Part shown: positions 1 through 64,000 of the stretch, in pieces
Position numbering within the stretch: position 1 is the first letter of the stretch
Layout of the letters: each line of letters starts with the position of its first letter
Assembly (NCBI GenBank): GCA_030684575.1
Contig: JAUXVD010000004.1
Coordinates: 1-64,000 of the forward strand
Length of the DNA: 64,000 nt
Source of the DNA: Nitrospirota bacterium
GTDB taxonomy: Bacteria; Nitrospirota; Nitrospiria; Nitrospirales; Nitrospiraceae
Reading direction: 5' to 3'
The notes under the pieces: generated by a model
Seen by the model: only the letters and a program-made list of their open reading frames with translations
Told to the model about the DNA's origin: nothing
The model's database searches: none
Made by a program: the position numbers and the translations under genes

Positions 1-136
1 TTATCAGTCTCCTCACTTGCCGGTCCGTGACCATGCGCCCTCCCTTGGTAGAGCGAAGAGGGTACAGGACTGGCGGTTAGGAGGCGCGGCACCCCGCAAT
101 TCTAGTTGTCGTTACCCCGCAATTCTAATTGTCGCT
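1..136 (-). mobile_element. IS21-family element, terminal end with istA 5' tip (runs off left edge)
   Basis: Read on the minus strand, an ATG at about position 33 opens a frame starting M-V-T-D-R-Q-V-R-R-L-I, which matches the usual beginning of IS21-family IstA transposases, whose N-terminal helix-turn-helix starts with a 'QVRRI' segment. Outside this start lie two tandem copies of a 23-bp repeat, the arrangement of transposase-binding repeats found at IS21 ends. The element stops against a helicase fragment near 136-142. Only about 11 codons of istA are in the window, so the family call rests on the short N-terminus plus the end repeats. The exact last base of the element cannot be fixed, because the helicase frame is open across the junction. 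Confidence 0.6.
91..136. repeat. Two tandem 23-bp repeats at the IS21-like end
   Basis: Copies at 91-113 and 114-136 differ at only two positions. Each contains ACCCCGCAATTCTA followed by a TTGTCG tail. Multiple short subterminal repeats are characteristic of IS21-family termini, where they bind IstA. Confidence 0.75.
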
Positions 137-328
137 GAACAAGTTGGATTTCATGCTAATCAAATGCCTAGCGGAAAAGGCTACCCTTGTAGTAACAGGA
201 GACGACGATCAAGCAATCTATGGATTCCGGGGATGCACGCCGGACTACATTATTGACCTAGAGCAACATCTTGGGCGGAAGGTTAGCTCATATGAGCTTC
301 AAGTAAACTATCGTTGCCCACGCAATAT
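131..328 (+). pseudogene. UvrD/Rep-type helicase fragment
   Basis: About 66 codons are left of a superfamily 1 helicase. The peptide contains a VTGDDDQAIYGFRG segment, the classic UvrD/Rep motif III region, followed by a conserved NYRCPRNI segment. An intact protein would be at least 500 residues. The fragment starts just after where the Walker B 'DEFQD' motif would sit and is bounded on the left by the IS21-like end and on the right by the IS3 element, whose inverted repeat supplies the final codons and stop. It cannot be functional. Helicases of this type often accompany defence nucleases, but the original partner is lost. Confidence 0.85.
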
Positions 329-355
329 TGGGCTGCTGCCAGTTTAGTTGACACC
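329..355 (+). repeat. Left terminal inverted repeat of the IS3 element
   Basis: This 27-bp end pairs with 1547-1573. The outer 12 bases are identical in inverted orientation and the inner part is imperfect. Confidence 0.85.
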
Positions 356-364
356 AACCTACGC

Positions 365-1225
365 TCATTCTGCCTGCCGTTCGAACGCCATCGGACTCAG
401 ATAGCCCAACGTCGAGTGCCGCCGCGTGGGATTGTAGAAGCGCTCGATGTAATCGAACACGTCCGCTTTGGCTTGGTCTCGCGTGCGGTACGTTTTAGCC
501 GCTGTGCGTTCGGTCTTGAGCGAGGAGAAGAAGCTCTCCATCGCGGCATTGTCCCAGCAGTTGCCGGATCGGCTCATGCTACAGGTCACGCCATGGTCAG
601 CCAGCAGCCGCTGGAAAGGCTCGCTGGTGTATTGGCTCCCCCGATCCGAATGATGCAGGACCGCCTCAGGCTTGCCTCGCCGCCAGATCGCCATCACCAG
701 TGCATCGGTGACCAGTTGCGTGGTCATCGTCGCATGCATGGACCAGCCAACCACCCGTCGCGAGAACAGGTCCACGACCGCGGCCACGTAGAGCCAGCCT
801 TCGGCGGTCCAGAGATAGGTGAAGTCGGCGACCCATTTGCGATTGACCGACGCGGCCGTGAACGTCCGGTCGAGCACATTCGGCGCGACGGCGCTTGTCG
901 ACCGCACGCCAGTATCCAACGGCATCTTCCGGCGCCTGGGGCGGGCGCGCAACGCCGCGTGTCGCATCAGCCGCTCGATCCGATGTCGGCCGCAGGAGAC
1001 TCCGTCCGCTAGCAGATCGTGCCAGACACGCCGGGCTCCATAGGTCCGGTCGCTGGCGAGAAAGCTGGCTCGCACCCTGGTCAGCAGCTGATCGTTGGCC
1101 CTTGCCCGGGCACTCGGCGATCGGGTTCGCCAGACATAGAAGCCTGCCCGCGAGACCCCGAGCGCCTCGCACAACCACCCCGCCGGCCAAATCCCCCGGT
1201 GCTTCGCGATAAAGGCGAACTTCAT
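365..1225 (-). CDS. IS3-family transposase OrfB (DDE integrase domain)
   Basis: This 286-aa protein is the catalytic half of an IS3 transposase. An N-terminal HTH_21-like segment (about residues 45-100) precedes an rve integrase core. The DDE triad can be read as the Asp of W-V-A-D-F-T (about residue 135), the Asp of H-H-S-D-R-G-S-Q-Y (about 195) and the Glu of N-A-A-M-E-S-F-F (about 230), and the C-terminus carries the family's Y-N-x-x-R-x-H-S motif. The ATG overlaps the orfA stop as ATGA and has GGAGG just upstream, so OrfB could be made alone by reinitiation or as OrfAB by -1 slippage at 1255-1261. No frame damage is seen. Confidence 0.95.
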   Translation of the reverse strand: MKFAFIAKHRGIWPAGWLCEALGVSRAGFYVWRTRSPSARARANDQLLTRVRASFLASDRTYGARRVWHDLLADGVSCGRHRIERLMRHAALRARPRRRKMPLDTGVRSTSAVAPNVLDRTFTAASVNRKWVADFTYLWTAEGWLYVAAVVDLFSRRVVGWSMHATMTTQLVTDALVMAIWRRGKPEAVLHHSDRGSQYTSEPFQRLLADHGVTCSMSRSGNCWDNAAMESFFSSLKTERTAAKTYRTRDQAKADVFDYIERFYNPTRRHSTLGYLSPMAFERQAE

Positions 1226-1512
1226 AGCGCCTCCTTCGCGAAGTAGGCCGCGGCTTTTTTTAGGATATCGCGCTCCGCCTTTAGCTTGATGACTTCTCGG
1301 CGGAGCCGAGCCAGTTCCGCCTGCTCAGGCTTCATCTGCCCCTGGCCCGGAAAGGCCTGTGCCGCATCGGCGGCAGACTCCTGCACCCATCGGCGCAACA
1401 CCGTCCCATGCACGCCCAAATCCCGCGCAGCTTGCGCCACCGTCACCCCGCGCTGCTGGATTAACTTCACCGCCTCAATTTTGAACTCTCGCGTAAACTT
1501 CCGTCGCTCCAT
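1222..1512 (-). CDS. IS3-family transposase OrfA (DNA-binding HTH)
   Basis: This 96-aa protein starts M-E-R-R-K-F-T-R-E-F-K and carries an HTH_Tnp_1 fold (about residues 5-50, with the V-A-Q-A-A-R-D-L-G-V helix) followed by a leucine-zipper-like region (L-x-R-L-R-R-E-V-I-K-L-K, about 67-90) typical of IS3 OrfA. It binds the terminal repeats and is the N-terminal half of the OrfAB fusion. The slippery A7 tract is read in zero frame as CTA-AAA-AAA-GCC shortly before the stop. The following frame is -1 relative to orfA, as programmed frameshifting requires. Confidence 0.94.
   Translation of the reverse strand: MERRKFTREFKIEAVKLIQQRGVTVAQAARDLGVHGTVLRRWVQESAADAAQAFPGQGQMKPEQAELARLRREVIKLKAERDILKKAAAYFAKEAL
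1255..1261 (-). promoter_or_regulatory. Slippery heptamer for -1 frameshift between orfA and orfB
   Basis: Seven consecutive A on the minus strand, followed by G, lie in the orfA end region. The -1 frame from here is open through the orfB ATG with no stop, so slippage would give a full OrfAB fusion. This is the standard expression mode of IS3 elements. Confidence 0.7.
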
Positions 1513-1546
1513 GACCTACCTCCGGTTTCATTCATACACCTAACTC

Positions 1547-1573
1547 GGTGTCTTTGAAACCGGCAGCAGCCCA
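1547..1573 (-). repeat. Right terminal inverted repeat of the IS3 element
   Basis: This 27-bp end is the partner of 329-355. The last 12 bases are a perfect inverted match to the left end. Confidence 0.85.
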
Positions 1574-2421
1574 ATGCCGACTTTGGCCGCTACGTGTCGG
1601 GTGTTGATCCAAGCCTCCATCGCCTGTTCGAAAACTACTTCTCCTTCGATGGAAATTGGGCTGATTTTGAAAACACCCTTGCGCATCTCGACGTTGATCT
1701 CATACTTGACGAAGCGTCCGCTTCCTTTGTTCCATATTCTGCAGACTATTGGAGCGATGCGTTTCATCATGACTACCAGTATGAGATAGATCGCATCGTC
1801 AGTTCGCTATCGGAGAAATTAAAAAGACGATTCACTGAATGGATCTGTCGACTGACCATTCCCAGCCCATCCTCTTTCCAAATACCGTTGCTCGACCTCC
1901 CGTTGCATGCGCTGTATCTAACCTTCAATTACACGAATACGCTTCGGAAACTCTACGATGTCTCGTCTAGCCGCATCACCTACATTCACAACTATGCCGC
2001 CGGTCCTGACTCTGATCTGGTACTTGGGCATGGCATCAATCCCAAGACGATTGCGTCCCTTAATGCTCGCGCCGATCTTGAAGATCAAGACACGCGCGTT
2101 ACGCAGGCGAACGAATGCATCGACGACTACTTCTCCAGAACCTACAAGCCAACTGATCGCGTTATTTCAGCCCATCAAGATTTTTTCGATTCTCTGTCGG
2201 ACGTCAAGCGCATTTGTGTTCTTGGGCACTCACTCTCTGAGGTGGACTGGCCGTACTTCGCACTGATTGCAGCAAAAACCAAGGCGTCCGACCCGCACTG
2301 GATTGCCTCTTATCACGATGAAACGAAGATTCCTCTGATGAAAAAGGCGTTTTTCGAGTTCGGCTTACCGGCCGTAAAAGTCACGTATGCACGCATCACC
2401 GACATCCATCCTGAAACCTAA
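1574..2421 (+). pseudogene. AbiH-family abortive-infection protein, 5'-truncated by IS3
   Basis: The frame is open from the IS3 end to the TAA at 2419-2421 (about 280 codons). It carries AbiH hallmarks: an N-terminal W-A-D-F-E-N-T segment, L-T-F-N-Y-T-N-T-L-R-K-L-Y in the middle, I-H-N followed by L-V-L-G-H-G-I-N, and I-C-V-L-G-H-S-L-S-E-V-D near the end. AbiH proteins confer abortive phage resistance by an unknown mechanism. The missing N-terminus would hold the family's nucleotide-binding-like G-N-G-F-D motif, so this copy is probably dead unless an internal start (for example 1594) gives a partial product. The stop codon lies inside an attC-type core (ACCTAAC), as in integron cassettes. 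Confidence 0.8.
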
Positions 2422-2480
2422 CCCTGCGTTCGAGGCGACCTGCACGAAAAGCCGCACAGGCGCCTCATTGAAGGTGCATC
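2416..2480 (+). other. Degenerate attC-like site after the AbiH fragment
   Basis: ACCTAAC at 2416-2422 fits the integron core consensus RYYYAAC and includes the AbiH stop codon. The next bases, TTCGAGGCGACC, can pair with GGCGCCTCATTGAA at about 2457-2470 with extrahelical bases, as in an attC hairpin. No good GTTRRRY second core follows, and the HNH reading frame runs straight through the right half. The site therefore appears fused to, or truncated by, the neighbouring cassette. Confidence 0.45.
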
Positions 2481-2793
2481 AAAGACAGTGGCTGTCAACA
2501 CCTATGAGCGTAATGCGGAAGCAAGGGCTAAGTGCATCAAACATCACGGCTATAGATGTGCCGTATGCAAGTTAGATTTTGCTGTGATCTAAGGCTCAAT
2601 TGGTGACAAATACATCCACGTTCACCATGTAATCTGGCTTTCGGAGATCGGACGGGAGTACGTTCTGAATTCGATTAAGGCCCTCGTGCCTGTCTGCCCG
2701 AACTGCCACGCGATCAATCATCGCACTAGACCAGCCATGTCAGTAGAGCAGATAAGAAGGCACTTGGAAGAGAGAAGTGGCAAAGACATATAA
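2431..2793 (+). pseudogene. HNH endonuclease gene with nonsense mutation and lost 5' end
   Basis: One frame encodes an HNH nuclease C-terminal part. It has V-N-T-Y-E-R-N-A-E-A-R, C-A-V-C for the first zinc pair, V-H-H for the catalytic His pair, and V-P-V-C-P-N-C-H-A for the second zinc pair and the last catalytic H. Homologues normally have a Tyr in the 'F-x-x-x-Y-G-x-I-G' stretch between the zinc pairs. Here that codon is TAA (2590-2592), most simply TAT or TAC changed to TAA. No start codon or N-terminal domain is found upstream, where the frame enters the degenerate attC. The family includes restriction-type and defence nucleases. The frame ends with TAA inside the next attC core. Confidence 0.8.
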
Positions 2794-2859
2794 CCAGTTG
2801 CTCCATCGGACGCCAAGAAGGCTAGCGCCTTTTTGGCGCCGCTGAGTTTCGCGTTAATG
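2788..2859 (+). other. attC-like recombination site (cassette end 1)
   Basis: An imperfect palindrome of about 72 bp starts at ATATAAC, which includes the HNH stop codon, and ends at GTTAATG. The inner arms pair well: CGGACGCCAAGAAGGC against GCCTTTTTGGCGCCG, with mismatches and a short loop. Outer core sites deviate from RYYYAAC and GTTRRRY by one or two bases. Position directly after a stop codon and overall fold match integron attC sites. Confidence 0.65.
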
Positions 2860-3162
2860 CGACAGGGCTGAGGCCCGCTTTATGGCGGTGCGATCTCGGC
2901 GCCGAACTTCTGCACTCTGGCCGACACTTGCCTGATGCCCTTACAGGCAAATCACGACCCAAACCAGATGTACACGACTGACCGCTACCAGAGGGGGACT
3001 TACGCCGATCCGCATAAGAGCCCGTGATCGATGATCGATGGGCCGTCACTCATTGCACCACCGTCGATGATGGGATATTGTTCACGATCATTGAAGGTGT
3101 GTTATGCGGATAGAAAATAGCAGATCCGGTTCTTATATGGATCCGCCTGAACATTGTTATCC
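2853..3162 (+). repeat. Non-coding spacer block, copy 1
   Basis: From the attC core the sequence continues with GCGACAGGGCTGAGG and a conserved stretch holding the palindrome TCGGCGCCGA, and ends at CTGAACATTGTTATCC. A second block at 4833-5087 has the same start and end but a different middle, and a third start lies at 11371. No credible ORF is present. The block may be an ORF-less cassette or a shared cassette leader. It contains the inverted-repeat element at 3004-3147. Confidence 0.6.
3004..3147. mobile_element. Small inverted-repeat element, copy 1 (MITE-like)
   Basis: The left arm GCCGATCCGCATAAGAGCC (3004-3022) pairs with a right arm at 3128-3147 that has a few changes. The decamer TTATGCGGAT occurs at 3103-3112 as a direct copy, inverted within the left arm, and degenerate in the right arm. 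A second, better-conserved copy is at 9430-9571. No ORF is inside. The repeated TTATGCGGAT units could be recombinase-binding sites of a non-autonomous element, but that is inference. Confidence 0.55.
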
Positions 3163-3198
3163 GGACCCTATGGGGCGACGGTTTGAGGAAGCGCCACT

Positions 3199-3720
3199 GT
3201 GGAGATAAACACCCTCTCGGTCGTCATTGGCATCATCGTTGGTGTCGTCACGATTGTTGGTGCCCTCAGCGGGGCATTCAAATGGCTTTGGCAGAAGCTG
3301 GTCGGGTTCTTGAAGGGCAGCGACGAGCTTGCGCTCAATGTACCCAAGAAGACGCTCATCATCCTGCCTAAGGCGGACGGGAGGTCGTGTTGGTGGCACA
3401 TGGGGGCAATGGCCCAGAAGCCAGCCATGCAGATTGTCGCTCGATACACGGTCACCAACATGACCAAGATCGGGATCGTACCCACGGTTGCCAGGATGCG
3501 AAAACCCAAGTCACTCGGCCACGTAATGGTGCGCGACATCAATTCGCAGATGCACGGGGCGTTCGTGATCCCGCCAGGAGAGTCGACAGACCTCCACCTA
3601 GACTTCTGGATCGTGCCTCCTGTTCGGAAAAAAGGCGAGACCTTCATCACCGACGTTGCCGTCTTGGATCAGTTCGGCAACGAGCACTGGATTCGCCGTG
3701 TCGAGTTTGCATATCAGTAG
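3199..3720 (+). CDS. Cassette gene: N-terminally anchored protein of unknown function
   Basis: A 173-aa protein starts at GTG with GAGGAA eight bases upstream. Residues about 6-28 form one hydrophobic segment (V-V-I-G-I-I-V-G-V-V-T-I-V-G-A-L), a membrane anchor or uncleaved signal. The rest (about 45-173) is soluble and predicted rich in beta strand, with no recognised catalytic motif. It ends with F-A-Y-Q just upstream of a well-formed attC site, so it is a gene cassette. Its context among AbiH, SIR2 and AIPR genes makes a defence role possible, but nothing in the sequence proves one. I do not recognise the family. Confidence 0.75.
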   Translation: MEINTLSVVIGIIVGVVTIVGALSGAFKWLWQKLVGFLKGSDELALNVPKKTLIILPKADGRSCWWHMGAMAQKPAMQIVARYTVTNMTKIGIVPTVARMRKPKSLGHVMVRDINSQMHGAFVIPPGESTDLHLDFWIVPPVRKKGETFITDVAVLDQFGNEHWIRRVEFAYQ

Positions 3721-3750
3721 TCAAGCCATGAGCGCCAATAGCGCCGGGCC
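3721..3750 (+). other. Short spacer between cassette gene and attC
   Basis: Thirty bases separate the TAG from the attC core. No other feature is visible. Confidence 0.4.
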
Positions 3751-3846
3751 GGATAACAACGGCTTGCACCAGACAGGGCGCGGAGGTGCGGCCGCTTCGC
3801 GGCCGGTCGTTGAGGCGCGCCCTGCAGGTGAAGCCGGGTGTTAGAC
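3751..3846 (+). other. attC recombination site (cassette end 2), best example
   Basis: This is the clearest attC in the window, at 96 bp. The outer core GTTAGAC (3840-3846) fits GTTRRRY exactly and the left core is GGATAAC. The next boxes, GGCTTGCACC and GGTGAAGCC, pair except for one unpaired G, the extrahelical base that directs IntI to the bottom strand. Inside, GGGCGCG pairs with CGCGCCC, and GGCCGC with GCGGCC around a TTC loop. The single-strand fold, spacing and core sites all match established integron attC architecture. Confidence 0.85.
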
Positions 3847-3865
3847 TCAGGGAACGGGTCGTGTA

Positions 3866-4747
3866 ATGGGAAGCCGTTACTATAGCGAAAGACTTGCAGG
3901 CAAGGCACCTCGGGAGGACGAAACGATCTCGGCCGCCTTCTGGGGCGGCTTCGTCGCGTTTGTAGAATCTCGGTCCCGAGACGGCTGGTTTGCCGAACGC
4001 TATCCCAGCCACTGCTTCGAGGCACCTCTTCCGGTAGAAACCGATGCGTCCGCCCTTGGCGCAGCATTCGCGGCGCACAATCCACGAGTTCCCTGGCCGC
4101 TCGACGGGCGGACCCCACCTGATACGCTTGAGGTTTTGGACTCGGTCGAGTTCTTCGCCCAGATCGTGTCGATGCCAACAAGTCGGACCTACCACGATTA
4201 CGGGAAGCACAACCACATCACTGCCTTCGATCCGGAGAGCGGCTTCGCCAAGTTTCAGCGGGAGATCAATACAATGCTCCGGCGATGCGGTCATCCCTAC
4301 GAACTCGATTCAAGTGGCGAGATCCAGCGAGTAGGCCCGCCTGTCCTGCGGGATGAGCTTGCATCGGTCTTCGCGAGTGGTGACACCGAACTTGATCACC
4401 TTCTCGCTATTGCCTGCCTGAAGTTCAAGCATCCAGACTGTGAGGTCAGAAAGGAGGCGCTGGAGAAGGTCTGGGATGCTTGGGAACGCCTCAAGACCAT
4501 TCTTCCAGGTGACAAGAAGACTAGCGTTAAAGCTCTTCTCGACTCTGCGGTGGTTGAGCCCACGTTCCGTGAACGTATCGAGCGAGAGGCTCGGGAACTT
4601 ACGGAGATTGGAAATACGTTCATGATTCGGCACACGGAGACCAGCAAAGTTCCGATCGAGAACAGTCACCACGTTGACTACCTCTTCCACCGGATGTTTG
4701 CCCTGATCCTTATGGTCTTGCGCGTTCGACGAGGGACCTGTGTCTAA
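3866..4747 (+). CDS. Cassette gene: unknown 293-aa protein
   Basis: The 293-aa soluble protein has no signal peptide. The first half has aromatic-rich segments (F-W-G-G-F-V-A-F-V-E, W-F-A-E-R-Y-P) and a Y-H-D-Y-G-K-H-N-H stretch around residue 110. The C-terminal 130 residues look helical, with T-E-I-G-N-T-F-M-I-R-H-T-E-T followed by H-H-V-D-Y-L-F-H-R-M-F-A-L-I. That tail loosely recalls the Abi-C domain of abortive-infection-like proteins, where an R-H pair precedes a helix. This is a weak resemblance and I assign no function. The start ATG has AGGGA about 12 bases upstream. The TAA stop lies in a perfect RYYYAAC core, so this is a cassette gene. Confidence 0.75.
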   Translation: MGSRYYSERLAGKAPREDETISAAFWGGFVAFVESRSRDGWFAERYPSHCFEAPLPVETDASALGAAFAAHNPRVPWPLDGRTPPDTLEVLDSVEFFAQIVSMPTSRTYHDYGKHNHITAFDPESGFAKFQREINTMLRRCGHPYELDSSGEIQRVGPPVLRDELASVFASGDTELDHLLAIACLKFKHPDCEVRKEALEKVWDAWERLKTILPGDKKTSVKALLDSAVVEPTFRERIEREARELTEIGNTFMIRHTETSKVPIENSHHVDYLFHRMFALILMVLRVRRGTCV

Positions 4748-4839
4748 CCTGCCGCTGCATCCGACGAGCGGTGCGGCCGCCGAGACCGGATCTGAGCTGT
4801 TGTGCGCGCCGCTCGCGGCTGAGCGGCAAGGCGTCAATG
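4742..4839 (+). other. attC recombination site (cassette end 3)
   Basis: GTCTAAC (4742-4748) matches RYYYAAC exactly and contains the stop codon of the preceding gene. CTGCCGCT and CGACGAGCGG pair with CCGCTCGCGG and TGAGCGGCA on the other arm, with bulges. The right core reads GTCAATG, one transition away from the GTTAATG of cassette end 1. Folded length is about 98 bases. Confidence 0.75.
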
Positions 4840-5087
4840 CGACAGGGCTGAGGATCGCATTGTGGCGGTGCGATCTCGGCGCCGAACTTCCGCACTTGGC
4901 CGAACTGTGACCGTCGTCATGCGACCCAAAGCCGAAATGCACGACCGACGGCTATCAGGTGGTCCAATCGAATGACGGCGCCGTCGGTTCCCGCACGGTG
5001 TAAAAGAACAAACTTTCACAGCACTGCGGGCACCTAACGGTACTGCTGAAGAAGGATTGTCTTTAAGGCAAACTGAACATTGTTACC
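4833..5087 (+). repeat. Non-coding spacer block, copy 2
   Basis: The block begins with the same bases as 2853-3162 (ATGCGACAGGGCTGAGG, then GGCGGTGCGATCTCGGCGCC) and ends CTGAACATTGTTACC. It retains the internal CACGACCGACGGCTATC segment but lacks the TTATGCGGAT inverted-repeat element. ACCTAAC at 5032-5038 and GTTACCG at 5082-5088 could be degenerate core sites of an attC for the reversed SIR2 gene, since GTTAGGT on the minus strand fits GTTRRRY. The pairing between them is weak. Confidence 0.55.
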
Positions 5088-5093
5088 GCTGTC

Positions 5094-8000
5094 TCAGGTT
5101 TCGTTAGTTCCTCCGCTTCTCTCATATCGTGCCCAATATGCTTGCAAGCGTCGGAAGCCTGAATCTGAAGATAAACTGGACTCTGTTGAACTGATTTGGT
5201 CCAAACAGGTTTTCAGATCTTTGGCTGGCCATGGATCATGTTCATCCACAATTGCAATGAGCAGAGATAGGGACGCCAGGGGATATTTTGTCGCAAGACC
5301 CGATTCAGCAAGTTCGCTTAGTGGTAGGTAAAAGTTCTTGGTTTTAATCAAGAACGGCATCAAAAATGCCACTGCCTCAGGGAAAAGTGACCGGGCGAGA
5401 ACACAAATCCTCGCTAAAGCAGTCGATTCATGACTGGAACGCTTATCATATGATTTTGGCCAGATTGACTCAATGAGAGGCTTAACCCGGTTACTCCAAT
5501 ACTCTTCACTCCGATCCTCTGCGCCCTCAAGAGACCGTACCAACATCACAGCCGATTCAGCTAACCCTTGTTTAGGCAAGGCATTGAACGCCTCTCTCAA
5601 TTCATTTGTCATGAAATGCTGACCTAGCTCCAGTGCTGCCACTGTGAGCAGGGAAGCGTATTGCGAATCGTGTTTCCCAAGATCAGGGTAATGGTGAGCT
5701 GTCGCGAGAAAAGAACTCTTAAATGCATCCAACAATTCAGCACTTAGCCGTGGTGTCCATAAATAACCTTCCCATACTCCCTTCGCCTCAACCGGATTGG
5801 TGTCCCAGTTAAAAACTGGCAGCAACATTTGCGTGGTCCATACCGGGTCACCTGAGTATAGGGATCTGAGATGTGCAGCCATGATGACCCGACCATGAAC
5901 GTACTCCCTTGGCTGCGGATCGAAGAGTCGTGTTAGTCTAAGTTTAATGGGTTCAGGCAATCCTGAATCAACCGCTGGCTCAGTCTGATACCAGAAGTCG
6001 AGGAGAGCCTCCGTGGCTTGCCCAACAGGATTGTTGATTGCAGCATGAACAGGCTTACCATCTGAAACGTCATCAGTAGCATACTCCAAGATCTTGTCGA
6101 GGAGCTGAAACCATAATTGATGTGAAGATGACGGTACCTGCCTCGCTAACCTCTTGAGCCACCAACCATAGGCGTGCTTGAGGTTGGAGTATGTATCTAT
6201 GGGCACCTGAAGCAGGGACGGTCCAATCTCGCTAAGGCTCGTCAAACCAATTTCACTCTCAGCAAACACCTGCAATGCTACTCGCCATACACCAGCATTC
6301 CAGATCCCATTTTCTCCGAGAATACGAATTGCTGCCATTGCCTTATCTGGAGCGGTTTGACAGATATCTTTCCAATCATCTTCGTACCAATGATCATCGA
6401 CAGGGCGAGTCTTGAGTGCGTTCACCAACTGTTCATGTTGTCTCGGCAAAACGATATGAGTCCTAAAACTTCTTCCTGAACCAGATTCCATCCGATAGGG
6501 AAATTGGTCTTGGTCATCTGGTGAAAGCTGCCATTGTGGAAATCTACCGGAAATTGCGGCAAGACGTTCCTTTGCCTTACCCGTCATTTCAGAACCCGTT
6601 GTTTCCCATATTTTCAATCGCAACCAAGTCTTACGGTCCACTATCCCACTCCACTCTTCATCCTGGAGGTCTTCGCGATACATGCTCCGCGGTGGCCCAG
6701 CCAAGATAACCTTGCAGAGTTCACTCCTCTGAGAAGCATCAAGCCTGGCAACTAGATGTATTAGCAGGCGCAGTGATTCTCTCTGAGTTTCAGGTGACCA
6801 CAACCACTGAGCATTATCCTGCAACAAGAATTTTAGTCCCTGTGTGTGGTTGATAAGGGGAGATTCTGTTGCAACGTGGAAGACCAGCCTTTTGAAGAGC
6901 GGGTATTTGATCAGATTCCATCTCTCCAATTCAGACTCTGCCAGAGTAGGCGCACCCGTTGATGTTGATAGCCATGCATCTCGACAAATTTTGATCAGAG
7001 CAGTCCAATCATGGAAATTATTATTTTGAGGATGGTCAGATATAGATGGACGGGCGATGTATGAAAGGTCGCTTTGCCAGGAAACTTCACCCAGCTCGGC
7101 CATTAGATCCAAGGCTTCTTGCAGGCATGTCGTAAATTCAGAAAGTGAGTCAATTGCCAGCTTAGGCCAGTCAGTGCACTCTTTGATCTCGTTCAGTTTT
7201 TCCCAGGGAGATTCTCCGATCCGAAGACATATTTCCCAACTAGCGTAGTCCCCGGCTAGTTTTGCTCTAAGGCGATCTCCTTGATCCTCCTCGCCATTTT
7301 CCCGTTGCGCGTCCCACTGTAATGGCTCCCTGAGTCCCACAATGGGACGAAGCATCTGCGACAACTCTCGTTTTAGAGAAACACTCCAACCAAACCGCTT
7401 GAACCGATTGCACCAACGATAGAGAGACATTGAAGAATAATTCCGCATGCTCGTCGCGAGTCCAGCACAAATCAATCTCCAGATCAAAGCAAGAGGCCCA
7501 GAAATCCGAGGAGGATCGGCAATCAGCTCCCGGGTTACCAATTCTCTAAACTGTGGATGGAGTAAACAGCCACTCTTGATGACCCATGTAAGCACCTTCT
7601 GTTGGTCAAGATGGCGGCATATCCATCTTGCGATATGCCCCATCACCTCGTCTAAACGAGGCGCAAGGAAATCAGCATCTGCGAGTGACACAAGCGCCAT
7701 GTTGGAATTGTTATTCTGTGGCGCTGGACGATTTACTAAAGAAAATGATTTCACATCTTCGATAGAAAATGGCTTTGTTACCCCAAGGCTGGAGAGATCG
7801 GATATTTTGAATCGTGACTCTGCAAAAACGTCGAGCCATTCAACCGGCGGTATAGGATCTAGATCGGCAAAGGCCTTAGTCACCGTTGGATCCATCAAAG
7901 CCCAGATTACTCGATCAACCTGACCATCACTTGCATTGGGTGAAGGAGGCATAACGGCTTCACGGGCTATGATGGCTCGCTTGCCAGTCATTCCGTCTCG

Positions 8001-8861
8001 GTATAGTCCTGCCCATTCAAAAAGAGTCTTGTGCAACAGATCATGGCTTCCAGCTTCGCAATAGAGAATGGGAACAACTCCTTTGGCTTGCCAATCTCGT
8101 TTATCTGCGTCCTCGCGTCCTTCCCTGAAGGGAGCAAACGCAAAGACATCGTCCGATTCTTCTCCAAGAATCCTGTCTGCCGCGAGTGCATCAAGCATAT
8201 ATCTGAGGACTGGATCGCCGAGGCTATATCCCACAAAGCAGACGACATAATTGCGAAATAGCTCTGTAACAAATCGGCTAGCCCAGCGCTCGGTAAGATA
8301 AGCCAGACCAAAGTCCCCACTTGATACGACGAGGCTATTCAGTGCTGTCGGATCATTGTCTTTCGGAAGCAACCCATGAAGATGAACAAGGCCGTTCCAT
8401 CGGCTTTTCTTTGGTATTGGGAGTAAGGGAGCAGCATACGGCATCAGGGAGGGGTCCACTTCGAGAAAAATTCGATCGAAGTTTGTTGTAACTACTCTCA
8501 GAGAATTATCTTTTGACTTTCCTAGCGTGAGAATGGCCTTGTGAGTATTTGTTGAAATGGGATTCGCCAGGTCTGGCGGAGTGAGGATGGTCTGAATCTT
8601 TTCACGGACCATCGGACGATTCCTGATTCTTCTTTCCAGCAGATCAATAGCCACATCAAACCGTTTTTCCTCAAAAGCTGCCTTTTCAGTAGAATTAAGG
8701 TCCTCGCCAAGATCCTCAAAAAGTCTTCGAGCAAGCCCCTCGAAACCCGGCAATCCCGCTGGATACGAAATGCCTGCACCGCAAAAGAAAACGACCTTAC
8801 CATCCTCATGAGACTCCACCAATCGGTCAGGAACCTCGGGGCCGCCTTTAATAAATCGCAC
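5094..8861 (-). CDS. SIR2-family defence protein, large (DSR-like)
   Basis: A 1255-aa protein with an N-terminal sirtuin-type NAD-binding domain (about residues 15-260). It has F-F-C-G-A-G-I-S (25-32), T-T-N-F-D (125-129), V-H-L-H-G with the catalytic His at 162, and G-Y-S-L-G-D near 215. The following 1000 residues are long, helical and Trp-rich with no enzymatic motif, like the C-terminal sensor regions of defence-associated sirtuins (DSR1/DSR2) and DUF4020-type SIR2 proteins. Such proteins detect a phage component and destroy cellular NAD+. GTG start with GAGG ten bases upstream. The gene is visibly more AT-rich than its neighbours and runs against the cassette direction, both signs of separate acquisition. 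Confidence 0.85.
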   Translation of the reverse strand: MRFIKGGPEVPDRLVESHEDGKVVFFCGAGISYPAGLPGFEGLARRLFEDLGEDLNSTEKAAFEEKRFDVAIDLLERRIRNRPMVREKIQTILTPPDLANPISTNTHKAILTLGKSKDNSLRVVTTNFDRIFLEVDPSLMPYAAPLLPIPKKSRWNGLVHLHGLLPKDNDPTALNSLVVSSGDFGLAYLTERWASRFVTELFRNYVVCFVGYSLGDPVLRYMLDALAADRILGEESDDVFAFAPFREGREDADKRDWQAKGVVPILYCEAGSHDLLHKTLFEWAGLYRDGMTGKRAIIAREAVMPPSPNASDGQVDRVIWALMDPTVTKAFADLDPIPPVEWLDVFAESRFKISDLSSLGVTKPFSIEDVKSFSLVNRPAPQNNNSNMALVSLADADFLAPRLDEVMGHIARWICRHLDQQKVLTWVIKSGCLLHPQFRELVTRELIADPPRISGPLALIWRLICAGLATSMRNYSSMSLYRWCNRFKRFGWSVSLKRELSQMLRPIVGLREPLQWDAQRENGEEDQGDRLRAKLAGDYASWEICLRIGESPWEKLNEIKECTDWPKLAIDSLSEFTTCLQEALDLMAELGEVSWQSDLSYIARPSISDHPQNNNFHDWTALIKICRDAWLSTSTGAPTLAESELERWNLIKYPLFKRLVFHVATESPLINHTQGLKFLLQDNAQWLWSPETQRESLRLLIHLVARLDASQRSELCKVILAGPPRSMYREDLQDEEWSGIVDRKTWLRLKIWETTGSEMTGKAKERLAAISGRFPQWQLSPDDQDQFPYRMESGSGRSFRTHIVLPRQHEQLVNALKTRPVDDHWYEDDWKDICQTAPDKAMAAIRILGENGIWNAGVWRVALQVFAESEIGLTSLSEIGPSLLQVPIDTYSNLKHAYGWWLKRLARQVPSSSHQLWFQLLDKILEYATDDVSDGKPVHAAINNPVGQATEALLDFWYQTEPAVDSGLPEPIKLRLTRLFDPQPREYVHGRVIMAAHLRSLYSGDPVWTTQMLLPVFNWDTNPVEAKGVWEGYLWTPRLSAELLDAFKSSFLATAHHYPDLGKHDSQYASLLTVAALELGQHFMTNELREAFNALPKQGLAESAVMLVRSLEGAEDRSEEYWSNRVKPLIESIWPKSYDKRSSHESTALARICVLARSLFPEAVAFLMPFLIKTKNFYLPLSELAESGLATKYPLASLSLLIAIVDEHDPWPAKDLKTCLDQISSTESSLSSDSGFRRLQAYWARYERSGGTNET

Positions 8862-8942
8862 TAGGATCTCGCCTCAATGAACAAAGCTAATAGGCTAGGA
8901 AGTATACGTCAGAATGATTAGATCAGAAAGGAGGGCGTTCTT

Positions 8943-9080
8943 GTGCAAACAGTCGTGAGAGCGAGGAGATCGCTTAGTTTTGCCCCAACGGTCACTGATG
9001 TGGTTACGCAGATCTTGATAACCAAGCGGCTGTGCGGATTGGAGTTAGCCGCCTGCACAGTCGCCCCAAGTTTCAATTGA
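8943..9080 (+). CDS. Possible 45-aa small protein
   Basis: A GTG-initiated frame starts seven bases after a near-perfect ribosome binding site (AAAGGAGGG, 8927-8935) and ends at TGA 9078-9080. The peptide begins M-Q-T-V-V-R-A-R-R-S-L and has no recognised domain. It is divergent from the SIR2 gene. The strong site is the only support; it could be a peptide linked to the SIR2 gene or chance. The rest of 8862-9400 shows no convincing gene. Confidence 0.25.
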   Translation: MQTVVRARRSLSFAPTVTDVVTQILITKRLCGLELAACTVAPSFN

Positions 9081-9384
9081 CTCCATATGGGTATGAGCGG
9101 GGCCATGAGTATCTTCCCCTATCTTTTCAGTGGTTTGATTTATTGACGGTGCAAGTCGAATTCTTGATTCACATGATTTCGAGAACTTACGGAACGACAC
9201 TTGGGCAGCTTTTGTGGACGCCGACACGAGGTTAGGTAACTGTTCTACGACCCTCCTCAGACCCAATCCAGCCAAGCGTAGCGTGAAGCGCGCACAATCT
9301 CTAATGAACGGCAGCTTTCCGGCGCGGGGATTGCCTTAGCGACTGTCGCAAAGTGGCCGTTCTTCGACCATCGGTATCCGACCC

Positions 9385-9587
9385 TGAGCCGACGTCCACG
9401 ACCGACGGCTACCGGAGGGGGGATCTTACGCCGATCCGCATAAGAACCCGTGATTCATGGGCGCCCAGTCGCAACGCATTGAAACGGCAGCAACTATGGC
9501 GTATTGTTCACGAACCGTAGTGGTGTGTTATACGGACAGAAAATGCAGATCCGGCTCTTATGCGGATCGGCCTAAACGTAGTTAGGC
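9385..9587 (+). repeat. Non-coding spacer block, copy 3 (right half)
   Basis: The segment CACGACCGACGGCTACCGG (from 9397) matches copies at 2970 and 4937. It is followed by the inverted-repeat element and then CCTAAACGTAGTTAGGC, which parallels CTGAACATTGTTA at the ends of the other two blocks. The conserved GACAGGGCTGAGG start is missing here. Confidence 0.5.
9430..9571. mobile_element. Small inverted-repeat element, copy 2 (MITE-like)
   Basis: The left arm GCCGATCCGCATAAGAACC (9430-9448) and right arm GGCTCTTATGCGGATCGGC (9553-9571) are nearly perfect inverted repeats, about 104 bp apart. A third unit TTATACGGAC lies at 9524-9533. Layout and inner sequence (TATTGTTCACGA, GGTGTGTTAT, CAGATCCGG) match copy 1 at 3004-3147. 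No ORF. Confidence 0.65.
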
Positions 9588-9618
9588 TGCACCACAACTT
9601 TCATACCGTCCGGCCATC

Positions 9619-11316
9619 ATGAGCATAATTCACGTCAATCAGATCAAGAATCAGGTCGTGCGGCTCTTTGAGTCCTTGGTTGACTTGAGCGATCTAGGAA
9701 GCCCACCCGCTGAAATTCGGGAGGCCTTCTTTCTTACGCGTGGTCTGGCTGCATACGCTATCCACTACCTCTCAGGATCTACTCCGGCAGACGCAGCTGG
9801 CGCCGTAACGGATGCCGGCAACGACAATGGCCTCGATGCCATTTACTTCGACGAGCCGAACAAGCGACTCTATTTAGTACAGTCCAAGTGGATTAAGGAT
9901 GGCTCCGGTGAGCCTAATAACGGGGAAATCAAGAAGTTCGTTGCGGGTGTACGCGACCTCGTCAATCTGCGATTTGACCGCTTTAACCCGAAGATAGCCG
10001 CGAAGCAGACAATCATTTCTGCTGCGCTGAATGATCCCTCGACACGCTACGAGGTGGTTGTAGCACACACCGGTGCTAGCCGCTTGGCTCCCCCTTCGAT
10101 GCGCGACCTCGAAGACTTGGCCGCCGAGTTCAACGATGTCAGCGAAGTGCTATATGTCAGCGTGCTGAACCAGGCGGAGCTTCACAAGTCGCTAACAGCT
10201 GGAATTGCGGGGGAACCGATCAACCTCCAGATCGGAATAAAGTCCTGGGGGCGGAAGGATACCCCGCATGAAGCCTACTACGGACAGGTCTCGGCCGACC
10301 AAATCGTTGCCTGGTGGACGCAATACCGCCAGCGTCTCTTTGCCAAGAATCTGCGCAATACGCTCGGCGAAACCGATGTTAATGTGGAGATGCGACAAAC
10401 AATTGAGCAAACCCCCAGTTTGTTTTGGTACTTTAACAACGGGATCACGATCCTAACGAAGAAGGCTACTAGGCCCATGGCTGGCGGTGCCGGCAATGAC
10501 TTTAGTATCTTCCACTGCGAAGACATTAGCGTTGTAAACGGAGCACAAACCGTCAGTACAGTCGGAAAGTCCGGCGAAGCCAATCCCACGAGCGCTAAAG
10601 ACGTCTACCTTCCTGTACGAATCATCGTACGCGGGCAAGACGACTCATTCGCAGCCGACGTCACCCGTACCAACAATCGCCAGAACAAGATCGAAAACCG
10701 AGACTTTGTCACTTTGGACCAGGAGCAAACGCGAATCCGCACCGAACTAGCGATCGACAACATCGATTACCAGGTGCTACGAGGGGACTCTGTGCTTCGA
10801 GCTGAAAGTGCTTTCGACCTCGTGGACGCGACTACTGCCCTTGCATGTGCCTCGGGTGCTGTCCGGCTCGCCGTCCAATTGAAACGCGAGATCGGCAAGC
10901 TCTGGGACGACATCTCAAAGGCGCCATATCGCGAGCTTTTCAACGCGTCAGTGGTAGGTATTCATGTATGGCGGTGTGTTCAACTCCAGAGAAGAATCGA
11001 TCGGGCTATCGATGGTTACGTAAAGCGAGTCAATTCCTACAAGGACTATGGCCTAGTAACCCACGGCAATCGCATCATTGCAACCCTCGCCTTCGAGGCA
11101 CTCGCTGTTCAGCGCTTCAAGGAGCCCGCATTCGACCCGATTGCTACGATCACCGATGAGGCAATCATCGCTCTCGTGGATGCCCGGGTCAAGATTCTGA
11201 GCGATCTCCTCGAAAAACACTACCCCACTTCCATTATCCCAACATTGTTCAAGAATCTGAAGAAGTGTGAGCACTTGGCGACAGAAGCACGGAAGGTACT
11301 CGCAGCTGCAGCCTAG
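9619..11316 (+). CDS. AIPR-family abortive phage-infection protein with nuclease-like N-terminus
   Basis: This 565-aa protein has the AIPR signature: L-F-W-Y-F-N-N-G-I-T-I-L (about 268-279) and S-V-V-N-G-A-Q-T-V-S (about 302-311), then T-N-N-R-Q-N-K-I with aromatic residues. The N-terminal 110 residues resemble a PD-(D/E)xK nuclease fold, with G-L-D-A-I-Y-F-D (Asp73) followed by L-Y-L-V-Q-S-K (Gln88-Lys90) as the Q-x-K active-site variant. AIPR proteins are linked to abortive phage infection (AbiR-like) and restriction-like islands. ATG start without an obvious Shine-Dalgarno sequence. The TAG stop lies inside a GCCTAGC core, so it is the last clear cassette. No partner gene is adjacent. Confidence 0.87.
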   Translation: MSIIHVNQIKNQVVRLFESLVDLSDLGSPPAEIREAFFLTRGLAAYAIHYLSGSTPADAAGAVTDAGNDNGLDAIYFDEPNKRLYLVQSKWIKDGSGEPNNGEIKKFVAGVRDLVNLRFDRFNPKIAAKQTIISAALNDPSTRYEVVVAHTGASRLAPPSMRDLEDLAAEFNDVSEVLYVSVLNQAELHKSLTAGIAGEPINLQIGIKSWGRKDTPHEAYYGQVSADQIVAWWTQYRQRLFAKNLRNTLGETDVNVEMRQTIEQTPSLFWYFNNGITILTKKATRPMAGGAGNDFSIFHCEDISVVNGAQTVSTVGKSGEANPTSAKDVYLPVRIIVRGQDDSFAADVTRTNNRQNKIENRDFVTLDQEQTRIRTELAIDNIDYQVLRGDSVLRAESAFDLVDATTALACASGAVRLAVQLKREIGKLWDDISKAPYRELFNASVVGIHVWRCVQLQRRIDRAIDGYVKRVNSYKDYGLVTHGNRIIATLAFEALAVQRFKEPAFDPIATITDEAIIALVDARVKILSDLLEKHYPTSIIPTLFKNLKKCEHLATEARKVLAAAA

Positions 11317-11377
11317 CCCGCGCTTGAAGCTGACGAGGGCGTAAACGCCTCAGCAGCTTAAGGGCAGTTCGTTAAGG
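11311..11377 (+). other. attC-like recombination site (cassette end 4)
   Basis: A short attC of about 67 bp starts at GCCTAGC, with the AIPR stop codon inside, and ends at GTTAAGG. The arms GCTTGAAGCTG plus GAGGGCGT pair with ACGCCTC plus CAGCAGCTTAAGGGC around an AAA loop, with unpaired bases between boxes. It is followed by the same GCGACAGGGCT stretch seen after cassette ends 1 and 3. Confidence 0.7.
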
Positions 11378-11438
11378 CGACAGGGCTAAGGACCGATTTA
11401 TGGCGGTGTGATCTCAGCGCCGAACTTCCGCTCAGGCG
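11371..11438 (+). repeat. Non-coding spacer block, copy 4 (left part)
   Basis: GCGACAGGGCTAAGGACCG, then TTTATGGCGGTGTGATC and AGCGCCGAACTTCCGC, align to the starts of blocks at 2853 and 4833 with a few substitutions. The similarity fades after about 11438, where the array seems to end. Confidence 0.6.
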
Positions 11439-12440
11439 GATATCAGACGTTGGCCGTTGAGTCGCCGTCTAACGAGGCTGAGAAAACCCCCTTGAGGGCT
11501 CGAGTAAATCGTTTTCGGTGGTCGCTTGCCCCTTCCCACGTTAGAGATCGTTGAATACAGGGCGTTCTGGCGGGTTGTTTTTTTATTTCATCACAGCCTT
11601 ATTTCTCCGTCTGGGGGTTTCCTACAGACTCGTTGGATTCTCGCGCACTAAGCAGGCGTCGATCCGCGGAGGGAAAACCTGCCTCCCTGACCACGAGGCG
11701 GTCGCGCGACCCGTGGGCGTGTGGATCTCCTCCTGCCATTCCTTACACCGTCACGCTCATCAATCAAATGGACCACGCCTTAAAAGGGCGATCAGTGGAG
11801 ACAGGGATAGAGTGAGATGGAGTGCGACCTGGAAGCGGGAGCAAAACCGGGAGTAGTACAACGCGAACCGGTGGGCTTGCACGGAACAAGACTCATCACC
11901 GGCTCCCCTCCCATCGCACCGTCCTGAACATCTAGAAAGCCCTGAGAAGCTTTTATGGACAGGGGCGACAGCAATGGTCACTCTCGCCATCCCACACGCG
12001 CCTGAGAGCCTTGACACCTCCTCACGGACAGCCTAGCCTTCCCGTCACCGATCTGATGCGTGATGGATGACATGGGAGGGAACCCATGAAATCGAAGCAC
12101 CCGATCACATCGAAGACGACGCGCCAGAAACCAGCCCGCCGAACGAAACCAGGTTCCCCCACACCTGCCGTATCGGCAATTCTCCACGAATGGATTGCCA
12201 TACGAGCCTACGAGATTTACAAGCGACGTGTCCGCTAAGGTCCTCTTGATGACTGGTTTCAGACGGAGCGGAGATTCTCGGACAAAAGAACACACGGAAT
12301 GCTGACATGCCGCATCGTGGTGGATACGCCAATGAGGAGCAAGACTGACGGCGAGACAAACCAACCACCGAAATACAACCATTTGCCCCACTTGGCTCTT
12401 GCACCCTATACGCATCCCTCCTAGAATGAACTTCCCTGCG
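11439..12440. other. Intergenic, no gene seen (about 1 kb)
   Basis: Short frames here lack start signals and domain-like sequence. The only structure is the dispersed repeat at 11661-11815. CCCCCTTGAGGG near 11487 forms a small hairpin just past the cassette array. Confidence 0.5.
11661..11815. repeat. Dispersed intergenic repeat, copy 1
   Basis: It begins GATCCGCGGAGGGAAAACCT and ends with CGCCTTAAAAGGGCGATCAG then GGAGACAGGGATAGAGTGAG. Both ends recur at 16454-16561. The middle differs in length and sequence. CGCCTT and AAGGGCG can form a hairpin. Confidence 0.6.
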
Positions 12441-12441
12441 A

Positions 12442-12788
12442 GGCTCCTATGCCTTCACGATTCGTCTCTGCCGTCGCTTCCCCGTGCAATACTCTGTGAC
12501 CTATCGTAATGGTCTGTCTGAAGGCCACGGTTTGACCTGGAATCTTTCGGTAAATGGGTGGCGACTCTCTCTGGGAATCTGCCGATGCGACCAGGGGAAA
12601 CCCTCTCGCCGACTGTCAGGCTGCCAAATGAGCAACACATCGAAGTCCACGAGGCGGTTGGGCGATGGTCGAGAGGGCAAGAATTCGCGATTGAGAATAT
12701 TGTGGTGGAGCCGCACACACATGCGCGGCTGTTGCATTATGTCAAACGACTCATCAAGGAGCCCAGTATTCACAACAAGGAGGTATAG
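12442..12788 (+). pseudogene. PilZ-domain protein gene broken by frameshift
   Basis: The N-terminal half in one frame reads R-R-F-P-V-Q-Y-S-V-T-Y then L-T-W-N-L-S-V-N-G-W-R-L-S, the beta-barrel of a PilZ c-di-GMP-binding domain. The C-terminal half continues in another frame as G-N-L-P-M-R-P-G-E-T, V-R-L-P-N-E-Q-H-I and V-G-R-W-S-R-G-Q-E-F. The switch falls in a CTCTCTCT run (12564-12571), consistent with gain of one CT. The ATG at 12449 is in a third frame and stops early, so a second lesion near 12470 is possible. The remnant ends two bases before the avidin-like start. Confidence 0.75.
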
Positions 12789-12790
12789 AA

Positions 12791-13249
12791 ATGAAGACGG
12801 TTGCGTCTCTAATGCTGGCTTGCGCGCTGCTCGTTCCCGTTGATAATGCGTGGAGCAGTCCGCCCGCGCTCAAAGGTGATTCAGAATGGACAAATCAGCA
12901 CAAATCGGCTTTGAAGCTGACCGTCGAGGCCAGCGGAATGGTATCGGGAACTTTTACTACAGCCGTGGGATGTGGGGCTGGTAAGGCCCGCAAAGTTGTT
13001 GGGACGATGAATGGACTTGCCATATCCTTCTTAGTCAACTTCGATGAATGCGAATCCATCACAGCTTGGAACGGACATCTCCTTGTGGACGGAGGGAATG
13101 AGAGCCTTTCCACGCTATGGCATCTGCCTATTGGTGTTAGTCCAGTAACCTTCAAATCGACACTGGCGGGAGCAGATATATTCACTAGAAGCACCGTAAA
13201 GTCGGGTTGTAAACCCGGTTCCCTCTCACTCATGGGCGTAGGTTGTTGA
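12791..13249 (+). CDS. Avidin-family secreted biotin-binding-like protein
   Basis: A 152-aa precursor with a Sec signal peptide (about residues 1-22), then an avidin fold. Aligned to streptavidin, W33-x-N35 and S39 match the first strand (N23, S27), F55 and T57 replace Y43 and S45, S89-x-T91-x-W93 match S88/T90/W92, W110 matches W108, F121 replaces W120 and D129 matches D128. The K-S-T-L-A-G-A-D-I-F tail is nearly the streptavidin tail. W79 is Phe (F84). Several biotin contacts are therefore kept, with conservative aromatic swaps that may lower affinity. Four Cys lie in the mature part. AGGAGG sits six bases before the ATG. It is the last frame before a small unrelated gene. Confidence 0.82.
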   Translation: MKTVASLMLACALLVPVDNAWSSPPALKGDSEWTNQHKSALKLTVEASGMVSGTFTTAVGCGAGKARKVVGTMNGLAISFLVNFDECESITAWNGHLLVDGGNESLSTLWHLPIGVSPVTFKSTLAGADIFTRSTVKSGCKPGSLSLMGVGC

Positions 13250-13297
13250 GATCCGTTTCACAGCAACCAGGACGCGAACGAGCGACGGAAAAGGAAG

Positions 13298-13438
13298 ATG
13301 AGAAACGACCACCCCAAACGCGACAGCATGTCCCTTGAAGAGGCCACCAGCTCTAACATGTGGGAGATCGCCGCAATTATGGAAGTGCTCGAACGAAAGG
13401 GCCTGTGCACCATAGGCCTGCAGATTCAACCCGCCTAG
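13298..13438 (+). CDS. Small conserved-looking protein, 46 aa
   Basis: The frame encodes M-R-N-D-H-P-K-R-D-S-M-S-L-E-E-A then a helix with M-W-E-I-A-A-I-M-E-V-L-E-R-K-G-L-C. AAGGAAG lies immediately upstream of the ATG, a little close; an alternative ATG at 13328 gives 36 residues. The regular heptad pattern and codon use suggest a real peptide. I believe similar short proteins occur in Nitrospira, but cannot check. No function can be given. Confidence 0.5.
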   Translation: MRNDHPKRDSMSLEEATSSNMWEIAAIMEVLERKGLCTIGLQIQPA

Positions 13439-13532
13439 TCCTACGTAACACCGAGCCGGGGATCTCCCGAGGCCCCAATAGTGCCTCCTTGTGATATACT
13501 AAGGAATACACACGTTAGTCTGAGGAGACACC

Positions 13533-13889
13533 ATGGCCAAGATTCTGGTGATTGATGATGAGCAGGGCATCCGGGATCTCCTCGACACACTGCTTTGCCG
13601 AAAAGGCTATGACGTGGTCGTCGCGGAGAATGGCCAGAAGGGTCTGGATCTCTTTCGTCGAGAACACCCCGATGTCGTGGTGCTTGATCTGAAAATGCCA
13701 GGGATGGATGGGCTCACGGTCTTGCGACAGGTGCGCAATATCAACCCAAAGCAGCCGGTGATCATTTTGACGGGGGCAGGGACTCCTGAGATGGAACAGC
13801 AGATCCATGCGCTGGGGGTGACCGAGTACGTCGAAAAAGAATTCTCGCTGCATCTCCTGGGGGACTCGCTGAAGCGCCTACTCCTCTAG
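13533..13889 (+). CDS. Single-domain response regulator (CheY-like)
   Basis: A 118-aa receiver domain only. The acidic pair lies in I-D-D-E (residues 7-10), the phospho-acceptor Asp in V-V-V-L-D-L-K-M-P (about residue 52), the conserved Thr in I-I-L-T-G-A-G (about 82) and the Lys in Y-V-E-K (about 103). The Lys is followed by Glu, not the usual Pro. No output domain is present, so it would act by protein contact or as a phosphorelay intermediate. GAGGAG is eight bases before the ATG. No cognate kinase is adjacent. Confidence 0.9.
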   Translation: MAKILVIDDEQGIRDLLDTLLCRKGYDVVVAENGQKGLDLFRREHPDVVVLDLKMPGMDGLTVLRQVRNINPKQPVIILTGAGTPEMEQQIHALGVTEYVEKEFSLHLLGDSLKRLLL

Positions 13890-14331
13890 ACCTATCTTCC
13901 GACGTAGCGGGTGTCCGTTACGCGGCTCCGACGACACACGCCTGCCAATCAATGCAAGTTTTTCCGCATCCCCTGTCTTGTGGTTTGATCGTCCCCTGCC
14001 TAAAACACGCCACACCGCGAGGCTCTCAGGCCCTTCTTGATTCGCCACTATCGCCGTTTTCCCCTGCAATGGGTCGTCATGGACAACACTGGCCTGGCTC
14101 AAAGGGGGAAGGTCATGGAGGGTAATGCACAAAGCGTCGAGAGCGTGAGATCGATGACCCAGCAAGTGAGCCGACTGGTAAGACTTACTATTGTCCTATT
14201 TTCGACACAACAAATCGCCGCGATGACTGGACTGGAGCAATTTCAGAAAGGTGTCCGACTAACCCAGGCGAGGTGATACCACAAGCAGATCTTTCGCGCT
14301 TCGGAATCAGCACATCTTCTGCAACAACCGA
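13890..14331. other. Intergenic with possible PilZ remnant
   Basis: One frame at about 14037-14130 reads R-H-Y-R-R-F-P-L-Q-W-V-V then G-L-A-Q-R-G, reminiscent of the first strand of a PilZ domain, but similarity stops after about 30 residues. Nothing else is seen. Confidence 0.25.
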
Positions 14332-14595
14332 CTACTCTTTCTTTTTCGACGGAACCCCTTTCCCCATATGCTTCTCCATCTGACGCACTAGCACACTCAA
14401 CTTCACTTTCAGCGCATTGGCGATCTTCTCCATATTGAGGAGACTGACATTTCGCTCCCCGCGCTCAATGCCGCCTATGTAGGTCCGATGCAACTCAGCC
14501 CGTTCTCCTAGTTCTTCCTGGGACATCCCCGCAGCTTCTCTCGCTTTGCGCGTAGCCTTCCCAAACGCTTCCTGATCTCGATTTCTGGATTTCAC
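14332..14595 (-). CDS. XRE-family helix-turn-helix transcriptional regulator
   Basis: An 87-aa protein with a Cro/CI-type HTH across residues about 10-65: A-G-M-S-Q-E-E-L-G-E-R-A, then H-R-T-Y-I-G-G-I-E-R-G-E-R-N as recognition helix, then L-L-N-M-E-K-I-A-N-A-L. The tail is Lys-rich. It is divergent from the outer-membrane barrel gene, and the 130-bp space between them carries short inverted repeats (AGTCT and AGACT around 14626-14637), so it may control itself or its neighbour. Small solitary regulators of this kind often control restriction or mobile genes, but no such partner lies here. Confidence 0.88.
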   Translation of the reverse strand: MKSRNRDQEAFGKATRKAREAAGMSQEELGERAELHRTYIGGIERGERNVSLLNMEKIANALKVKLSVLVRQMEKHMGKGVPSKKKE

Positions 14596-14625
14596 AGAAG
14601 AGAGGCTACAAACAAGAAGACTATC

Positions 14626-14681
14626 AGTCTACAGACTTTAAGTAGCAGTATTGTTGACACCTGAAGAGAACCTGCTACCCT
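14626..14681 (+). promoter_or_regulatory. Candidate promoter and operator upstream of the barrel gene
   Basis: TTGACA at 14654-14659 is followed 16 bases later by TACCCT (14676-14681), giving a plausible sigma-70 promoter reading toward 14729. AGTCTACAGACT at 14626-14637 has 5-bp inverted arms that could bind the divergent XRE regulator. Neither is proven. Confidence 0.35.
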
Positions 14682-14728
14682 TACTGATGACTATAAGTAT
14701 CATCTAAGCAGAACGAAGGAGCACTGAT

Positions 14729-15397
14729 ATGAAGGTATGGTCTTGCCTGTCTAGAAGGTTCATGCATTGGGTCTCATCCGCTCTCTTCGCGTGCCTCACG
14801 CTCTGCCTTCTTTTTCAGCCAACGGACACACACGCAGAGTCCTATGTGGCTGGTTTCGCTGGTTATGGATTGTCTGCACAGTTGAGTGACGTGAGGGGGA
14901 CAGGGGGCATTTCAGGTAATACAGGATCGAATCTTGGTCTTCAGAACTCCCCGATCTATGGGCTGAAGGTGGGGCATTTTCTAGATGACCTAAAGTACTT
15001 TGGTGCCGAGGCGGAACTGTATACCGCCACTCCCTATCTCAAGCAACAGCAGCTCACGCTGAGTAGCCCAACAGGGTCACAAACTGCCACCATTCCGGGA
15101 GCCCACCTGCGAGTGACAACGGCAGCCTTGAATGTGGTGTATCGATACCCAGGACACGTCATTCAACCATACGCGGGTGTGGGGCTCGGATTGTTTTGGT
15201 TCACCACTCCCACTTCAACGGCAGGCTCGGCAGTCCGACCGGGCTTAAACGTCCTGGCAGGAACGCGTGTGCTTATCACGCAACAGATAGCCCTCTTCGG
15301 AGAATACAAATACAACCACTCAAGCTTTCCCGGCGGGGATTTCAACGCCAACTACAATGCGCACTTCGTCGTATTTGGGGTGGGGTATCATTTCTGA
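14729..15397 (+). CDS. Outer-membrane beta-barrel protein
   Basis: A 222-aa protein with a long signal peptide (hydrophobic core S-A-L-F-A-C-L-T-L-C-L-L-F, cleavage likely after T-H-A, residue about 36). The mature part has amphipathic strands with alternating aromatic residues, Y-G-L-K-V-G-H-F, V-V-Y-R-Y-P-G-H and Y-A-G-V-G-L-G-L-F, and ends H-F-V-V-F-G-V-G-Y-H-F. The terminal Phe is the usual BAM signal. This is the pattern of eight-stranded OmpW/OMP_b-brl proteins. Cargo unknown. AAGGAG lies eight bases before the ATG. Confidence 0.85.
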   Translation: MKVWSCLSRRFMHWVSSALFACLTLCLLFQPTDTHAESYVAGFAGYGLSAQLSDVRGTGGISGNTGSNLGLQNSPIYGLKVGHFLDDLKYFGAEAELYTATPYLKQQQLTLSSPTGSQTATIPGAHLRVTTAALNVVYRYPGHVIQPYAGVGLGLFWFTTPTSTAGSAVRPGLNVLAGTRVLITQQIALFGEYKYNHSSFPGGDFNANYNAHFVVFGVGYHF

Positions 15398-15577
15398 CGC
15401 GTGTGACTGATGCCGAGGTGGCGGGAGGGTGTCCCGGTCTCTATTGACCTTTGTTGGAAAGGCCGAAAGCCAAATTGGCTTGTTCTATTTCGAATTTGAG
15501 GGCATCAGACAGAGCTGGAAGACACGTTAGGAAGATTGTATTTACAGGGCTCCGTTCGAGACATGAGGCGTCGTTAG

Positions 15578-16051
15578 ATGGAACGTCGATTCCTGCGAAC
15601 CGTACATGATCGAGGCAAACGAAACCCTGGTGCGTTTTGTACGCGTTGGGAAGGGTGGAACTATCCGGGTGACTTGGGAGACACAATTACACATAGAGGT
15701 CACCCGAAGAGATGGCCAGAACGGGGCGATTGTAGTTTCCGAGTTCCTGAAGGCTCAGGAGTATATGCATTGCTGTATCATCCCTCACGATATGATGATG
15801 CAAAGGCCTATGTCTTGTACATCGGGGTCGCCGGAAGTGACCTCTGGAAGGAATTGACTCAAACGCGTAAGCGTTTTGCTGCCCATTGGCCGACAGCGAT
15901 GATTGCAATTGTCTTTGCGGGTACGAAAGCGATGAATCAGGCTAATAGTTGGGAATACCACCTCATCCGCTATTACTGTCCTCCTTGGAATACCCGTTTT
16001 ATTAAGCAGGGGCGGAAGTCCCTTCCCGTTGGGAAGACTGAACGTGGGTAA
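15578..16051 (+). CDS. GIY-YIG-like nuclease-domain protein
   Basis: A 157-aa protein whose C-terminal half reads as a GIY-YIG fold: G-V-Y (61-63), L-Y-I-G (80-83), R97/R99 with His103 on the next helix, Glu126 in W-E-Y-H-L-I, and Asn138 in P-P-W-N. These match the motif Tyr/Gly pairs, catalytic Arg, metal-binding Glu and late Asn of the superfamily. The N-terminal 55 residues are unassigned and Trp-rich (T-R-W-E-G-W-N-Y). A solitary gene between regulators. It could be a repair, restriction or mobile-element nuclease. The start is uncertain because the upstream site is weak. Confidence 0.65.
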   Translation: MERRFLRTVHDRGKRNPGAFCTRWEGWNYPGDLGDTITHRGHPKRWPERGDCSFRVPEGSGVYALLYHPSRYDDAKAYVLYIGVAGSDLWKELTQTRKRFAAHWPTAMIAIVFAGTKAMNQANSWEYHLIRYYCPPWNTRFIKQGRKSLPVGKTERG

Positions 16052-16748
16052 TGCGCATGTATCAGTCGCATGTGATTGCAATGCTCTCGCATTGCATGGT
16101 GGACACACTCAGTTGCGAACACCCTCTGCATGAGTTACAAAACCATAGTTCCACGTCACGAATAGAGTTACGTGGCCTCGCCGACCGTTGACTGGCTCAC
16201 CGAAACGCGAAGGATTCAATATCCTCTGTTTCCCCTCTCCCCAACGCCAATAGCCATGCCTCTAAACCCTGCCTGATGTGATCGCTCTAAGCGGTTGGCA
16301 AAACGCTGCTCCGAAGTGCGAGTGGGAATGTTCCTTAACCAGAGGGTTAGGGGACAGATAGGTGAGTACTTGTGCCATGGACACAGCACAGGACGAGCAC
16401 AGCGCATTGTGTTGCGGATCGCGTCTCCAATAGTAATCATAGGTTTATTCTCTGACCCGCGGAGGGAAAACCTGATTCCAGCCTCACGATTCTGTGAAGC
16501 GAAACATTGCCGACCTCGCCTAAAAAGGTCGATCAGTAGAGATAGGGATAGCGCGAGTGAGCTGGAGTCAGATTTTGAGGACGACACCCTGCTGGAGGTC
16601 GCCCTCCCCTCCCCGCGCCCCGGTGATTCGGACCCCTCGCCTACACCACGCCGACACGTCCCCGACTGGGCATAGGCAGCAGTCTTGACCTGGTCAATCA
16701 ATCAACGACTTGGCGGGCTGGGAACGCAACGGATCTGCTGATCGCCCA
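16052..16748. other. Intergenic, only a dispersed repeat
   Basis: No gene is supported. The repeat at 16454-16561 lies inside. The frames present are low-complexity translations of GC-rich DNA. Confidence 0.45.
16454..16561. repeat. Dispersed intergenic repeat, copy 2
   Basis: GACCCGCGGAGGGAAAACCT, then CGCCTAAAAAGGTCGATCAG and AGATAGGGATAGCGCGAG, correspond to 11661-11815. The two conserved ends are 108 bp apart overall here against 155 bp in copy 1. Confidence 0.6.
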
Positions 16749-19700
16749 TCAGCCGCCTCGCCGCCCTCGGCTCGGAGTTCGAGGGGCGCGCGCGGCAGGC
16801 GCGCTGACCCAGCCCGCAAGGATCTTTGCCAACACCGTAAGTTGTATGGGCTTACTTATACAGTCATCCATGCCGGCAGCGAGGCACTGGTCTCGACCCT
16901 CCTGCAGGGCATTGGCCGTCATGGCAATAATCGGTACGTGGCGCGAGGTCTGAGGCGAGCGGAACGAGCCGTGCTCTTCTGTGTGTGCCTCTGAGCCCTT
17001 GTCTCTCGCCTCTCGCCTGCGGATTTCTCGCGTCGCTTCAAATCCGTCCATATCCGGCAGCTGGCAATCCATCAAGACCGCGGCATAGGGGATGCGCGTC
17101 AGTGCGTCGAGGACCTCGAGACCGTCGGTCACGAGGTCCACTCGATAGCCCAACTTTTCCAGCAGGCGGACGGCGACCTTCTGATTGATGACGTTATCCT
17201 CGGCGAGCAGAATTTTCGCGGTGGCCTGGGCGTTCCTCTCGGCCAAACTATGACGCGTGACCAGTTCGGGCGCGTCGGTTCGGCCTTCGGACAGTCCTGG
17301 ACCGGTGGTACGCTGAGCGGACGGTTTGAGGACGGCCAGCAAACATTCATACAATTGCGGCTCGTGCACCGGTTTGGAAAGGTAGGCGGCATACTCGGCT
17401 GCCTGCGCCGCTTTGGCATCGCCGCGCTGACCTTGAGACGTCAAGAGCACGAGCCTGGTCGGCGCCAGGACAGGATCGGCCTTAATGGCTCCCGCCAGTT
17501 CCAGGCCGTTCATGCCCGGCAACTGCATGTCGATGATCGCGAGGTCACACGCCCTCCCTTCTGCCGCCGCCTGACGCAAGAGCGCCAGCGCCTGCCGGCC
17601 ATCCTCCGCCATATGACACTGGACTCCCCATCGTTCAGCATAGCGTTCCAGGATGCGCCGATTGATGGGATTGTCATCCACGACGCAGAGCTGCAGCCCG
17701 TGCAAGTCCTGAGACGCCACACCCACCGCCGAGGCCGGAGACTGCGGCTGCTTTCCAAACTGAACCGTGAACCAGAACGTACTGCCTTCACCCGGCGTGC
17801 TGTTCACCCCGATGTGGCCGCCCATGAGTTCCGTGAGCTGTTTACAGATGGCCAGCCCCAATCCTGTGCCTCCGTACTTGCGCGTCATCGAGCTATCGAC
17901 CTGACTGAACGACTGAAACAGGCACCCTTGCGCGTCAGAGGACAGGCCGATCCCAGTATCGTGTACCTCAAACCGTACCGTGGCCTCGGTATCGGTGTGG
18001 TGGAGCCGCGTGACGGACAGCACCACCTCACCCTGCTCCGTAAACTTGACGGCATTCCCCAGGAGGTTGAGCAGGATCTGGCGGAGTCGTCCCGGATCCC
18101 CGCGCAGAGCCGCCGGCACCTCTGCATGAAACAGGCAGCCCAGGGTCACCCCTTTGCTAGCCGCCCGCTCGGCCAACAAATCCACGGTCTCGTCCACCAG
18201 GGTGCGGAGGTCGAAGTCGATGATTTCCAAGCTCATTTTGCCGGCTTCAATTTTGGAAAAGTCGAGAATATCGTTGATGACGGTGAGCAGATGCTCTCCG
18301 CTACGGCGGACGATCTCGGCGAACTCCCGCTGCTCCGGCGTGAGCGCGGTCTCGAGCAGGAGGCTGGTCATACCGATCACCCCGTTCATCGGCGTGCGGA
18401 TCTCATGACTCATGGTGGCCATGAACTCGCTCTTGACGCGGGCACTGGCTTCCGCGGCCTCTTTTGCCACAAGCAATTCTTGCTCCGCCTCTTTGCGGTC
18501 GGTGATGTCGAGATTCGTGCCCACGACCCATTCCACCCGGTCTTCGGCGTCGATCCTGACCGCTTCCACCGCTTGCAGGACGCGCACCGCGCCGTCGTTG
18601 CGCCGGCGTATTCGAAACTCACGTGCGCTTTGCCCTTTGCGGCGAATCGTATCCTGTAAGCTGGCTTCTTGTTCCGGCAAATCCTCCGGAAGGACGGCCC
18701 CGCTCCAGTCGGCGTAGTCGACCACACCCTCCGCTGTTGCAGAAATCCCATAGAGGCGAAACATCTCCTCATCCCATCGAACGCGGTTGGTCCGGGTGTT
18801 CCACTCCCAGACCCCGACCTTGGTCGCCTTGATCGCCAGCCGGATTCGCTGGTCTTTGTCGCGCAACGCCGCTTCCGCCAACTTGCGCTCGGTAATATCC
18901 GCGAAGGTGACCACTGCACCTTTGATGACGCCGGCCTTCTGGATCGGATGGGCCTGGATCTCCGCTGGAAAATCCGTTCCATCTCGTCGCCACAGCACGT
19001 CGCCATCGATCCGGCATCCCTGCCCGGTTTGAAAGGCCCGATAGATGGAGCATGCCTCAACCGGATACGGCGTGCCATTGCAGCGGGAATGATGGATTAG
19101 CTGATGCATGTCCTTGCCGAGCATCTCATCCGGCCGATAGCCCAACATCGTGGCCCCGGCCTTGTTAATGAAGGTGCAGCGCCCCGCGCAATCAATGCCG
19201 TAGAGGCCGCCCACCGCAGAGTCCAGCAACAGCCGAATCTCATTGTTGAGGCGTTCCCGCTCGGCTTCTTCGAATTTGTGCCGAGAGATATCGCGAATGG
19301 CCGCCAGCACGACATGGCCATCCGCCGTGTCCGCATGGCTCAAACTGACCTGCACCGGAAACTCACTCCCATCCCGCCGACACCCGAGAAGATCGAGGTT
19401 TGCGCCCATCGGTCTGGGCTGGGGCGCCTGATTGTAGCGCGCGCGATGCGTCCGGTGCCGATCACGAATATGTGCGGGCAGCAGGGTTTCGATGGATTGG
19501 CCGGTCAAGTCGCCGGCTGGATACCCGAATACCTGTTCCATCTGCCGGTTGGTCAACAGGATTCGGCCGTCGAGATCGGTCACGACAATCGCATCCGGCG
19601 CCAACTCCACCAGCGTGTGAAATTTGCGTTCTGCGGCCTGCGCTCGGGTGCGCTCCTCGTCCGCCACCCTCCACCAGTGCGAGAGGCGACCGATGCTCCA

Positions 19701-20636
19701 GAGCAAGATGCCGATCAGCGGCAGCGTCATGCCGACGCCTGCCGCCCCGAGCTTCCACAGGATGGCTCTGATGGGACTTAGGATGTCATGCCGGTCCACG
19801 CGCACGAGCACGCCCCACCGCAGGCCATCGATCCCGTCGATGCCCTTGGTCTGCGCATACCCGGTCACCACGTCAACATGCCGGCGGACATGCCGTTCCT
19901 CAATGAATCCGGCTGGAGCCGCGTCGAACATCTGCGCCGAGGGGAGCCCCTGCCGTTTGAGATTGACCTGTCCCTCTTCCCTCAGAAAGGAGTCGACGAA
20001 CACCTTGCCGTCCTGATCCAGAAAGATATACTCGATGCCTGCCGCCGATCCCCATTGCGCCTGCAAGGCGTTCACGGTACGCGCAAAAACATCCTCCAGC
20101 ACCGGCAACCCTACTTGGGTCATCACTGTCCCGGTAAATGCGCCTCGTGCATCGTGCAGTGGGCTTACAAACGTTACCGCAAGAATTCCCTCATCGTCCG
20201 GGGTCGCATCCTGAACCACGGCGCGTGCTCCCGCTTTCACCGCCAGGAATCCAGGCTGCTCGCGAAGATCGCGGTGCACGCTCGTCTGATCACTGGCCAC
20301 CAGGACCCGGCCCTCGGCATCGGTAACGCCCGCCCAGCGATAAACGGGATAGACCTCCAATAGGGTGCGGAGCCGTCGCCCCATCGCCGCATGGTCGTGC
20401 CCGTGAAACACCGTGGCCTGCGCAAGTAGCTGGATGTCGCCGTAGCGCTCGGCCATCTGCATATCGAGCTTATCCGCGATAGTGACTGCGGCCATCGTGA
20501 GGCTCTCGCCTGCAGCGGCCACCAGGCGCGTTTCGACATAATGGAGGGCGAGGCCCCCGATCAGGATCGTCACCACCGTGATGGCAACGATCAACGCCGG
20601 CAGCCCACGTGCGTAGGAACGGACTGTCTGTCTCAC
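16749..20636 (-). CDS. Hybrid sensor histidine kinase, dCache-PAS3-HK-REC2
   Basis: This 1295-aa membrane kinase begins with a transmembrane helix (about 12-33), a periplasmic dCache-type sensor (about 35-285, with Y-R-W-A-G-V-T-D and V-S-P-L-H-D) and a second helix (about 293-318). Three PAS domains follow (about 335-455, 465-585, 600-715; each ends in a D-I-S/T-R/E/D-x-K linker). HisKA has [10 protein letters not shown] (about 750) and HATPase has G-T-G-L-G-L-A-I. Two receivers keep the phospho-Asp: I-I-D-M-Q-L-P (about 1035) and L-M-D-C-Q-L-P (about 1205). No output domain, so it signals through phosphorelay. No regulator is directly adjacent; the double-receiver gene at 21308 is the nearest. 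Confidence 0.93.
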
Positions 20637-21307
20637 GATTCCTGCACCTCGTTAGAATAACGCCCGCGTGAATGACTCACCCTGGAGAGGACGAACCCAC
20701 GCCCCCGCATACTCAGCTCGGCGCATCCTGCACCGAGCCAGCGCGCCGGCCGGCATGCAGCCTGGGTCCCACCTGCTCCATTACAATCGGAGCATGCCGT
20801 AGGAATGTGTGGCCGGTACAGCGGACTCCCCCCGATTCGAATCGGTGTTGCTGGATGACACGGCTCTTCTCTCTTACTTTTCGGTCTGCTCGTGCTTGAA
20901 CTTAACAGGGGTCAGACGTGATCGGGGTCGACCCGGCCCCATGCACTTACGGGACCGCGTGGATTTTTTCGTTGGCCATTCCTCTGACAGGGCATTCTGG
21001 CGTCGTTGAGGATTCCTGTCCAACGGGATGGGTGGAGCGCAGCCACCTGATCCTCTGCGCGGAGATCCTCCGTGAACTCCTTTCGCGATCGTTTTGAACA
21101 GATGGCATTGAGGTTCCTGCCGTCCGTCTGACTACGCGCCCTGTCCGAATTCTCAGTGGGGACAACACCCCCTGGGGGGATCACGTGGAATACTGTGTTC
21201 CCACGGATGTCCGTAAGACGCACTCCCCATTCTCACCACGTCCCACTCGCGGAACATCTCGTTTCTCGATCCTCTCCGCATGAGGATTCGTCGCCCGGGG
21301 TGAACGA
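20637..21307. other. Intergenic, no gene seen
   Basis: About 670 bp without credible coding. It contains the perfect 14-bp palindrome CCGATTCGAATCGG at 20832-20845, of unknown meaning. Confidence 0.4.
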
Positions 21308-22096
21308 CTAGGCAAGGAGATCGGGTGTCCTCGTCCCTGCTGAGATCTGTTTACCCACCTGGCGATCAACTGCCTCCAGGAGCTGTTGCAGCTCAAACGG
21401 CTTGGTCAGTGTCTCGTGGGCACCCAGCATTTTGGCGGCGGCACAGTAATCCGGATCATTACTTCCGCCGGAGATGGCAATGATTCGAATGGTCGGGAAG
21501 CTCCGATGCAGTAGGCACACCGCCTCCAGACCATCCAAGTCCGGCATGCGGATATCAGTGATTACCAGATTGATGGACTGGTCACAGACCTGGCGCATGC
21601 CCTCAATCCCCGTCGATGCCTCCCAGACCTGGTAGCCGGCTTCTTCAAGCGCCTCACGAAAACGCTGACGCATCGGCGCTTCATCATCAACGATCAGGAC
21701 AGCGGCTCGCGGAGAGCCCCTCGAACTCGAAGAGCCAGCTGGGAGTGACGCCTGATGAAGGGCATGATCAATATCTGCCAGCGTGAATGGCGCCCGGAGT
21801 ATCACGCGGACCCCCAGCTCACGAGCGACACGACGACGTTCGTCTGTGTCTGCCCCCGTTACCCCGATGACGACAGCTTCGGAATCGGCCGCCCGTACCT
21901 TCGAGAGAAAGAGCATGCCAGCGCGCTCTGCGAAGTCGAGGCTCAGGATCGTGATGTTCGGATGCGTGGCCTGAAACAGCATCCACCCCGTTTGCGCTTC
22001 GGTTGCAAGGACGACCGTATGCCCCCACTGCCCTAACGCGGCATTGAGCTGCTCAAGCAGGGTCGCGGCTTCAACAATCAACAGAATCGTGGCCAT
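21308..22096 (-). CDS. Double-receiver response regulator with degenerate first receiver
   Basis: A 262-aa protein with two receiver domains and no output domain. The second (about 128-250) is complete: I-V-D-D-E, phospho-Asp in L-V-I-T-D-I-R-M-P, I-A-I-S-G-G and L-T-K-P-F. The first (1-118) has lost the acidic pair (I-L-L-I-V-E-A-A) and has Ser where the phospho-Asp should be (I-T-I-L-S-L-D-F), with no conserved Lys-Pro. It is a pseudo-receiver, probably for binding. They are joined by a Ser-rich linker (S-S-S-S-R-G-S). It may take phosphate from one of the two neighbouring large kinases. Confidence 0.88.
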   Translation of the reverse strand: MATILLIVEAATLLEQLNAALGQWGHTVVLATEAQTGWMLFQATHPNITILSLDFAERAGMLFLSKVRAADSEAVVIGVTGADTDERRRVARELGVRVILRAPFTLADIDHALHQASLPAGSSSSRGSPRAAVLIVDDEAPMRQRFREALEEAGYQVWEASTGIEGMRQVCDQSINLVITDIRMPDLDGLEAVCLLHRSFPTIRIIAISGGSNDPDYCAAAKMLGAHETLTKPFELQQLLEAVDRQVGKQISAGTRTPDLLA

Positions 22097-23034
22097 TAGC
22101 GCCCGGTGACTCTCGGAACGAGTCGAGGGTTGAGAATCGCTGGAGGAAGATTCTCTCCGGCGGTATCCACGACGAGAGCCGTTTCACCGTGGCGTGGAGG
22201 ATCATGCTAACCGCCGGTTGTTCCATGCCTGTCCCGCTACCAGGGCCCTATCGAGAACCGCGGACAGCACCTCGCGAGCATCCGTTACGCGCCTCGAAGG
22301 AACGCCGCTGCCCCCAGAGGAGTTTGCCACGTTTGGCGCCACTTGCCATGGCCATCACCTGTCATATCAGGGCCCAACGCGGCAACTCCACCAGAACGAC
22401 GTTACGGCTACGTCCTTTCGGAATGCCCTCCCGGTGACGAGACCTCCGCCGGATTCTCGTGAAGCAGAGCGAACGCTGCATGGCCGTTGGGCCATGCCTC
22501 CACAGTATGTCCTTCGTTCGCGCGTACGGCGCGTCGTCAGGACTGCCTCTTGGTCGTCATGATACGAATCCGTGCCATCGACTCCTCTGAGTCTCCTTCC
22601 CCACACCATGAACCACGAAGTGGCGATGCCGTGGCATGTGGAGCACAACGCCGCTCTCCCTAATCAGGGCCGACAGACTTCAGGGAATCCTCCGTACCAA
22701 GCGGCGGTTCGAGCGCCCTCGTACGACGGACGCAGAGACACCCATAACGAGTCGCGCGGGACGATGGACATAGCTCGACCATGAGGTTCGCCCCCCTCAT
22801 TCGAGGGCGCTGAGTACTCAACGGTTCAGGATGAGCGGGAAGGAAAGACTGTCAATCGAGATGGGAGACCACCGGGCTTTCTCGAGACTCTCGAATTCGA
22901 CCTCGGCCTTGACGCCATTCCATTAGCCTGATCCCTACTCTCTTACTTATCGACCAGAAATGCGGATCGCAGTAGCGGCGAGGAGCGGTACGTGCGAATG
23001 TTTTTCGGCGCTACGCAGCTACCGCCGAATGGGC
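22097..23034. other. Intergenic, no gene seen (about 940 bp)
   Basis: Frames of up to 122 codons occur but lack ribosome binding sites and any domain pattern. Probably decayed sequence. Confidence 0.4.
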
Positions 23035-23694
23035 CTAGCTGGATTGCTGCTTGATGAACATGGTCGCGGCTTGCGTGCGGCTGGTGACTTGAAGCTTCCT
23101 AAAAATGTTGAACAGATAATTCTTGATGGTCTTATCGCTCAGGCCAAGGGCGACGGCAATTTCCTTGTTCGTCTTGCCGTCGGCCAACAAGGGCAGGATC
23201 CGTCGCTCTTGGGGAGACAAGATGGCCTGTTGGCCATTGGCATCCATCGTCGAAAGGGATCGCATGCGGGCGAGAACGGACTCCGTCACCGCCGGATCGA
23301 GAATGGACTGCCCGCCGGCTATGGCGTGAATGGCCTGAACCAATGCGGTCCCCCCAATCGTTTTCAAGAGGTACCCCTTCGCACCCGCAAAAGTGGTCGA
23401 CAGCATCGCATCCTCATCCGCAAATGACGTGAGAAAGACGACATGGGTGTCGGGGCATGTCCCCAGGATCTCTCGGCAGGCTTCAATGCCACTGCCGTCA
23501 GGCAAGCGGAGATCTAACAGCACGATGTCGGGTCGGAGACGGATCGCCTCCGTGACGGCGGACGCGACGGTATTTGCCTCACCCACCACCTGCACCGTCC
23601 TCACTCTGCGGAAGAGGGCCTCCAGCCCCATGCGGACGACCTCATGGTCGTCCACCAGTAGCAGCCGAATCGGTTTAACTGCTTGCGCCAGCAT
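23035..23694 (-). CDS. NarL/LuxR-type response regulator
   Basis: A 219-aa regulator. The receiver (about residues 8-125) has L-V-D-D-H, phospho-Asp in I-V-L-L-D-L-R-L-P, F-L-T-S-F-A and L-L-K-T. A LuxR HTH (about 155-215) has L-S-P-Q-E-R-R-I-L then G-K-T-N-K-E-I-A-V-A-L-G-L-S-D-K-T-I-K-N. The ATG at 23694 is preferred over the longer frame because GGAGG lies six bases upstream and the protein then starts right at the receiver. It overlaps the last 20 bases of the kinase gene, so the two are translationally coupled and form a cognate pair. Confidence 0.94.
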   Translation of the reverse strand: MLAQAVKPIRLLLVDDHEVVRMGLEALFRRVRTVQVVGEANTVASAVTEAIRLRPDIVLLDLRLPDGSGIEACREILGTCPDTHVVFLTSFADEDAMLSTTFAGAKGYLLKTIGGTALVQAIHAIAGGQSILDPAVTESVLARMRSLSTMDANGQQAILSPQERRILPLLADGKTNKEIAVALGLSDKTIKNYLFNIFRKLQVTSRTQAATMFIKQQSS

Positions 23695-26600
23695 GCTGAT
23701 CCTCCAGCGGGAGTTCGACGAGAATCTGAGCCCCCGATCCAGGCCGTGAAATGATCTGAAAGTTCGCGCCAAGCTTGTGCGCTCGTGCCGTCATGTTCTG
23801 TAACCCGTGCCCCTGCCCGGACGCCTCCTCAAGATTGAAGCCGATCCCGTCATCGCTGACCTCAAGCCGGATGCGCCCGTCTTCCATCTGCAGAGAGACG
23901 AGACCGCTTCGGCTTTGTGAATGGCGAAGGCTGTTGCTCATTGCCTCTTGGACAATATGGAGAATATGAAACGCTTGCAGGGGAGTCAGCCGCCGTGCCG
24001 CGTCCACCGCGAGATGGAGCGAGAAACGGATCCCCTGCACATGTTCCATGGTGGCGGCCAACTCGGCTAACTTCGCACAGAACTGTTGCCCGCTCACCGC
24101 TTCATGCTTGTCCCACACGATATACATCCGAACATCTGCAATGACCTTGTTTAAGGACACGACGGCATGCTCCAGCTGCTTGTCGGCTACCTGATAATCC
24201 TCCTGGAAGAGATGGCGACATTCCTCAAGGCTCATTCCTATCGCATAGATGGTTTGAACAATATTGTCGTGGAGGTCCTGAGAGAGCTGCTCCCGCTCTT
24301 CGAGCACTTTGCGGAGCTGTTCTTCACTCGTTCGCAGGGCATCCTCCGCCTGTTTACGCTCAGTGATGTCGTGGCTCACCGCCAGGTGCTCCGTCTGTCC
24401 ACTGACGGGATTCTGAAACGGGACGGCATGGGTTTCCATCCACCGGCGGGTGCCTCTCAGGCTCAGAATTTCAAACTGGAGTACCCGCGTGCCTCCATTG
24501 ATGACGTCTCGATGCATCTCCATAAACGCGGCCAGGTGCTCCGGAACAATCAGATTGAACACCGAAAGACCGAGTGCGGCCTCCTCACTGTCCGCGTCAA
24601 TACATTTCAGACCAGCCGGATTCATTTGGCGCAAGGTCCCATCTGCCGCGATGCGCTTAATGCAACCGGGTCCCGTGCTCAGCATGAGTGTGACGAGCAG
24701 CTCTTGCTTCTTCCGTTCCTCTTCCGCCTGTTTGCGGGCGGTGATGTCTTCCGAGATGCCCAATAGGTACTGTGGAGTCCCGTCGGCGCTGTAGATCGGA
24801 ATCTTTTTCGTGTGGAGCAACCGCACCCCGTTTTCTTTGGTCTGAATGGGCTCTTCCGAAATATCCAACAAACGGCCGCTGCGCAGGACGTCCCGATCTT
24901 TGAGCGTGAAAAAATCGGCTTCCTCCTTCGGGAAAAAATCGTAGTCGCTCCTGCCCAAGAGTTCATCCCGTCCATATCCCAGCAATTCTTCCCCCGCCCT
25001 ATTGAACCGTACGAAACGGAGGCTCTCCGCGTCCTTCACGAAAATCATATTGGGGAGATTTTCAAGGACGGAGTCGATGAAGACCTCCGATCGGCGCAGG
25101 TCCTCTTCGATCCGCTTTTGATCCGTGATGTCGGTCAGAATGCAGTGCGTCCTAAGAAAGTTGCCCATCGGGTCGCGCTGGACGCGTCCACCCAGGATGA
25201 CAGCGATTTCTTTCCCGTCCTTTCTCTTGAGCCTAAGATGGTTGGTGACACCGCCGCTTCGCTTGAAATTGCTAAATCCTCCGGGGAAACACTCACGCGC
25301 GTCGGGTGGCCAGAAATCATCGAATCGCTTGCCCAGTAGCTCATCAGGAGCATAGCCGAGCAGGGCACAGAGTCCCTGATTGACATCGAGATAACACCCT
25401 TCGATGTCCAGAGATTGGTAGGCAATCGGCACTTCTTCGAACAGGCTCCGGAAGCGCGCCTCGCTCTCCCGCAACGCCGTTTCTGCCTGTTTACGCTCGG
25501 TGATATCCGACATAATGCCCCGCAGAATGGCCGGGCCCTGCTCGTCGATCTCTACCGTCACAATGTCCTGGAGCCAGACGATTCGCCCATCGGCTGCAAT
25601 CATCCGGTATTCGAACGAGAACTTCCGTGTGTCCCGTACCGAGGCGAGACAATACTCGGTGACCCAATCTCGATCGTCCGGGTGTAGGTGCGTTTGCCAA
25701 AAGTCCGGCTCATCGAGCCACTGCTGCACGGGATAGCCGAGCACCAATTCGGCCTGGTGGTTGACGAAAGAAACCCGCCAGGTCCGCGCGTCGCACTCCC
25801 ATACGATCCCCGGGATCGCTTCGATCAAGTCGCGCTGCCAGGCTCGGGCGAGGCACAGGGCGTCGTTCGCCACCAGGAGCTCTTGCGTTCGCTGAGCCAC
25901 CCGCTGTTCCAGCTCATCGTTCGCCCGCCGTAGCGCCTGTTCCATCTGCTTGCGCTCGGTGATGTCGCGGCCAGCCACGAGGCGGACATCCCGCCCTTGA
26001 TACCGGTAGGGTTTGATGACGACTTCCCCGTAGAACGCCGAGCCGTCTTTACGACGTCCCACGGATTCATAGGGGCCCTGCACTCCCTCCCTCATGTAGG
26101 CGATGACCATCTCGCGGGATTCGTCGGCCACCACGTCCAGCACGTGCTTTCCGATCAGTTCCCCCGGCCCGTAACCGAACATCCGCTCCAAACCGGAGTT
26201 GACCTCGATAATGATGCCTTGATCGTGGATGGCGATGCCGTCGAACGTGGCATCGGTCAGGAGGCGATACCGCTCCTCGCTTTCGCGCAGGGCCTCTTCG
26301 ATCCGTTTGCGCTCGGTGATGTCGCGAGCTGTCGCATACAACATCGGCGGCTCCTGTTCCGGAGCCGGGGTAATCCAGGTCAGCCATCGATAGGACCCAT
26401 CACGGCACCGATATCGATTTTCGAAGTTGATGGCTGGCTCCCCGCGCGACAGCTTCTCCATGACCTCTTGCGTACGAGAACGGTCATCGGGATGGATGAA
26501 CTCGATAAAGGGTTTCGAGCACAGTTCTTCCCGGCTGAACCCCAACGCTCGTTCCCATGCCGGATTGAGCCGTTTGAAATAGCCGTCGGTTCCCGCGATG

Positions 26601-27004
26601 CAGAGAAGATCCATGGACAGGTCAAAAAACCTGTCCCGTTCTTGATTCGCCTCACGAGACTCTCGTTTGGCATGGGCGGCACGCTCACCTGCCCAGCCCG
26701 CCATCACACCAAGCGCAAGGCTCGCGAGCACGGCCGGCCACCATCTCATCACCACTTCCGACCCGATCGTCCCTGCCAGAGTGAAATTCATAATATTCAA
26801 CACAGTCCCGAGCAGCCCGGCAACGAGGCCGGCACGAGCCCCCAACAGCCATCCTGCCACTGCCACCGGGAGGACGGTGAATACGCCAACAACATCACCC
26901 GCCATCTGATGCAGGGGCGCAAATGCCAGTTCATAGGCCGTCGCCGTTCCGAGAACCACCGTGAGCGGTACCCATCGATGCTGATTCTTCAATCGCTGTG
27001 TCAT
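23675..27004 (-). CDS. NarX-type sensor histidine kinase with six PAS domains
   Basis: This 1109-aa kinase starts with about four membrane helices (residues 12-105: V-V-L-G-T-A-T, V-F-T-V-L-P-V-A-V-A-G-W-L-L-G, and so on), similar to DUF4118/MASE-like sensors. Six PAS/PAC units follow at about 120-235, 245-350, 390-510, 520-635, 640-765 and 775-885, each closed by D-I-T-E-R-K or a close variant. The kinase core is of HisKA_3 type: L-S-Q-D-L-H-D-N-I-V-Q-T-I-Y carries the phospho-His, and D-D-G-I-G-F is the N-box partner. This type pairs with LuxR-class regulators, and the NarL-like gene overlaps its end. The signal is unknown; six PAS units suggest several cytoplasmic inputs. Confidence 0.93.
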   Translation of the reverse strand: MTQRLKNQHRWVPLTVVLGTATAYELAFAPLHQMAGDVVGVFTVLPVAVAGWLLGARAGLVAGLLGTVLNIMNFTLAGTIGSEVVMRWWPAVLASLALGVMAGWAGERAAHAKRESREANQERDRFFDLSMDLLCIAGTDGYFKRLNPAWERALGFSREELCSKPFIEFIHPDDRSRTQEVMEKLSRGEPAINFENRYRCRDGSYRWLTWITPAPEQEPPMLYATARDITERKRIEEALRESEERYRLLTDATFDGIAIHDQGIIIEVNSGLERMFGYGPGELIGKHVLDVVADESREMVIAYMREGVQGPYESVGRRKDGSAFYGEVVIKPYRYQGRDVRLVAGRDITERKQMEQALRRANDELEQRVAQRTQELLVANDALCLARAWQRDLIEAIPGIVWECDARTWRVSFVNHQAELVLGYPVQQWLDEPDFWQTHLHPDDRDWVTEYCLASVRDTRKFSFEYRMIAADGRIVWLQDIVTVEIDEQGPAILRGIMSDITERKQAETALRESEARFRSLFEEVPIAYQSLDIEGCYLDVNQGLCALLGYAPDELLGKRFDDFWPPDARECFPGGFSNFKRSGGVTNHLRLKRKDGKEIAVILGGRVQRDPMGNFLRTHCILTDITDQKRIEEDLRRSEVFIDSVLENLPNMIFVKDAESLRFVRFNRAGEELLGYGRDELLGRSDYDFFPKEEADFFTLKDRDVLRSGRLLDISEEPIQTKENGVRLLHTKKIPIYSADGTPQYLLGISEDITARKQAEEERKKQELLVTLMLSTGPGCIKRIAADGTLRQMNPAGLKCIDADSEEAALGLSVFNLIVPEHLAAFMEMHRDVINGGTRVLQFEILSLRGTRRWMETHAVPFQNPVSGQTEHLAVSHDITERKQAEDALRTSEEQLRKVLEEREQLSQDLHDNIVQTIYAIGMSLEECRHLFQEDYQVADKQLEHAVVSLNKVIADVRMYIVWDKHEAVSGQQFCAKLAELAATMEHVQGIRFSLHLAVDAARRLTPLQAFHILHIVQEAMSNSLRHSQSRSGLVSLQMEDGRIRLEVSDDGIGFNLEEASGQGHGLQNMTARAHKLGANFQIISRPGSGAQILVELPLEDQHAGASS

Positions 27005-27570
27005 GGGTGGGAGATCATGCCTCGCGATCGACCAGTGACCACTTGAAAGAAGGCGCGTATCTCAAGGGAGGGGCAAGGACTGACGGGCGACGTGGAGGAA
27101 CTGTTCCCATAGCGGCTGAGATCCTTCTCCTGCCCAGGCCTGGAACATTGCAGGTTGCAAGCCACTGAATGATTGGTGGAAGTACGTGAATACGGGTATT
27201 TTGTCAAGGCGCCACCATTCTCTGTACATGCCCGGCAGCCCTCATCCTTCGGCATCATGCCAACGTGAAGACATGGAGAGATGTTAATAATTCGGTGGGG
27301 GGATATTAAGAATTCGATAAAAGACGAAGAAAGGTCGGCGAGCAACCAGAGCCCCATCCTCATCACGCAATACCAACCAGACACTTCTCCCTACGAAAAA
27401 TGCAAAAAGATAGATCCGAACCCTCAGATCGCTATTCTGTCACTAGATCAACAGATTGAGGAGCCACCAGAGGGCGCAATCTGCTTCTCAAGGCATGGAA
27501 TTGACCTTTCCCCCCGGATAACTAGACCATTGGCTTGGAAGTACTGAGATGGGCCCCACAGGAGGGGATC
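27005..27570. other. Intergenic, no gene seen
   Basis: About 570 bp, more AT-rich than average around 27290-27530. It separates the kinase from the IS3 remnant. No supported feature. Confidence 0.4.
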
Positions 27571-28240
27571 ATGACACGGAAACGGCACACATAGGATCAG
27601 ATCATCGCAATACTCAAGGATACCCTAGCGGGCATTGGGATCCAGGAGCTCTGCTGCAAGTCCCGCATCTCGGGTGCTACCTTTTATAAGTGGCGGACCA
27701 GTATGCAGGGATTGAAGTCAGCAACGTGAAGAAGCTCCGCCAACTAGAAGACGAAAACCGGCAGTTGAAGCAGATGGTGGCGGAACAAGCGTTAGACATT
27801 CAGGCGCTGAAGGCGCTCACCGCAAAAAGTTGGTAGCGCGCAAGGCGAAGTGAGCAGCGGCCCAGTGGGTGGCCGAGCGCTTTGGGCTGAGTGAGCGGCA
27901 GGTGTGCCGCTTAGTGACACTGAATCGGAACACGCTCCGGTACCGAAGTCTGCGCCAGGAGGATGCGGCCCTGCGGATGCGAATCCGAGAGATTGCTGAG
28001 AGGAAGCGACGCTGGGGATGCCCGCGCATCCATGTGCGGTTGCGTCGAGAGAGCTGGTCCGTGAATCATAAGAAAGTCTCGCGGCCCTATTATCGCGACA
28101 AAGGGCTGGCGTTACGGCGACGCAGACGGAAAAAGGCGGCGGTTCCACGGGTCGCCTTGCCGAAACCAACGCAATCAGAACGCTGTTATGCCATGGACTT
28201 TGTCCATGAACGGCCTGTCACGGGCCGACGGTTCAGTGGT
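27571..28240 (+). pseudogene. Decayed IS3-family element (IS407-like orfA/orfB remnants)
   Basis: OrfA homology starts at ATG 27571 and is broken by TAG after seven codons and by a one-base shift at about 27700. It still shows Q-I-I-A-I-L-K, A-T-F-Y-K-W-R and L-E-D-E-N-R-Q-L-K-Q-M-V-A. OrfB homology begins at about 27838 with a TGA near its start, continues A-A-Q-W-V-A-E-R-F-G-L-S-E-R-Q-V-C-R, R-R-W-G-C-P-R-I-H-V and Y-A-M-D-F-V (first catalytic Asp), then breaks at G-R-R-F. The rest of the DDE domain is gone. It is unrelated in sequence to the complete IS3 element at the left end. Confidence 0.88.
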
Positions 28241-28687
28241 GTAACAAACGTGGGGAAGGTCACGTTGTGCTAATTTGTGCTAAAACACAGCCGAAAAGAC
28301 CGGGACCGATCGAACAGACTCGACGAGATCGATGTCTCGTAACGCCTTGTCTGCCAATAGAAAAACGGGAAACCAGAGTCAAAACAGGGAGTTAATAATT
28401 GCTACCTAATCAGCCTCATAAGCCGCGGGTCTCCCGTTCAATCCGGGACACCGCCACCACACGCGCACTGCGTGCGCAAATGCCCCCACATTCAGTCATC
28501 GCCTCAAGACAGCTGACCAGCACTCCTATTCTCTCCAGTCTCCTCCAACGGCCTGCAGCAGCAGAGAAGCACTCCAGCCGCGTTCACAGAGTTAAACCGT
28601 TGCATGGTCATTTCATCCACACAAGTAATGCGTCGATGAGCAACCACCCCACAGTCGGAGCAAGTGCCAGCGATGAACGCGTCTCTG
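28241..28687. other. Intergenic, no gene seen
   Basis: About 450 bp downstream of the IS remnant. Translations show no domain-like pattern. Confidence 0.35.
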
Positions 28688-28936
28688 CTACGCTCTTGGG
28701 TCAACATGAGACACCATCTTCGTGTTCGGGCGGTAACGACGATTGCAGACGTCCGACATGAACTCCTGCCCTCCTTTGAGATGAACAAGATTTCTCCACA
28801 ACCGAACTGTAAATGGTTTTGCCTTGGCCCGACAAAGTTCCCCTTGCATCTCACGTAACTGGTCATTCAGAGAGTCTACCGTGCGCTCCAGATCAACAAG
28901 CCGATCTGCCCCGAATAGTCTTCCTGCTGTGCTCAT
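28688..28936 (-). CDS. Small protein of unknown function behind the S24 repressor
   Basis: An 82-aa frame beginning M-S-T-A-G-R-L-F-G with a heptad-rich stretch (D-L-E-R-T-V-D-S-L-N-D-Q-L-R-E-M-Q) likely to be coiled coil. GGAGGG lies four to five bases before tandem ATGs. It starts 19 bases after the repressor stop and reads the same way, so it may be co-transcribed and controlled by that repressor. The second half is Arg-rich and less convincing, and may be read in the wrong frame. Family not recognised. Confidence 0.4.
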   Translation of the reverse strand: MSTAGRLFGADRLVDLERTVDSLNDQLREMQGELCRAKAKPFTVRLWRNLVHLKGGQEFMSDVCNRRYRPNTKMVSHVDPRA

Positions 28937-28955
28937 CATGCCCTCCATGTTTTGA

Positions 28956-29501
28956 TTACACCGCACAGTGCCGAATCACGCCGATGAGAATGCCCTCGAT
29001 ATGAAACGTATCTGACGCTCGTACGATAATCGGCTGCATCGTCGCATTTGCAGGATGCAGCTCAATGTGTGAGTCCTTCTTGAAGTAGGTCTTGATCGTC
29101 GCCTCATGATTCACCAACGCCACGACGATTTGCCCGTTCTGCGCCATCGCCTGTTTTCTCACCACGACCAGATCGCCAGGGAGGATCCCGTCATCCTTCA
29201 TCGACTCCCCTTTGACACGGAGTGCAAACGTATCTCCTCCCCGTAACATACTGGGTGGGACATCGATGAGTTCGGACTGGGGGACCGGCTCAATCGGCGC
29301 GCCAGCCGCCACCATCCCTGCCATGGGAATTTCAGACGACCGCCCCAACCGCTCCAATGCGACTTGGACCATTCCAGGAATACGACGCATACCAGATTCG
29401 TAGCGTGCAACCGACACACGTGTCGTCAGCAACGCATCGGCAAGTTGCTGTTGGGTCAGACCAAGCTGTTCTCGAACTCGTTTTAGGTCAATCGGCTTCA
29501 T
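28956..29501 (-). CDS. LexA/CI-like S24 peptidase repressor
   Basis: A 181-aa repressor. The N-terminal HTH (about residues 5-38: L-G-L-T-Q-Q-Q-L-A-D-A-L then T-R-V-S-V-A-R-Y-E-S-G) is of XRE type. The C-terminal S24 domain has an Ala66-Gly67 cleavage site (M-V-A-A-G-A-P), Ser100 in K-G-E-S-M-K-D-D-G-I, and Lys137 in A-T-I-K-T-Y, the self-cleavage dyad. It should be inactivated by RecA during DNA damage. ATG 29501 starts directly at the HTH; a frame nine codons longer would run through the operator. A perfect palindrome abuts the start, implying autoregulation. Confidence 0.9.
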   Translation of the reverse strand: MKPIDLKRVREQLGLTQQQLADALLTTRVSVARYESGMRRIPGMVQVALERLGRSSEIPMAGMVAAGAPIEPVPQSELIDVPPSMLRGGDTFALRVKGESMKDDGILPGDLVVVRKQAMAQNGQIVVALVNHEATIKTYFKKDSHIELHPANATMQPIIVRASDTFHIEGILIGVIRHCAV

Positions 29502-29502
29502 G

Positions 29503-29521
29503 GTGTAACCAATGGTTACAC
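29503..29521 (-). promoter_or_regulatory. Palindromic operator of the S24 repressor
   Basis: GTGTAACCAATGGTTACAC is a perfect 9-1-9 inverted repeat ending one base before the repressor ATG. Its position over the likely -10 and transcription start makes it a candidate autoregulatory operator. Confidence 0.75.
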
Positions 29522-29541
29522 ATAACATCGATAGCTGTCAA
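29513..29541 (-). promoter_or_regulatory. Promoter of the S24 repressor, probably leaderless
   Basis: On the minus strand TTGACA (29541-29536) is followed after 17 bases by TAACCA (29518-29513), so transcription should start at about 29505, only a few bases before ATG 29501. No Shine-Dalgarno sequence precedes the ATG, which fits a leaderless mRNA. The operator overlaps the -10. Confidence 0.5.
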
Positions 29542-29717
29542 GGCTCCTTACAGGACTCCTAATCACGATGCTGAAAACACAGGCCTGGAGAGTATCTGTG
29601 CATAAGTGAGGCACGAACAGCGCTCCCACGGCAGAAGTTCATAGTATGACGTTCGAAACAGCTGTCATTATCTAGGATTTGTTGTTTTTATTATATTTTT
29701 CGCGAGATACCCCCTAT

Positions 29718-29847
29718 ATGTTGTGGTGGCCATAATAATTGAACCAATGCCTATTTTTTAGGCAAAGACGTGTCGAGAGTAGAGAAATGCGCAGTATTTG
29801 GCAGGCAGAGAGATCTTATGAACAGACTTATCCACAGAAGCTGGGGA
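29718..29847 (+). repeat. Hairpin plus DnaA-box element, copy A (130 bp)
   Basis: Conserved parts in order: ATGTTGTGG, then AATGCC with the hairpin TGCCTA-TTTTT-TAGGCA (29748-29764), then about 62 variable bases, then TTATCCACAGAAG and TGGGGA. TTATCCACA at 29828-29836 is a perfect DnaA box. A 128-bp copy with the same order and spacing lies at 40461-40588. Both lie in long intergenic regions. Function unknown. Confidence 0.6.
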
Positions 29848-30444
29848 GAGGATTTGGTGAATATTTTGCTTGACCTTTGTCTGCAAATTTATCACTTACA
29901 CCCCAAGATGCGTCTCTCACCCGTCGCAGGATGAGACTGGAGACAGGCGAAAAATGAGAGAGAGGGGTTCCCACCTGAACAAACAGACTTTGTTCACCAG
30001 AGTCTTCCGATGGTCACATAGGAGAGGATGACGGCTTGATGTTGATGCCGTGCGAATAACTGGGCGAGAGTGGGACTAACATCCGTCGTGCTGGGCGCTA
30101 CGCGAACTACCCATCGAGGGTCGTGCAAAGATACGACAACGCCCTCTTCCATTTACAGGAGGAGAGAGCAAACCATAGCCCTCCTTCCTCTAGCAAAAGA
30201 CCATCGCCGGTTTCTTCGGAGTCTGCAAAATATGTCCACTCGCACAGAGCATTCGCCAACAGGCATTCGCAACGCTCAATGACCAGAAGAATGCACCAGG
30301 GCCGGTCGCAACGAAGGCCACTTAACTGCGCGAGACCGCCACTGACTGGGTGGCCGTCATTGACTCACTGATCGCCGACTATCAATGCCGCTAACACCTG
30401 CCTCTTCTTCCCACTCTGATCTCAGTACTGAGCACGTCCACGAA
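29848..30444. other. Intergenic, no gene seen
   Basis: About 600 bp after the DnaA-box element. Short frames have no support. Confidence 0.4.
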
Positions 30445-30888
30445 CTAGTCTTCTTCCGGGTTAATGATATGCAGGCCAGCAGAACGACAGGCCGTCAACA
30501 ATTGCTGATCGGCACTGACGACAGTCAATCGTAACGGCTTGAGTTCCAACGCCAGCGCCAAATGCAAGATCTGTGGTGAGCGGAGGGCCGGATACTCCAA
30601 CGCAAGCTCTTTCGTCGACAAATACGTCTGCATCGTCGGGGCGATGAACTGAAAGAGGCCCTCCTGAGACTCTTTTTCGAACTTATGAATCACCGAATAA
30701 CAATCGTCACGGGTGATGTCGCCGTGGTGGGCTCGATTCGAGAATGCCGTATAAAAATCGGTGACGGACCACGTTGGCACAATCGCGACCATGCCCCGCT
30801 TCACCATCAGCTTGCCAATGATACGCGTGCCGCGCTCCATGCTGTACCGTTTCACCAAAGCCGTTGAGTCGAAATAGTAATACGGCAT
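30445..30888 (-). CDS. PIN-domain toxin (VapC-like)
   Basis: A 147-aa PIN-fold protein: Y-Y-F-D7-S-T-A-L-V-K-R-Y at the start carries the first metal Asp, and V-S-A-D-Q-Q-L-L-T-A-C-R-S-A-G-L near the end (about residues 124-139) the last one. The middle acidic position, normally A-D in 'L-R-A-A-D-A-I-H-L-A', is P-Q here (L-R-S-P-Q-I-L-H-L-A), so one ligand may be missing. PIN toxins are Mg-dependent ribonucleases that cut tRNA or rRNA. The start lies four bases after the stop of the small upstream gene, the usual antitoxin-toxin order. Confidence 0.83.
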   Translation of the reverse strand: MPYYYFDSTALVKRYSMERGTRIIGKLMVKRGMVAIVPTWSVTDFYTAFSNRAHHGDITRDDCYSVIHKFEKESQEGLFQFIAPTMQTYLSTKELALEYPALRSPQILHLALALELKPLRLTVVSADQQLLTACRSAGLHIINPEED

Positions 30889-30892
30889 GCGA

Positions 30893-31171
30893 TCAGATCC
30901 TCCCCTTCAGAATGATGGCCGCCAAGGGGCCCGGCATTTTCGAGAGCCGATCTTGGATTTCATCAAGCGGTAACTCGTCATAGCCCTCTTTCCGAAACTT
31001 GTCGGCCAGATTTCCCTGGTTGAACGACGCGGTGTCGTTCTTAAGGCGATCGCCAAGCCGGCGCTTCGCCAAACGGCTGGGGACTCGTTGATGTGTAACC
31101 GTCAACCCGCGGCCACGGCTCCGTGGTGCACGAGTGGTTGCCTGTCCTGTTCCTGATTTCGCTTTGGCCAT
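30893..31171 (-). CDS. Putative antitoxin of the PIN-toxin pair
   Basis: A 92-aa basic protein with an Arg/Lys-rich N-terminus (R-S-R-G-R-G, R-L-A-K-R-R-L-G-D-R) and an acidic-helical C-terminus (Y-D-E-L-P-L-D-E-I-Q-D-R-L-S-K-M-P). The layout suits nucleic-acid binding in front and toxin binding behind, although I do not recognise the family. It is immediately upstream of the PIN gene with only four bases between, which is the main reason for the call. AGAGGGAGGG lies upstream of the ATG. Confidence 0.6.
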   Translation of the reverse strand: MAKAKSGTGQATTRAPRSRGRGLTVTHQRVPSRLAKRRLGDRLKNDTASFNQGNLADKFRKEGYDELPLDEIQDRLSKMPGPLAAIILKGRI

Positions 31172-31189
31172 ACCCTCCCTCTCTCTGAA

Positions 31190-32353
31190 TTAGTGGGGTG
31201 CTACCGCCGGCATAGAGACCTGCCCATCCCGCGGACATCCCGCAAGCTGGCTTGATAATGCCGGTAATTCCGCCTCTCCATACACATGTGCCGCAATGGC
31301 CTTCGCCACATCGTCGGAAAACTCATGCTGCATGACACGCACAACTTTGGCTGTCGCCTCACGCTCAGACAAATGGCCTTCCTTCCCGCCCCTCGATAAG
31401 GCGCCGACCACTCGCTGGTTGGCGACATCCACGACTTCGAAGTCGCTGCACCAACGCACGAACTTGAACTGCGGATTACGCACGTCGATGGGCCATACCC
31501 GTACCATGCCCCGCACCAACAACTCCGGAAATGATCCGTTGGTCTCGCCACCGGTCGATCGATCTCCACCCCCTGGACGACTCGTGACCTGCAACCCTTC
31601 CTTCAACAGACCCTCCGTCAAGGCACGCTGAACCGGTTCAGCCTGGTCGCCGGTTACCGCCACTGCGATCACAAGATTCGTCGCAAGGAATTGTTCGAGC
31701 TCACGCGTGAGCTCACTCACGTGGTAGGCCGCAGCAGTCCCCTGTCCACTCGGGCGAATCACACGAAGATTGGCATTATAGGTCTCACGGAGCACAAGGT
31801 TTCTGACAGCTCGTCTTAATGCCCTGGCTTTGGTCAACTTATCAGAGGGGCGGCGAGCCTCACCGACATCCTCTCCAATCGATCGGTCCAGCTCGGTAAT
31901 CTTCTCCGTGAACGAGGACTCTGCCTGTGACCGCTGCATCCCCGCTAAAGCAAAGTGGAGGCCGCTGTGCAGATCCACCCACCGATCAACGACCTTGACG
32001 TTCTCCAATACTTTGTCGGTCGAGACACTCGTCAGATTGTCGAGGGTCAGACGCCGTTCTGCGTTGCTGTGCCCCCGCTGTTCAATCAGCAGATAGGACT
32101 CCCAATCTTTGGCTTGCGCACTCACCTCGGCTTTAAAAATCCTGGCCACTGCCGCATAGGCGCGATCTTCAGCTACCGCGCGACTTTCTGCCTGTCCCAC
32201 CCCAAGGAGATATTGTCCGGACGGATAGGCCGCACTCACCCCGTCAATCCAGTCCGGTTTCGCCTGCCCTCCAAACCAGGAACAGCCAGAGAGAGCACAC
32301 AACGCAATCAGTGCCATCCCGATCCGGCTCACGAATGACGATCCGTCCCTCAT
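31190..32353 (-). CDS. LPP20-family lipoprotein
   Basis: A 387-aa lipoprotein: signal peptide with lipobox L-S-G-C (Cys24), then P-D-W-I-D-G and Y-L-L-G-V-G-Q-A-E-S-R-A-V-A-E-D-R-A-Y-A-A-V-A-R, the typical LPP20/DUF start in which a Trp-Ile-x-G segment is followed by an alternating helix. A further region (about 210-360) resembles the curli/CsgG-like nucleotide-binding fold of envelope assembly lipoproteins, but no motif is certain. Its ATG overlaps the stop of the COG3014-like gene by four bases (ATGA), so both are made together and probably work together in the periplasm. Confidence 0.82.
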   Translation of the reverse strand: MRDGSSFVSRIGMALIALCALSGCSWFGGQAKPDWIDGVSAAYPSGQYLLGVGQAESRAVAEDRAYAAVARIFKAEVSAQAKDWESYLLIEQRGHSNAERRLTLDNLTSVSTDKVLENVKVVDRWVDLHSGLHFALAGMQRSQAESSFTEKITELDRSIGEDVGEARRPSDKLTKARALRRAVRNLVLRETYNANLRVIRPSGQGTAAAYHVSELTRELEQFLATNLVIAVAVTGDQAEPVQRALTEGLLKEGLQVTSRPGGGDRSTGGETNGSFPELLVRGMVRVWPIDVRNPQFKFVRWCSDFEVVDVANQRVVGALSRGGKEGHLSEREATAKVVRVMQHEFSDDVAKAIAAHVYGEAELPALSSQLAGCPRDGQVSMPAVAPH

Positions 32354-33840
32354 GGCATCACTCGTTGGATCACGACTGCCGTCTCGCCAGGCCCGAGAGA
32401 GAGGGTCCGCATGGTTTCAGGCTTCAACGGGTCAAGAGGACCACCGGCTGAATGCTGGACCTGGTAGCGACCAGCGGGAACCCAGACCCGCGCAAGATGG
32501 ATTTCATCGGGCAACGTCTGCCAGCTGCGCTTGTCTGCTTCTTCGGATGTCACGGCCAGTCCTTTCGTCAATAGTCCGACGAGTAGACCCACCCATGGTG
32601 CCGCATCCTTCCCTGCCGCCTGCTGCGCCCCTCTCGTCGCTCCCTCTGCCAGGGCGAACTTCGTACCAGCACGGGCAAGAGCCTTGACGATAATGCCAGC
32701 CATTCGTTCCGACAGCGCTTTATCTGCTTGTGCCGTCACGTTATGTGCCAACTCCATGGTTACCGTCACCCGCGAACCATTGTCAGAAATCAGATTGACG
32801 GTATCAACCCTCACGTGCGTCTTCTGTGGAACGAGACGTGGCAAAGCCACACGAACGACGCGGCCATTCAGTCCATACAAAACCGTGTCCACTCCTCGAT
32901 TGGATTGCCGATTCGACTGCGAAATTCCGCGATTCAACAGCACCAATTGGAGAGCATCGAGACTGATCGGCAGATCAAGAAACTGATCCTCCTTGTGTGG
33001 CGCGCGGCCATTATAGCTGATCACAACCACTTGAGCGAGTTGTTGCAGCGCCTGACTGCGCTCCCATCTCGTCTCGGGAAACGCCTGCTGGTACTCGGCC
33101 AACTCTTGCGTGAAGTGCATCGCCTCGGCCGTTCGGAGCAGATCGGCCCGCAGTTGAGAGGGAACGGCTGTATGGGACCATGCGCGAGTCGCCTCAAGAG
33201 TCTCGTATGCCTTCCGATAGGCAATAAACGCATTATTCACATCCCCGGTGCTCTCATACAGAATGCCGGTCAAATAGCGGGCGAAACCGTCATCCCGATA
33301 GGCAGTCTTCTCCTTGGTCCGATCCGACAGGACGTTGAGCCGATGATCGATACGCCGGGCCTCGACCAGCGCATCCTGCCACTGACCCATCGTCGCATAA
33401 TTGAGGGCCTTCAAGACATTGATGAGCACCTGTTCATAGGGATCACCCTCATAGGGTAGCGCCGTATCGTTCGTCATGAACGCGAGCGTTTCCGTTCTGA
33501 TCCTCCTCGTGTAGAGGCGATCAACCTCATCCTCTGCCTGTTCGAGCACCGCGTTGCTCTGCTGGTATTCGCCGGCGAGTTGAAGCGTCATGCCTCGGTC
33601 CATACCGTAGAGCACTCGACTTTTTGAGCCATAATCCTTCTCAGCTGCAGCGACAATGGCATCGGCGCCCTTGGGGTCGTGGGCGCGAAGACTGGCTTCA
33701 ATATGGAGATAGCGATTGACCGAGGGGCCACATCCGGCCAGCAGCGACAAGGCCACGAAGGCCGATAGAAACTGGGTGAAAATAAAAAAGCCCCACCGTG
33801 CCTGAATAAGGGCGGTGGGGCATGAGGCGAGACAGCTCAA
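32350..33840 (-). CDS. COG3014-like tetratricopeptide lipoprotein
   Basis: A protein of up to 496 aa. A hydrophobic stretch ending L-L-A-G-C-G is a lipobox. Helical TPR-like repeats follow (about 60-270: A-L-N-Y-A-T-M-G-Q-W-Q-D-A-L-V-E-A-R-R, Y-L-T-G-I-L-Y-E-S-T-G-D), then a beta-rich C-terminal part (V-V-V-I-S-Y-N-G-R-A-P-x-K) as in COG3014 envelope proteins. The start is unclear: no ATG is in frame before the lipobox. TTG at 33840 would place a terminator hairpin inside the coding region. ATT at 33783 has a GGTGGGG-like site but gives a signal peptide without a basic residue. It overlaps the LPP20 gene. Confidence 0.78.
   Translation of the reverse strand: MSCLASCPTALIQARWGFFIFTQFLSAFVALSLLAGCGPSVNRYLHIEASLRAHDPKGADAIVAAAEKDYGSKSRVLYGMDRGMTLQLAGEYQQSNAVLEQAEDEVDRLYTRRIRTETLAFMTNDTALPYEGDPYEQVLINVLKALNYATMGQWQDALVEARRIDHRLNVLSDRTKEKTAYRDDGFARYLTGILYESTGDVNNAFIAYRKAYETLEATRAWSHTAVPSQLRADLLRTAEAMHFTQELAEYQQAFPETRWERSQALQQLAQVVVISYNGRAPHKEDQFLDLPISLDALQLVLLNRGISQSNRQSNRGVDTVLYGLNGRVVRVALPRLVPQKTHVRVDTVNLISDNGSRVTVTMELAHNVTAQADKALSERMAGIIVKALARAGTKFALAEGATRGAQQAAGKDAAPWVGLLVGLLTKGLAVTSEEADKRSWQTLPDEIHLARVWVPAGRYQVQHSAGGPLDPLKPETMRTLSLGPGETAVVIQRVMP
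33781..33821 (-). terminator. Rho-independent terminator behind lpoB
   Basis: On the minus strand GCCCCACCG (33821-33813) pairs perfectly with CGGTGGGGC (33798-33790), followed by TTTTTTATTTT. It ends the transcript of lpoB and the upstream lipoprotein gene. It also overlaps the 5' end of the next gene, so read-through here would set that gene's expression. Confidence 0.85.
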
Positions 33841-33855
33841 CGGAGGTTGTGGAAC

Positions 33856-34467
33856 CTAAAAAATGGAACGTTTCTTTTCGACAACTTTCTTGATCTTCTT
33901 CTGGCCGTACCAGACCTTGGCATTACTCTCCAGATCCACCATCTGGAGATCGACCTGGTAGAATACTGCCTTCGTCCCATCGGCCTCGTCGAGAATCGTG
34001 GCAATGCTGCCCTTCATCATGTAATCGGCGCCGATCTCTTTTCCCGGCGCTTTCTGCGTATCCTCGCGCGCATACATCGCCTGCTCTTTGCGCTCGGTGC
34101 GCAGCTCGTCGCGATCACCCTTTCCAGCCACGAACGTCACTTTTTGAGAATTCGTGAGCTCACGTTCAAGATCGGTGACAAACGTGTTGACGTTGATATG
34201 TTCGTGACTGCTGTTCTGAATGGCCCCGACGACCACGACCGGCTGACGATGCTTCGAACTGGAAAAATTATTGAGCCAGGGATACTCCAACGCCTCTTTG
34301 ACCATGGATTCCGCGACAATCCTGGAATCGGTATCGTTCCACCGCCCGCTCAGATCCGTGACGACCCCGGAATCGACCCTGGTAATTTTCGTTTCCTGCG
34401 CACAACCGGCCAACACCAGCACCGCCAGCGCCATCACCCCGATTCGTCCACGATCCATCACGCTCAC
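33856..34467 (-). CDS. lpoB: LpoB-type penicillin-binding-protein activator lipoprotein
   Basis: A 203-aa lipoprotein with lipobox V-L-A-G-C (about residue 21) and the LpoB core: S-G-R-W-N-D-T-D-S-R-I-V-A-E-S-M near the start, P-V-V-V-V-G-A-I-Q-N-S-S-H-E-H-I-N, then F-V-T-D-L-E-R-E-L-T-N-S and A-D-Y-M-M-K-G-S-I-A-T. In enterobacteria LpoB activates PBP1b from the outer membrane. GTG 34467 is chosen because GAGGAGG lies six bases upstream; ATG 34458 is too far. A terminator follows, and another small LPP20-like gene precedes it. Confidence 0.87.
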   Translation of the reverse strand: MSVMDRGRIGVMALAVLVLAGCAQETKITRVDSGVVTDLSGRWNDTDSRIVAESMVKEALEYPWLNNFSSSKHRQPVVVVGAIQNSSHEHINVNTFVTDLERELTNSQKVTFVAGKGDRDELRTERKEQAMYAREDTQKAPGKEIGADYMMKGSIATILDEADGTKAVFYQVDLQMVDLESNAKVWYGQKKIKKVVEKKRSIF

Positions 34468-34517
34468 GCGATACCTCCTCGCACATACAGCCATTGGCAA
34501 TCGATGAGTCAGCGCCC

Positions 34518-35084
34518 TTACTTCGGCGCCCGTTTATCTTCTTCTTTCTCGAGCCGATCGAAGAGCTTATCGGCATTCTTCCTGACATAATCGCGAACCT
34601 GCGCGTTCAATTCCTTCGCCTTCTCAAGATTATCCTTCATCTCCTCGAGATTCAACTTGGTCAACACGTAATAGGTGTTCGTTTTCTCGTCCTTGTACCG
34701 CTCGATGGGACGCACACCGCTGAGCGTCGTCGTCGTCACCGTCTTAATGGCCCGCTCAACATTCTGCTCTTCCGTGTTCTTCGTAAAGTCTCCAGCTGTC
34801 GTGGAGGCCGCATAGTCGCGCATCAGGTAGCCGGTATAGGTCTCAAACGTCTTGGCGATTTCGGCTCTCCCACGATTCTCGGCCGTGTCCCAAGCCAGCG
34901 GCTCATTCCGAACACCGGACACGGACCCGACGCCATAAAAGGCTTTACTATCTTTCTCGTTAAAGGCTCCAGACCCCTGCTTGACCCACTTCGGAGGCCC
35001 GCCACAAGCAACAAGTCCGATCATCAGGGCAACGGCGACTCCCCCCCCGACTAGCCTCGACCTGAATCCCAGTACCCTATTCAT
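34518..35084 (-). CDS. Small LPP20-like lipoprotein
   Basis: A 188-aa lipoprotein from ATG 35084 (AAGGAGG seven bases upstream; the frame extends further but without a site). The lipobox is L-V-A-C-G (Cys about 28). The mature part has P-P-K-W-V-K-Q-G, A-F-Y-G-V-G-S-V-S-G, then a helix of R-G-R-A-E-I-A-K-T-F-E-T-Y-T, the LPP20 pattern. The tail is charged and helical (E-E-M-K-D-N-L-E-K-A-K-E-L-N). It leads the lpoB transcript, with 50 bp between the genes. Probably an envelope-assembly partner. Confidence 0.83.
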   Translation of the reverse strand: MNRVLGFRSRLVGGGVAVALMIGLVACGGPPKWVKQGSGAFNEKDSKAFYGVGSVSGVRNEPLAWDTAENRGRAEIAKTFETYTGYLMRDYAASTTAGDFTKNTEEQNVERAIKTVTTTTLSGVRPIERYKDEKTNTYYVLTKLNLEEMKDNLEKAKELNAQVRDYVRKNADKLFDRLEKEEDKRAPK

Positions 35085-35260
35085 ACCCATGCCTCCTTGG
35101 TGATGATCTGGACAGTGACACAGCACGTCACAACGGTAGATGCTCGCGACAACCGTTCGAAAATCCAAACGAAATCATGCTAACATGCACCCCTACCTCA
35201 GTCAACGCAACAGGCGATCAACGGTTGACCGTCTCAATGTTCTCTGTAAGGAGGATCCCC

Positions 35261-35431
35261 GTGGCAGACATTCAGATCAATGACGGTATCATTAAGATTG
35301 TGAACATGGAAGTGCAAGATCCCAAAGCAGCCGCGGTCCTTGCCGAATACCCTCAAGTCCGCTGGGCAGAGATTACACGGAAAGCGGTGAAGATCGGACT
35401 GGGATATCTCAAGGGCGGAGAAAAACCCTAA
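35261..35431 (+). CDS. Small protein of unknown function, 56 aa
   Basis: GTG start with AAGGAGG seven bases upstream. A longer frame reaches 35177 but has no ribosome binding site. The peptide V-A-D-I-Q-I-N-D-G-I-I-K-I-V-N-M then E-I-T-R-K-A-V-K-I-G-L-G-Y-L is well-behaved alpha/beta, with no Cys. It converges on the caspase-like gene; the two stop codons overlap by four bases (35428-35431). Family not recognised. Confidence 0.6.
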   Translation: MADIQINDGIIKIVNMEVQDPKAAAVLAEYPQVRWAEITRKAVKIGLGYLKGGEKP

Positions 35432-36822
35432 GGCTTGGCAGATGGTACGACAGGTGCGGCGGGTGATGACTGCTGTGCAACGGCAGCTCGGGCGCGAGCA
35501 TGACTTCCCCCGAGTTCGAGGTAACGCGTGAAGGCCTCGACCGATTTAGCCTGATCCTTCATCTCGTCGGCATAGAGAATCCCCAAGGAGAAATAGACAT
35601 CCACATAGTTGGGATTGACCACCAGCGCCGCCTGCATCGCGCGTTCAGCCTCGGCATACTGCCCGCGCTTTTCGTGAATCAACCCAAGCGTGTACTGAGA
35701 GTCTGGATTCTTCGGCGCATACTGTACCGCCAGCTCCGCCGTCGATAACGCGGCATCTAGGTTCGGGATCACTTCTAACAACACATAACTCTTGAGCACA
35801 TAGGCATCGCCGAACGTGGGGTCGTATTCCAAGGCTTTATTCAGCCGCTCCAGCGCTTCCTCCGCCAACTTCCCTGTTTGGAGCAATGCGAACGCCTGCT
35901 CATATTGCATCTTTGCAGCCTGCCGCCGCTCAGCCGACGACTGAGGCCCTGCCCCGGTCGTATAGGCGGCCTTTCGACCTTCTATCAAGACCGTATCCCC
36001 GTCCCCCTCAAGTTGTACCAACTGGGCGTGCTGGGTGCCCTTCGATCGTTCCAGCACGTGCTGCTTTACATAGTCCCCAACTTCCGAAGCCATGAGCCAG
36101 CCATTCTTATTGCCATCTGCCATGCCACTCAGACCATTCACCAACACCTGCACGAAGACACTCTTCCCATTCTCCTGACTCAGGGACTCTCCCTTGTCGC
36201 CCGCCGTCAACAGCTGCACCGCGCGCCGCTCCGTATCATCTTCTGGAGCCAAGCGCCCTTCAAAGGAAAGGGGCTGAACCGTACTCACCTCCCACCCGCG
36301 AACTGCCGCGTTCACGAGGAACAGCGTATGTTTAGACGCACTCCGCCGGCTGAATTCTTTGAGTTGCTCGAATGTCACCGATTTTGACACATTCCCAATC
36401 TGCGCATCCCAGGGAACGAGATAGCCTAGCTCCTTGCCATCAAGATCTTGCGTCATCCCGGCATGCCCGACGAAATAGAGCACAAGCCGATCATGCCGAC
36501 CGACCTTACGGGGCAGGAAATCGGAGAGGGTCTGCTGGAGACGACGGAAACTGGCATCCTTGTCATAGAGTTCTACGACCTCGTCAAAGCCCAGTTGGCG
36601 GAACGCTTGGGCCACAGCCTTGGCATCTTCAATCGCGCCGGGAATCTTCGGCGCCAGAAGATAGTTCTCCACCCCGATGATAATGGCCCACGACTTGTAG
36701 TAGAGCCCCTCCGGCTTCCCCAGTTGGGCGGAAGCCGATGGCAGACAAACCAATGCGAGTAGCAAGCAGGAAAGAAACGCGAGAAGAAAATGCCGCGGTG
36801 CTCGGGAAACGATAGGCAACAT
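35428..36822 (-). CDS. Caspase-fold (peptidase C14-like) TPR protein lacking the catalytic Cys
   Basis: A 464-aa secreted protein: signal peptide (about 1-32, S-A-S-A-Q), caspase-like domain (about 42-285) and TPR repeats (about 305-435: Y-V-D-V-Y-F-S-L-G-I-L-Y-A and so on). The domain keeps W-A-I-I-I-G-V-E-N-Y, D-A-K-A-V-A-Q-A-F and the catalytic His120 in Y-F-V-G-H-A-G. The strand that should end D-A-C reads L-F-L-V-N-A-A (171-173), so Asp and the nucleophile Cys are replaced by Asn and Ala. Proteolysis is unlikely; a scaffold or binding role is more plausible. ATG 36822. It stands divergently from acs. Confidence 0.85.
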   Translation of the reverse strand: MLPIVSRAPRHFLLAFLSCLLLALVCLPSASAQLGKPEGLYYKSWAIIIGVENYLLAPKIPGAIEDAKAVAQAFRQLGFDEVVELYDKDASFRRLQQTLSDFLPRKVGRHDRLVLYFVGHAGMTQDLDGKELGYLVPWDAQIGNVSKSVTFEQLKEFSRRSASKHTLFLVNAAVRGWEVSTVQPLSFEGRLAPEDDTERRAVQLLTAGDKGESLSQENGKSVFVQVLVNGLSGMADGNKNGWLMASEVGDYVKQHVLERSKGTQHAQLVQLEGDGDTVLIEGRKAAYTTGAGPQSSAERRQAAKMQYEQAFALLQTGKLAEEALERLNKALEYDPTFGDAYVLKSYVLLEVIPNLDAALSTAELAVQYAPKNPDSQYTLGLIHEKRGQYAEAERAMQAALVVNPNYVDVYFSLGILYADEMKDQAKSVEAFTRYLELGGSHARARAAVAQQSSPAAPVVPSAKP

Positions 36823-36825
36823 CAA

Positions 36826-37070
36826 TTAAGCCAGCCTCGTGTATAACGCAGAATAAATTCAGCCTACTCTCGCCTCTGCGTGACTGTCAAGAAATGGAGC
36901 ACTGCCTTAGCAATCGCGGCTATAGTTGAGTTCCCCCTGGCCCTCCAGCATAATATCAAGGCTGTGCTTTGCCCCGTGATCTAGCAGGCTTCGAAGAAAC
37001 TATTTTGATTACGCCAACAGGACTTCGATACCCTGTATGCTTGGAGCAAGAACAGAACACCAACACGGAT
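36826..37070. other. Divergent promoter region between caspase-like gene and acs
   Basis: About 245 bp that must hold the promoters of both genes. I could not pick out a convincing hexamer pair. Confidence 0.3.
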
Positions 37071-37191
37071 GTTCAAAAAGACCGTCCAGCAAGGCCGCAG
37101 GCGAATCGAAACCGGAGGCGGACCCTCAGGGGTACGTGAGAATTTCGATGAGCCGAGAACGATGCCGGCGGACGTTTTCAGCATCCTGCTA
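37071..37191. repeat. Nitrospira-type intergenic repeat, copy 1, in the acs leader
   Basis: It starts GTTCAAAAAG and ends TTTTCAGCATCCTGCTA, with GCAAGGCCGCAGG, CCCTCAGGGGTACG and GAGCCGAGAACGATG inside. Copy 2 at 39471-39595 has the same order. The last bases run directly into the AAAGGAG ribosome binding site of acs, so the repeat is part of its 5' leader. Confidence 0.75.
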
Positions 37192-37207
37192 AAGGAGCCA
37201 TTGCACC

Positions 37208-39097
37208 ATGTCAGAGAACATCGACACCCTCCTCAAGGAAAGCCGTATGTATCAGCCGACCGCTCAGACCAAAGCCGCGGCTCACATTCAAGACTACGAG
37301 AGCGCCTATACGAAATCGATTGCCGACCCGGAAGGCTTCTGGGCCAACGTCGCCAAGGAGCTGGAGTGGTTCTCCCCCTGGACCAAAGTCCTGGAATGGA
37401 ACTACCCCTGGGCCAAGTGGTTCGTCGGCGCCACCTGCAACATTGCCTATAACTGTCTCGATCGACACGTCAAAACCTGGCGCAAGAACAAGGTCGCTAT
37501 TATCTGGGTGGGTGAGCAGGACCAGGAACGGGTCATCACCTATGCGGAACTCTATCGACAGGTGAATCGTTGCGCGAATGCGCTCAAGAAACTGGGGATC
37601 ACGAAAGGTGACCGGGTCACGATCTACCTTCCAAAAGTTCCCGAACAGATTGTCGCCATGCTCGCCTGTGCCCGCATCGGTGCCATTCATAGTGTCGTCT
37701 ATTCCGGGTTCAGCGCGCCGGCCCTCGCGAACCGCATTCAGGATGCCGAAGCCAAACTGGTCATTACTGCCGATGTCGGGTACGACCGAGGAAAAGTCCT
37801 GCAACTCAAGACGGTGGTTGACCAAGCCGTCGCGACCTCTCCCACCGTGGAACATGTCGTCGTCCTACAGCGGCAAACCCCTGGTATGACGTTGTCCTCG
37901 CCGAAAGAAATCGACTGGCACGACTGGCTGAAGAACGAGAAGGCGGTCTGCGAAGCCGAACAGCTGGATGCCGAACATCCTCTCTATATCCTGTATACCT
38001 CCGGGACCACCGGCAAACCCAAGGGCGTGGTCCATGTCCATGGCGGCTACATGGTCGGGACCTACATCACGACGAAATACGTCTTCGACCTGAAAGAAGA
38101 CGATGTTTACTTCTGCGTCGCCGATCCTGGCTGGGTCACAGGCCATAGTTATATTGTGTATGGCCCCCTCCTGAACGGCGCCACGATCCTGACCGCCGAA
38201 GGCAAGCCTGACTATCCAACACCAGGCCGTTGGTGGGATTTGATCGAACGTTACGGCGTCTCGATTTTCTATACGACCCCCACCGCCATTCGTCTGCTCA
38301 TGCGCTACGGAGAAGACTGGCCCAAGAAATACGACCTCTCCAGCCTCCGCATCCTGGGCAGCGTGGGCGAGCCGATCAATCCGGAAGCCTGGGAATGGTT
38401 CCATCGTGCAACCGGTGGGGACAAACCGATCATGGATACCTGGTGGCAGACGGAGACAGGATCGATCATGATTACCCCCCTGCCGACCGTCCCCTTGAAG
38501 CCAGGATCTGCCACCAGACCATTCCTCGGTATCGAAGCCGATGTCGTAGACAGCGCAGGCAACAGCCTCCCTGCCAATACCGGCGGCTTCGCCGTGATCA
38601 AGAAGCCCTGGCCTGCGATGATGCGGACCATCTACAAAGATCCGGAACGCTACAAGACCTACTGGAATACCATCCCGAACTGCTACAGCGCCGGGGACAT
38701 CTGCCACAAAGATGAAGACGGCTACATGTGGTTCATGGGCCGCGCCGACGACGTGATTAAAGTGGCCGGCAACCGGCTCGGCACCGCCGAAGTAGAAAGC
38801 GCGCTCGTCAGCCATCATGCAGTGGCTGAAGCGGCAGTCATCGGCAAGCCACACAAACTCGTCGGCGAATCCATCAAGGCTTTCATCATTTTAATGCAGG
38901 GGGAAGTGGAAAGCCCGGCTCTGATCCAGTCGATCAAGGATCAAGTGCTGCAGGAGTTGGGTAAGATCGCGGTGCCGTCTGAGATCGACATCGTCCCCTC
39001 GCTCCCCAAAACCCGGTCCGGGAAAATCATGCGACGGGTGCTCAAAGCCAAGGAACTCGGACAAGACCTTGGCGATATCTCGACGATCGAAGATTGA
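37208..39097 (+). CDS. acsA: Acetyl-coenzyme A synthetase
   Basis: A 629-aa AMP-forming enzyme making acetyl-CoA from acetate, ATP and CoA. Adenylation motifs: Y-T-S-G-T-T-G-K-P-K-G (about 263-273), W-W-Q-T-E-T-G-S (about 415), Y-S-A-G-D-I (about 495), and the C-terminal T-R-S-G-K-I-M-R-R (about 600-608) with the Lys that is acetylated by Pat-type enzymes. N-terminal Y-x-W-x-x-V-A-K-E-L-E-W region normal. Length is close to the usual 650. AAGGAG lies 11 bases before ATG. It stands alone, apart from the small membrane protein downstream. It would allow acetate assimilation or recycling. Confidence 0.97.
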   Translation: MSENIDTLLKESRMYQPTAQTKAAAHIQDYESAYTKSIADPEGFWANVAKELEWFSPWTKVLEWNYPWAKWFVGATCNIAYNCLDRHVKTWRKNKVAIIWVGEQDQERVITYAELYRQVNRCANALKKLGITKGDRVTIYLPKVPEQIVAMLACARIGAIHSVVYSGFSAPALANRIQDAEAKLVITADVGYDRGKVLQLKTVVDQAVATSPTVEHVVVLQRQTPGMTLSSPKEIDWHDWLKNEKAVCEAEQLDAEHPLYILYTSGTTGKPKGVVHVHGGYMVGTYITTKYVFDLKEDDVYFCVADPGWVTGHSYIVYGPLLNGATILTAEGKPDYPTPGRWWDLIERYGVSIFYTTPTAIRLLMRYGEDWPKKYDLSSLRILGSVGEPINPEAWEWFHRATGGDKPIMDTWWQTETGSIMITPLPTVPLKPGSATRPFLGIEADVVDSAGNSLPANTGGFAVIKKPWPAMMRTIYKDPERYKTYWNTIPNCYSAGDICHKDEDGYMWFMGRADDVIKVAGNRLGTAEVESALVSHHAVAEAAVIGKPHKLVGESIKAFIILMQGEVESPALIQSIKDQVLQELGKIAVPSEIDIVPSLPKTRSGKIMRRVLKAKELGQDLGDISTIED

Positions 39098-39232
39098 TTC
39101 AACCGGCTTCAGCCGAAATAGTCTGAGCGCCTTCGCGAGGCGAGCACAGCGGAAGACCGCACAAGCCGACTTTTCATGAAAGAAAACTGAGTGCTCGTGG
39201 ACGCGTGATTAGATGAATGGAACACGTCGAAC

Positions 39233-39448
39233 ATGAAACGTAAGCCGGGCGAACCGATCTATCTCAAGCGACATATGTTAGGCCTTGCCCTGGCCCTGCT
39301 TGCCTCTTTTCTATTACCGCTCCTCTATCACCGCTATATCCAGCAACTGAGTTTCTCCACCCGGTTTATCGCCGGCCTGTTCATTGCCGCCGCTGGAGCC
39401 ATCCTGCTGCATTTCACCTACCGGGCTTCGGCCCAAAACGAACCCTAG
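39233..39448 (+). CDS. Small two-helix membrane protein
   Basis: A 71-aa protein with two hydrophobic segments (L-G-L-A-L-A-L-L-A-S-F-L-L-P-L-L-Y, about 16-32; F-I-A-G-L-F-I-A-A-A-G-A-I-L-L-H, about 45-60) joined by a short loop. The N-terminus is basic (M-K-R-K-P-G). There is no clear Shine-Dalgarno sequence. It follows acs by 136 bp and may be a separate transcript. Function unknown. Confidence 0.6.
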   Translation: MKRKPGEPIYLKRHMLGLALALLASFLLPLLYHRYIQQLSFSTRFIAGLFIAAAGAILLHFTYRASAQNEP

Positions 39449-39470
39449 CGCCAGAGATCACTCCCCACAA

Positions 39471-39595
39471 GTTGCTCAAAAAGGTCGTCCCGCAAGGCCG
39501 CAGGTGAGTCGAAACTGGAAGCGTACCCTCCGGGGTACGTTGAGGATTTCGAGGAGCCGAGAACGAAGCTGGCGGACTGTTTCAGCATCCTGCTA
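39471..39595. repeat. Nitrospira-type intergenic repeat, copy 2
   Basis: It starts GTTGCTCAAAAAGG and ends TTTCAGCATCCTGCTA. GTACCCTCCGGGGTAC in the middle forms a perfect 6-bp hairpin. It overlaps the stop codon of the convergent HugZ-like gene, so it is transcribed from both sides and may act as a bidirectional terminator. Confidence 0.78.
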
Positions 39596-40105
39596 TTTCT
39601 TCTGCTCCGGCTTTTGATGTGTCCATGCCAGAGGAGGGGTCGCATCGGAAAGGTAGGCCTGCCCGAATCCCAGAACCAGATGCGCGTCCTGGAACCGCAG
39701 TTCCCAGAGTGAGAAGTCCGCAAAACCAAACATCATGGCCGACTGGGGGAAGCGCGCCAGATACCGCTCTTTCACGTCCGCATAATTCGGTGCACCAGCA
39801 TTCAACAATACCGCCTCGCCCTGAAGATTCATCCGTCGGAGCGCCGAGGGATTCTTCTCTGGACGATCCGGCTCCGAGACAAATAGCCCGACGCGGCTAT
39901 CCTGCAACAAATGTCCGGTATGCAACGCCAAACCACTCACATGAATATAGGCGCGCGTCCACTGTTCGCCAAAAACATAGGGTACATGTGACCCGAACGG
40001 CCGCCCGTTTCTCAGCGTCAGCAAAACCCCCGTACGGACCTCCTCAGCTAGGTTGGCCCACGCAGCCTGCACCTCTCCGTCCGACAGTGCCTCAGTCATT
40101 GCCAT
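39593..40105 (-). CDS. Pyridoxamine-phosphate-oxidase-like / HugZ-family protein
   Basis: A 170-aa FMN- or haem-binding split-barrel protein. Features: G-V-L-L-T-L-R-N-G-R-P-F-G-S-H-V-P-Y-V at the start, S-G-L-A-L-H-T-G-H-L-L-Q-D-S-R-V-G-L-F-V in the middle, and R-F-P-Q-S-A-M-M-F-G-F-A-D-F-S-L-W-E-L near the end, as in HugZ-like proteins of haem use. The short length means the C-terminal DUF2470 is absent. GGAGG lies eight bases upstream of ATG 40105. No haem operon is adjacent. Flavin or haem binding is by family only. Confidence 0.82.
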   Translation of the reverse strand: MAMTEALSDGEVQAAWANLAEEVRTGVLLTLRNGRPFGSHVPYVFGEQWTRAYIHVSGLALHTGHLLQDSRVGLFVSEPDRPEKNPSALRRMNLQGEAVLLNAGAPNYADVKERYLARFPQSAMMFGFADFSLWELRFQDAHLVLGFGQAYLSDATPPLAWTHQKPEQKK

Positions 40106-40906
40106 AGCAATACCCTCCTCGTTACATCACGATACACATGGTTCGAGACTACCACCTCTTCCCGAGAGCAACCAGGCTGAGTTGCCTTCCCTCCACAAAC
40201 CTTCTCTGTTGAAGTCGAGAACAACTAACAACGATGAACACCATCGACCGGCCTCGCTAGCCGACAATTCACCAAAAGAGCATAAAATCTGTGATTTTTT
40301 CCTCTTGACATCTGAGCAATATTTCAGAAGCTGTGCATAAGTCAGGTCTGCCGTGCGACACCCCACATTCAGACTGGCGCTTCAAGCACGAAATCAGTCG
40401 GTCCTGAAAATAATCCCACGGCTGGTAGTAAAACGGCTGAAATACCCGTCAAGCCACAAAATGTTGTGGGTCCGTTCTGCGGGCCACAATGCCTATTTTT
40501 AAGGCAATCAGCTCGCAACTCTCTCCGTATCAGTCATTTCGTAACCAAAATGATGTTTGTCCACAGAGTTGTCCACAGAAGTTGGGGAACCGAACTTTAG
40601 AGCTATCTGCACTCTGTCCGGTAGAGCTAAAGTGGAAGTTACATCTCGCCAGGAAAAATATTGCAAGCATTCACAGATCGGCCAACTACCCGCCTCAAAT
40701 AACTAGATAATTCACCACCTAACGCAACAGAAGACCATCGAAACGAGGGTGAGGAAACTCCGCCTCGTTTCATCTCGTACATCGTAGGGCTCACAGCCCC
40801 TAATCCAGGATGATTTCTCCAGGGGAAAACGGTATTCTTTCCAGCCGGCGAATACCAAGAGCGTCACCGCCTCAATGAGAGTGAGTCGTGAGAAGGAAGG
40901 GAATCC
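40106..40906. other. Intergenic region with DnaA-box element
   Basis: About 800 bp with no supported gene. It holds the conserved element at 40461-40588. The last bases contain GAAGGAAGGG, the ribosome binding site for the PEP mutase gene. Confidence 0.5.
40461..40588 (+). repeat. Hairpin plus DnaA-box element, copy B (128 bp)
   Basis: It has the same order as 29718-29847: ATGTTGTGG, AATGCC-hairpin-AGGCAA, about 62 variable bases, then a DnaA-like box followed by GAAGTTGGGGA. Here two TTGTCCACA boxes (40557-40565 and 40569-40577) stand 12 bp apart, where copy A has one TTATCCACA. Hairpin arms TGCCT/AGGCA are kept. Confidence 0.6.
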
Positions 40907-42541
40907 ATGAGTTCGACCACAGGCATGACCACAGCACGTCAATTTAGAAAACTTCTGTTATCGGAGCAGCTCGAATTCATTTGCGAGGCGCACAATGGCC
41001 TCAGCGCAAAAATCGTTCAAGAAGCCGGCTTTAAAGGTATCTGGGGCAGCGGTCTCTCCATTTCCGCGCAATTCGGCGTCCGTGACAACAACGAAGCCAG
41101 CTGGACCCAGGTGCTTGAGACTCTGGAATTTATGTCCGACGCCACTACGATTCCCATTCTTCTTGATGGCGACACGGGATACGGCAACTTCAATAATATG
41201 CAGCGCCTCGTCCGCAAACTCGAACAACGCAAAATCGCAGCGGTCTGCATCGAAGACAAACTCTTCCCCAAGACGAATAGTTTCATCAAGGGGGACGCTC
41301 AACCCATGGCGGACATGCAGGAATTCTGCGGCAAGATCAAAGCAGGTAAAGACGCGCAGACTGACCAGGACTTTTGTATTATCGCCCGAGTGGAAGCCTT
41401 CATCTGCGGCTGGGGCTTGGCGGAAGCGCTGCGTCGCGCCGAGGCCTATCATCAGGCGGGGGCGGACGGCATCCTCATTCACAGCGCCCTCTCGGTGCCG
41501 GATGAAATCCTGGCATTCAAACAGGAATGGGGCAATCGCTGCCCCGTCGTGATCGTGCCCACCAAATATTACGCCACCCCCACCGACGTATTTCGGCAGC
41601 ATGGGATTTCGATGGTGATTTGGGCCAATCACATGCTTCGATCGGCCGTGGCTGCCATGCAAAAAACCGCACGCACGTTACAGGAGCAGGAACACCTGCT
41701 CTCCATCGAAGACAAAGTCGCGCCGGTCTCAGAAATCTTCCGCCTGCAAAACGCCGCAGAGCTGCAAGAGGCTGAAGACCGCTATCTGCCCAAAGGAGCC
41801 GAGGGCACCGCGGCCATCGTGCTGGCCGCCTCCCGCGGAAAGGAACTGGGAGAACTCACCGAACTGCAGCCCAAAACGATGGTCAAGATTCAGGGCATCC
41901 CCATCCTGTCCCATATCGTCGACGCCTACAATGCCGTTGGGATCAAAGACATCGTGGTGGTCCGCGGATATAAGAAAGAGACCGTCAATCTGCCCAACCT
42001 CACCTATGTCGACAACAATAATTTTGCAGACACCGGAGAATTGGATTCGCTCTTGAAGGCCCTCCAATCTCTCAAAGGGCCGACAAAGGACACCATCATT
42101 TCTTATGGCGACGTGCTATTCAACAAATATATTCCCCAGTCCCTCTGCCAGGAAACCGGTGACTGCGTAATTTTCGTCGACAGCAACTGGCAGGAGCAGA
42201 GCAGCTATGCCCGCCTCGGCGGGTTTACCGAATGCACCATCCCCAATTCGAGAAGAGCCTTTAACGCGAAGATCTTTCTCAAGCAATTGGGCGACAACCT
42301 TCCTAAAGAATCCATCCACGGGGTCTGGATGGGATTTCTCAAAGTCTCGCCAAGCGCCGCCACCCTGATCACCGAGATTATTGTCGAGCTGCTGGCCAAC
42401 CCAGCTAACCGGAAGGCCACCATCCCGCAGCTGCTCCAAGAACTCTTGAAACGGCAATACCCGATCCGCGTGCTCTACACGGCAGGCCATTGGCTCGACA
42501 TCAACAGCCTTGAGGATGTGGTACAGGCGGGAAACTTCTAA
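40907..42541 (+). CDS. Phosphoenolpyruvate mutase fused to a nucleotidyltransferase
   Basis: A 544-aa fusion. The N-terminal half (about 10-290) is PEP mutase of the isocitrate-lyase superfamily: D-G-D-T-G-Y-G and E-D-K-x-F-P-K-x-N-S-F (about 114-124), the signature that separates mutases from lyases. The C-terminal half (about 300-540) is an NTP-transferase: [12 protein letters not shown] then [12 protein letters not shown]. It could make phosphonopyruvate from PEP and activate a phosphonate headgroup with CTP. No phosphonopyruvate decarboxylase or transaminase lies in this window, so the product is unknown. The canonical G-x-G-x-R loop of the transferase is altered (A-A-S-R-G). Confidence 0.92.
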
Positions 42542-43097
42542 GTACGGTCCTTCTAGTCTATCTGGTTAGTCTGGTCTGTTTGGTTTCGCTCAACTAGACA
42601 AACCCATAAACAGTGTCTGCCTGTAACTCATTGGCTCGACACACTGCCGGATTCAAAGCCTATCATGAGAATTGATGTCATCTGATTCGTCCCAGCATAG
42701 ACACCAATACTCCCGCACCTCCAATCTCGCTCTTACCGCATCCTCAACAGCGTTCTGCAGCGTACCCATAAGCGCATATTCTCATGCTCTGCAATCCAGA
42801 ATGATTCAGCACTGAATCGCTTTGGGTACATAGTCAGCGACGCCCCAACTGGCTCTTCCGCTCTACCTCAACAATTCCCAGCAATTCATTCATGCGCATC
42901 TGCGGCACAGAACTCGCTCTATCTATACGTCAAGAGATACCGATGAATACTAAGATGATGCTTGAATGTGTCGAAGAGGCCACGCTGTCTGAGCAGGACA
43001 TGGCATGACCTATTTTATATTCTGTACAGCACCACACCCCTTCATGGAACCGTGGCGCATGGCGCCGAACGGTCCATGAGAAACCAAGGAGGCTACC
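42542..43097. other. Intergenic, no gene seen
   Basis: About 555 bp, AT-richer than the surrounding genes, with T-rich stretches from 42549. Nothing else supported. Confidence 0.4.
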
Positions 43098-43688
43098 ATG
43101 ACATTCTCCGGCAAGTTCCTACGGGGAGCTCTCATCCTGGTGTTCGGATTGGGCTGCGGCGCAGTCGGGACGAGTCATGCAGCATCGGAAGGGACCGCTG
43201 TCAGTCTGCCAGTCGAAATGGTGGCGGGCTATGTGCATGCCGTGATTGAAGCGGACCGCGAAGTATACACCAAGCACGTCGTGGAACGGATGCAGGCCAA
43301 GGGGGTGGTCGTGGCCTCGGAGAACTGGGAGCAGAAGAATACGCTACCGCTCCCGGCTCAATTTCTGATGGAGTCTGGCCGCGTCATGGCCAGAAAAGGC
43401 GTCGGGATACAGTATCGATTGATCAGCCTCTGGCCGATCAACAAGAAGAATGCCGCCGCCAGTGAATTCGAGAAGACAGGCCTGGGGATGGTCCTCACTC
43501 ATCCGGCGAAACCCCATACCGGCTTTGTAAAAGAAGGAGGCGCCCGTTACTTCCAGGCCGTCTATCCTGATCTTGCGGTGACCCAGGCTTGCATCGGCTG
43601 CCATAATGCCCATCAGGACAGCCCCAAACGGGACTTCAAGATCAACGATGTCATGGGAGCGATTGTGATCAGTATTCCCGTGAAATAG
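43098..43688 (+). CDS. Periplasmic haem-binding protein (Tll0287-like, DUF3365)
   Basis: A 196-aa exported protein: signal peptide (about 1-28, cleavage after S-H-A-A). A sensor-like domain follows with E-A-D-R-E-V-Y-T-K-H-V-V-E-R-M, P-L-P-A-Q-F and Y-R-L-I-S-L-W-P-I-N. Near the end F-Q-A-V-Y-P-D-L-A-V-T-Q-A-C-I-G-C-H-N (CxxCH at 165-169) covalently binds one c-type haem. This matches Tll0287-like haem sensors. AAGGAGG lies six bases before the ATG. A perfect 16-bp hairpin follows the stop. Electron transfer or redox sensing. Confidence 0.88.
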   Translation: MTFSGKFLRGALILVFGLGCGAVGTSHAASEGTAVSLPVEMVAGYVHAVIEADREVYTKHVVERMQAKGVVVASENWEQKNTLPLPAQFLMESGRVMARKGVGIQYRLISLWPINKKNAAASEFEKTGLGMVLTHPAKPHTGFVKEGGARYFQAVYPDLAVTQACIGCHNAHQDSPKRDFKINDVMGAIVISIPVK

Positions 43689-43723
43689 ACATGGTCCGGT
43701 GGAGATGACTCTCACTCAACGAC

Positions 43724-43768
43724 TGAACAATCTTGCGGTGCCGATCCGAATGACCGCAAGATTGTTCA
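43724..43768 (+). terminator. Long perfect stem-loop behind the haem-protein gene
   Basis: TGAACAATCTTGCGGT (43724-43739) and ACCGCAAGATTGTTCA (43753-43768) form a perfect 16-bp stem with a 13-base loop, starting 35 bases after the stop codon. No T-run follows, so it is either a mRNA-protecting 3' hairpin or a palindromic site, not a classical terminator. Confidence 0.55.
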
Positions 43769-44222
43769 ACGGCTCGCCTTCTTGGGAATGCAACGGAAAC
43801 TTCCCGAGAACGGTTTGGGTTCATAGTCAGACAGGACGATTGATTGAAGCCGATTGCCTTACATGAAGCGATTGAGGGCTCGGTAGTTGTTCCTCCAAAC
43901 TGGCGCTCCTCCCCTTCCGTCATAAATAACCAGAGACAGCACACACTCCCGTCGTCCTGGCAATGATGCTGCGCTCCTGCACGCCTGCTCTCGCCTGGAG
44001 CGGTGCAAAGAGAATCCGGTTGAGCTGGCCTTCCCCTATCAGATCGATTCCTCTCGACCGCTCATCGAATATCTTGGAGCCGCAGTAAATTGGAGCGCCA
44101 GCAAGACTGTCCGGAGCGTGACCCGGCGTCACTCGATCCTTCCGGTCTTCGCGGCTAACGGAGATTTTCTTGAGCCGCATCCATAACGTTGTATAGTACG
44201 GCTTTGTCGCGAGGGTATCCCT
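43769..44222. other. Intergenic, no gene seen
   Basis: About 450 bp between the stem-loop and the DUF6635-like gene, with no supported feature. Confidence 0.35.
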
Positions 44223-45134
44223 GTGAATCATCAGCAGACCGCCTCCACGATTCTGGCGCTCGAAGAATGCATCGAACAGTACATCGCGGACTGCCGCGGT
44301 CGTGTGGACGGCTTTGTGACGGGGCATTTTTCTCTTCAGGAAACCATTGCGCTTCAGAAACAGTCGTTCGCGAGCGATCTGCTATGCCACCCGGTCAATG
44401 CCCTCTGGGCGATTCCGTCTCTCTTTTTAAAAAAGCTCACCGAGATACCGGTGAAATTAGGCTGGCGCTCAGGCGCCGACCTGATTGCGCTCCTACCTAC
44501 GGGCATCAAAACGCGTTATCAGATAGAGATTGAACGGCTGATTGCCACGGAGTTGCTGGAATGGCATGGCCCGAGGAATGATCGAACGGCCTTGCCGAAC
44601 GGATTGCGTGAGCATATCGTGCAGCACCAACAACTAGCCCCGTTGCTTGCATCAGGCGCATTGCCTGATGCAGCACTCAAGGACCTGTCCGAGATTCCTC
44701 GCCTCATTGCCGAACATGCAGCCAGCCGAGCATTGGTATTCGATGCCACTGCCACGATACTGACACTGGCAACGGGGTGGTTCTTCTTCGGCAATCACTC
44801 GCTCGGCATTTCAGGAATCGGCGATCAGATCGCCAGAAACAGGGCGAAGGATAGGGCAGCTTCCACCTTCATGTTCGGGTCCAGTCTTGGATCGGCCTTC
44901 TATTCCCTGTTTCCCCCGAAGCCCTCATTCTGGCAAGTCGTAGGAGCCACGCTCACCGTGGGGCTCTTCGTGACGGCCATGAGCCTACTCGTCGGCATGC
45001 TGAGCGATCCCTGGCTAAAACAAATGGGGTTCCAACATACGCAGCTACATATGCTAATCGATGCCGTAGAGGACCACTTGCATCGACAATTACGCAAGCA
45101 GCTCAAGCCAGCCCTCAGACAACTGGCGGTATGA
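44223..45134 (+). CDS. DUF6635-like membrane protein
   Basis: A 303-aa protein. The first half is helical and charged (I-L-A-L-E-E-C-I-E-Q-Y-I-A-D-C-R-G-R-V-D-G-F-V). Three hydrophobic segments lie at about 176-195 (A-T-I-L-T-L-A-T-G-W-F-F-F-G), 222-235 and 243-265 (V-V-G-A-T-L-T-V-G-L-F-V-T-A-M-S-L-L-V-G-M-L). The overall pattern fits the DUF6635 group of unknown function, which I recall from Nitrospira and proteobacteria. GTG start about ten bases after GAGGG. Transcribed alone. Confidence 0.65.
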   Translation: MNHQQTASTILALEECIEQYIADCRGRVDGFVTGHFSLQETIALQKQSFASDLLCHPVNALWAIPSLFLKKLTEIPVKLGWRSGADLIALLPTGIKTRYQIEIERLIATELLEWHGPRNDRTALPNGLREHIVQHQQLAPLLASGALPDAALKDLSEIPRLIAEHAASRALVFDATATILTLATGWFFFGNHSLGISGIGDQIARNRAKDRAASTFMFGSSLGSAFYSLFPPKPSFWQVVGATLTVGLFVTAMSLLVGMLSDPWLKQMGFQHTQLHMLIDAVEDHLHRQLRKQLKPALRQLAV

Positions 45135-45220
45135 TGAGCTCAATGCTTAGTGTCCTGGTTGGGCAATCTCCTTTGGTGGAGAGAGCAATAACAGTCTACA
45201 GACGGGGGGCTCAGGGCTGG

Positions 45221-45958
45221 CTACTGTCGGAGGGCCTTTCTCACATCCTCGATCGGAATCTCGCGCCAGGCACCGGGTGGAAGCTCTTCCAATTTGAACG
45301 GGCCATATTGAATACGCCTTAGCCTGGTCACTTCATGTCCCAGCGCCATGAAGAGCCGTCTGATCTCACGATTCTTTCCCTGAACCAGCACCACTTCAAG
45401 ATGGGATTCGCGTCCGGAACTCTTCTGAATCTTCACGGTATGACACTGGAGGCGTTCGCCCTCCTCAACCACTCCGGCTACGGCCTCTGTCGCTTGCGCC
45501 TCCGTGAACTCTCCTCGCACAGAAACCAGGTAGGTCCGCATCACTTTATGGCCAGGATCGGTCAGATAACTCGATAAGGTCGAATCGTTGGTGAGCAGCA
45601 GGAGCCCGCTGGTTGCCTGATCGAGTCTCCCGACGGCATGCAGATAGCCCAGGTCAGCCGGTAATACATCGAAGATGGTCTTCCGGTCCTTGTCATCACT
45701 GTGCGTCGTGATGACCCCTTTGGGTTTATGAAACATGATAAATCGTTTAGCCGAATCTTGAATCGGTTTGTCGTCAACCGCGATGGCATCTTTCGGCCAC
45801 AGGACCCACGTGGCCGGATCCTGCACGACTCGACCATTGATGCGAACTCGACCTGCGCGGACCCATTCCTGGCTCATGCTCCGTGACGCAACACCAAGCT
45901 TCGAGAGCAGTCGATCCACCGTGAACCGTTTAGACGAGAGCGAAGACTTTTGTGCCAT
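45221..45958 (-). CDS. Pseudouridine synthase, RsuA/RluB/RluF type
   Basis: A 245-aa enzyme modifying uridine in rRNA. An S4 RNA-binding domain is at the start (R-L-L-S-K-L-G-V-A-S-R-S then G-R-V-R-I-N-G-R-V-V). The catalytic Asp is in H-A-V-G-R-L-D-Q-A-T-S-G-L-L-L-L-T-N-D (about 109-127). Late motifs are Y-L-V-S-V-R-G and N-R-E-I-R-R-L-F-M-A-L-G-H-E-V, with R-L-R-R-I-Q-Y-G-P. Full length for the family. Whether its target is 16S or 23S rRNA cannot be read from sequence. Monocistronic by spacing. Confidence 0.95.
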   Translation of the reverse strand: MAQKSSLSSKRFTVDRLLSKLGVASRSMSQEWVRAGRVRINGRVVQDPATWVLWPKDAIAVDDKPIQDSAKRFIMFHKPKGVITTHSDDKDRKTIFDVLPADLGYLHAVGRLDQATSGLLLLTNDSTLSSYLTDPGHKVMRTYLVSVRGEFTEAQATEAVAGVVEEGERLQCHTVKIQKSSGRESHLEVVLVQGKNREIRRLFMALGHEVTRLRRIQYGPFKLEELPPGAWREIPIEDVRKALRQ

Positions 45959-46074
45959 CCTAAACCCTATCCATATTGAAAAGTGATCGCTGAGAACCGA
46001 CAGTTTCGGATTATAGCAGTCCGGAACACAGTAGGTCGCCTATGCCGAATGTATGGGATAACAGGACAGGCCCT

Positions 46075-46179
46075 GGCAGGATAGTAGCGCAAGATCGACG
46101 GAACGAGCGAGAGTGGCGAGGCACTCGAAGGTGGAACTTGCACGTTTCGCGCGTGAGACGCTGGCGGGTTTCTTCAGCC
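46075..46179. repeat. Degenerate Nitrospira-type repeat
   Basis: A stretch with GCAGGATAGT at one end and CGCGTGAGACGCTGGCGGG-TTTCTTCAGC at the other resembles the family of the 37071 and 39471 repeats (GCTGGCGGAC then TTTCAGCATCC), but lacks the CATCCTGCTA end. Lower confidence. Confidence 0.4.
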
Positions 46180-46184
46180 TTCGG

Positions 46185-46499
46185 CTAGGAACTGGCTTTG
46201 AGACCGATGATTCCCAGAATAATTAAGGCAAGTGAGGCCAACCGAGGAAGAGCCGTCGACTCGGCAAACAAGAGAATCCCCAACGTGGCTGTCCCGATGG
46301 CTCCAATTCCGGTCCATACGGCATAGCCGGTCCCGACCGGAATGGTTCGTAGCCCCAGCGCCAGAAAATAGACACTGCCCACCATGGCCAACAGCGTCCA
46401 GGCACTGGGCCAGGGGCGTGAGAATCCCTCCGTATATTTCAATCCGATCGCCCAGCCTATCTCCAACAGTCCCGCCACAGACAAATAGAACCAACCCAT
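46185..46499 (-). CDS. SMR-family exporter, SugE/Gdx (guanidinium) type
   Basis: A 104-aa four-helix transporter. Glu13 in G-L-L-E-I-G-W-A-I-G-L-K-Y-T is the proton/substrate residue, and the K-Y-T-E-G-F-S-R sequence plus W-T-G-I-G-A-I-G-T-A are typical of SugE. Members of this subgroup export guanidinium in exchange for protons and give weak tolerance to quaternary ammonium compounds. It follows the RND operon by 70 bases on the same strand, so it may be co-transcribed. I see no guanidine riboswitch; the space upstream is too short. Confidence 0.88.
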   Translation of the reverse strand: MGWFYLSVAGLLEIGWAIGLKYTEGFSRPWPSAWTLLAMVGSVYFLALGLRTIPVGTGYAVWTGIGAIGTATLGILLFAESTALPRLASLALIILGIIGLKASS

Positions 46500-46570
46500 C
46501 ACACCCCACTCTCTTCAGATCGTTCGCCTAGCAGCTCTTTCTACAGGATTGATATCCCAGCATGTTCGAA

Positions 46571-49500
46571 CTACGAATGCAACGAGACCGGCTCTACTCC
46601 GTCCGCGTGGCCATTGCCGGTTGTAGGAGAGCTCGAAGACACCGCAGCCTCGCCGACATCGGACTTCGTTGTACGGACCGGAGCCGCGACCCGACCCTCC
46701 ATCCACCGATACAGCACCGGTAGTACAATCAATGTCAGTAACGTGGAACTGACGAGTCCTCCGATGACGACAATCGCCAAAGGCCGTTGTACTTCAGAAC
46801 CGATGCCACGGGCAAATGCAAGGGGCAGCAAGCCAAGGAGAGCGACCAACGCGGTCATGAGGACAGGGCGCAACCGAAGCAAACAGCCTACCACTACGGC
46901 CTCGTCCAGACTGCGGCCCTCCTCACGTAACGTGTTCATGTACGAAACCAGCACAATGCCGTTCAAAACAGCCACGCCAAAGAGGTTGATGAAACCGATG
47001 GAGGCAGGCACGCTGAGGTATTCCCCCGTCAACCATAACGCCACCACTCCTCCCACCAATGCGAAGGGGAGGTTCAGGATGATTAGTGTGGCCTGACGGA
47101 GCGAATCGAACGACGAGTACAGCAACAGAAAAATGAGCCCGATGGTCAAGGGCACGATGATCCGGAGCCTGGCCATCGCCCGTTCCATGTTTTCGAACGA
47201 CCCTCCCCACGTGATCGTATAGCCGGACGGAAGCGCCACCTGTGCGCTAATTTTCTCCTGCGCTTCAGACACCAAACTACCGATATCACGCCCCAGCGTG
47301 TTGAACCCGATAGACACATAACGCTGCAGCTGCTCGCGGCTGATCCGTCCAGGCCCCTCCTCCACCCGAACCGTCCCCAGATCGCCAAGGGGAACCAGCC
47401 GGCCGGATGCGTCAGTCAGGAGAATATTGCCGATGGTCTCGGCACTGTTCCGGTACTGTTCCGGAAAGCGTACGAAGAGGTCGAACCGTTGCTGGCCCTC
47501 ATACACGCGGGTGGCAGCGCTCCCCCCGATCGCCGTCGTAATGATCTCCCGCACATCGGCAACGTTGATGCCATGCCGGGCAATCTTGCCACGGTCGATG
47601 TCGATCGTCAGGTAGGGCTGTCCGAAGAGTTGCTCAACCTTGATATCCTGCACCCCGCGCACGGTGCCAAGCACAGCGGCGATGTCGTTCGCTTTGAGCC
47701 GCAACAGCTCCAGATCGTCACCGAACAACTTGACCGTCGCTTCCGTCCGCACCCCAGAAATCAACTCATCGACTCGTTGTTGAATTGGCTGACTGATCAG
47801 AAAGGTGGCGCCCGGGACCTGCGTCAACCGTTCACGGAACTTCTGCATCAGTTCCGGCATCGTGCGGGCAGTCGTCCATTGATCAAGCGGGCGAAGCCGC
47901 ACAACCGGGTCGCTTTCGTTGGCCTCTTGCGGATCGTTCCCTAATTCAGTTCTGCCGATCTTGGACAGCACCATTTCGACTTCCGGGAATTCCAGCATCG
48001 CGCGTTGCATATCTTTCTCGATCTCGATCGAGGCCTGCAGCGACACGCTGGGCAGCCGAATGGTTTGGGGAGCAACCGTTCCCTCGTTCAAGGTTGGAAT
48101 AAACTCACTCCCCAGAAACGGCAAGAGTGCCAGGCTGGACAGGAGTAATCCGACTGCCACGATCAGCACAACCTTCCCATTCCCGAGCGCCCAGCGGAGC
48201 GAGGGCGCGTAGAGGCGCTTGGCCCAGCGGACGATCCAGGGGTCTTCTTCGCTCGCCCGTTTCAACATGAGAGAGCAGAGGACCGGCGACAGCGTCAGCG
48301 ATAGGACGAGGGACACCAGGAGCGCGATCATGATGGTGTAGGCCAGCGGCTTGAACATTTTACCCTCCATTCCATGGAGGGACAGCACCGGCAGGAACAC
48401 GATGATGATAATCAAGATACCGAATACGACCGGCTGCGCGACCTCTTTTGCCGCCGACAGGATCACCTCACTGTGCTTCCTGACGTTGCCATGCTGCAGC
48501 GAGAGATGTCGATAGACGTTCTCGACCACCACCACGGATCCGTCTACGATCATGCCGATCGCAATGGTCAATCCGCCCAGTGACATGAGGTTGGCCGTCA
48601 GGCCGACCTGGCCCATCACGATGAACGTGGCTAGAGGGGCCAGGACCAGGGTGCCGACGACGATCAGCGCGCTCCGGACGTTGCCTAAAAAAAGGAAGAG
48701 GACGATGACGACCAACACCACCCCCTCCGCGAGCGCCTTGTAGACGGTGCTCAACGCCGCATTGATCAGCTCGATCCGATCGTAGAACGGCACGATCTTC
48801 AGTCCGTCAGGGAGTAACTGCTTCGCATGAATGTCCTCGATGCGAGCCTTGATGCTTTCAACGACGTCGCGGGCATTGCCTCCCCGCAACATCAGGACGA
48901 TACCGCTCACGACCTCCCGCTCTCCATTCAACACGGTGGCGCCATGCCGAACGGCATGGTCGACCCGTACCTGGGCCACATCGCCCACAAAGACCGGCGT
49001 CCCTGCGACAGCTTTCACGACGATGCGTTCGATATCCTGAATGGTGCGGATGAGCCCGACTCCCCGCACGATGTATTTCTCGGCATGTTTTTCCAGAATA
49101 TCGCCGCCGGCATTGGCATTGTTGTTGGCGATGGCTTCAAAAACGTCGTGGAGGGTGAGGTTGTATTTTCGCAACATCGCCGGCTCGATCAGGACCTGGT
49201 ACTGTTTGCTGTACCCGCCCATCGAATTGACGTCGATAACCTCAGGCGTGCGCTTCAACAGCGGTCGAATGACCCAATCCTGAACCGTACGCTGATCGAT
49301 CAATGCCCGCTCAGTGGCGGCAGGGTCTTGCGAGGGACGAGAAGGTGCCTCCAAATAATATTGAAAAACCTCCCCGAGCCCCGTACTGTTCGGCACCAAC
49401 ATCGGTTCCGCCCCTGGGGGGAGCAGTTCCTTTACCTCGATCAGCCGTTCGAGCACCAGTTGGCGCGCGAGGTTGATATCCATCGAGTCGTCGAAGACGA

Positions 49501-49786
49501 TCGTCACGAGGGAGAGGCCGACCTTGGTCAGGGATCGCAGTTCCGTCAGGGAGGGCACCCCAGTCAGCTGTAGTTCGATCGGATAGGTCACCAGCCGTTC
49601 GACTTCAGTGGGCGACAGTCCTGGTGCCTTGGTGACCACCTGCACCAGGACGCTGGTGACGTCGGGAAACGCATCGATGGGAATGGTTCGAAAGGCATAG
49701 AGCCCCCCTACCGCGATCATGATCGAAAAGATCACGATGAGCATGCGCTGGCGGAGGGACAGTTCAAGGAGTCGCGCGACCATCAA
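46571..49786 (-). CDS. Heavy-metal RND efflux pump, CusA/CzcA family
   Basis: A 1071-aa inner-membrane proton antiporter of the HME-RND family with the expected 12 helices and two large periplasmic loops. The N-terminus V-A-R-L-L-E-L-S-L-R-Q-R, the helix-4 motif I-A-I-G-M-I-V-D-G-S-V-V-V-V-E-N (about 403-418) and P-A-S-I-G-F-I-N-L-F-G-V-A-V-L-N-G are all present. The Asp and Glu in helix 4 are the proton relay. The A-I-G start resembles Cu/Ag pumps and V-D-G the Zn/Co/Cd ones, so the metal is not settled. It overlaps the adaptor gene by four bases. Confidence 0.94.
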   Translation of the reverse strand: MMVARLLELSLRQRMLIVIFSIMIAVGGLYAFRTIPIDAFPDVTSVLVQVVTKAPGLSPTEVERLVTYPIELQLTGVPSLTELRSLTKVGLSLVTIVFDDSMDINLARQLVLERLIEVKELLPPGAEPMLVPNSTGLGEVFQYYLEAPSRPSQDPAATERALIDQRTVQDWVIRPLLKRTPEVIDVNSMGGYSKQYQVLIEPAMLRKYNLTLHDVFEAIANNNANAGGDILEKHAEKYIVRGVGLIRTIQDIERIVVKAVAGTPVFVGDVAQVRVDHAVRHGATVLNGEREVVSGIVLMLRGGNARDVVESIKARIEDIHAKQLLPDGLKIVPFYDRIELINAALSTVYKALAEGVVLVVIVLFLFLGNVRSALIVVGTLVLAPLATFIVMGQVGLTANLMSLGGLTIAIGMIVDGSVVVVENVYRHLSLQHGNVRKHSEVILSAAKEVAQPVVFGILIIIIVFLPVLSLHGMEGKMFKPLAYTIMIALLVSLVLSLTLSPVLCSLMLKRASEEDPWIVRWAKRLYAPSLRWALGNGKVVLIVAVGLLLSSLALLPFLGSEFIPTLNEGTVAPQTIRLPSVSLQASIEIEKDMQRAMLEFPEVEMVLSKIGRTELGNDPQEANESDPVVRLRPLDQWTTARTMPELMQKFRERLTQVPGATFLISQPIQQRVDELISGVRTEATVKLFGDDLELLRLKANDIAAVLGTVRGVQDIKVEQLFGQPYLTIDIDRGKIARHGINVADVREIITTAIGGSAATRVYEGQQRFDLFVRFPEQYRNSAETIGNILLTDASGRLVPLGDLGTVRVEEGPGRISREQLQRYVSIGFNTLGRDIGSLVSEAQEKISAQVALPSGYTITWGGSFENMERAMARLRIIVPLTIGLIFLLLYSSFDSLRQATLIILNLPFALVGGVVALWLTGEYLSVPASIGFINLFGVAVLNGIVLVSYMNTLREEGRSLDEAVVVGCLLRLRPVLMTALVALLGLLPLAFARGIGSEVQRPLAIVVIGGLVSSTLLTLIVLPVLYRWMEGRVAAPVRTTKSDVGEAAVSSSSPTTGNGHADGVEPVSLHS

Positions 49787-51024
49787 ACTTGCTTCTTCAA
49801 TAATTCAGATTTTAAGAGGAAGGCGCCGTGCGTCACGACCGGATCTCCTTCGCTCAGGCCGCTGAGAATAGTCGTGGCAATCCCGTTGGATTCGCCGACC
49901 TGAACATCGCGGGCTTCATAGGTATCCGCATCCCGCTGCACAAACACAAAGGTCCGGCCCTGATCCTGCTGCAATGCGGCATCCGGCACCACCAGCTGAT
50001 CAGGCTGAGGCTCGGACGAGAGACGGATTGTTGCAAACATTTCCGGTTTGAGCCGCCCATCAGGGTTCGGCAGCTCAAGCCGAACTTGCATCGTACGAGT
50101 GGCAGGGTCCAGCACATCGCCCACATAGGTAATGGTACCCGTCATTACCTCTTTCGGGTACGCATTGACCCTGATCTCCGCATGCCTGGCTCCTGAGGCA
50201 TGGATGGCGTGAACGAACGCAATATCCCGCTCGGGAATGTTGGCCAGCACCCAGACCTCTGACAGGTCGGCGATGACAAAAAGTTTCTCGGTCGTCTCGA
50301 CCACTTCGCCCCTCGTCAGGCTGCGGCCAATGATGCGCCCGGAGAAGGGGGCGACGATCGGAACATGGGATTGAATATTCCGGCTGCGGCCAAGACGGAG
50401 AAATTGGTCGTCGTCCATCCCCAGCAGTTTCAAGCGGTCCCGGGACTCATCCGCTTCCGCTTGCATACTGAGCAACTCCGCCTGTCGACGCTGCGCTTCG
50501 GCTTCGCCGATCACTTGTTCTTTCAGGAGAAATTTGGCCCGTGCATACCCCTGCTCTGCGAGGTGGAGTTTAGCCCGCGCCTTGAGATAGGCAGATTGGG
50601 CAAGTCCCAAGTCGCTGCTATAGAGGATCGCCAGCAGGGCGTTCGCTTCGACCTGCTGGCCTAGATCCGCATACACGTCGACGACACGGCCCCGGACGAG
50701 CGTCGTAATGTCGGCCATGGCACGCTGATTCGGCTGAACGAGGGCAGGAAACTCCCGGTGGGTTCGGAACTCGCTCCGAACTACCGGCGCGACCACTACC
50801 CCGACCCGCAAGGATTCTTTCGCCGATAGACGGACGAGTCCATCGCCGGGAGCGACCTGCGGAAGAGCAACCGCAGACGTGGGCGGCGCACCATCACAAC
50901 CGAATACCGCCGCGGCCACGCCGAGGAGCAGACCGAGAGCCGAGCCCCTGAAATATCGTGCCAACCTCCTCATGCCTGGCGCCCTCTTCACGCCTGACTC
51001 TATACGGTAAACGGTATCGCTCAT
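49783..51024 (-). CDS. RND efflux periplasmic adaptor (CusB/CzcB family)
   Basis: A 413-aa membrane-fusion protein. The N-terminus carries a lipobox-like V-F-G-C (Cys about 43). The lipoyl half-motifs A-L-V-Q-P-N-Q-R-A-M-A-D-I and G-R-V-V-D-V-Y-A-D-L-G-Q-Q-V-E flank a coiled-coil hairpin (about 135-195). The beta-barrel has V-L-A-N-I-P-E-R-D-I and the C-terminal domain S-G-L-S-E-G-D-P-V-V-T. There is no His-rich extension or CusF-like domain. It links the RND pump to the outer-membrane channel. Start overlaps the channel gene stop (ATGA), and its stop overlaps the pump start. Confidence 0.93.
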   Translation of the reverse strand: MSDTVYRIESGVKRAPGMRRLARYFRGSALGLLLGVAAAVFGCDGAPPTSAVALPQVAPGDGLVRLSAKESLRVGVVVAPVVRSEFRTHREFPALVQPNQRAMADITTLVRGRVVDVYADLGQQVEANALLAILYSSDLGLAQSAYLKARAKLHLAEQGYARAKFLLKEQVIGEAEAQRRQAELLSMQAEADESRDRLKLLGMDDDQFLRLGRSRNIQSHVPIVAPFSGRIIGRSLTRGEVVETTEKLFVIADLSEVWVLANIPERDIAFVHAIHASGARHAEIRVNAYPKEVMTGTITYVGDVLDPATRTMQVRLELPNPDGRLKPEMFATIRLSSEPQPDQLVVPDAALQQDQGRTFVFVQRDADTYEARDVQVGESNGIATTILSGLSEGDPVVTHGAFLLKSELLKKQV

Positions 51025-52376
51025 AGCGTCCCTCCGACCGCTCGTTCGAGTCGAGCCAGCGACACGGACAAGTCATACCGAGCCTGCACGTAGTCCATCT
51101 GGATCTGTCGCTGCACACGTTGCGCGTCAAAAACCTCCAACAGGCTGGACGCTCCCTGCTGAAAGCTGAACTGAGCGAGCCGCAGAGCCTCCTGAGCCTG
51201 CTTCAGCAAACCTTTGTCGAACACCTCGATCAGTTCAGCCGTCGTCCTGGCGTCCTGATAATGTTGGTGCACCGCTCGCACCAGTTCGTTGCGAGCCCGC
51301 AGCAGTTCAGCCTCTTCACGTCGCTTGGTCCCCAACGCCGAAGCGATCTCCCCCTGTCGGCGATACCAAGTTGGGATCGGAACCGAGAGTCCTCCCTGCC
51401 AGGCTTCACGGCCAATTTCACGCCAATAGCTGCCGTTCACCGTCACGTTCGGCACTCGGGATTGCCGCTCAAACTCAAGCTTCCACTCGGATTGTTCGAC
51501 CGATTGAAGCAGCCGTTGGATGGTGGGGTGCTGATTCAGCATACGTGTCATTAAGGGATCGATGTGAATTCCTTTCGGAATGTCGACAAACTCACCGCTC
51601 ACCGAATAGGAGAGTCCCAGGACGCCGCCGGTGTAGGTATCCACTACGACACGACTGATCCGGACTGAATTGTCCGCCCGTGCCAGCTGTTGCCGCGCCT
51701 TGAGAACTTCAACTTCGGCCTTGATCGCCTCAAACTGAGGTGCTTCCCCTGATTTCACCCGGGCTTTGACGATTCGGGCCACCCCGTCGACGATGTCGAG
51801 GTTCTGCCGAGCCAAGCTGGCATCCTGCTGGGCCAGCAGGAGATCGTAGAAGGCCACTTTAACCTGGGCAATAAGATTCAACCGGGTTTCGGTAAGACCG
51901 GAATTCGCCGTGGCCACTCCGGCATCTGCCGCCCGCTGCCGTGCGGCACGCATCCCAGGCCATTCCAAGGGCTGCCCGATTGTCGCGTTATATTCTGTCA
52001 GCGATTGCCGTGCGAGCGATTGACCGATGTCAGCCCGGCCCGTATCTCTGATTTCGCCCACTCCGGTGTTTCCGGTCACCGTCGGATTGGGATAGGAGCC
52101 TGCAACGGTTTGTTGGCCACGCTGCTGATCGATAAACCCTTGCGCGCCTGCCATCGTCGGATTACGCTCCAGAGCCAGCTGGACAATCCCTTCCAACGTA
52201 TATGTCTCTGGAGCATTTCCGGCTGCATGGGTCGTTGAGCAGACGAGAACCATCGAACATGTCGTTACGAGAGCGATCATCGAGAAGAACCTTGCCGATG
52301 CGGTTCTGCTTTTTGCGATGAAAATCTCACGAACACATTCTATTGAGGAACGCGACCATTGAATTGTTCTGTTCAT
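51021..52376 (-). CDS. Outer-membrane efflux channel (CusC/CzcC, TolC family)
   Basis: A 451-aa TolC-like channel. It has a signal peptide with a hydrophobic core ending H-A-A-G-N (about residue 53), then the two OEP repeats: L-E-G-I-V-Q-L-A-L-E-R-N-P-T-M, A-R-Q-S-L-T-E-Y-N-A-T-I-G-Q-P-L-E-W-P-G and F-S-F-Q-Q-G-A-S-S-L-L-E-V-F-D-A-Q-R-V, each with heptad-rich helices. First gene of the czcCBA-like operon, with the adaptor and pump overlapping downstream. No regulator gene of the metal-sensing kind is adjacent. Confidence 0.93.
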   Translation of the reverse strand: MNRTIQWSRSSIECVREIFIAKSRTASARFFSMIALVTTCSMVLVCSTTHAAGNAPETYTLEGIVQLALERNPTMAGAQGFIDQQRGQQTVAGSYPNPTVTGNTGVGEIRDTGRADIGQSLARQSLTEYNATIGQPLEWPGMRAARQRAADAGVATANSGLTETRLNLIAQVKVAFYDLLLAQQDASLARQNLDIVDGVARIVKARVKSGEAPQFEAIKAEVEVLKARQQLARADNSVRISRVVVDTYTGGVLGLSYSVSGEFVDIPKGIHIDPLMTRMLNQHPTIQRLLQSVEQSEWKLEFERQSRVPNVTVNGSYWREIGREAWQGGLSVPIPTWYRRQGEIASALGTKRREEAELLRARNELVRAVHQHYQDARTTAELIEVFDKGLLKQAQEALRLAQFSFQQGASSLLEVFDAQRVQRQIQMDYVQARYDLSVSLARLERAVGGTL

Positions 52377-52514
52377 CGTGCACTACCTTTTATCCACCAT
52401 AAGACCTTGCTGTCAGTCTTCAAGAAATCTCCTACTGTATACCCTGACATGCGCTCACGCCTCGCGCAAGCCGTATTCCGGCATGCAGATTTTTTGAGGA
52501 TACGCTTTTCTTTA

Positions 52515-53027
52515 TTACTTTCGACCGGCCAAGAGGTTAGAGACCTCGATTCTCGCTGTGGGAGTCATGCGACCGCGTGGATCGGCAGGATTCAACCAAA
52601 CATTGTACTGAACAATCCCAGGTCGGGAAAAGCATAGGCTCACATAACCCATCGGTGGAATCGTTGCCGTATCGTCCACCATACCGAGCCGCGTAAAGCC
52701 CTTTTCACATAACACAAGACTCAGATGGTGATGACTGAGAAGCCCAATTTTGACGGGATCGGACCGCAAATTTTGCCATCGTACCTCATCTCCAGTGGCA
52801 ACATACAAGGCTTGCGGGCTGACATGCTCCAAGATTTCAATGTCGTGTATCCGTACCGGCTGAGTGCTCGACGGACTCGCACAACCGGCTAGTACTGCCA
52901 AGCAGACACAGACAACGGTGCGGCCGATCCACTGCGCATTCCTTCGGTCACCAAATCGAAACTGGTGGATCCTGGCAACGGACCGTCCCAGCATTGACAG
53001 GATGCGTTTCTTAATTTCTTCAGACAT
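52515..53027 (-). CDS. Lipoprotein with cupredoxin-like domain
   Basis: A 170-aa protein from ATG 53027 (AGAGGA nine bases upstream). An internal hydrophobic stretch ends in lipobox L-A-G-C (about 49). The mature part has a cupredoxin-like sandwich: A-T-G-D-E-V-R-W-Q-N-L-R-S-D-P, then I-P-P-M-G-Y-V-S-L-C-F-S-R-P-G-I-V-Q-Y-N-V-W-L. The usual type-1 copper set (His...Cys-His-Met) is not complete, although a Cys, several His and a Met occur, so copper binding is uncertain. It is upstream of the efflux operon and same-strand, about 140 bp away. Confidence 0.68.
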   Translation of the reverse strand: MSEEIKKRILSMLGRSVARIHQFRFGDRRNAQWIGRTVVCVCLAVLAGCASPSSTQPVRIHDIEILEHVSPQALYVATGDEVRWQNLRSDPVKIGLLSHHHLSLVLCEKGFTRLGMVDDTATIPPMGYVSLCFSRPGIVQYNVWLNPADPRGRMTPTARIEVSNLLAGRK

Positions 53028-53506
53028 TGAGTAATCCTCTTGCCATGCAGTTGAATTCTTTCTCAACCGCGTTCACGAAGTCGCCACGCGCGAAGGGTCT
53101 CCAAAACGTCCTGCCCACTCAGATGGATTGTCTACGAACAGCCTGTTGACGGGTCGGCTCACCCTGCCGATCGCGATGCTTTTCATTGTTAGATGCTCGT
53201 GCTTCGTTGTCAGAATGGCATGAATTTTCCCTCTTGGGACTTGGGGTGATCCACCATCATGAGGGGATGGGATGTTTCATGTGCCGCACAGCGCTCCTAA
53301 ACGGCATGTGCGTCGTGAGTCTCGCATCCTGCTTCTTCTATGCCAGCCGTACCATCATCTGCAGATCCAGCCCCTGAGCGACGACAAAAAGGCTGCATGT
53401 CTAACGCTCGTCACTCATGAATGTGCCCTCCCGATATACGAACGCAGAGACACTCATCGCCTTCGCGTATCCCCGTCATGTCGATTTTCATCTGTGGCCG
53501 TTTGAA
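53028..53506. other. Intergenic, no gene seen
   Basis: About 480 bp between the lipoprotein and the zinc-ribbon gene. Only unsupported short frames. Confidence 0.35.
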
Positions 53507-53740
53507 TCACGAGCGAGGGACACGAAGCGGTTGGAGCGAACCCACTGCGCCCCGTGCCGGACGCATTCCTCGTTGTGTCATGGGCCCTACGTCCCCATGA
53601 GCCTGCACATCCCTATTGGCCTCAATGAGAGGATCGATGACGTTTCCGCAATTCACACAGAGCCACCCGTCATACTCCCATGTATGCTCGTGGCAGAAAT
53701 GCATCGGAATGATGAATCCGCAGCAGCGTTCACATCGCAT
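53507..53740 (-). CDS. Small zinc-ribbon-like protein
   Basis: A 77-aa frame from ATG 53740: M-R-C-E-R-C-C-G-F-I-I-P, then W-L-C-V-N-C-G-N-V-I-D-P-L-I-E-A-N. Two CxxC pairs about 30 residues apart make a zinc ribbon. Such proteins recur as short genes in Nitrospira, from memory. A longer frame (to 53821) contains more Cys but lacks a start signal. The last 30 residues are basic and possibly not conserved. Confidence 0.6.
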   Translation of the reverse strand: MRCERCCGFIIPMHFCHEHTWEYDGWLCVNCGNVIDPLIEANRDVQAHGDVGPMTQRGMRPARGAVGSLQPLRVPRS

Positions 53741-53893
53741 ATGCCACTCGCGATATCCCGGAATATCTTTAGCCTGGAACCTGCACTCTCCGGGCCTCCA
53801 TTGTCGAGCGCAGCAGGTCACTTCGACGGAACAGAATGACCGATCTCACTTACTCGACCGTCGTGGATCTGATCGTCTGGACGTTTGAATCGA

Positions 53894-54355
53894 TCAGATC
53901 GAACTGACAATATCAGGAAATATGCGTCGGCATTTCCTCGCGAGCAGTTCAGCATCGAACGGCTTCACGAGATACTCTTTGGCTCCCAGATTCACCGCGT
54001 CGCGGAGACGCTTAATCTCGCTCGATAGCGCAGTCACAATCACGGGGATCTCCGAATGACGGTCCCGCATTTCCTGCAAAATCGCCATCCCTCCAAGCAA
54101 GGGCATATCGAGTTCAAGTACAAGTCCGTCGAAGGGAGCCCGCTCCTTTTCCTGTGCGATTCGAACAAGACCGGAAAACCCACTGTCTTCACTCGCCACA
54201 GAGAACCCAAGCCCGAGCAGGTGCTCACAGACTATGTTCCTCGCTTCATCGTCATGATCAATAACCAGAATGCGTCGACGCATGGACATCTGCCCGATGG
54301 CAGCACCCCTTTCCTCCGATAACGATTCTTTCCGAACAAGAGCGGCAATTCTCAT
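53894..54355 (-). CDS. Receiver-domain protein with Glu at the phospho-acceptor position
   Basis: A receiver-only protein; numbering here starts at M-R-R-R-I-L-V-I-D-H-D-D (ATG 54283), while ATG 54355 with GGGAG upstream is an alternative start adding 24 residues. The acidic pair is D9/D11-12, Thr is in V-I-V-T-A-L-S (about 87) and Lys in E-Y-L-V-K-P-F (about 109), all kept. The site of phosphorylation reads G-L-V-L-E57-L-D-M-P, so Asp57 of CheY is Glu. That change often mimics the phosphorylated state. It may be permanently active or insulated from kinases. No output domain. Confidence 0.82.
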   Translation of the reverse strand: MRIAALVRKESLSEERGAAIGQMSMRRRILVIDHDDEARNIVCEHLLGLGFSVASEDSGFSGLVRIAQEKERAPFDGLVLELDMPLLGGMAILQEMRDRHSEIPVIVTALSSEIKRLRDAVNLGAKEYLVKPFDAELLARKCRRIFPDIVSSI

Positions 54356-54451
54356 ACGCGCTGGTCTCTCCCGTTCACGATGATGATTGCGTTCTTTCAA
54401 GAGGCGCTATGACGTATCTCCTTGTTGCAACGCCCCCGCCCTCTTCACCAC

Positions 54452-54856
54452 CTATCGGGAAGCCTCCGGCACTTGCGTTGAGAGCGCCCCACTCACTCGA
54501 TCTTCAATGAGAATCATAATCTGTTGCTCGGCTCGCTCACTGTGTCCCAGCACTCGCACCGCACACAAGTTAAATGCCCCCTGCTTCGTTCTGACGGTCT
54601 TTCGAGCCTCTTCCTCATCTGGATGGGACCATGATCCCCACGTGTTGCGTTCACGTATTTGTGTCCCCAACTTGATAATTTCGAGACGGAGGTCATGTGT
54701 ATCTGGCACGACCGAGTCCATATCCCCTGCTCGGTCCATGTACTGGCGTGCCCGATCATTCGCATAATGCAGTTGCAAAGACTCTCCCAGCATGACGATA
54801 CCGACGTCGGTGTCATCGGTTTGACTGTACAGCGCCGGCCTTGAGCCTGCACCCAT
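54452..54856 (-). CDS. Stand-alone PAS-like protein
   Basis: A 134-aa protein: D-V-G-I-V-M-L-G-E-S-L-Q-L-H-Y-A-N-D-R-A-R-Q-Y-M-D resembles the start of a PAS fold, and the last third (F-N-L-C-A-V-R-V-L-G then Q-I-M-I-L-I-E-D) the final strands. No kinase or other domain follows, so it would be a sensor or adaptor used in trans. The ATG has GTGAGGCG just upstream. It is close to two receiver-only genes and may belong to the same signalling set. Confidence 0.6.
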   Translation of the reverse strand: MGAGSRPALYSQTDDTDVGIVMLGESLQLHYANDRARQYMDRAGDMDSVVPDTHDLRLEIIKLGTQIRERNTWGSWSHPDEEEARKTVRTKQGAFNLCAVRVLGHSERAEQQIMILIEDRVSGALSTQVPEASR

Positions 54857-54953
54857 TGTCGCCTCACACGTTGAAAAATCTTGCCTTACACGGTCACGGG
54901 CTCAACGCATGGCCCGCAGCGCAACGCCTCATGGACGCTGCCATGTTCATGTC

Positions 54954-55238
54954 CTACATGACCGGCGGGCGAAGCGCGTCCCAGACTCCCGATCCCTGCC
55001 CAGGATGTCCATAGGTCATGAGCTGACGATAAAAGACCGCGCATTCATCGCAGTACGTATCGGACACAAAGACCTCGGGCAACCCAATGCGGTAACGATG
55101 TAGGAGCTCGGGCAAATTATCCCATTGCGGGGCGGCAAGCTCAGATGATTCCGCCAAGCGCATCCTGTGGCAGAGCAAGCAGCGAACCGCGTGAAAATCG
55201 GACTCGGTTGCTTCCGTGAGATCTTCATCAGGCTTCAT
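54954..55238 (-). CDS. Small CxxC-pair protein
   Basis: A 94-aa cytoplasmic protein with C-L-L-C-H (residues 20-24) and C-D-E-C (about 63-66). The pairs suggest zinc binding. The CxxCH of the first pair looks like a haem c motif but there is no signal peptide, so haem attachment is unlikely. Family not recognised. It lies between receiver genes and may be co-transcribed with the receiver at 55257, whose stop lies 18 bases upstream of its start. Confidence 0.55.
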   Translation of the reverse strand: MKPDEDLTEATESDFHAVRCLLCHRMRLAESSELAAPQWDNLPELLHRYRIGLPEVFVSDTYCDECAVFYRQLMTYGHPGQGSGVWDALRPPVM

Positions 55239-55256
55239 ATGGCAACATTCCGCTGT

Positions 55257-55688
55257 TCAGAAACTACAGGCTTTCGTACCGGTCATGCCATGCGCTACAA
55301 ATTCTTGGGATGCTGGTCGTGCAAGGGCATTGCTGATGATTTCATTAAAAGTGGTTCGCAAATCTCCCGCCTGTCCCTTTGACACAAACGCATAGGCTCC
55401 CGCGGCAAAGGCGCGCGCAACATGGTCCGAGTCGTCATGACCACTCATGAGAATGACTTTCGTGTGCGGAAGCAGTTCCCGCAATCGACGGGCTGCCTCC
55501 AATCCATTCACGCCAGGCATGTCGATGTCTGAAATCACGATGTCCGGCATGAGTTCGACCGCAGCAGTGAGGAGGGCACTCCCATCCGGGACCGTCCCTA
55601 CAATCCGATCTTTGTCTGATAAAAGGCAGGCCAACATCTGCAGCACATGCTGATTGTCATCCGCTAGAAGAAGCCGCATCTTCTCCAC
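55257..55688 (-). CDS. Single-domain response regulator
   Basis: A 143-aa receiver (about 1-122) with L-A-D-D-N, phospho-Asp in I-V-I-S-D-I-D-M-P (about 55), V-I-L-M-S-G-H-D and F-V-S-K-G. The C-terminal 20 residues (A-R-P-A-S-Q-E-F-V-A-H-G-M) are unassigned. Its layout is that of NarL receivers without the HTH. ATG 55688 is in M-E-K-M-R-L-L-L-A-D-D. Possibly a phosphate sink for the kinase at 56601. Confidence 0.9.
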   Translation of the reverse strand: MEKMRLLLADDNQHVLQMLACLLSDKDRIVGTVPDGSALLTAAVELMPDIVISDIDMPGVNGLEAARRLRELLPHTKVILMSGHDDSDHVARAFAAGAYAFVSKGQAGDLRTTFNEIISNALARPASQEFVAHGMTGTKACSF

Positions 55689-55959
55689 GATCTGCCCTCC
55701 TCCGATTAGATAGCTCAGGTCATCTCTTCCGGATATATATTAAAGTGGAGGCACGAAAGACGTATACTAGGCGTGTCCCTAGGGAAGCACGACTATCTCC
55801 CTGGGAAGATTGAAGATTGTGGCAGGGTCTTCATCGGACGTCTGCGGCAATCATCGCTCAGTTTGCCGATCCCGCGACGCGGCGCTCGGATACGCGACAA
55901 GCTGCGATGCATCATGGGGCTACGGGAGCCGGCTCGTACGGCAGGGAGCCTACAAAGGC
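55689..55959. other. Short intergenic, no gene seen
   Basis: 270 bp between two regulators on the same strand. It presumably holds the promoter for the receiver gene; no clear hexamers. Confidence 0.3.
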
Positions 55960-56604
55960 TTAGTCCGATGCGGTGAGGCCGTGAAGGAGTGCGTATTTTG
56001 TCAGCTCTGCCGTCGTATGAAGATCGAGTTGGGTCATGATCTGCGACTTGTGAAACTCGACGGTCTTTGGTGAGATATTGAGGGTCGTCGCAATCTCCTT
56101 GACCGTCATCCCTTCCGCAACGAGTTGCAAGACTTCTCGTTGACGCGCCGTCAATGGTTCATCCTTCGACACGGCAGGCCTGCCGCCGGTGATGACCGCC
56201 TTCACCAGACCTTTTGCAACTAATGGGGTGACATAACACTGCCCCCCCATAGCCGACTCAATGGCTTGGAGTAATTCTGAGCCGGCGGATCGTTTCAGGA
56301 GATAACCGGAAGCACCTGCCTTGAACGCTTCATTCACATAGGCCGAATCGGCATGCATGGTGACGAAAATCAGCTTGGTGCGAGGAAGCATTTTCTTCAG
56401 CTTCCTAGCGGCGTCGATCCCATTGAGCTGCGGCATCGAGATGTCGAGCGTGACGAGGTCCGGCTGGAGTTCTTCTGCCATTCTAAGAAGAGTACGGCCA
56501 TCCTCCGCGACGCCCACAATGTCGCACCGCTCCTCCAACAGCTTCCGGAATCCGTCCAACACCAACGTATGGTCATCAGCCAAGAGCACCCGGGGCCTGC
56601 TCAT
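55960..56604 (-). CDS. NarL/FixJ-type response regulator
   Basis: A 214-aa regulator: receiver with L-A-D-D-H, phospho-Asp in L-V-T-L-D-I-S-M-P (about 54), I-F-V-T-M-H-A and L-L-K-R; LuxR HTH (about 148-205) with L-T-A-R-Q-R-E-V-L-Q-L-V-A-E-G-M-T-V-K-E-I-A-T-T-L-N-I-S. Its start overlaps the stop of the kinase gene by four bases (ATGA), so the pair is translationally coupled and cognate. Confidence 0.95.
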   Translation of the reverse strand: MSRPRVLLADDHTLVLDGFRKLLEERCDIVGVAEDGRTLLRMAEELQPDLVTLDISMPQLNGIDAARKLKKMLPRTKLIFVTMHADSAYVNEAFKAGASGYLLKRSAGSELLQAIESAMGGQCYVTPLVAKGLVKAVITGGRPAVSKDEPLTARQREVLQLVAEGMTVKEIATTLNISPKTVEFHKSQIMTQLDLHTTAELTKYALLHGLTASD

Positions 56605-57725
56605 TCGTCCTCCTCCAGCACGGGCACCACCACCTGTACCGTGGTGCCACCTCCCACGGCAGAGACAATCTGCAGGGTCCCCTGAACCAGAGCGACGCGC
56701 TCTTTCATACTCAGCAACCCCAGTCCCTGTCCGCCGTTCACAGATCGTTCGGAAACAAACCCTATTCCATCATCCGTAATCATGACCGTCAACTCCGATC
56801 GCAACAGGATCAACTCCACACCTACTCGCGATGCCTGCGCATGACGAGCCACGTTGTTCAGACTTTCTTGGACCACGCGATAGAGACAGGTCGCAATCTC
56901 CTGAGGAACGACATCTGGAATGTTCTTATGCTGAAAGACCCCTTGGACGTGGCTTCGAGCGGAGAAATCGTCCACTAAACGCTGCAGCGCGATCGGAAGG
57001 CCAAGGTCATCAAGAATAGATGGATGGAACTGATAGGCCAAATGACGCACATCCTCCGACAACTCCACGACCCGATCTTGCATCGCTCGAACGGCTCGGC
57101 CCACATGAGCCGGTGAGGAACTCAGCTGATGTTCCACCGCTTCGATCTCCATGACAAGAAGTGCGAGCCGTTGATTGATATCATCATGGAGGTCGCGGGA
57201 GATACGGCGACGCTCTTCCTCCTGCACCCGCAACAGACGAGATGCCAACTGCTGCAGCTCTTGCCGGCTGAACTCGAGCGACTGCTCGGTTTGCATCCGT
57301 TCAGCCACTTCAACCACCAATGATTCGTTGACCAATGCCAGCTCTTTCGTCCGATCCTGCACACGCCTATCCAACGCTTCGTTGAGTTGTTGCAACTCCT
57401 CTTCATGCTTGCGCCGTTGGAAGGAGAACCAGACCGGCATCCAAATCACGACGCCACTGAGCAGGTGATTGACCAACGGGATCCAGAGGGGAATGTCATA
57501 CAGGTGAGGACTCCAGATGCCCCCGATGGCCGTCAATACAGTTACCACGATGGCAACCGTAACAGGAAACCACCGAACCGGAGAAAATAGCGCCAGCAGG
57601 ACCGGCACGATATAGAGCACATGAGTGGCCAGAGTCAGCGGCGTGTGAAGATCCAAGACAAAGAGCACGACCGTCGCTGTTGAGACACCGGCCGCAATGA
57701 ATCCTTGTCGAACCTCTCTGTTCAT
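56601..57725 (-). CDS. NarX-type membrane histidine kinase
   Basis: A 374-aa kinase. Membrane part (about 8-115) has around four helices: T-A-T-V-V-L-F-V-L-D-L, L-Y-I-V-P-V-L-L-A-L-F, V-A-I-V-V-T-V-L-T-A-I-G-G and H-L-L-S-G-V-V-I-W-M-P-V-W-F. A coiled coil follows, then HisKA_3 with R-R-I-S-R-D-L-H-D-D-I-N-Q-R (phospho-His about 185). HATPase has E-S-L-N-N-V-A-R-H-A, D-D-G-I-G-F and G-L-G-L-L-S-M-K-E-R. The sensory part is buried in the membrane. ATG 57725 (GGGAG six bases upstream). Paired with the overlapping NarL regulator. Confidence 0.95.
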   Translation of the reverse strand: MNREVRQGFIAAGVSTATVVLFVLDLHTPLTLATHVLYIVPVLLALFSPVRWFPVTVAIVVTVLTAIGGIWSPHLYDIPLWIPLVNHLLSGVVIWMPVWFSFQRRKHEEELQQLNEALDRRVQDRTKELALVNESLVVEVAERMQTEQSLEFSRQELQQLASRLLRVQEEERRRISRDLHDDINQRLALLVMEIEAVEHQLSSSPAHVGRAVRAMQDRVVELSEDVRHLAYQFHPSILDDLGLPIALQRLVDDFSARSHVQGVFQHKNIPDVVPQEIATCLYRVVQESLNNVARHAQASRVGVELILLRSELTVMITDDGIGFVSERSVNGGQGLGLLSMKERVALVQGTLQIVSAVGGGTTVQVVVPVLEEDE

Positions 57726-57909
57726 CACTAGCTCCCGATGGATTATCCGCTCTCAGCGGGCACGGAAAACCAATGTATGCGGCTTGCCCCACGACAAGAC
57801 GTATGATCGGCCGACCCAGCCAGTAATGCATGTAACCACGTTTGAACAGAGCATGTCGATGTGGACCTCTCGTCACGCTCAAGATCGAGCCGAGGACTCA
57901 AGTCGAGCG

Positions 57910-58566
57910 TTAGAGGAGTCCGCGCTTCTGGAGGTAGTCTTTGTCGATGACCGGGGTTGGTTTGGTCGGAACCTGTCCCCTTTCTTGTAATAATCGTTCG
58001 ACGTATTTCCCGATCAAGTCCGATTCGAGGTTGACCTGATCGCCGACTTGCTTGAGGCCCAGAGTCGTGACCTTCGCCGTGTGTGGAATAATCGAAACAG
58101 AGAAGCCACGATCAGTCACCTGGTTGATCGTCAGGCTGATGCCGTCCACGGTGACGGACCCCTTCACAATACAATGGCGCAGAACCTCCGGCGGAGCTTC
58201 GATCATGAACAGGATGGCGTTCCCATCCTGCTGGCGGCTCCGAACCGTGCCGATGCCGTCCACATGACCTGCCACCAAATGCCCGCCGAGCCGTTCGTTC
58301 AGCTTCATCGCTCGTTCCAAGTTCAGCGGCGCGCCTGCAGTGAGTTCTCCAAGGCTGGTCACGGACAGGGTTTCGGGGGACACCTCCACGGAGAAGTTGT
58401 GCTCGCTCTTGCTCACCACGGTCAGACAGGTGCCGTTCACGCTGATGCTGTCCCCGATTTTGAGGTCGCCCATGACGGTTGAAGCCAGAACCGTCATCCT
58501 CGTTCCGACGAGAGTCTTCTCGATCGAGATGATGGCGCCAAGCTCTTCTACGATACCTGTGAACAT
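57910..58566 (-). CDS. ribE: Riboflavin synthase, alpha subunit
   Basis: A 218-aa enzyme that converts two 6,7-dimethyl-8-ribityllumazine into riboflavin plus the pyrimidine. It has the two-fold internal repeat: M-F-T-G-I-V-E-E-L-G-A-I and H-L-V-A-G-H-V-D-G-I-G-T, with S-V-N-G-T-C-L-T-V and T-V-D-G-I-S-L-T-I as equivalent segments. Typical length. Its ATG overlaps the stop of a 38-aa membrane peptide (TAATG). ribD lies 3.5 kb upstream on the same strand. No FMN riboswitch is visible upstream. Confidence 0.96.
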   Translation of the reverse strand: MFTGIVEELGAIISIEKTLVGTRMTVLASTVMGDLKIGDSISVNGTCLTVVSKSEHNFSVEVSPETLSVTSLGELTAGAPLNLERAMKLNERLGGHLVAGHVDGIGTVRSRQQDGNAILFMIEAPPEVLRHCIVKGSVTVDGISLTINQVTDRGFSVSIIPHTAKVTTLGLKQVGDQVNLESDLIGKYVERLLQERGQVPTKPTPVIDKDYLQKRGLL

Positions 58567-58682
58567 TACTCGTCCCTCATGATCCGTTTCACGACATAGA
58601 CAAAGAGTACGATCAGCACCATCAAACCGATGACGGCCAAGGCTCCGATGACGATGTTCTCTGACGCGATTTCTTCCATCAT
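58566..58682 (-). CDS. 38-aa single-helix membrane peptide coupled to ribE
   Basis: The frame reads M-M-E-E-I-A-S-E-N then a 20-residue hydrophobic helix (I-V-I-G-A-L-A-V-I-G-L-M-V-L-I-V-L-F-V-Y) and basic end V-V-K-R-I-M-R-D-E. The TAA overlaps the ribE ATG as TAATG, a coupling junction. There is no Shine-Dalgarno sequence; a perfect TATAAT lies six bases before the first ATG, so the message is probably leaderless. Similar small helices are common and hard to assign; it may be an accessory to membrane-linked flavin use. Function unknown. Confidence 0.7.
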   Translation of the reverse strand: MMEEIASENIVIGALAVIGLMVLIVLFVYVVKRIMRDE

Positions 58683-58688
58683 CTGGAC

Positions 58689-58694
58689 ATTATA
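58689..58694 (-). promoter_or_regulatory. -10 element of the small peptide-ribE transcript
   Basis: TATAAT on the minus strand, six bases upstream of the ATG pair. The -35 region 17 bases further out has no good match. The geometry places the transcription start at or next to the first ATG. Confidence 0.5.
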
Positions 58695-58817
58695 TAGAAC
58701 TCGTCCACATTATTCATGACGGCTCGTTGCCAAAGCCTACAGAAACCAGGCGAAGGGCACATGGCACGAGGCGAGACTATATTTCTGATCACAACTGGCC
58801 TCTCGCCCACACCAAGT

Positions 58818-59987
58818 CTATGTTCGTCTCACCGTCATCCAGAACAGCGCAGCGGCAATGAGTTGCAGTCCCGCGATGATCGCAAAGGCGTTGGCATAGT
58901 TCAGGTGCGCAATCAGCACCCCTGCCAATAGCGGCCCACTGGCATGGCCGATGTCTCCGATCGTTCCTTGCATACCCATCCCTGCCCCAAGCGTCTTGAA
59001 CTCAGAACTATCGGCGACCAACGCGGACGAGGAGGACGAGACGACGGCTTCGCCGAATCCAAAGCCCGCCGAGAGCAACAAGAGTAGCCAGAACATCGAC
59101 ACCTGAGGGATACAGACGAAGGTCGCTGCGCAAATCACGAGGCCGATAACGATGAGCGGCTGACGCCCGACGCGATCGGACACCCGACCCATAATCGGCT
59201 TCGACACAAGCGACGTGAGGGCCTGGACCGTAAACAGCAGCCCGACTTCTCCTGGATTCAAGCCTATCGAGATCCCATAGAGAGGGAGGAAGGCCATCAA
59301 GGCCCCGTTCGCAATCATCTTGGCTGCGTCGGTCGAGCTGGTAATGAGGACCTTGCGATTCTTGGCGACGACCCTGAAACCCTTCCACATCTCCGCCAAC
59401 AGCGGTGCCATCCCCTTTTCTTGAATACGCGGAGGCGGCGGCGTGAGGTGCAGGCTATAGAAAATGGCAATGGCGATGCAGCCGAAGAGGCCGGCCGTCA
59501 TAAACGCAGCGGGAAATCCCGATGCGTAGATCAGATAGCCGCCAATGAGGGGACCGAGCAACGCACCGGATTGCGTCGAGGCCGTGTAGGTCCCGAGCGC
59601 CGCACCGCGTCGTTCTCGATAGAGATCTGCCACAGTCGCCAGCGCACTGGGTGCGAAGATCGCAGTGGCGAGCCCATGAAAGAAGCGCAGGGCGGTCAGC
59701 CAATCGAGATCCGTGACCCAGGGATAGAGAAACGGTGGAAGCCCGAAGGCGACCACGCCGATCTGCAAGAGAAACCGCCGTCCGTAGATGTCTGACAGGG
59801 CGCCGGACGGCAACTTGAGGAACACCCCGGTCAATGTGGAGACCGACACGATTAGCCCGATCCGTTCAGGACTGGCCCCGAGCGACTCTGCGAACAAGGC
59901 CAACACCGGCATCCGGACCATGTTGTAGCTGATGAAGCAAAACACGCCGACGGTGCAGAGCAGGGTGAAACTGCGTGACGTCGTCAT
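58818..59987 (-). CDS. Major facilitator superfamily transporter
   Basis: A 389-aa permease with about 12 helices. The loop 2-3 signature is present as G-A-L-S-D-I-Y-G-R-R (about 61-70) and its half-repeat as G-R-V-S-D-R-V-G-R-Q (about 257-266). It resembles the drug:H+ / MFS_1 group with 12 helices. Substrate unknown. Starts with a four-base overlap (ATGA) on the stop of the secreted-protein gene upstream, so it is the last of the ppdK-ribD string of overlapping genes. Confidence 0.92.
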   Translation of the reverse strand: MTTSRSFTLLCTVGVFCFISYNMVRMPVLALFAESLGASPERIGLIVSVSTLTGVFLKLPSGALSDIYGRRFLLQIGVVAFGLPPFLYPWVTDLDWLTALRFFHGLATAIFAPSALATVADLYRERRGAALGTYTASTQSGALLGPLIGGYLIYASGFPAAFMTAGLFGCIAIAIFYSLHLTPPPPRIQEKGMAPLLAEMWKGFRVVAKNRKVLITSSTDAAKMIANGALMAFLPLYGISIGLNPGEVGLLFTVQALTSLVSKPIMGRVSDRVGRQPLIVIGLVICAATFVCIPQVSMFWLLLLLSAGFGFGEAVVSSSSSALVADSSEFKTLGAGMGMQGTIGDIGHASGPLLAGVLIAHLNYANAFAIIAGLQLIAAALFWMTVRRT

Positions 59988-60784
59988 CGGACCGCAGCCC
60001 CCGATTGGATCGCCCCGCGAAAATGTACCGTCTCCATCGCCTGCTTCAACAAGACCACCTCGTCATCGGGCAACGATGGCGGGTCGGTCGCCTCGAACAG
60101 AACATGGTCCGGGTGTTGCCGTATTTCTAATCCCAGCCGAGTCACGACCTGCACACCTTGGGTCAGCTTCCGGGCCACGATGTTGCCGACCAAGGGCCGA
60201 ATGAGTGACAGGAGCCCTGCCAGGATGCGGCTGTCCAATTTCGTGTAGGCCACCAGCGTCGTTTCAACCGCATCCCTCCCGTCTCCGTCTTTCACCGGAT
60301 TCATTCTCACGAACACGACCGCCTTTCCCATCACCTGCGGCAATACCGTACTCTCATGAGTACCCTCCAGATAGTAAATCCGATTGGCCATATCCCCATA
60401 AACAAGTTCGACGATGCCCGATGTCCCTTCACCATCGTCCCCCCAAAATCGACCGGGTCCACGCCCCTCCGATTTATAGGGGGCGAAATCGAGCCGATTG
60501 ATCAACGCCGCAGCCACCGGTGGCCGGTCCAACAGATACTGATAGACCGATTCGGAAATCGGGATCTCCGTCGGCCCGATCTTGTTGGCTGTGGTGTAAT
60601 GATCGACTATCGCCTGCAGGGGACAAGCCCATCGTGGTTCAACCTTCGACACCGGAAACGTGAGACCCACATGATACGACGACAGCACACAGGATTCTGC
60701 CTGTACTGGGACGATCCAGAGCCCAACGACACCCCCCAACAGTATCGCCCACAATCTGCCTTGCATCGCCACCAGGAACGTCAT
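59984..60784 (-). CDS. Exported protein of unknown function
   Basis: A 266-aa protein with a signal peptide (about 1-30, V-P-V-Q-A-E). The mature part has an N-terminal S-S-Y-H-V-G-L-T-F-P-V-S segment, W-A-C-P-L-Q with two Cys, then a helix-rich body (R-I-L-A-G-L-L-S-L-I-R-P-L-V-G-N-I-V-A-R-K) and a C-terminus with S-L-P-D-D-E-V-V-L-L-K-Q-A-M. No recognised domain. It overlaps its neighbours on both sides by four bases (hydrolase upstream, MFS downstream). Its role is probably tied to the hydrolase. I do not recognise the family. Confidence 0.75.
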   Translation of the reverse strand: MTFLVAMQGRLWAILLGGVVGLWIVPVQAESCVLSSYHVGLTFPVSKVEPRWACPLQAIVDHYTTANKIGPTEIPISESVYQYLLDRPPVAAALINRLDFAPYKSEGRGPGRFWGDDGEGTSGIVELVYGDMANRIYYLEGTHESTVLPQVMGKAVVFVRMNPVKDGDGRDAVETTLVAYTKLDSRILAGLLSLIRPLVGNIVARKLTQGVQVVTRLGLEIRQHPDHVLFEATDPPSLPDDEVVLLKQAMETVHFRGAIQSGAAVR

Positions 60785-62070
60785 GGAGTTTGCGACAAGA
60801 CCTGAATGGATAACTGAGCGGGAAACAGCTGGCGAGCGTCCTGACGGAGGCGCGCTTGACGCAACAGGGTCTCGACGGTCTGGGCTACCTTTCCCTCGAA
60901 CGAGACCTGCTTGTTCGTGACGATCGTCACAGGCTTGGAGAGGTCGACCAGCTGATCGTTCAGGAATAGCGTGTACCGCCGCACTAGGCTGGTTTCAACC
61001 TCAATCCGGTTCGGCGCTGTGACAGACGCCTCCAGTCTGGCATAACGTTTTTCCCTGGTCAGCGCATCTCGCTTGGAAACCAGGTCTTCCGAAAATGCGG
61101 CAATTGCGTCCGTAATATCGATACGAACCCAGCCGAACGATTGAAAATGGCTTGCCTCACGCACGACCGTCACCGTCGTTGGAACTGGATTTCGGCGCTG
61201 CGCGTTGAACCAGGTCACCAGATCTGGCAATTCCTCTCTGGGGAAGTAATGCCCGCCAGCCGTGGGATGCTCGCGATCATGCTCCCGATAGACAAAGGGG
61301 TAGCCCAACCTCGTCAATTCTTTCGTAATGGTGCGGCTGAGTTCAACCGGCATCACCTGATCCTTGGCCCCATGAATGATATAGAGCGGCGTGGAGCGCA
61401 GGTTGGCCAAAAACGGCAGCAGCACATTGTCGAGTCCGCTAGCCATTGGCGCAATGCCGGCGAACAGGGGCGCATCGTGCATACCGATCACCCAGGCACC
61501 AATTCCACCGTTGGACATGCCGGTGAGAAACACTCTGTCAGGATCGATGTGGTACCGCCGTTGCACGGAGCGAATCGTCTCCAGCACCAGCTCCTCCGCA
61601 CCTCTCGTAAACCAGGCACCCATCGGAGCGGTTGGACAGGCTAAGACATAGTCCTCCCCCAATCGGGCCTGCCATCGTTCCAGATAGGCCTCACCGGTAA
61701 ATCCTGCGCCATGCAGGCAGACCACCAGTCCATACCCCTTCGTCAGCTGATAGGTCAAAGGAACGGAAAGCGCCAGGTGATGGGTATGGCCCCGCACCTC
61801 GATTCGCTCGTCTGGCATCGTTCCAGTCGGCTGTGGCACATAGTTCCGCTCGGTTTGGATGATCCGTATGATCTCGTCGATCGTGGCATCTGGATCAGAC
61901 AGAATGGTCTGTAGGATGCGCGCAGCCTCGTCCGTATCTCTGCTATCGAGGTACTGGAAAACCTGCTGCGTGAGATCGACTGATGAGGCAGCCGCAATCG
62001 CATACATTCCATGAACGATGCACGAAGCCAGAATCATGGCCAGGACCGCACAAAGGAACCTGCGCGTCAC
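60781..62070 (-). CDS. Secreted alpha/beta hydrolase (esterase, PHB-depolymerase-like)
   Basis: A 429-aa exported enzyme with a signal peptide (about 1-29). Around residue 110 V-V-C-L-H-G-A-G is the oxyanion region. F-L-T-G-M-S-N-G-G-I-G-A-W (about 185-197) has the nucleophile Ser, I-I-H-G-A-K-D-Q-V-M-P the acid Asp (about 245), and H-P-T-A-G-G-H the His (about 280). This is the order of esterases of the feruloyl/polyhydroxybutyrate-depolymerase type. The C-terminal 130 residues are an unassigned strand-rich domain. Substrate unknown. It overlaps ribD's end by four bases. Confidence 0.85.
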   Translation of the reverse strand: MTRRFLCAVLAMILASCIVHGMYAIAAASSVDLTQQVFQYLDSRDTDEAARILQTILSDPDATIDEIIRIIQTERNYVPQPTGTMPDERIEVRGHTHHLALSVPLTYQLTKGYGLVVCLHGAGFTGEAYLERWQARLGEDYVLACPTAPMGAWFTRGAEELVLETIRSVQRRYHIDPDRVFLTGMSNGGIGAWVIGMHDAPLFAGIAPMASGLDNVLLPFLANLRSTPLYIIHGAKDQVMPVELSRTITKELTRLGYPFVYREHDREHPTAGGHYFPREELPDLVTWFNAQRRNPVPTTVTVVREASHFQSFGWVRIDITDAIAAFSEDLVSKRDALTREKRYARLEASVTAPNRIEVETSLVRRYTLFLNDQLVDLSKPVTIVTNKQVSFEGKVAQTVETLLRQARLRQDARQLFPAQLSIQVLSQTP

Positions 62071-63185
62071 AGATCTCCTTCCACAACCAGATCTTCCCCG
62101 ATGCGGCGAACCGTGACGTGACGTAAAGGCAATGCTTGGGCCAAACGTTTCGGACTCCGCCCCCCGATCACCGCCTTCGCGTCCTGGCCTCCCATAAGAA
62201 TGGGCGCAAGATAGAACCGGATGCGATTGACGAGTTTCTCACGTAACGCTGTGGCATTGACGGTACTGCCTCCCTCGATGAGCACCGACGTGATTCCACG
62301 CTTGCCCAGCATCGTCATAAGCGCCGGGAAGGAGACCTGTCGGTTCTTTAGCGGAAGAGCGACCACCTCAACCCCTGCCAATTCGAGTCCGCGACGGCGT
62401 AATTCTGAGGCACGACTCGTCGTCACGATCAAGGTCCTCGCCTGGTCCTGCTTGGCACAGACCCTTGCCTTCGTCGGCGTCCTGATTGTGCTGTCGAGCA
62501 CGACACGTAACGGTTGCCCCGTGGCCAGCCTCAGCGGGCGATCTGAGAGTCGAGCGGTGAGAGTGGGATTATCCTTGAGCACGGTACCGACCCCGACGAT
62601 CACCGCATCCACCTGACTCCGCAGTCGATGCGCGTCTTGCCGAGCAAGCGGACCAGTAATCCAGCGAGACTCGCCCATCGCCGTGGCCACCTTTCCATCC
62701 AATGTCATCCCGGCTTTCAGGATGACGAAGGGACGGCCGGTCTTTACCCAATGGAGATAGGCGCGATTCATCTGCATGGCTTCTTCTCGTGCAACACCAG
62801 TCGTCACCGTCATCCCGGCACGGCGTAAGGCCGCAACACCACGACCGTTCACTGGAGGATTCGGATCGGTCATCGCCACCACCACCGTTCGCACTCCGGA
62901 CTTGATCACTATCGGTACGCAGGGTGGAGTTCGCTTGAGGAGGTGACAACAGGGTTCAAGCGTGACGTAGAGCGTCGCGCCCTTGGCACGAGACCCTGCT
63001 TGATTGAGCGCAAGAATTTCTGCGTGAGGTTGCCCTGGTCCGTGGTGATACCCGCGGCCGACGATGCGACCGTTCTTGACCACGAGGGCCCCGACCATGG
63101 GATTCGGGCTGGTCTGACCCAGGCCCTTCGCCGCAAGGCGAAGCGCCAGGGTCATGAAGTGGAGGTGCGTCGTGGTCGCGGTCAC
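62067..63185 (-). CDS. ribD: Bifunctional riboflavin biosynthesis deaminase/reductase
   Basis: A 372-aa fusion that deaminates and reduces the pyrimidine intermediate of riboflavin synthesis. The deaminase half has N-P-M-V-G-A (28-33), H-A-E (54-56, zinc His and catalytic Glu) and a P-C-C-H...P-P-C pair for zinc (about 82-95). The reductase half has [21 protein letters not shown]-x-L-T and [11 protein letters not shown] 63185 is chosen because it overlaps the ppdK stop as GTGA and starts right at the deaminase; the longer frame would run far into ppdK. The GTGA junction couples the two genes. Confidence 0.95.
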
Positions 63186-64000
63186 CGCTTCTTGCGCGTG
63201 ACGCGCGATCGGCTGCGAGGCTGCGGAGCCGACTTCGTCTTCGTGGATTTCGCCGCCTTCTTCGTCGTCGTCTTCTTCGCCTTCGTACGCGGCACTGACC
63301 GCTTGCGCGGAGAAGGGACAGCGCTCGCGCCCGCTTCGGCTAAGGCCGCATGGGCCGCCGCAAGCCGCGCAATGCCGACACGATAGGGCGAACAACTCAC
63401 ATAATCCAATCCAAGTTGATGGCAGAACTCCACGGAACTGGGATCGCCGCCATGTTCACCGCAAATGCCAAGCTTGATCCCTGGGCGGCTCTTCCGCCCG
63501 CCGGCGATGGCCTGCTTCATCAAGGCCCCCACCCCTTCTCGATCGAGCACCGCGAAGGGATCCGCGTCCAGAATATTGCTGGTTTGATAAAAATCGATGA
63601 ATTTCGCGGCATCGTCGCGGGAGAATCCGAACGTCGTTTGGGTCAAGTCATTCGTCCCGAATGAAAAGAACTCCGCCTCGGTCGCAATACGATCCGCCGT
63701 GACGGCAGCCCGTGGCAACTCGATCATCGTGCCCACAAGATATGTGAGCTTCACGTTATACCGCTTCATCGTCTCCTGCGCGATTTCTCGGATCAAGTCT
63801 TTCTGTGCCTTCATTTCCGAGACCATCCCCACTAGTGGGATCATGATCTCCGGGACGATCTTCTTCCCTTCTTTCGCCAGCTCACAGGCGGCTTCCATGA
63901 TGGCCCGCGCCTGCATGCAGGTAATCTCCGGCATCGTAATCCCGAGCCGGCAGCCGCGGAGCCCGAGCATCGGATTGAACTCGTGGAGTTCCTCGACGCG
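63182..64000 (-). CDS. ppdK: Pyruvate phosphate dikinase, C-terminal part (runs off right edge)
   Basis: The last 273 codons or so of PPDK, which interconverts pyruvate and PEP. Seen: [29 protein letters not shown] and [11 protein letters not shown], all in the PEP-binding TIM barrel, with the catalytic Cys in V-S-C-S-P. After L-A-A-A-H-A-A-L the enzyme should end, but about 55 further residues follow that are about 35% Lys/Arg ([24 protein letters not shown]), like a histone-H1-type tail. Part of the ppdK-ribD coupling. Confidence 0.95.

Follow-up and report, generated by a model that had tools for sequence, protein, structure and literature searches.

The first 64 kb of contig 4 of the Nitrospira-type genome under study (G000:C4:1-64000, hereafter the window, whose left edge is base 1 of the contig and has no sequence to its left in this assembly) raises the question of how genes closed by attC-like hairpins come to stand in a row with no integrase beside them. 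The original prediction was a single CALIN-type array carrying mainly abortive-infection genes, CALIN being the term for attC sites clustered without an integron-integrase (IntegronFinder, PMC9024848). We considered whether the hairpins are genuine attC sites, how the cassettes are organised around them, and what became of the enzyme that assembled them.

The attC sites were evaluated with a covariance model (R1) trained on 26 attC sites, none of them from G000, which replaced a home-made finder built on box motifs and inner stems because the finder gave too many false sites. In the inner stem of R1, 9 of the 11 predicted pairs show compensatory change. When the window was searched with filters off, the five top matches, all on the plus strand, were exactly the five hairpins predicted to follow genes: 2788-2859 (31.6 bits, E 5e-5, the best in the window), 11311-11377 (26.4 bits), 4742-4839 (24.5 bits), 3751-3846 (23.6 bits) and 2416-2480 (19.6 bits). 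The sixth-ranked match reached 14.9 bits. The description of 2416-2480 as degenerate also holds, since its R' box reads ATTGAAGGT instead of the expected GTTAGGT. Folding of the bottom strand is pronounced at 3751-3846 (z -6.9) and no better than that of shuffled sequences at 11311 (z -0.5); Rfam at gathering thresholds gave no match in the window.

From the sequence, we conclude that what stands here is a succession of distinct short integron units and not a single array. Each unit consists of a 5' conserved segment ending in ..CCTAAACATTGTT, which we assign below as attI, then one or two cassettes ending in attC, and then a 3' conserved segment, R (GTTAATGCGACAGGG..TGGCCG); both segments are found in every complete unit. 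The prediction of attC sites without intI is borne out; the array itself resolves into a number of units, with a separate attI and 3' segment for each. All of the features that follow lie on the plus strand unless noted. At the left end of the contig, a UvrD/Rep helicase fragment (129-347; PF00580, 32.7 bits) is cut by an IS3-family insertion sequence on the minus strand (327-1575; HTH_Tnp_1 and rve matches; orfA 1222-1512, orfB 365-1225; terminal inverted repeats 327-355 and 1547-1575). The same element has removed the N-terminus of AbiH, the cassette of unit 1 (1594-2421; PF14253, 167 bits, 1.2e-48, over profile positions 52-260 only), to which the degenerate attC belongs; the attI of this unit is absent from the contig. 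An HNH endonuclease frame follows (2491-2793; PF01844, 22.5 bits on its 3' part), a pseudogene in view of the in-frame TAA stop at 2590, and R closes the unit at 2853-2923 (91% to L019:15048-15120).

Unit 2 opens with an attI at 2955-3158 (88% to the C8 copy), with CGACCC at its left end and the crossover GTT at 3156-3158. It holds two cassette genes, one for an unknown protein of 173 residues (3199-3720) and one for the candidate defence protein PDC-S32 (3866-4747; PADLOC PDLC04995, 156 bits, 3.9e-46, over 5-285), and ends with R at 4833-4902 (89% to the C8 copy). A left-end fragment without the attI core lies just beyond, at 4922-4957 (90% to L019:9845-9884). Unit 3 is preceded by a dispersed noncoding repeat (9136-9359) with matches in G019, G066, G031, G017, G012 and G003; its attI (9379-9583; 78% to the C8 copy) is conserved up to the crossover GTT at 9581-9583, and a single AIPR/AbiU-like cassette gene (9619-11316; PF10592, 5e-28; PADLOC AbiU, 101 bits) separates it from R at 11371-11431 (87% to the C8 copy).

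The assignment of the 5' segment (L, about 170 bp) comes from related genomes. In six of them (G016, G072, G080, G213, G203 and G135) an intact intI runs straight into L, and because L lies directly 3' of the gene in all six we identify it as attI, the primary recombination site. Where intI is present it is transcribed towards attI, and its distance to the crossover is nearly constant in G016, G072 and G080:C78. Some 48 copies of L are alike up to GTT and divergent beyond it, and some 46 copies of R begin at the end of an attC; R is present in 25 of 121 relatives. Of the 175 family genomes surveyed, 104 contain attI, 21 have an IntI of any kind and about 9 have the cognate one (at least 76% identity), although most of these genomes are drafts or MAGs and intI may hide in gaps; the single-contig genome G059 carries two attI and two R copies, yet appears in neither IntI list. 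The 3.79-Mb genome of G000 has six attI copies and no intact intI above the cut-off. One of these copies adjoins an intI remnant (C8:644028-644318) comprising the last 50 or so codons, in which MIYTHVLN has become MISMHVLN, with loss of the catalytic tyrosine. Relics of various lengths likewise precede attI in G013, G018, G023 and G026. Because relics adjoin this attI in G000 and in its relatives, the lack of an integrase, correctly predicted as far as an intact gene is concerned, is a secondary state. A sigma-70 promoter scan for Pc gave matches at chance level, and no Pc stood out.

We favour, with a probability of roughly 0.88, a reading in which these are short integrons that were built by IntI and have outlived their integrase. 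The main competitor is an ordinary CALIN, in which one ancestral chromosomal array would have lost intI, been rearranged and passed on vertically, with the repeats as debris. The intI relics beside attI fit this account, as does the decay visible in the HNH pseudogene, the degenerate attC and the IS insertion. It is nevertheless unlikely given how the units are distributed: in each of 36 of them a separate attI and a separate 3' segment come in a fixed order, genomes throughout the family commonly carry several copies, and near-identical units occur in different contexts. The attI-OLD-attC unit of G000 matches that of G002 at 2432 of 2470 bases (98.5%), with flanks that differ on both sides from CGACCC outward and R segments that by inspection differ by two bases. 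The G000 unit contains one extra cassette of 2.7 kb, placed exactly at the GTT crossover, and from this difference of one whole cassette we take cassettes to be mobile as units.

Movement of whole units is likely. Consensuses of the two unit ends, compared in inverted orientation as for the terminal repeats of a MITE-like non-autonomous transposon, agree imperfectly, at 18 of 27 positions, a level reached by 2 of 200,000 shuffles. Searches for empty sites with joined flanks found none contiguous in 79 genomes for the G036 unit and in 100 for the G002 unit, and no target-site duplication was seen by eye at the listed outer ends.

A different objection concerns the attI itself: L might be a noncoding cassette, or a palindromic repeat that ends in GTT by chance. 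Its long internal inverted repeats would suit this interpretation, as would the GTT found at both boundaries of R-L blocks, an arrangement like that of a cassette without an ORF. We consider it very improbable, however, since L is the first sequence past intI in six species, has direct repeats upstream of a simple inverted pair (CCTAAAC..GTTAGG) in place of an attC hairpin ending in R', and gives no match to the attC model. Off-target insertion of cassettes at secondary sites by an IntI located elsewhere, which has been proposed to give rise to CALINs (PMC8618304), would account for the missing linked intI and for the AbiH, C1 and C19:104463 cassettes, which have no visible attI; a conserved attI nonetheless precedes most first cassettes, and this origin is correspondingly hard to credit.

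The cassettes also carry the expected relationship between their starts and their own attC sites. Over 55 cassettes, the start agrees with the R'' box at 171 of 220 positions (shuffles 133.9 +/- 4.2, maximum 151), and agreement is perfect in 31 (shuffles: mean 9, maximum 17). In the window, the start of the 3199 cassette, GTTATCC, pairs with R'' GGATAAC, that of the 3866 cassette, GTTAGAC, with GTCTAAC, and that of the 9619 cassette, GTTAGGC, agrees with GCCTAGC at all four variable positions. A plain defence island with chance hairpins or terminators, to which the clustering of defence genes and the presence of Dsr1 without an attC might point, is refuted to the point of having a negligible chance of being right, because the five best model matches in 64 kb all lie at the ends of genes and the starts of cassettes fit their own attC far better than shuffles do.

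Dsr1, a full-length SIR2-domain protein of 1255 residues encoded on the minus strand (5094-8861; PADLOC Dsr1, 1146 bits), lies between dispersed junction repeats; in G017:C70 both of its flanks are present, about 716 bp apart. We considered it as a cassette and rejected this for want of an attC and because of its opposite strand. The predicted gene set of AbiH, HNH, AIPR and a reversed SIR2 is all present, with the qualifications that AbiH is truncated, HNH is a pseudogene and SIR2 belongs to no cassette.

G000 has roughly ten cassette genes, and six of them match known or candidate defence families. The 39 cassette genes of relatives include PDC-S15 and Lamassu-type LmuA/LmuB together with peptidyl-arginine deiminase, NAD-binding and methyltransferase families, and given this mixed cargo we abandoned the idea of a platform for defence genes only; the emphasis on abortive infection fits G000 and does not extend to the family. 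The genes at 3199 and 3866 had been put forward as new defence candidates. The latter is already a PADLOC candidate, and a short-peptide search of 84,980 species found no PDC-S32 relatives; the former has no Pfam or PADLOC match, and has relatives beside which no attC was detected. Single-sequence AlphaFold models give an N-terminal helix and strands at low confidence for the 3199 protein (pLDDT 51) and a poor result for the 3866 protein (pLDDT 40). Single-gene phage-defence systems are known as integron cassettes in other bacteria; here the host phylum and the platform are different and the integrase has been lost. The islands and integron of V. cholerae are among the subjects of PMC12409362.

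In the reading of short integrons that outlived their integrase, a Nitrospiraceae-type IntI, read towards its own attI, brought in the cassettes by recombining attI with attC at GTT, as the site anatomy shows. The integrase gene was subsequently lost, leaving the relics in G000 and its relatives, and cassettes would therefore move only when IntI is supplied from elsewhere. Because the platform is present in many copies, in many genomes and with ends that are sharp and shared, units are probably also moved or duplicated as whole blocks. In G000 the cargo is mainly putative single-gene phage defence. We tentatively suggest, as a possibility that we hold to be somewhat less than even, a mobile integrase-less integron of the Nitrospiraceae: a non-autonomous element that has terminal repeats of its own and is mobilised by some other factor, and whose slot between attI and the 3' segment is refilled with defence cassettes only if the cell or population contains an IntI elsewhere. 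If so, one enzyme would serve to capture cassettes and another to move the platform, both encoded elsewhere.

G000 has an attI and attC cassettes with matching start and R'', as in a complete integron, and lacks a functional intI in cis. The units resemble CALINs (PMC9024848) in having cassettes delimited by attC, at least two such sites, and no intI nearby; they differ in retaining a recognisable attI and 3' segment and in being repeated many times per genome and family-wide. A bare attC cluster, bareness not being formally required of a CALIN, would not describe them. The same survey reported only two CALINs for the phylum, each of them in Ca. Nitrospira inopinata, and IntegronFinder seeks attI for class 1 only. 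An attI also precedes the integrase-less array of the Shewanella prophage M16-3 (PMC9892861), a single case beside a complete integron, whereas here this is the usual state in more than 100 genomes. In Treponema chromosomal integrons (PMC3607928) intI is transcribed towards attI and the cassettes, as in the intI-bearing relatives though not in G000, and loss of the integrase leaves static arrays; each genome there has one long array, whereas here the units are numerous, hold one or two cassettes apiece and have 3' segments and end repeats. Class 1 integrons with 5'-CS and 3'-CS and delta-attI-type cassettes (PMC12901181) likewise hold cassettes between two conserved segments and may have attI copies inside arrays, but the present units have no intI in the 5' segment, an unrelated 3' segment, and a tandem attI-cassette-R order.

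Integrase-less integrons are usually viewed as static debris, and attI has hardly ever been sought outside class 1. The attI family defined here through its cognate integrase extends over those 104 of 175 genomes, most of which lack the enzyme; it sits in short units that recur and of which some have probably moved recently. Whether orphan platforms still receive cassettes in trans, and by what route they spread, thereby becomes testable. Together, attI and the 3' segment provide a search key with which nitrifier genomes can be screened for uncharacterised cassette genes; several such genes match known or candidate phage-defence families.

The attC array at 2416-11377 proves to be part of a larger architecture, in which two repeated noncoding segments overlooked by the original prediction, L and R, bound each unit. 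L starts with CGACCCAAAGC and ends with CCTAAACATTGTT; the first bases of R are the GTTAATG of the last attC, and its last are CCGCACTTGGCCG. The copies of L (about 48) are alike up to GTT and divergent beyond it, and the copies of R (about 46) start at the end point of very different attC sites. The two lie on the same strand, L first, usually with one or two genes between them; the 36 complete units have a median length of 1.46 kb, and 54 of their 66 ORFs are on the array strand. In a related genome (G036:C7; L109, around 3100-3200 and 4840-4930) a unit is flanked on both sides by a larger palindromic dispersed repeat (about 170 bp), which is also present close to attI copies elsewhere (G202, G212, G148).

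The five attC sites proposed for the window, the left end of contig 4 in a 3.79-Mb genome of 23 contigs (99.84% complete), were recovered as the five best window matches to a covariance model trained on 26 attC sites, all from other genomes (31.6, 26.4, 24.5, 23.6 and 19.6 bits, against 14.9 bits for the sixth-ranked, filters off). In the training sites, 9/11 predicted inner-stem pairs had changed on both sides. Bottom-strand folding was clearly better than in shuffles at 2788 and 3751, weakly better at 4742 and 2416, and no better at 11311. Across the whole genome (G000), further matches fall at C14:1460, C8:124258, C8:126994, C1:330, C19:104463 and C8:644650. Integron or IS repeats lie near the left ends of contigs C1, C4 and C14, and at C1:1-400 (L189) another attC array runs into IS3-like sequence at the contig end.

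When a cassette has been inserted from its circular form, its first seven bases are those that pair with the R'' box of the attC it carries. Across 55 cassettes with an upstream site (attI or another attC), the four variable positions agree with the cassette's own R'' in 171/220 cases, compared with 133.9 ± 4.2 for shuffled pairings (maximum 151 in 10,000); some upstream sites were assigned automatically and may be wrong, which could only lower the signal. Matches are perfect in 31 of the 55 (shuffled maximum 17), and the three window cassettes with an upstream site each score 4/4. By this signature in the sequence, the inserts between L and R are to be read as true cassettes.

The identity of L follows from its neighbors. 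In G016, G072 and G080:C78, sequence of the L type follows 12-20 bp beyond the end of an intact integron-integrase gene (TIGR02249, 450-463 bits; one TGA is reported within the G080:C78 match), and the CTAA..GTT crossover lies at a nearly constant distance downstream. The gene likewise adjoins L-type sequence in G213, G203 (a partial integrase match) and G135, and the integrases of these relatives share 82-85% identity with the G016 enzyme. We therefore read L as attI. As in Treponema, where intI is transcribed towards attI (PMC3607928), these Nitrospiraceae genes read towards the site. A different intI (59%) stands at the head of an attC-bearing array in G019; R closes that array, and an L lacking intI comes immediately after.

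Related genomes differ at two levels. A cassette-attC unit carrying an OLD gene, with its L, is shared by G000:C8 and G002:C273 at 2432/2470 bases, ungapped and from CGACCC exactly, between wholly different left and right flanks; G000 carries an extra 2.7-kb cassette placed precisely at the attC1/R junction. G022 shares the left flank of G002 (112/112 bases, at a contig end) and then has a different unit from CGACCC. Thus, differences between cassettes fall at GTT, and those between whole units at the CGACCC/TGGCCG ends. The unit-end consensuses are alike in inverted orientation at 18/27 positions, a level reached by 2/200,000 shuffles. We infer that whole units move as blocks, and put it no more firmly because no target duplication was seen at the unit ends inspected and no empty site for whole units was found in searches of relatives. 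The C8 unit may have an additional route: the island that carries it (attI-OLD-nSTAND3/Mrr; C8:121500-131500, L019 9500-19550) adjoins a gene read from its sequence as tRNA-Lys-like, encodes a tyrosine recombinase of 353 aa and has a copy of the tRNA-like gene's 3' end upstream, features that point to island transfer. The island backbone is also present in G017 (90%), with a different upstream part.

The AbiH, HNH and AIPR genes of the original prediction are present, AbiH truncated by an IS3 element and HNH as a pseudogene, alongside genes for an unknown 173-aa protein and PDC-S32; the AIPR product is AbiU-like. The SIR2 gene, Dsr1, did not hold up as a cassette. It lies on the opposite strand between dispersed noncoding repeats (4884-5008 and 9256-9359) that stand about 716 bp apart in G017:C70, so its slot looks exchangeable by means other than attC. 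These junction repeats, which end in TGGCCG..CGACCC, also flank a DnaK-like/AAA gene block at C8:320-328 kb (repeat at L193 11740-11900), and look like exchange points for attC-less cargo. Elsewhere in G000, cassettes encode an OLD-family nuclease and an nSTAND3-Mrr protein with a PDC-S73 match (both C8), a HEPN AbiU2 protein (C14) and, identified by reading, a small lipoprotein-like product (C8:644). By plain count, six of about ten G000 cassette genes (AbiH, PDC-S32, AIPR/AbiU, OLD, PDC-S73, AbiU2) have matches to defence families, known or candidate. Among 39 cassette genes from relatives are ones for PDC-S15, for Lamassu-type LmuA/LmuB and for proteins resembling restriction enzymes, and also metabolic genes and one for a group II intron protein. 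One three-gene block with LmuA/LmuB matches forms a single unit between attI and one attC (G031:C234; L113 4191-8253), and a unit in G069:C3 (L107 4695-6038) contains a group II intron reverse transcriptase/maturase.

Among 175 family genomes attI is present in 104 (73/114 of the good ones), any IntI in 21 (threshold E 1e-60) and the cognate IntI (identity at least 76%) in about nine. Assembly gaps do not in general account for the missing integrase, since G059, assembled as one contig, carries attI and R twice each and is absent from both IntI lists. In G013, G018, G023 and G026, intI is reduced to its 3' end, directly upstream of L. G000 itself keeps about the last 50 codons (C8:644028-644318), which read MISMHVLN where intact enzymes have MIYTHVLN; the catalytic tyrosine is therefore lost. 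Next to this relic come a shortened attI and a single attC-bearing cassette (C8:644028-644710 for the whole; L192 4028-4710).

The IntegronFinder 2.0 study counts two CALINs for this phylum, both of them from Ca. N. inopinata, and states that attI sites outside class 1 are poorly described (PMC9024848). A Shewanella prophage provides a known case of a CALIN that has an attI of its own (PMC9892861), and origins of CALINs have been proposed (PMC8618304). Our literature search, which covered few subscription journals or preprints, found no published account of this Nitrospiraceae platform. The integrase-less array first described is real and richer than reported: it belongs to a family-wide integron platform that lacks an integrase and has its own attI and 3' segment.

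Follow-up and report, generated by a model that had tools for sequence, protein, structure and literature searches.

The DNA analysed here (the window) is a stretch of 64,000 nucleotides, positions 1 to 64,000 of the forward strand of contig JAUXVD010000004.1 from a Nitrospirota bacterium (assembly GCA_030684575.1). An intact reading frame at 12791–13249, described in an earlier note as a secreted avidin homologue, lies between the remnant of a PilZ-domain gene and a truncated copy of a small ORF. The features of this segment are:

12449..12788 (+): PilZ-domain gene remnant, frameshifted near its start and near residue 30 (compared with intact relatives, PF07238)
12777..12784 (+): Shine-Dalgarno sequence AAGGAGGT, 6 nt 5' of the avidin start codon; it overlaps the 3' end of the PilZ remnant
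12791..13249 (+): avidin-family gene, 152 aa, intact (ORF list, Pfam, PDB, AlphaFold2, Foldseek, VIA-align 2)
12791..12856 (+): predicted Sec signal peptide, residues 1–22, with an AWS cleavage motif (sequence, hydropathy, low N-terminal pLDDT)
12971..12973 (+): Cys61 codon, loop 3,4, equivalent of bradavidin Cys39 (alignments, PMC5398887)
13049..13051 (+): Cys87 codon, loop 5,6, equivalent of bradavidin Cys69 (alignments, PMC5398887)
13208..13246 (+): C-terminal tail, residues 140–152, bounded by Cys140 and Cys152 (alignment, AlphaFold2)
13298..13438 (+): truncated small-ORF copy, M..RPKRDTMSLEEAT.., with 38 matching residues of 117 (DNA/ORF comparison)

The frame was found where the earlier note had placed it, and its product scored 65.9 bits (E 5.3e-18) against Pfam Avidin PF01382, for which the cut-off is 24. 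A genome-wide profile search returned it as the sole avidin of the 3.79-Mb genome, and 175 distinct chains among the PDB sequences matched it by phmmer at E <= 0.01, led by engineered streptavidin, shwanavidin, bradavidin, rhizavidin and wilavidin. We regard its membership of the avidin family as practically certain. The score against the NCBIfam streptavidin equivalog NF047623 was 40.8 bits, far below the cut-off of 300, and the protein is therefore called an avidin and not a streptavidin.

The AlphaFold2 model, prepared with 21 natural sequences as input, had a mean pLDDT of 80.8, with values >90 across most of residues 31–130, and formed an eight-stranded antiparallel beta barrel whose strands span residues 29–133. 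The listed structural matches from Foldseek and VIA-align 2 were avidins only, with Z up to 18.4; the top fold matches were rhizavidin, shwanavidin, agroavidin, afifavidin and hoefavidin (Z 17–18), with rhizavidin and agroavidin ranked first, and the streptavidin entries (Z 16.6–16.9) were tied with or just behind these, where rows within 1 Z were counted as ties. The earlier note had named lack of an avidin fold by prediction among its refuting outcomes; the model gives that fold with confidence.

The N-terminus, MKTVASLMLACALLVPVDNAWS, followed by cleavage and then S, was judged by eye to read as a Sec signal peptide: it has K2, a hydrophobic stretch over residues 3–17 (mean Kyte-Doolittle 2.3) and A-W-S at 20–22, in agreement with the signal peptide claimed before. 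The bradavidin relatives also carry a signal peptide. It is highly likely that the window avidin is exported, to be periplasmic or extracellular.

The earlier count of four Cys holds for the mature part (C61, C87, C140, C152); the precursor has five, with C11 added within the signal peptide. C11 was also considered as a lipoprotein cysteine and ruled out, as it is without a typical lipobox and the hydrophobic stretch preceding it is too short. C61 and C87 align with the cysteines of the bradavidin Cys39–Cys69 disulphide, in keeping with the suggestion of a possibly disulphide-bonded variant, and the protein has by alignment the loop 3,4 and loop 5,6 cysteines that mark the disulphide-bearing bacterial avidins; the bond itself is predicted. 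The bradavidin disulphide is also found in rhizavidin, shwanavidin and hoefavidin, and the equivalent bond matters for biotin binding by shwanavidin and rhizavidin (PMC5398887). As read from the alignments, the C61–C87 pair is this already-known disulphide and no new feature. The tail past residue 134 matches nothing in the relatives, and AlphaFold2 models it without structure.

The residue map drawn up earlier was verified position by position. The streptavidin-type contacts N35, S39, S89, T91, W93, W110 and D129 are kept (alignments, PMC5398887), and F55, T57, F84 and F121 stand at the positions of streptavidin Y43, S45, W79 and W120. T57 is not a loss, since chicken avidin carries Thr35 at that position, and F84 corresponds to bradavidin Phe66. 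Eight of the usual biotin contacts are thus identical to those of streptavidin or chicken avidin, whereas F55 and F121 differ. With Phe55 for Tyr43 a hydrogen bond to the ureido oxygen is lost, with Phe121 for Trp120 the inter-subunit Trp, and each change is expected to lower affinity; Phe121 suggests that the neighbouring subunit helps less than in streptavidin, and Phe55 may lower affinity further.

Of the known proteins, bradavidin (Bradyrhizobium diazoefficiens blr5658, PDB 2y32/4bbo) gave the highest identity, about 41% over 100 columns, and has in common with the window avidin the Phe at the Trp79 position, the Cys pair and the motif NF..C.S.T.W. Bradavidin differs in being tetrameric with an inter-subunit Trp99 (F121 in the window avidin), in having Tyr31 and Asn33 where the window avidin has F55 and T57, and in its longer loop 3,4 and its Brad-tag C-terminus, to which the window tail with its two Cys is unrelated. 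The best fold matches were the dimeric or short avidins (shwanavidin, wilavidin, rhizavidin, agroavidin, afifavidin and hoefavidin), which have the same loop 3,4–5,6 cysteine pair and, in the structure alignments, 22–33% identity. Shwanavidin and wilavidin are, like the window avidin, without Trp at the Trp120 position; avidins that are dimeric in the strict sense form dimers in solution and have no such inter-subunit Trp, and the window avidin has Phe121 there. Streptavidin and chicken avidin have the fold and most of the biotin contacts in common with the window protein, but streptavidin has Trp120 and Tyr43 and is without a cysteine pair of this type. An artificial composite of shwanavidin-type residues served only as a query to obtain PDB alignments.

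From the conserved contacts and the modelled fold, the window avidin should, with good confidence, bind biotin with a Kd below 1 uM. We also considered if the avidin fold might be kept without high-affinity biotin binding, the pocket serving another ligand or being filled by the protein's own C-terminal tail as in bradavidin and hoefavidin; this is the strongest of the alternatives, though we consider it rather unlikely. The F55 and F121 changes and the unique tail with its two cysteines would fit such a loss, and there is precedent, as the C-terminus of wild-type bradavidin fills the neighbour's pocket (PMC3344845) and a C-terminal peptide of hoefavidin occupies its own ligand site (PMC5398887). 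All the other polar contacts and the W93 and W110 positions are kept, however, and PDB entry titles in the Foldseek listing name complexes of wild-type agroavidin with biotin along with an F46Y mutant; agroavidin thus has a natural Phe, apparently at the streptavidin Tyr43 position, which seems compatible with binding. Among the papers searched, none dealt with agroavidin or with Y43F/W120F streptavidin.

Avidins were carried by 6/395 sampled Nitrospirota genomes, by 3/175 in the family and by 1/32 in the genus, the last being the window genome alone, and the patchy distribution expected in the earlier note was thereby seen. The search for Nitrospirota orthologues that it had proposed found few avidins and no close orthologue (best 39–42% identity). 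The other Nitrospirota avidins (eight loci) have the Pfam avidin domain and are without a signal peptide, in the frames found, and without the cysteine pair. In a tree of 31 sequences, a split with support of 97/95 placed the window avidin in the Cys-bearing group, together with shwanavidin, wilavidin, the bradavidins and a protein from Aquabacterium; all the other Nitrospirota avidins fell on its far side, where they were streptavidin-like or in a separate group that includes proteins from Acidobacteriota, Legionellaceae and Alphaproteobacteria. The window avidin forms a separate deep branch; with an end branch as long as 0.92 and no identity above 41%, its exact placement is unsure. This pattern fits separate horizontal gains of avidin within Nitrospirota, and the window gene itself was most likely gained horizontally. 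A Tatlockia (Legionellaceae) metagenome contig, JACCVJ010000444.1, carries two near-identical avidin genes about 12 kb apart.

Genome contigs scanned with the single protein gave no close relatives, and a scan with a three-sequence alignment gave 36 loci, all at 30–41% identity. A plasmid search returned four distant matches, in Rhizobium, Bradyrhizobium and Streptomyces. Carriage by phages was dropped as a candidate, there being nothing in IMG/VR and nothing among the INPHARED phages. The 2021 survey of 118 species (PMC8033661) placed avidins in Proteobacteria, Actinobacteria and Bacteroidetes and recorded a single hit in Synergistetes; the present protein extends the family to Nitrospirota. 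None of the papers searched was about an avidin of Nitrospira or Nitrospirae, and avidins in this phylum are rare and apparently undescribed. The novelty lies in the phylum, the deep branch and the position of the gene as cargo (below), not in the fold, the residues or the disulphide.

A DNA search showed that the PilZ and small-ORF pair recurs across the genus. The intact small ORF is 117 aa and belongs to no Pfam family; its matches number up to 17 in one genome, many of them decayed. Six copies of the module, in five genomes, are empty, with 18 nt from the aligned PilZ end to the small-ORF start, and one of these is on contig C18 of the window's own genome. Seven further copies bear cargo genes that are unrelated to one another and mostly encode signal peptides: Sel1-repeat proteins with signal peptides in four, a Sel1 protein plus an Adhesin_E protein in one, and in two a 275-aa protein without assigned family. 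In the window, the same slot between the PilZ remnant and the small ORF measures 537 nt and is filled by the avidin gene. Because PilZ and small ORF stand 18 nt apart in the six empty copies, which are paralogous modules and not the orthologous site, the avidin gene probably came into such a module by insertion, and the module resembles a hot spot for insertions or a slot for cassettes. Several repeated elements were seen nearby. A second PilZ fragment is present at 13953–14096, downstream of a response regulator; an outer-membrane beta-barrel gene (14808–15441) recurs at 90% identity on contig C18, where some 4.3 kb separate it from the intact empty module; and a dispersed repeat of about 62 bases at 11370–11431 has many copies (85–92% identity) across the genus and this genome, e.g. 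at 2852–2913 and 4832–4893.

The insertion could also be decaying, unexpressed and without function, as might be expected from the frameshifted PilZ neighbour, the truncated small ORF and the flat codon-position GC of the avidin gene (0.53/0.52/0.51, vs 0.62/0.42/0.66 in 29 neighbouring ORFs); but the avidin frame is intact, is preceded by a strong Shine-Dalgarno sequence and keeps nearly all the structural hallmark residues, and we consider decay improbable. No sigma-70-like promoter was found in 11300–13600, which, with the decayed neighbourhood, makes expression of the avidin gene uncertain.

The host had been described as a probable nitrifier, and its genome agrees: an NxrB ORF scores 569 bits to the Kuenenia nitrite oxidoreductase subunit B, and the Nitrospira nxrB forward-primer sequence has an exact match inside it. 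The search for amoA (comammox) was uninformative, as no control genome matched either. Three biotin genes scored above their cut-offs, bioB at 386 bits (225), bioA at 558 (405) and bioF at 476 (426), and no BioY was detected in the host genome by a search that matched 9/14 control genomes. In all likelihood the host oxidises nitrite and is prototrophic for biotin.

Release of biotin from avidin-type binders is very slow, a property better suited to storing or withholding the vitamin than to transporting it. That the window avidin is a periplasmic binder scavenging biotin for import is accordingly the least likely reading, for although secretion and biotin binding are both predicted, bioA, bioB and bioF score above curated cut-offs in the host while BioY was not detected, no transporter gene adjoins the avidin gene, and so slow a release would serve import poorly. 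A scavenging protein would be of little use to a prototroph without BioY, whereas denying biotin to others would come at low cost.

Sequestration as the role of the window avidin is put at about even chances; the whole reading, that of a secreted avidin of the bacterial type with a disulphide (bradavidin, rhizavidin and shwanavidin group) which binds biotin and serves for sequestration, is somewhat favoured, and the flat codon-position GC of the gene counts for it as well. The protein would leave the cytoplasm by way of its signal peptide, and the C61–C87 bridge would keep the pocket covered by loop 3,4. Free biotin would be bound by each subunit largely through residues of its own, with Phe in place of the Trp from the neighbour. 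Outside the cytoplasm, the avidin could then tie up biotin or antimetabolites that resemble it, to the detriment of competitors or grazers, and the host would be spared because its own biotin is made in the cytoplasm. According to a published report (PMC13336041), streptavidin sequesters biotin and also neutralises acidomycin, an antibiotic of the biotin pathway. In the present case the role is one that we infer, since nothing beside the avidin gene points to biotin-pathway antibiotics: there was neither a biotin-related gene beside it nor an adjacent antibiotic cluster. Seven other avidin loci showed no evident shared neighbour genes that would point to a partner pathway.

A broader and quite speculative proposal is that Nitrospira-type nitrite oxidisers use the repeated PilZ-[cargo]-small-ORF module for exchangeable secreted proteins, in this instance an avidin that keeps biotin from the neighbours or predators of the strain in nitrifying biofilms. 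A chemolithoautotroph that makes biotin yet secretes an avidin would provide a clean test of sequestration versus nutrition as the natural role of bacterial avidins. If active in nitrifying biofilms, the avidin could shape which biotin auxotrophs live beside nitrifiers.

Two further loci with defence-like genes were noted. Upstream of the avidin gene by 1.5 kb is a small defence island made up of a 1255-aa SIR2-domain protein (5094–8861, minus strand), matching anti-phage Dsr1 at 1146 bits by PADLOC and with a GC3 of 0.45, far under that of its neighbours, and an adjoining 565-aa AIPR / AbiU-like abortive-infection protein (9619–11316, plus strand). In another Nitrospirota genome (G432; locus L076, 2043–6784), an avidin without a signal peptide is flanked by defence-like genes, namely a PDC-S73 candidate, a weak LmuA/HamA-like match and a protein with a TIR-like start.
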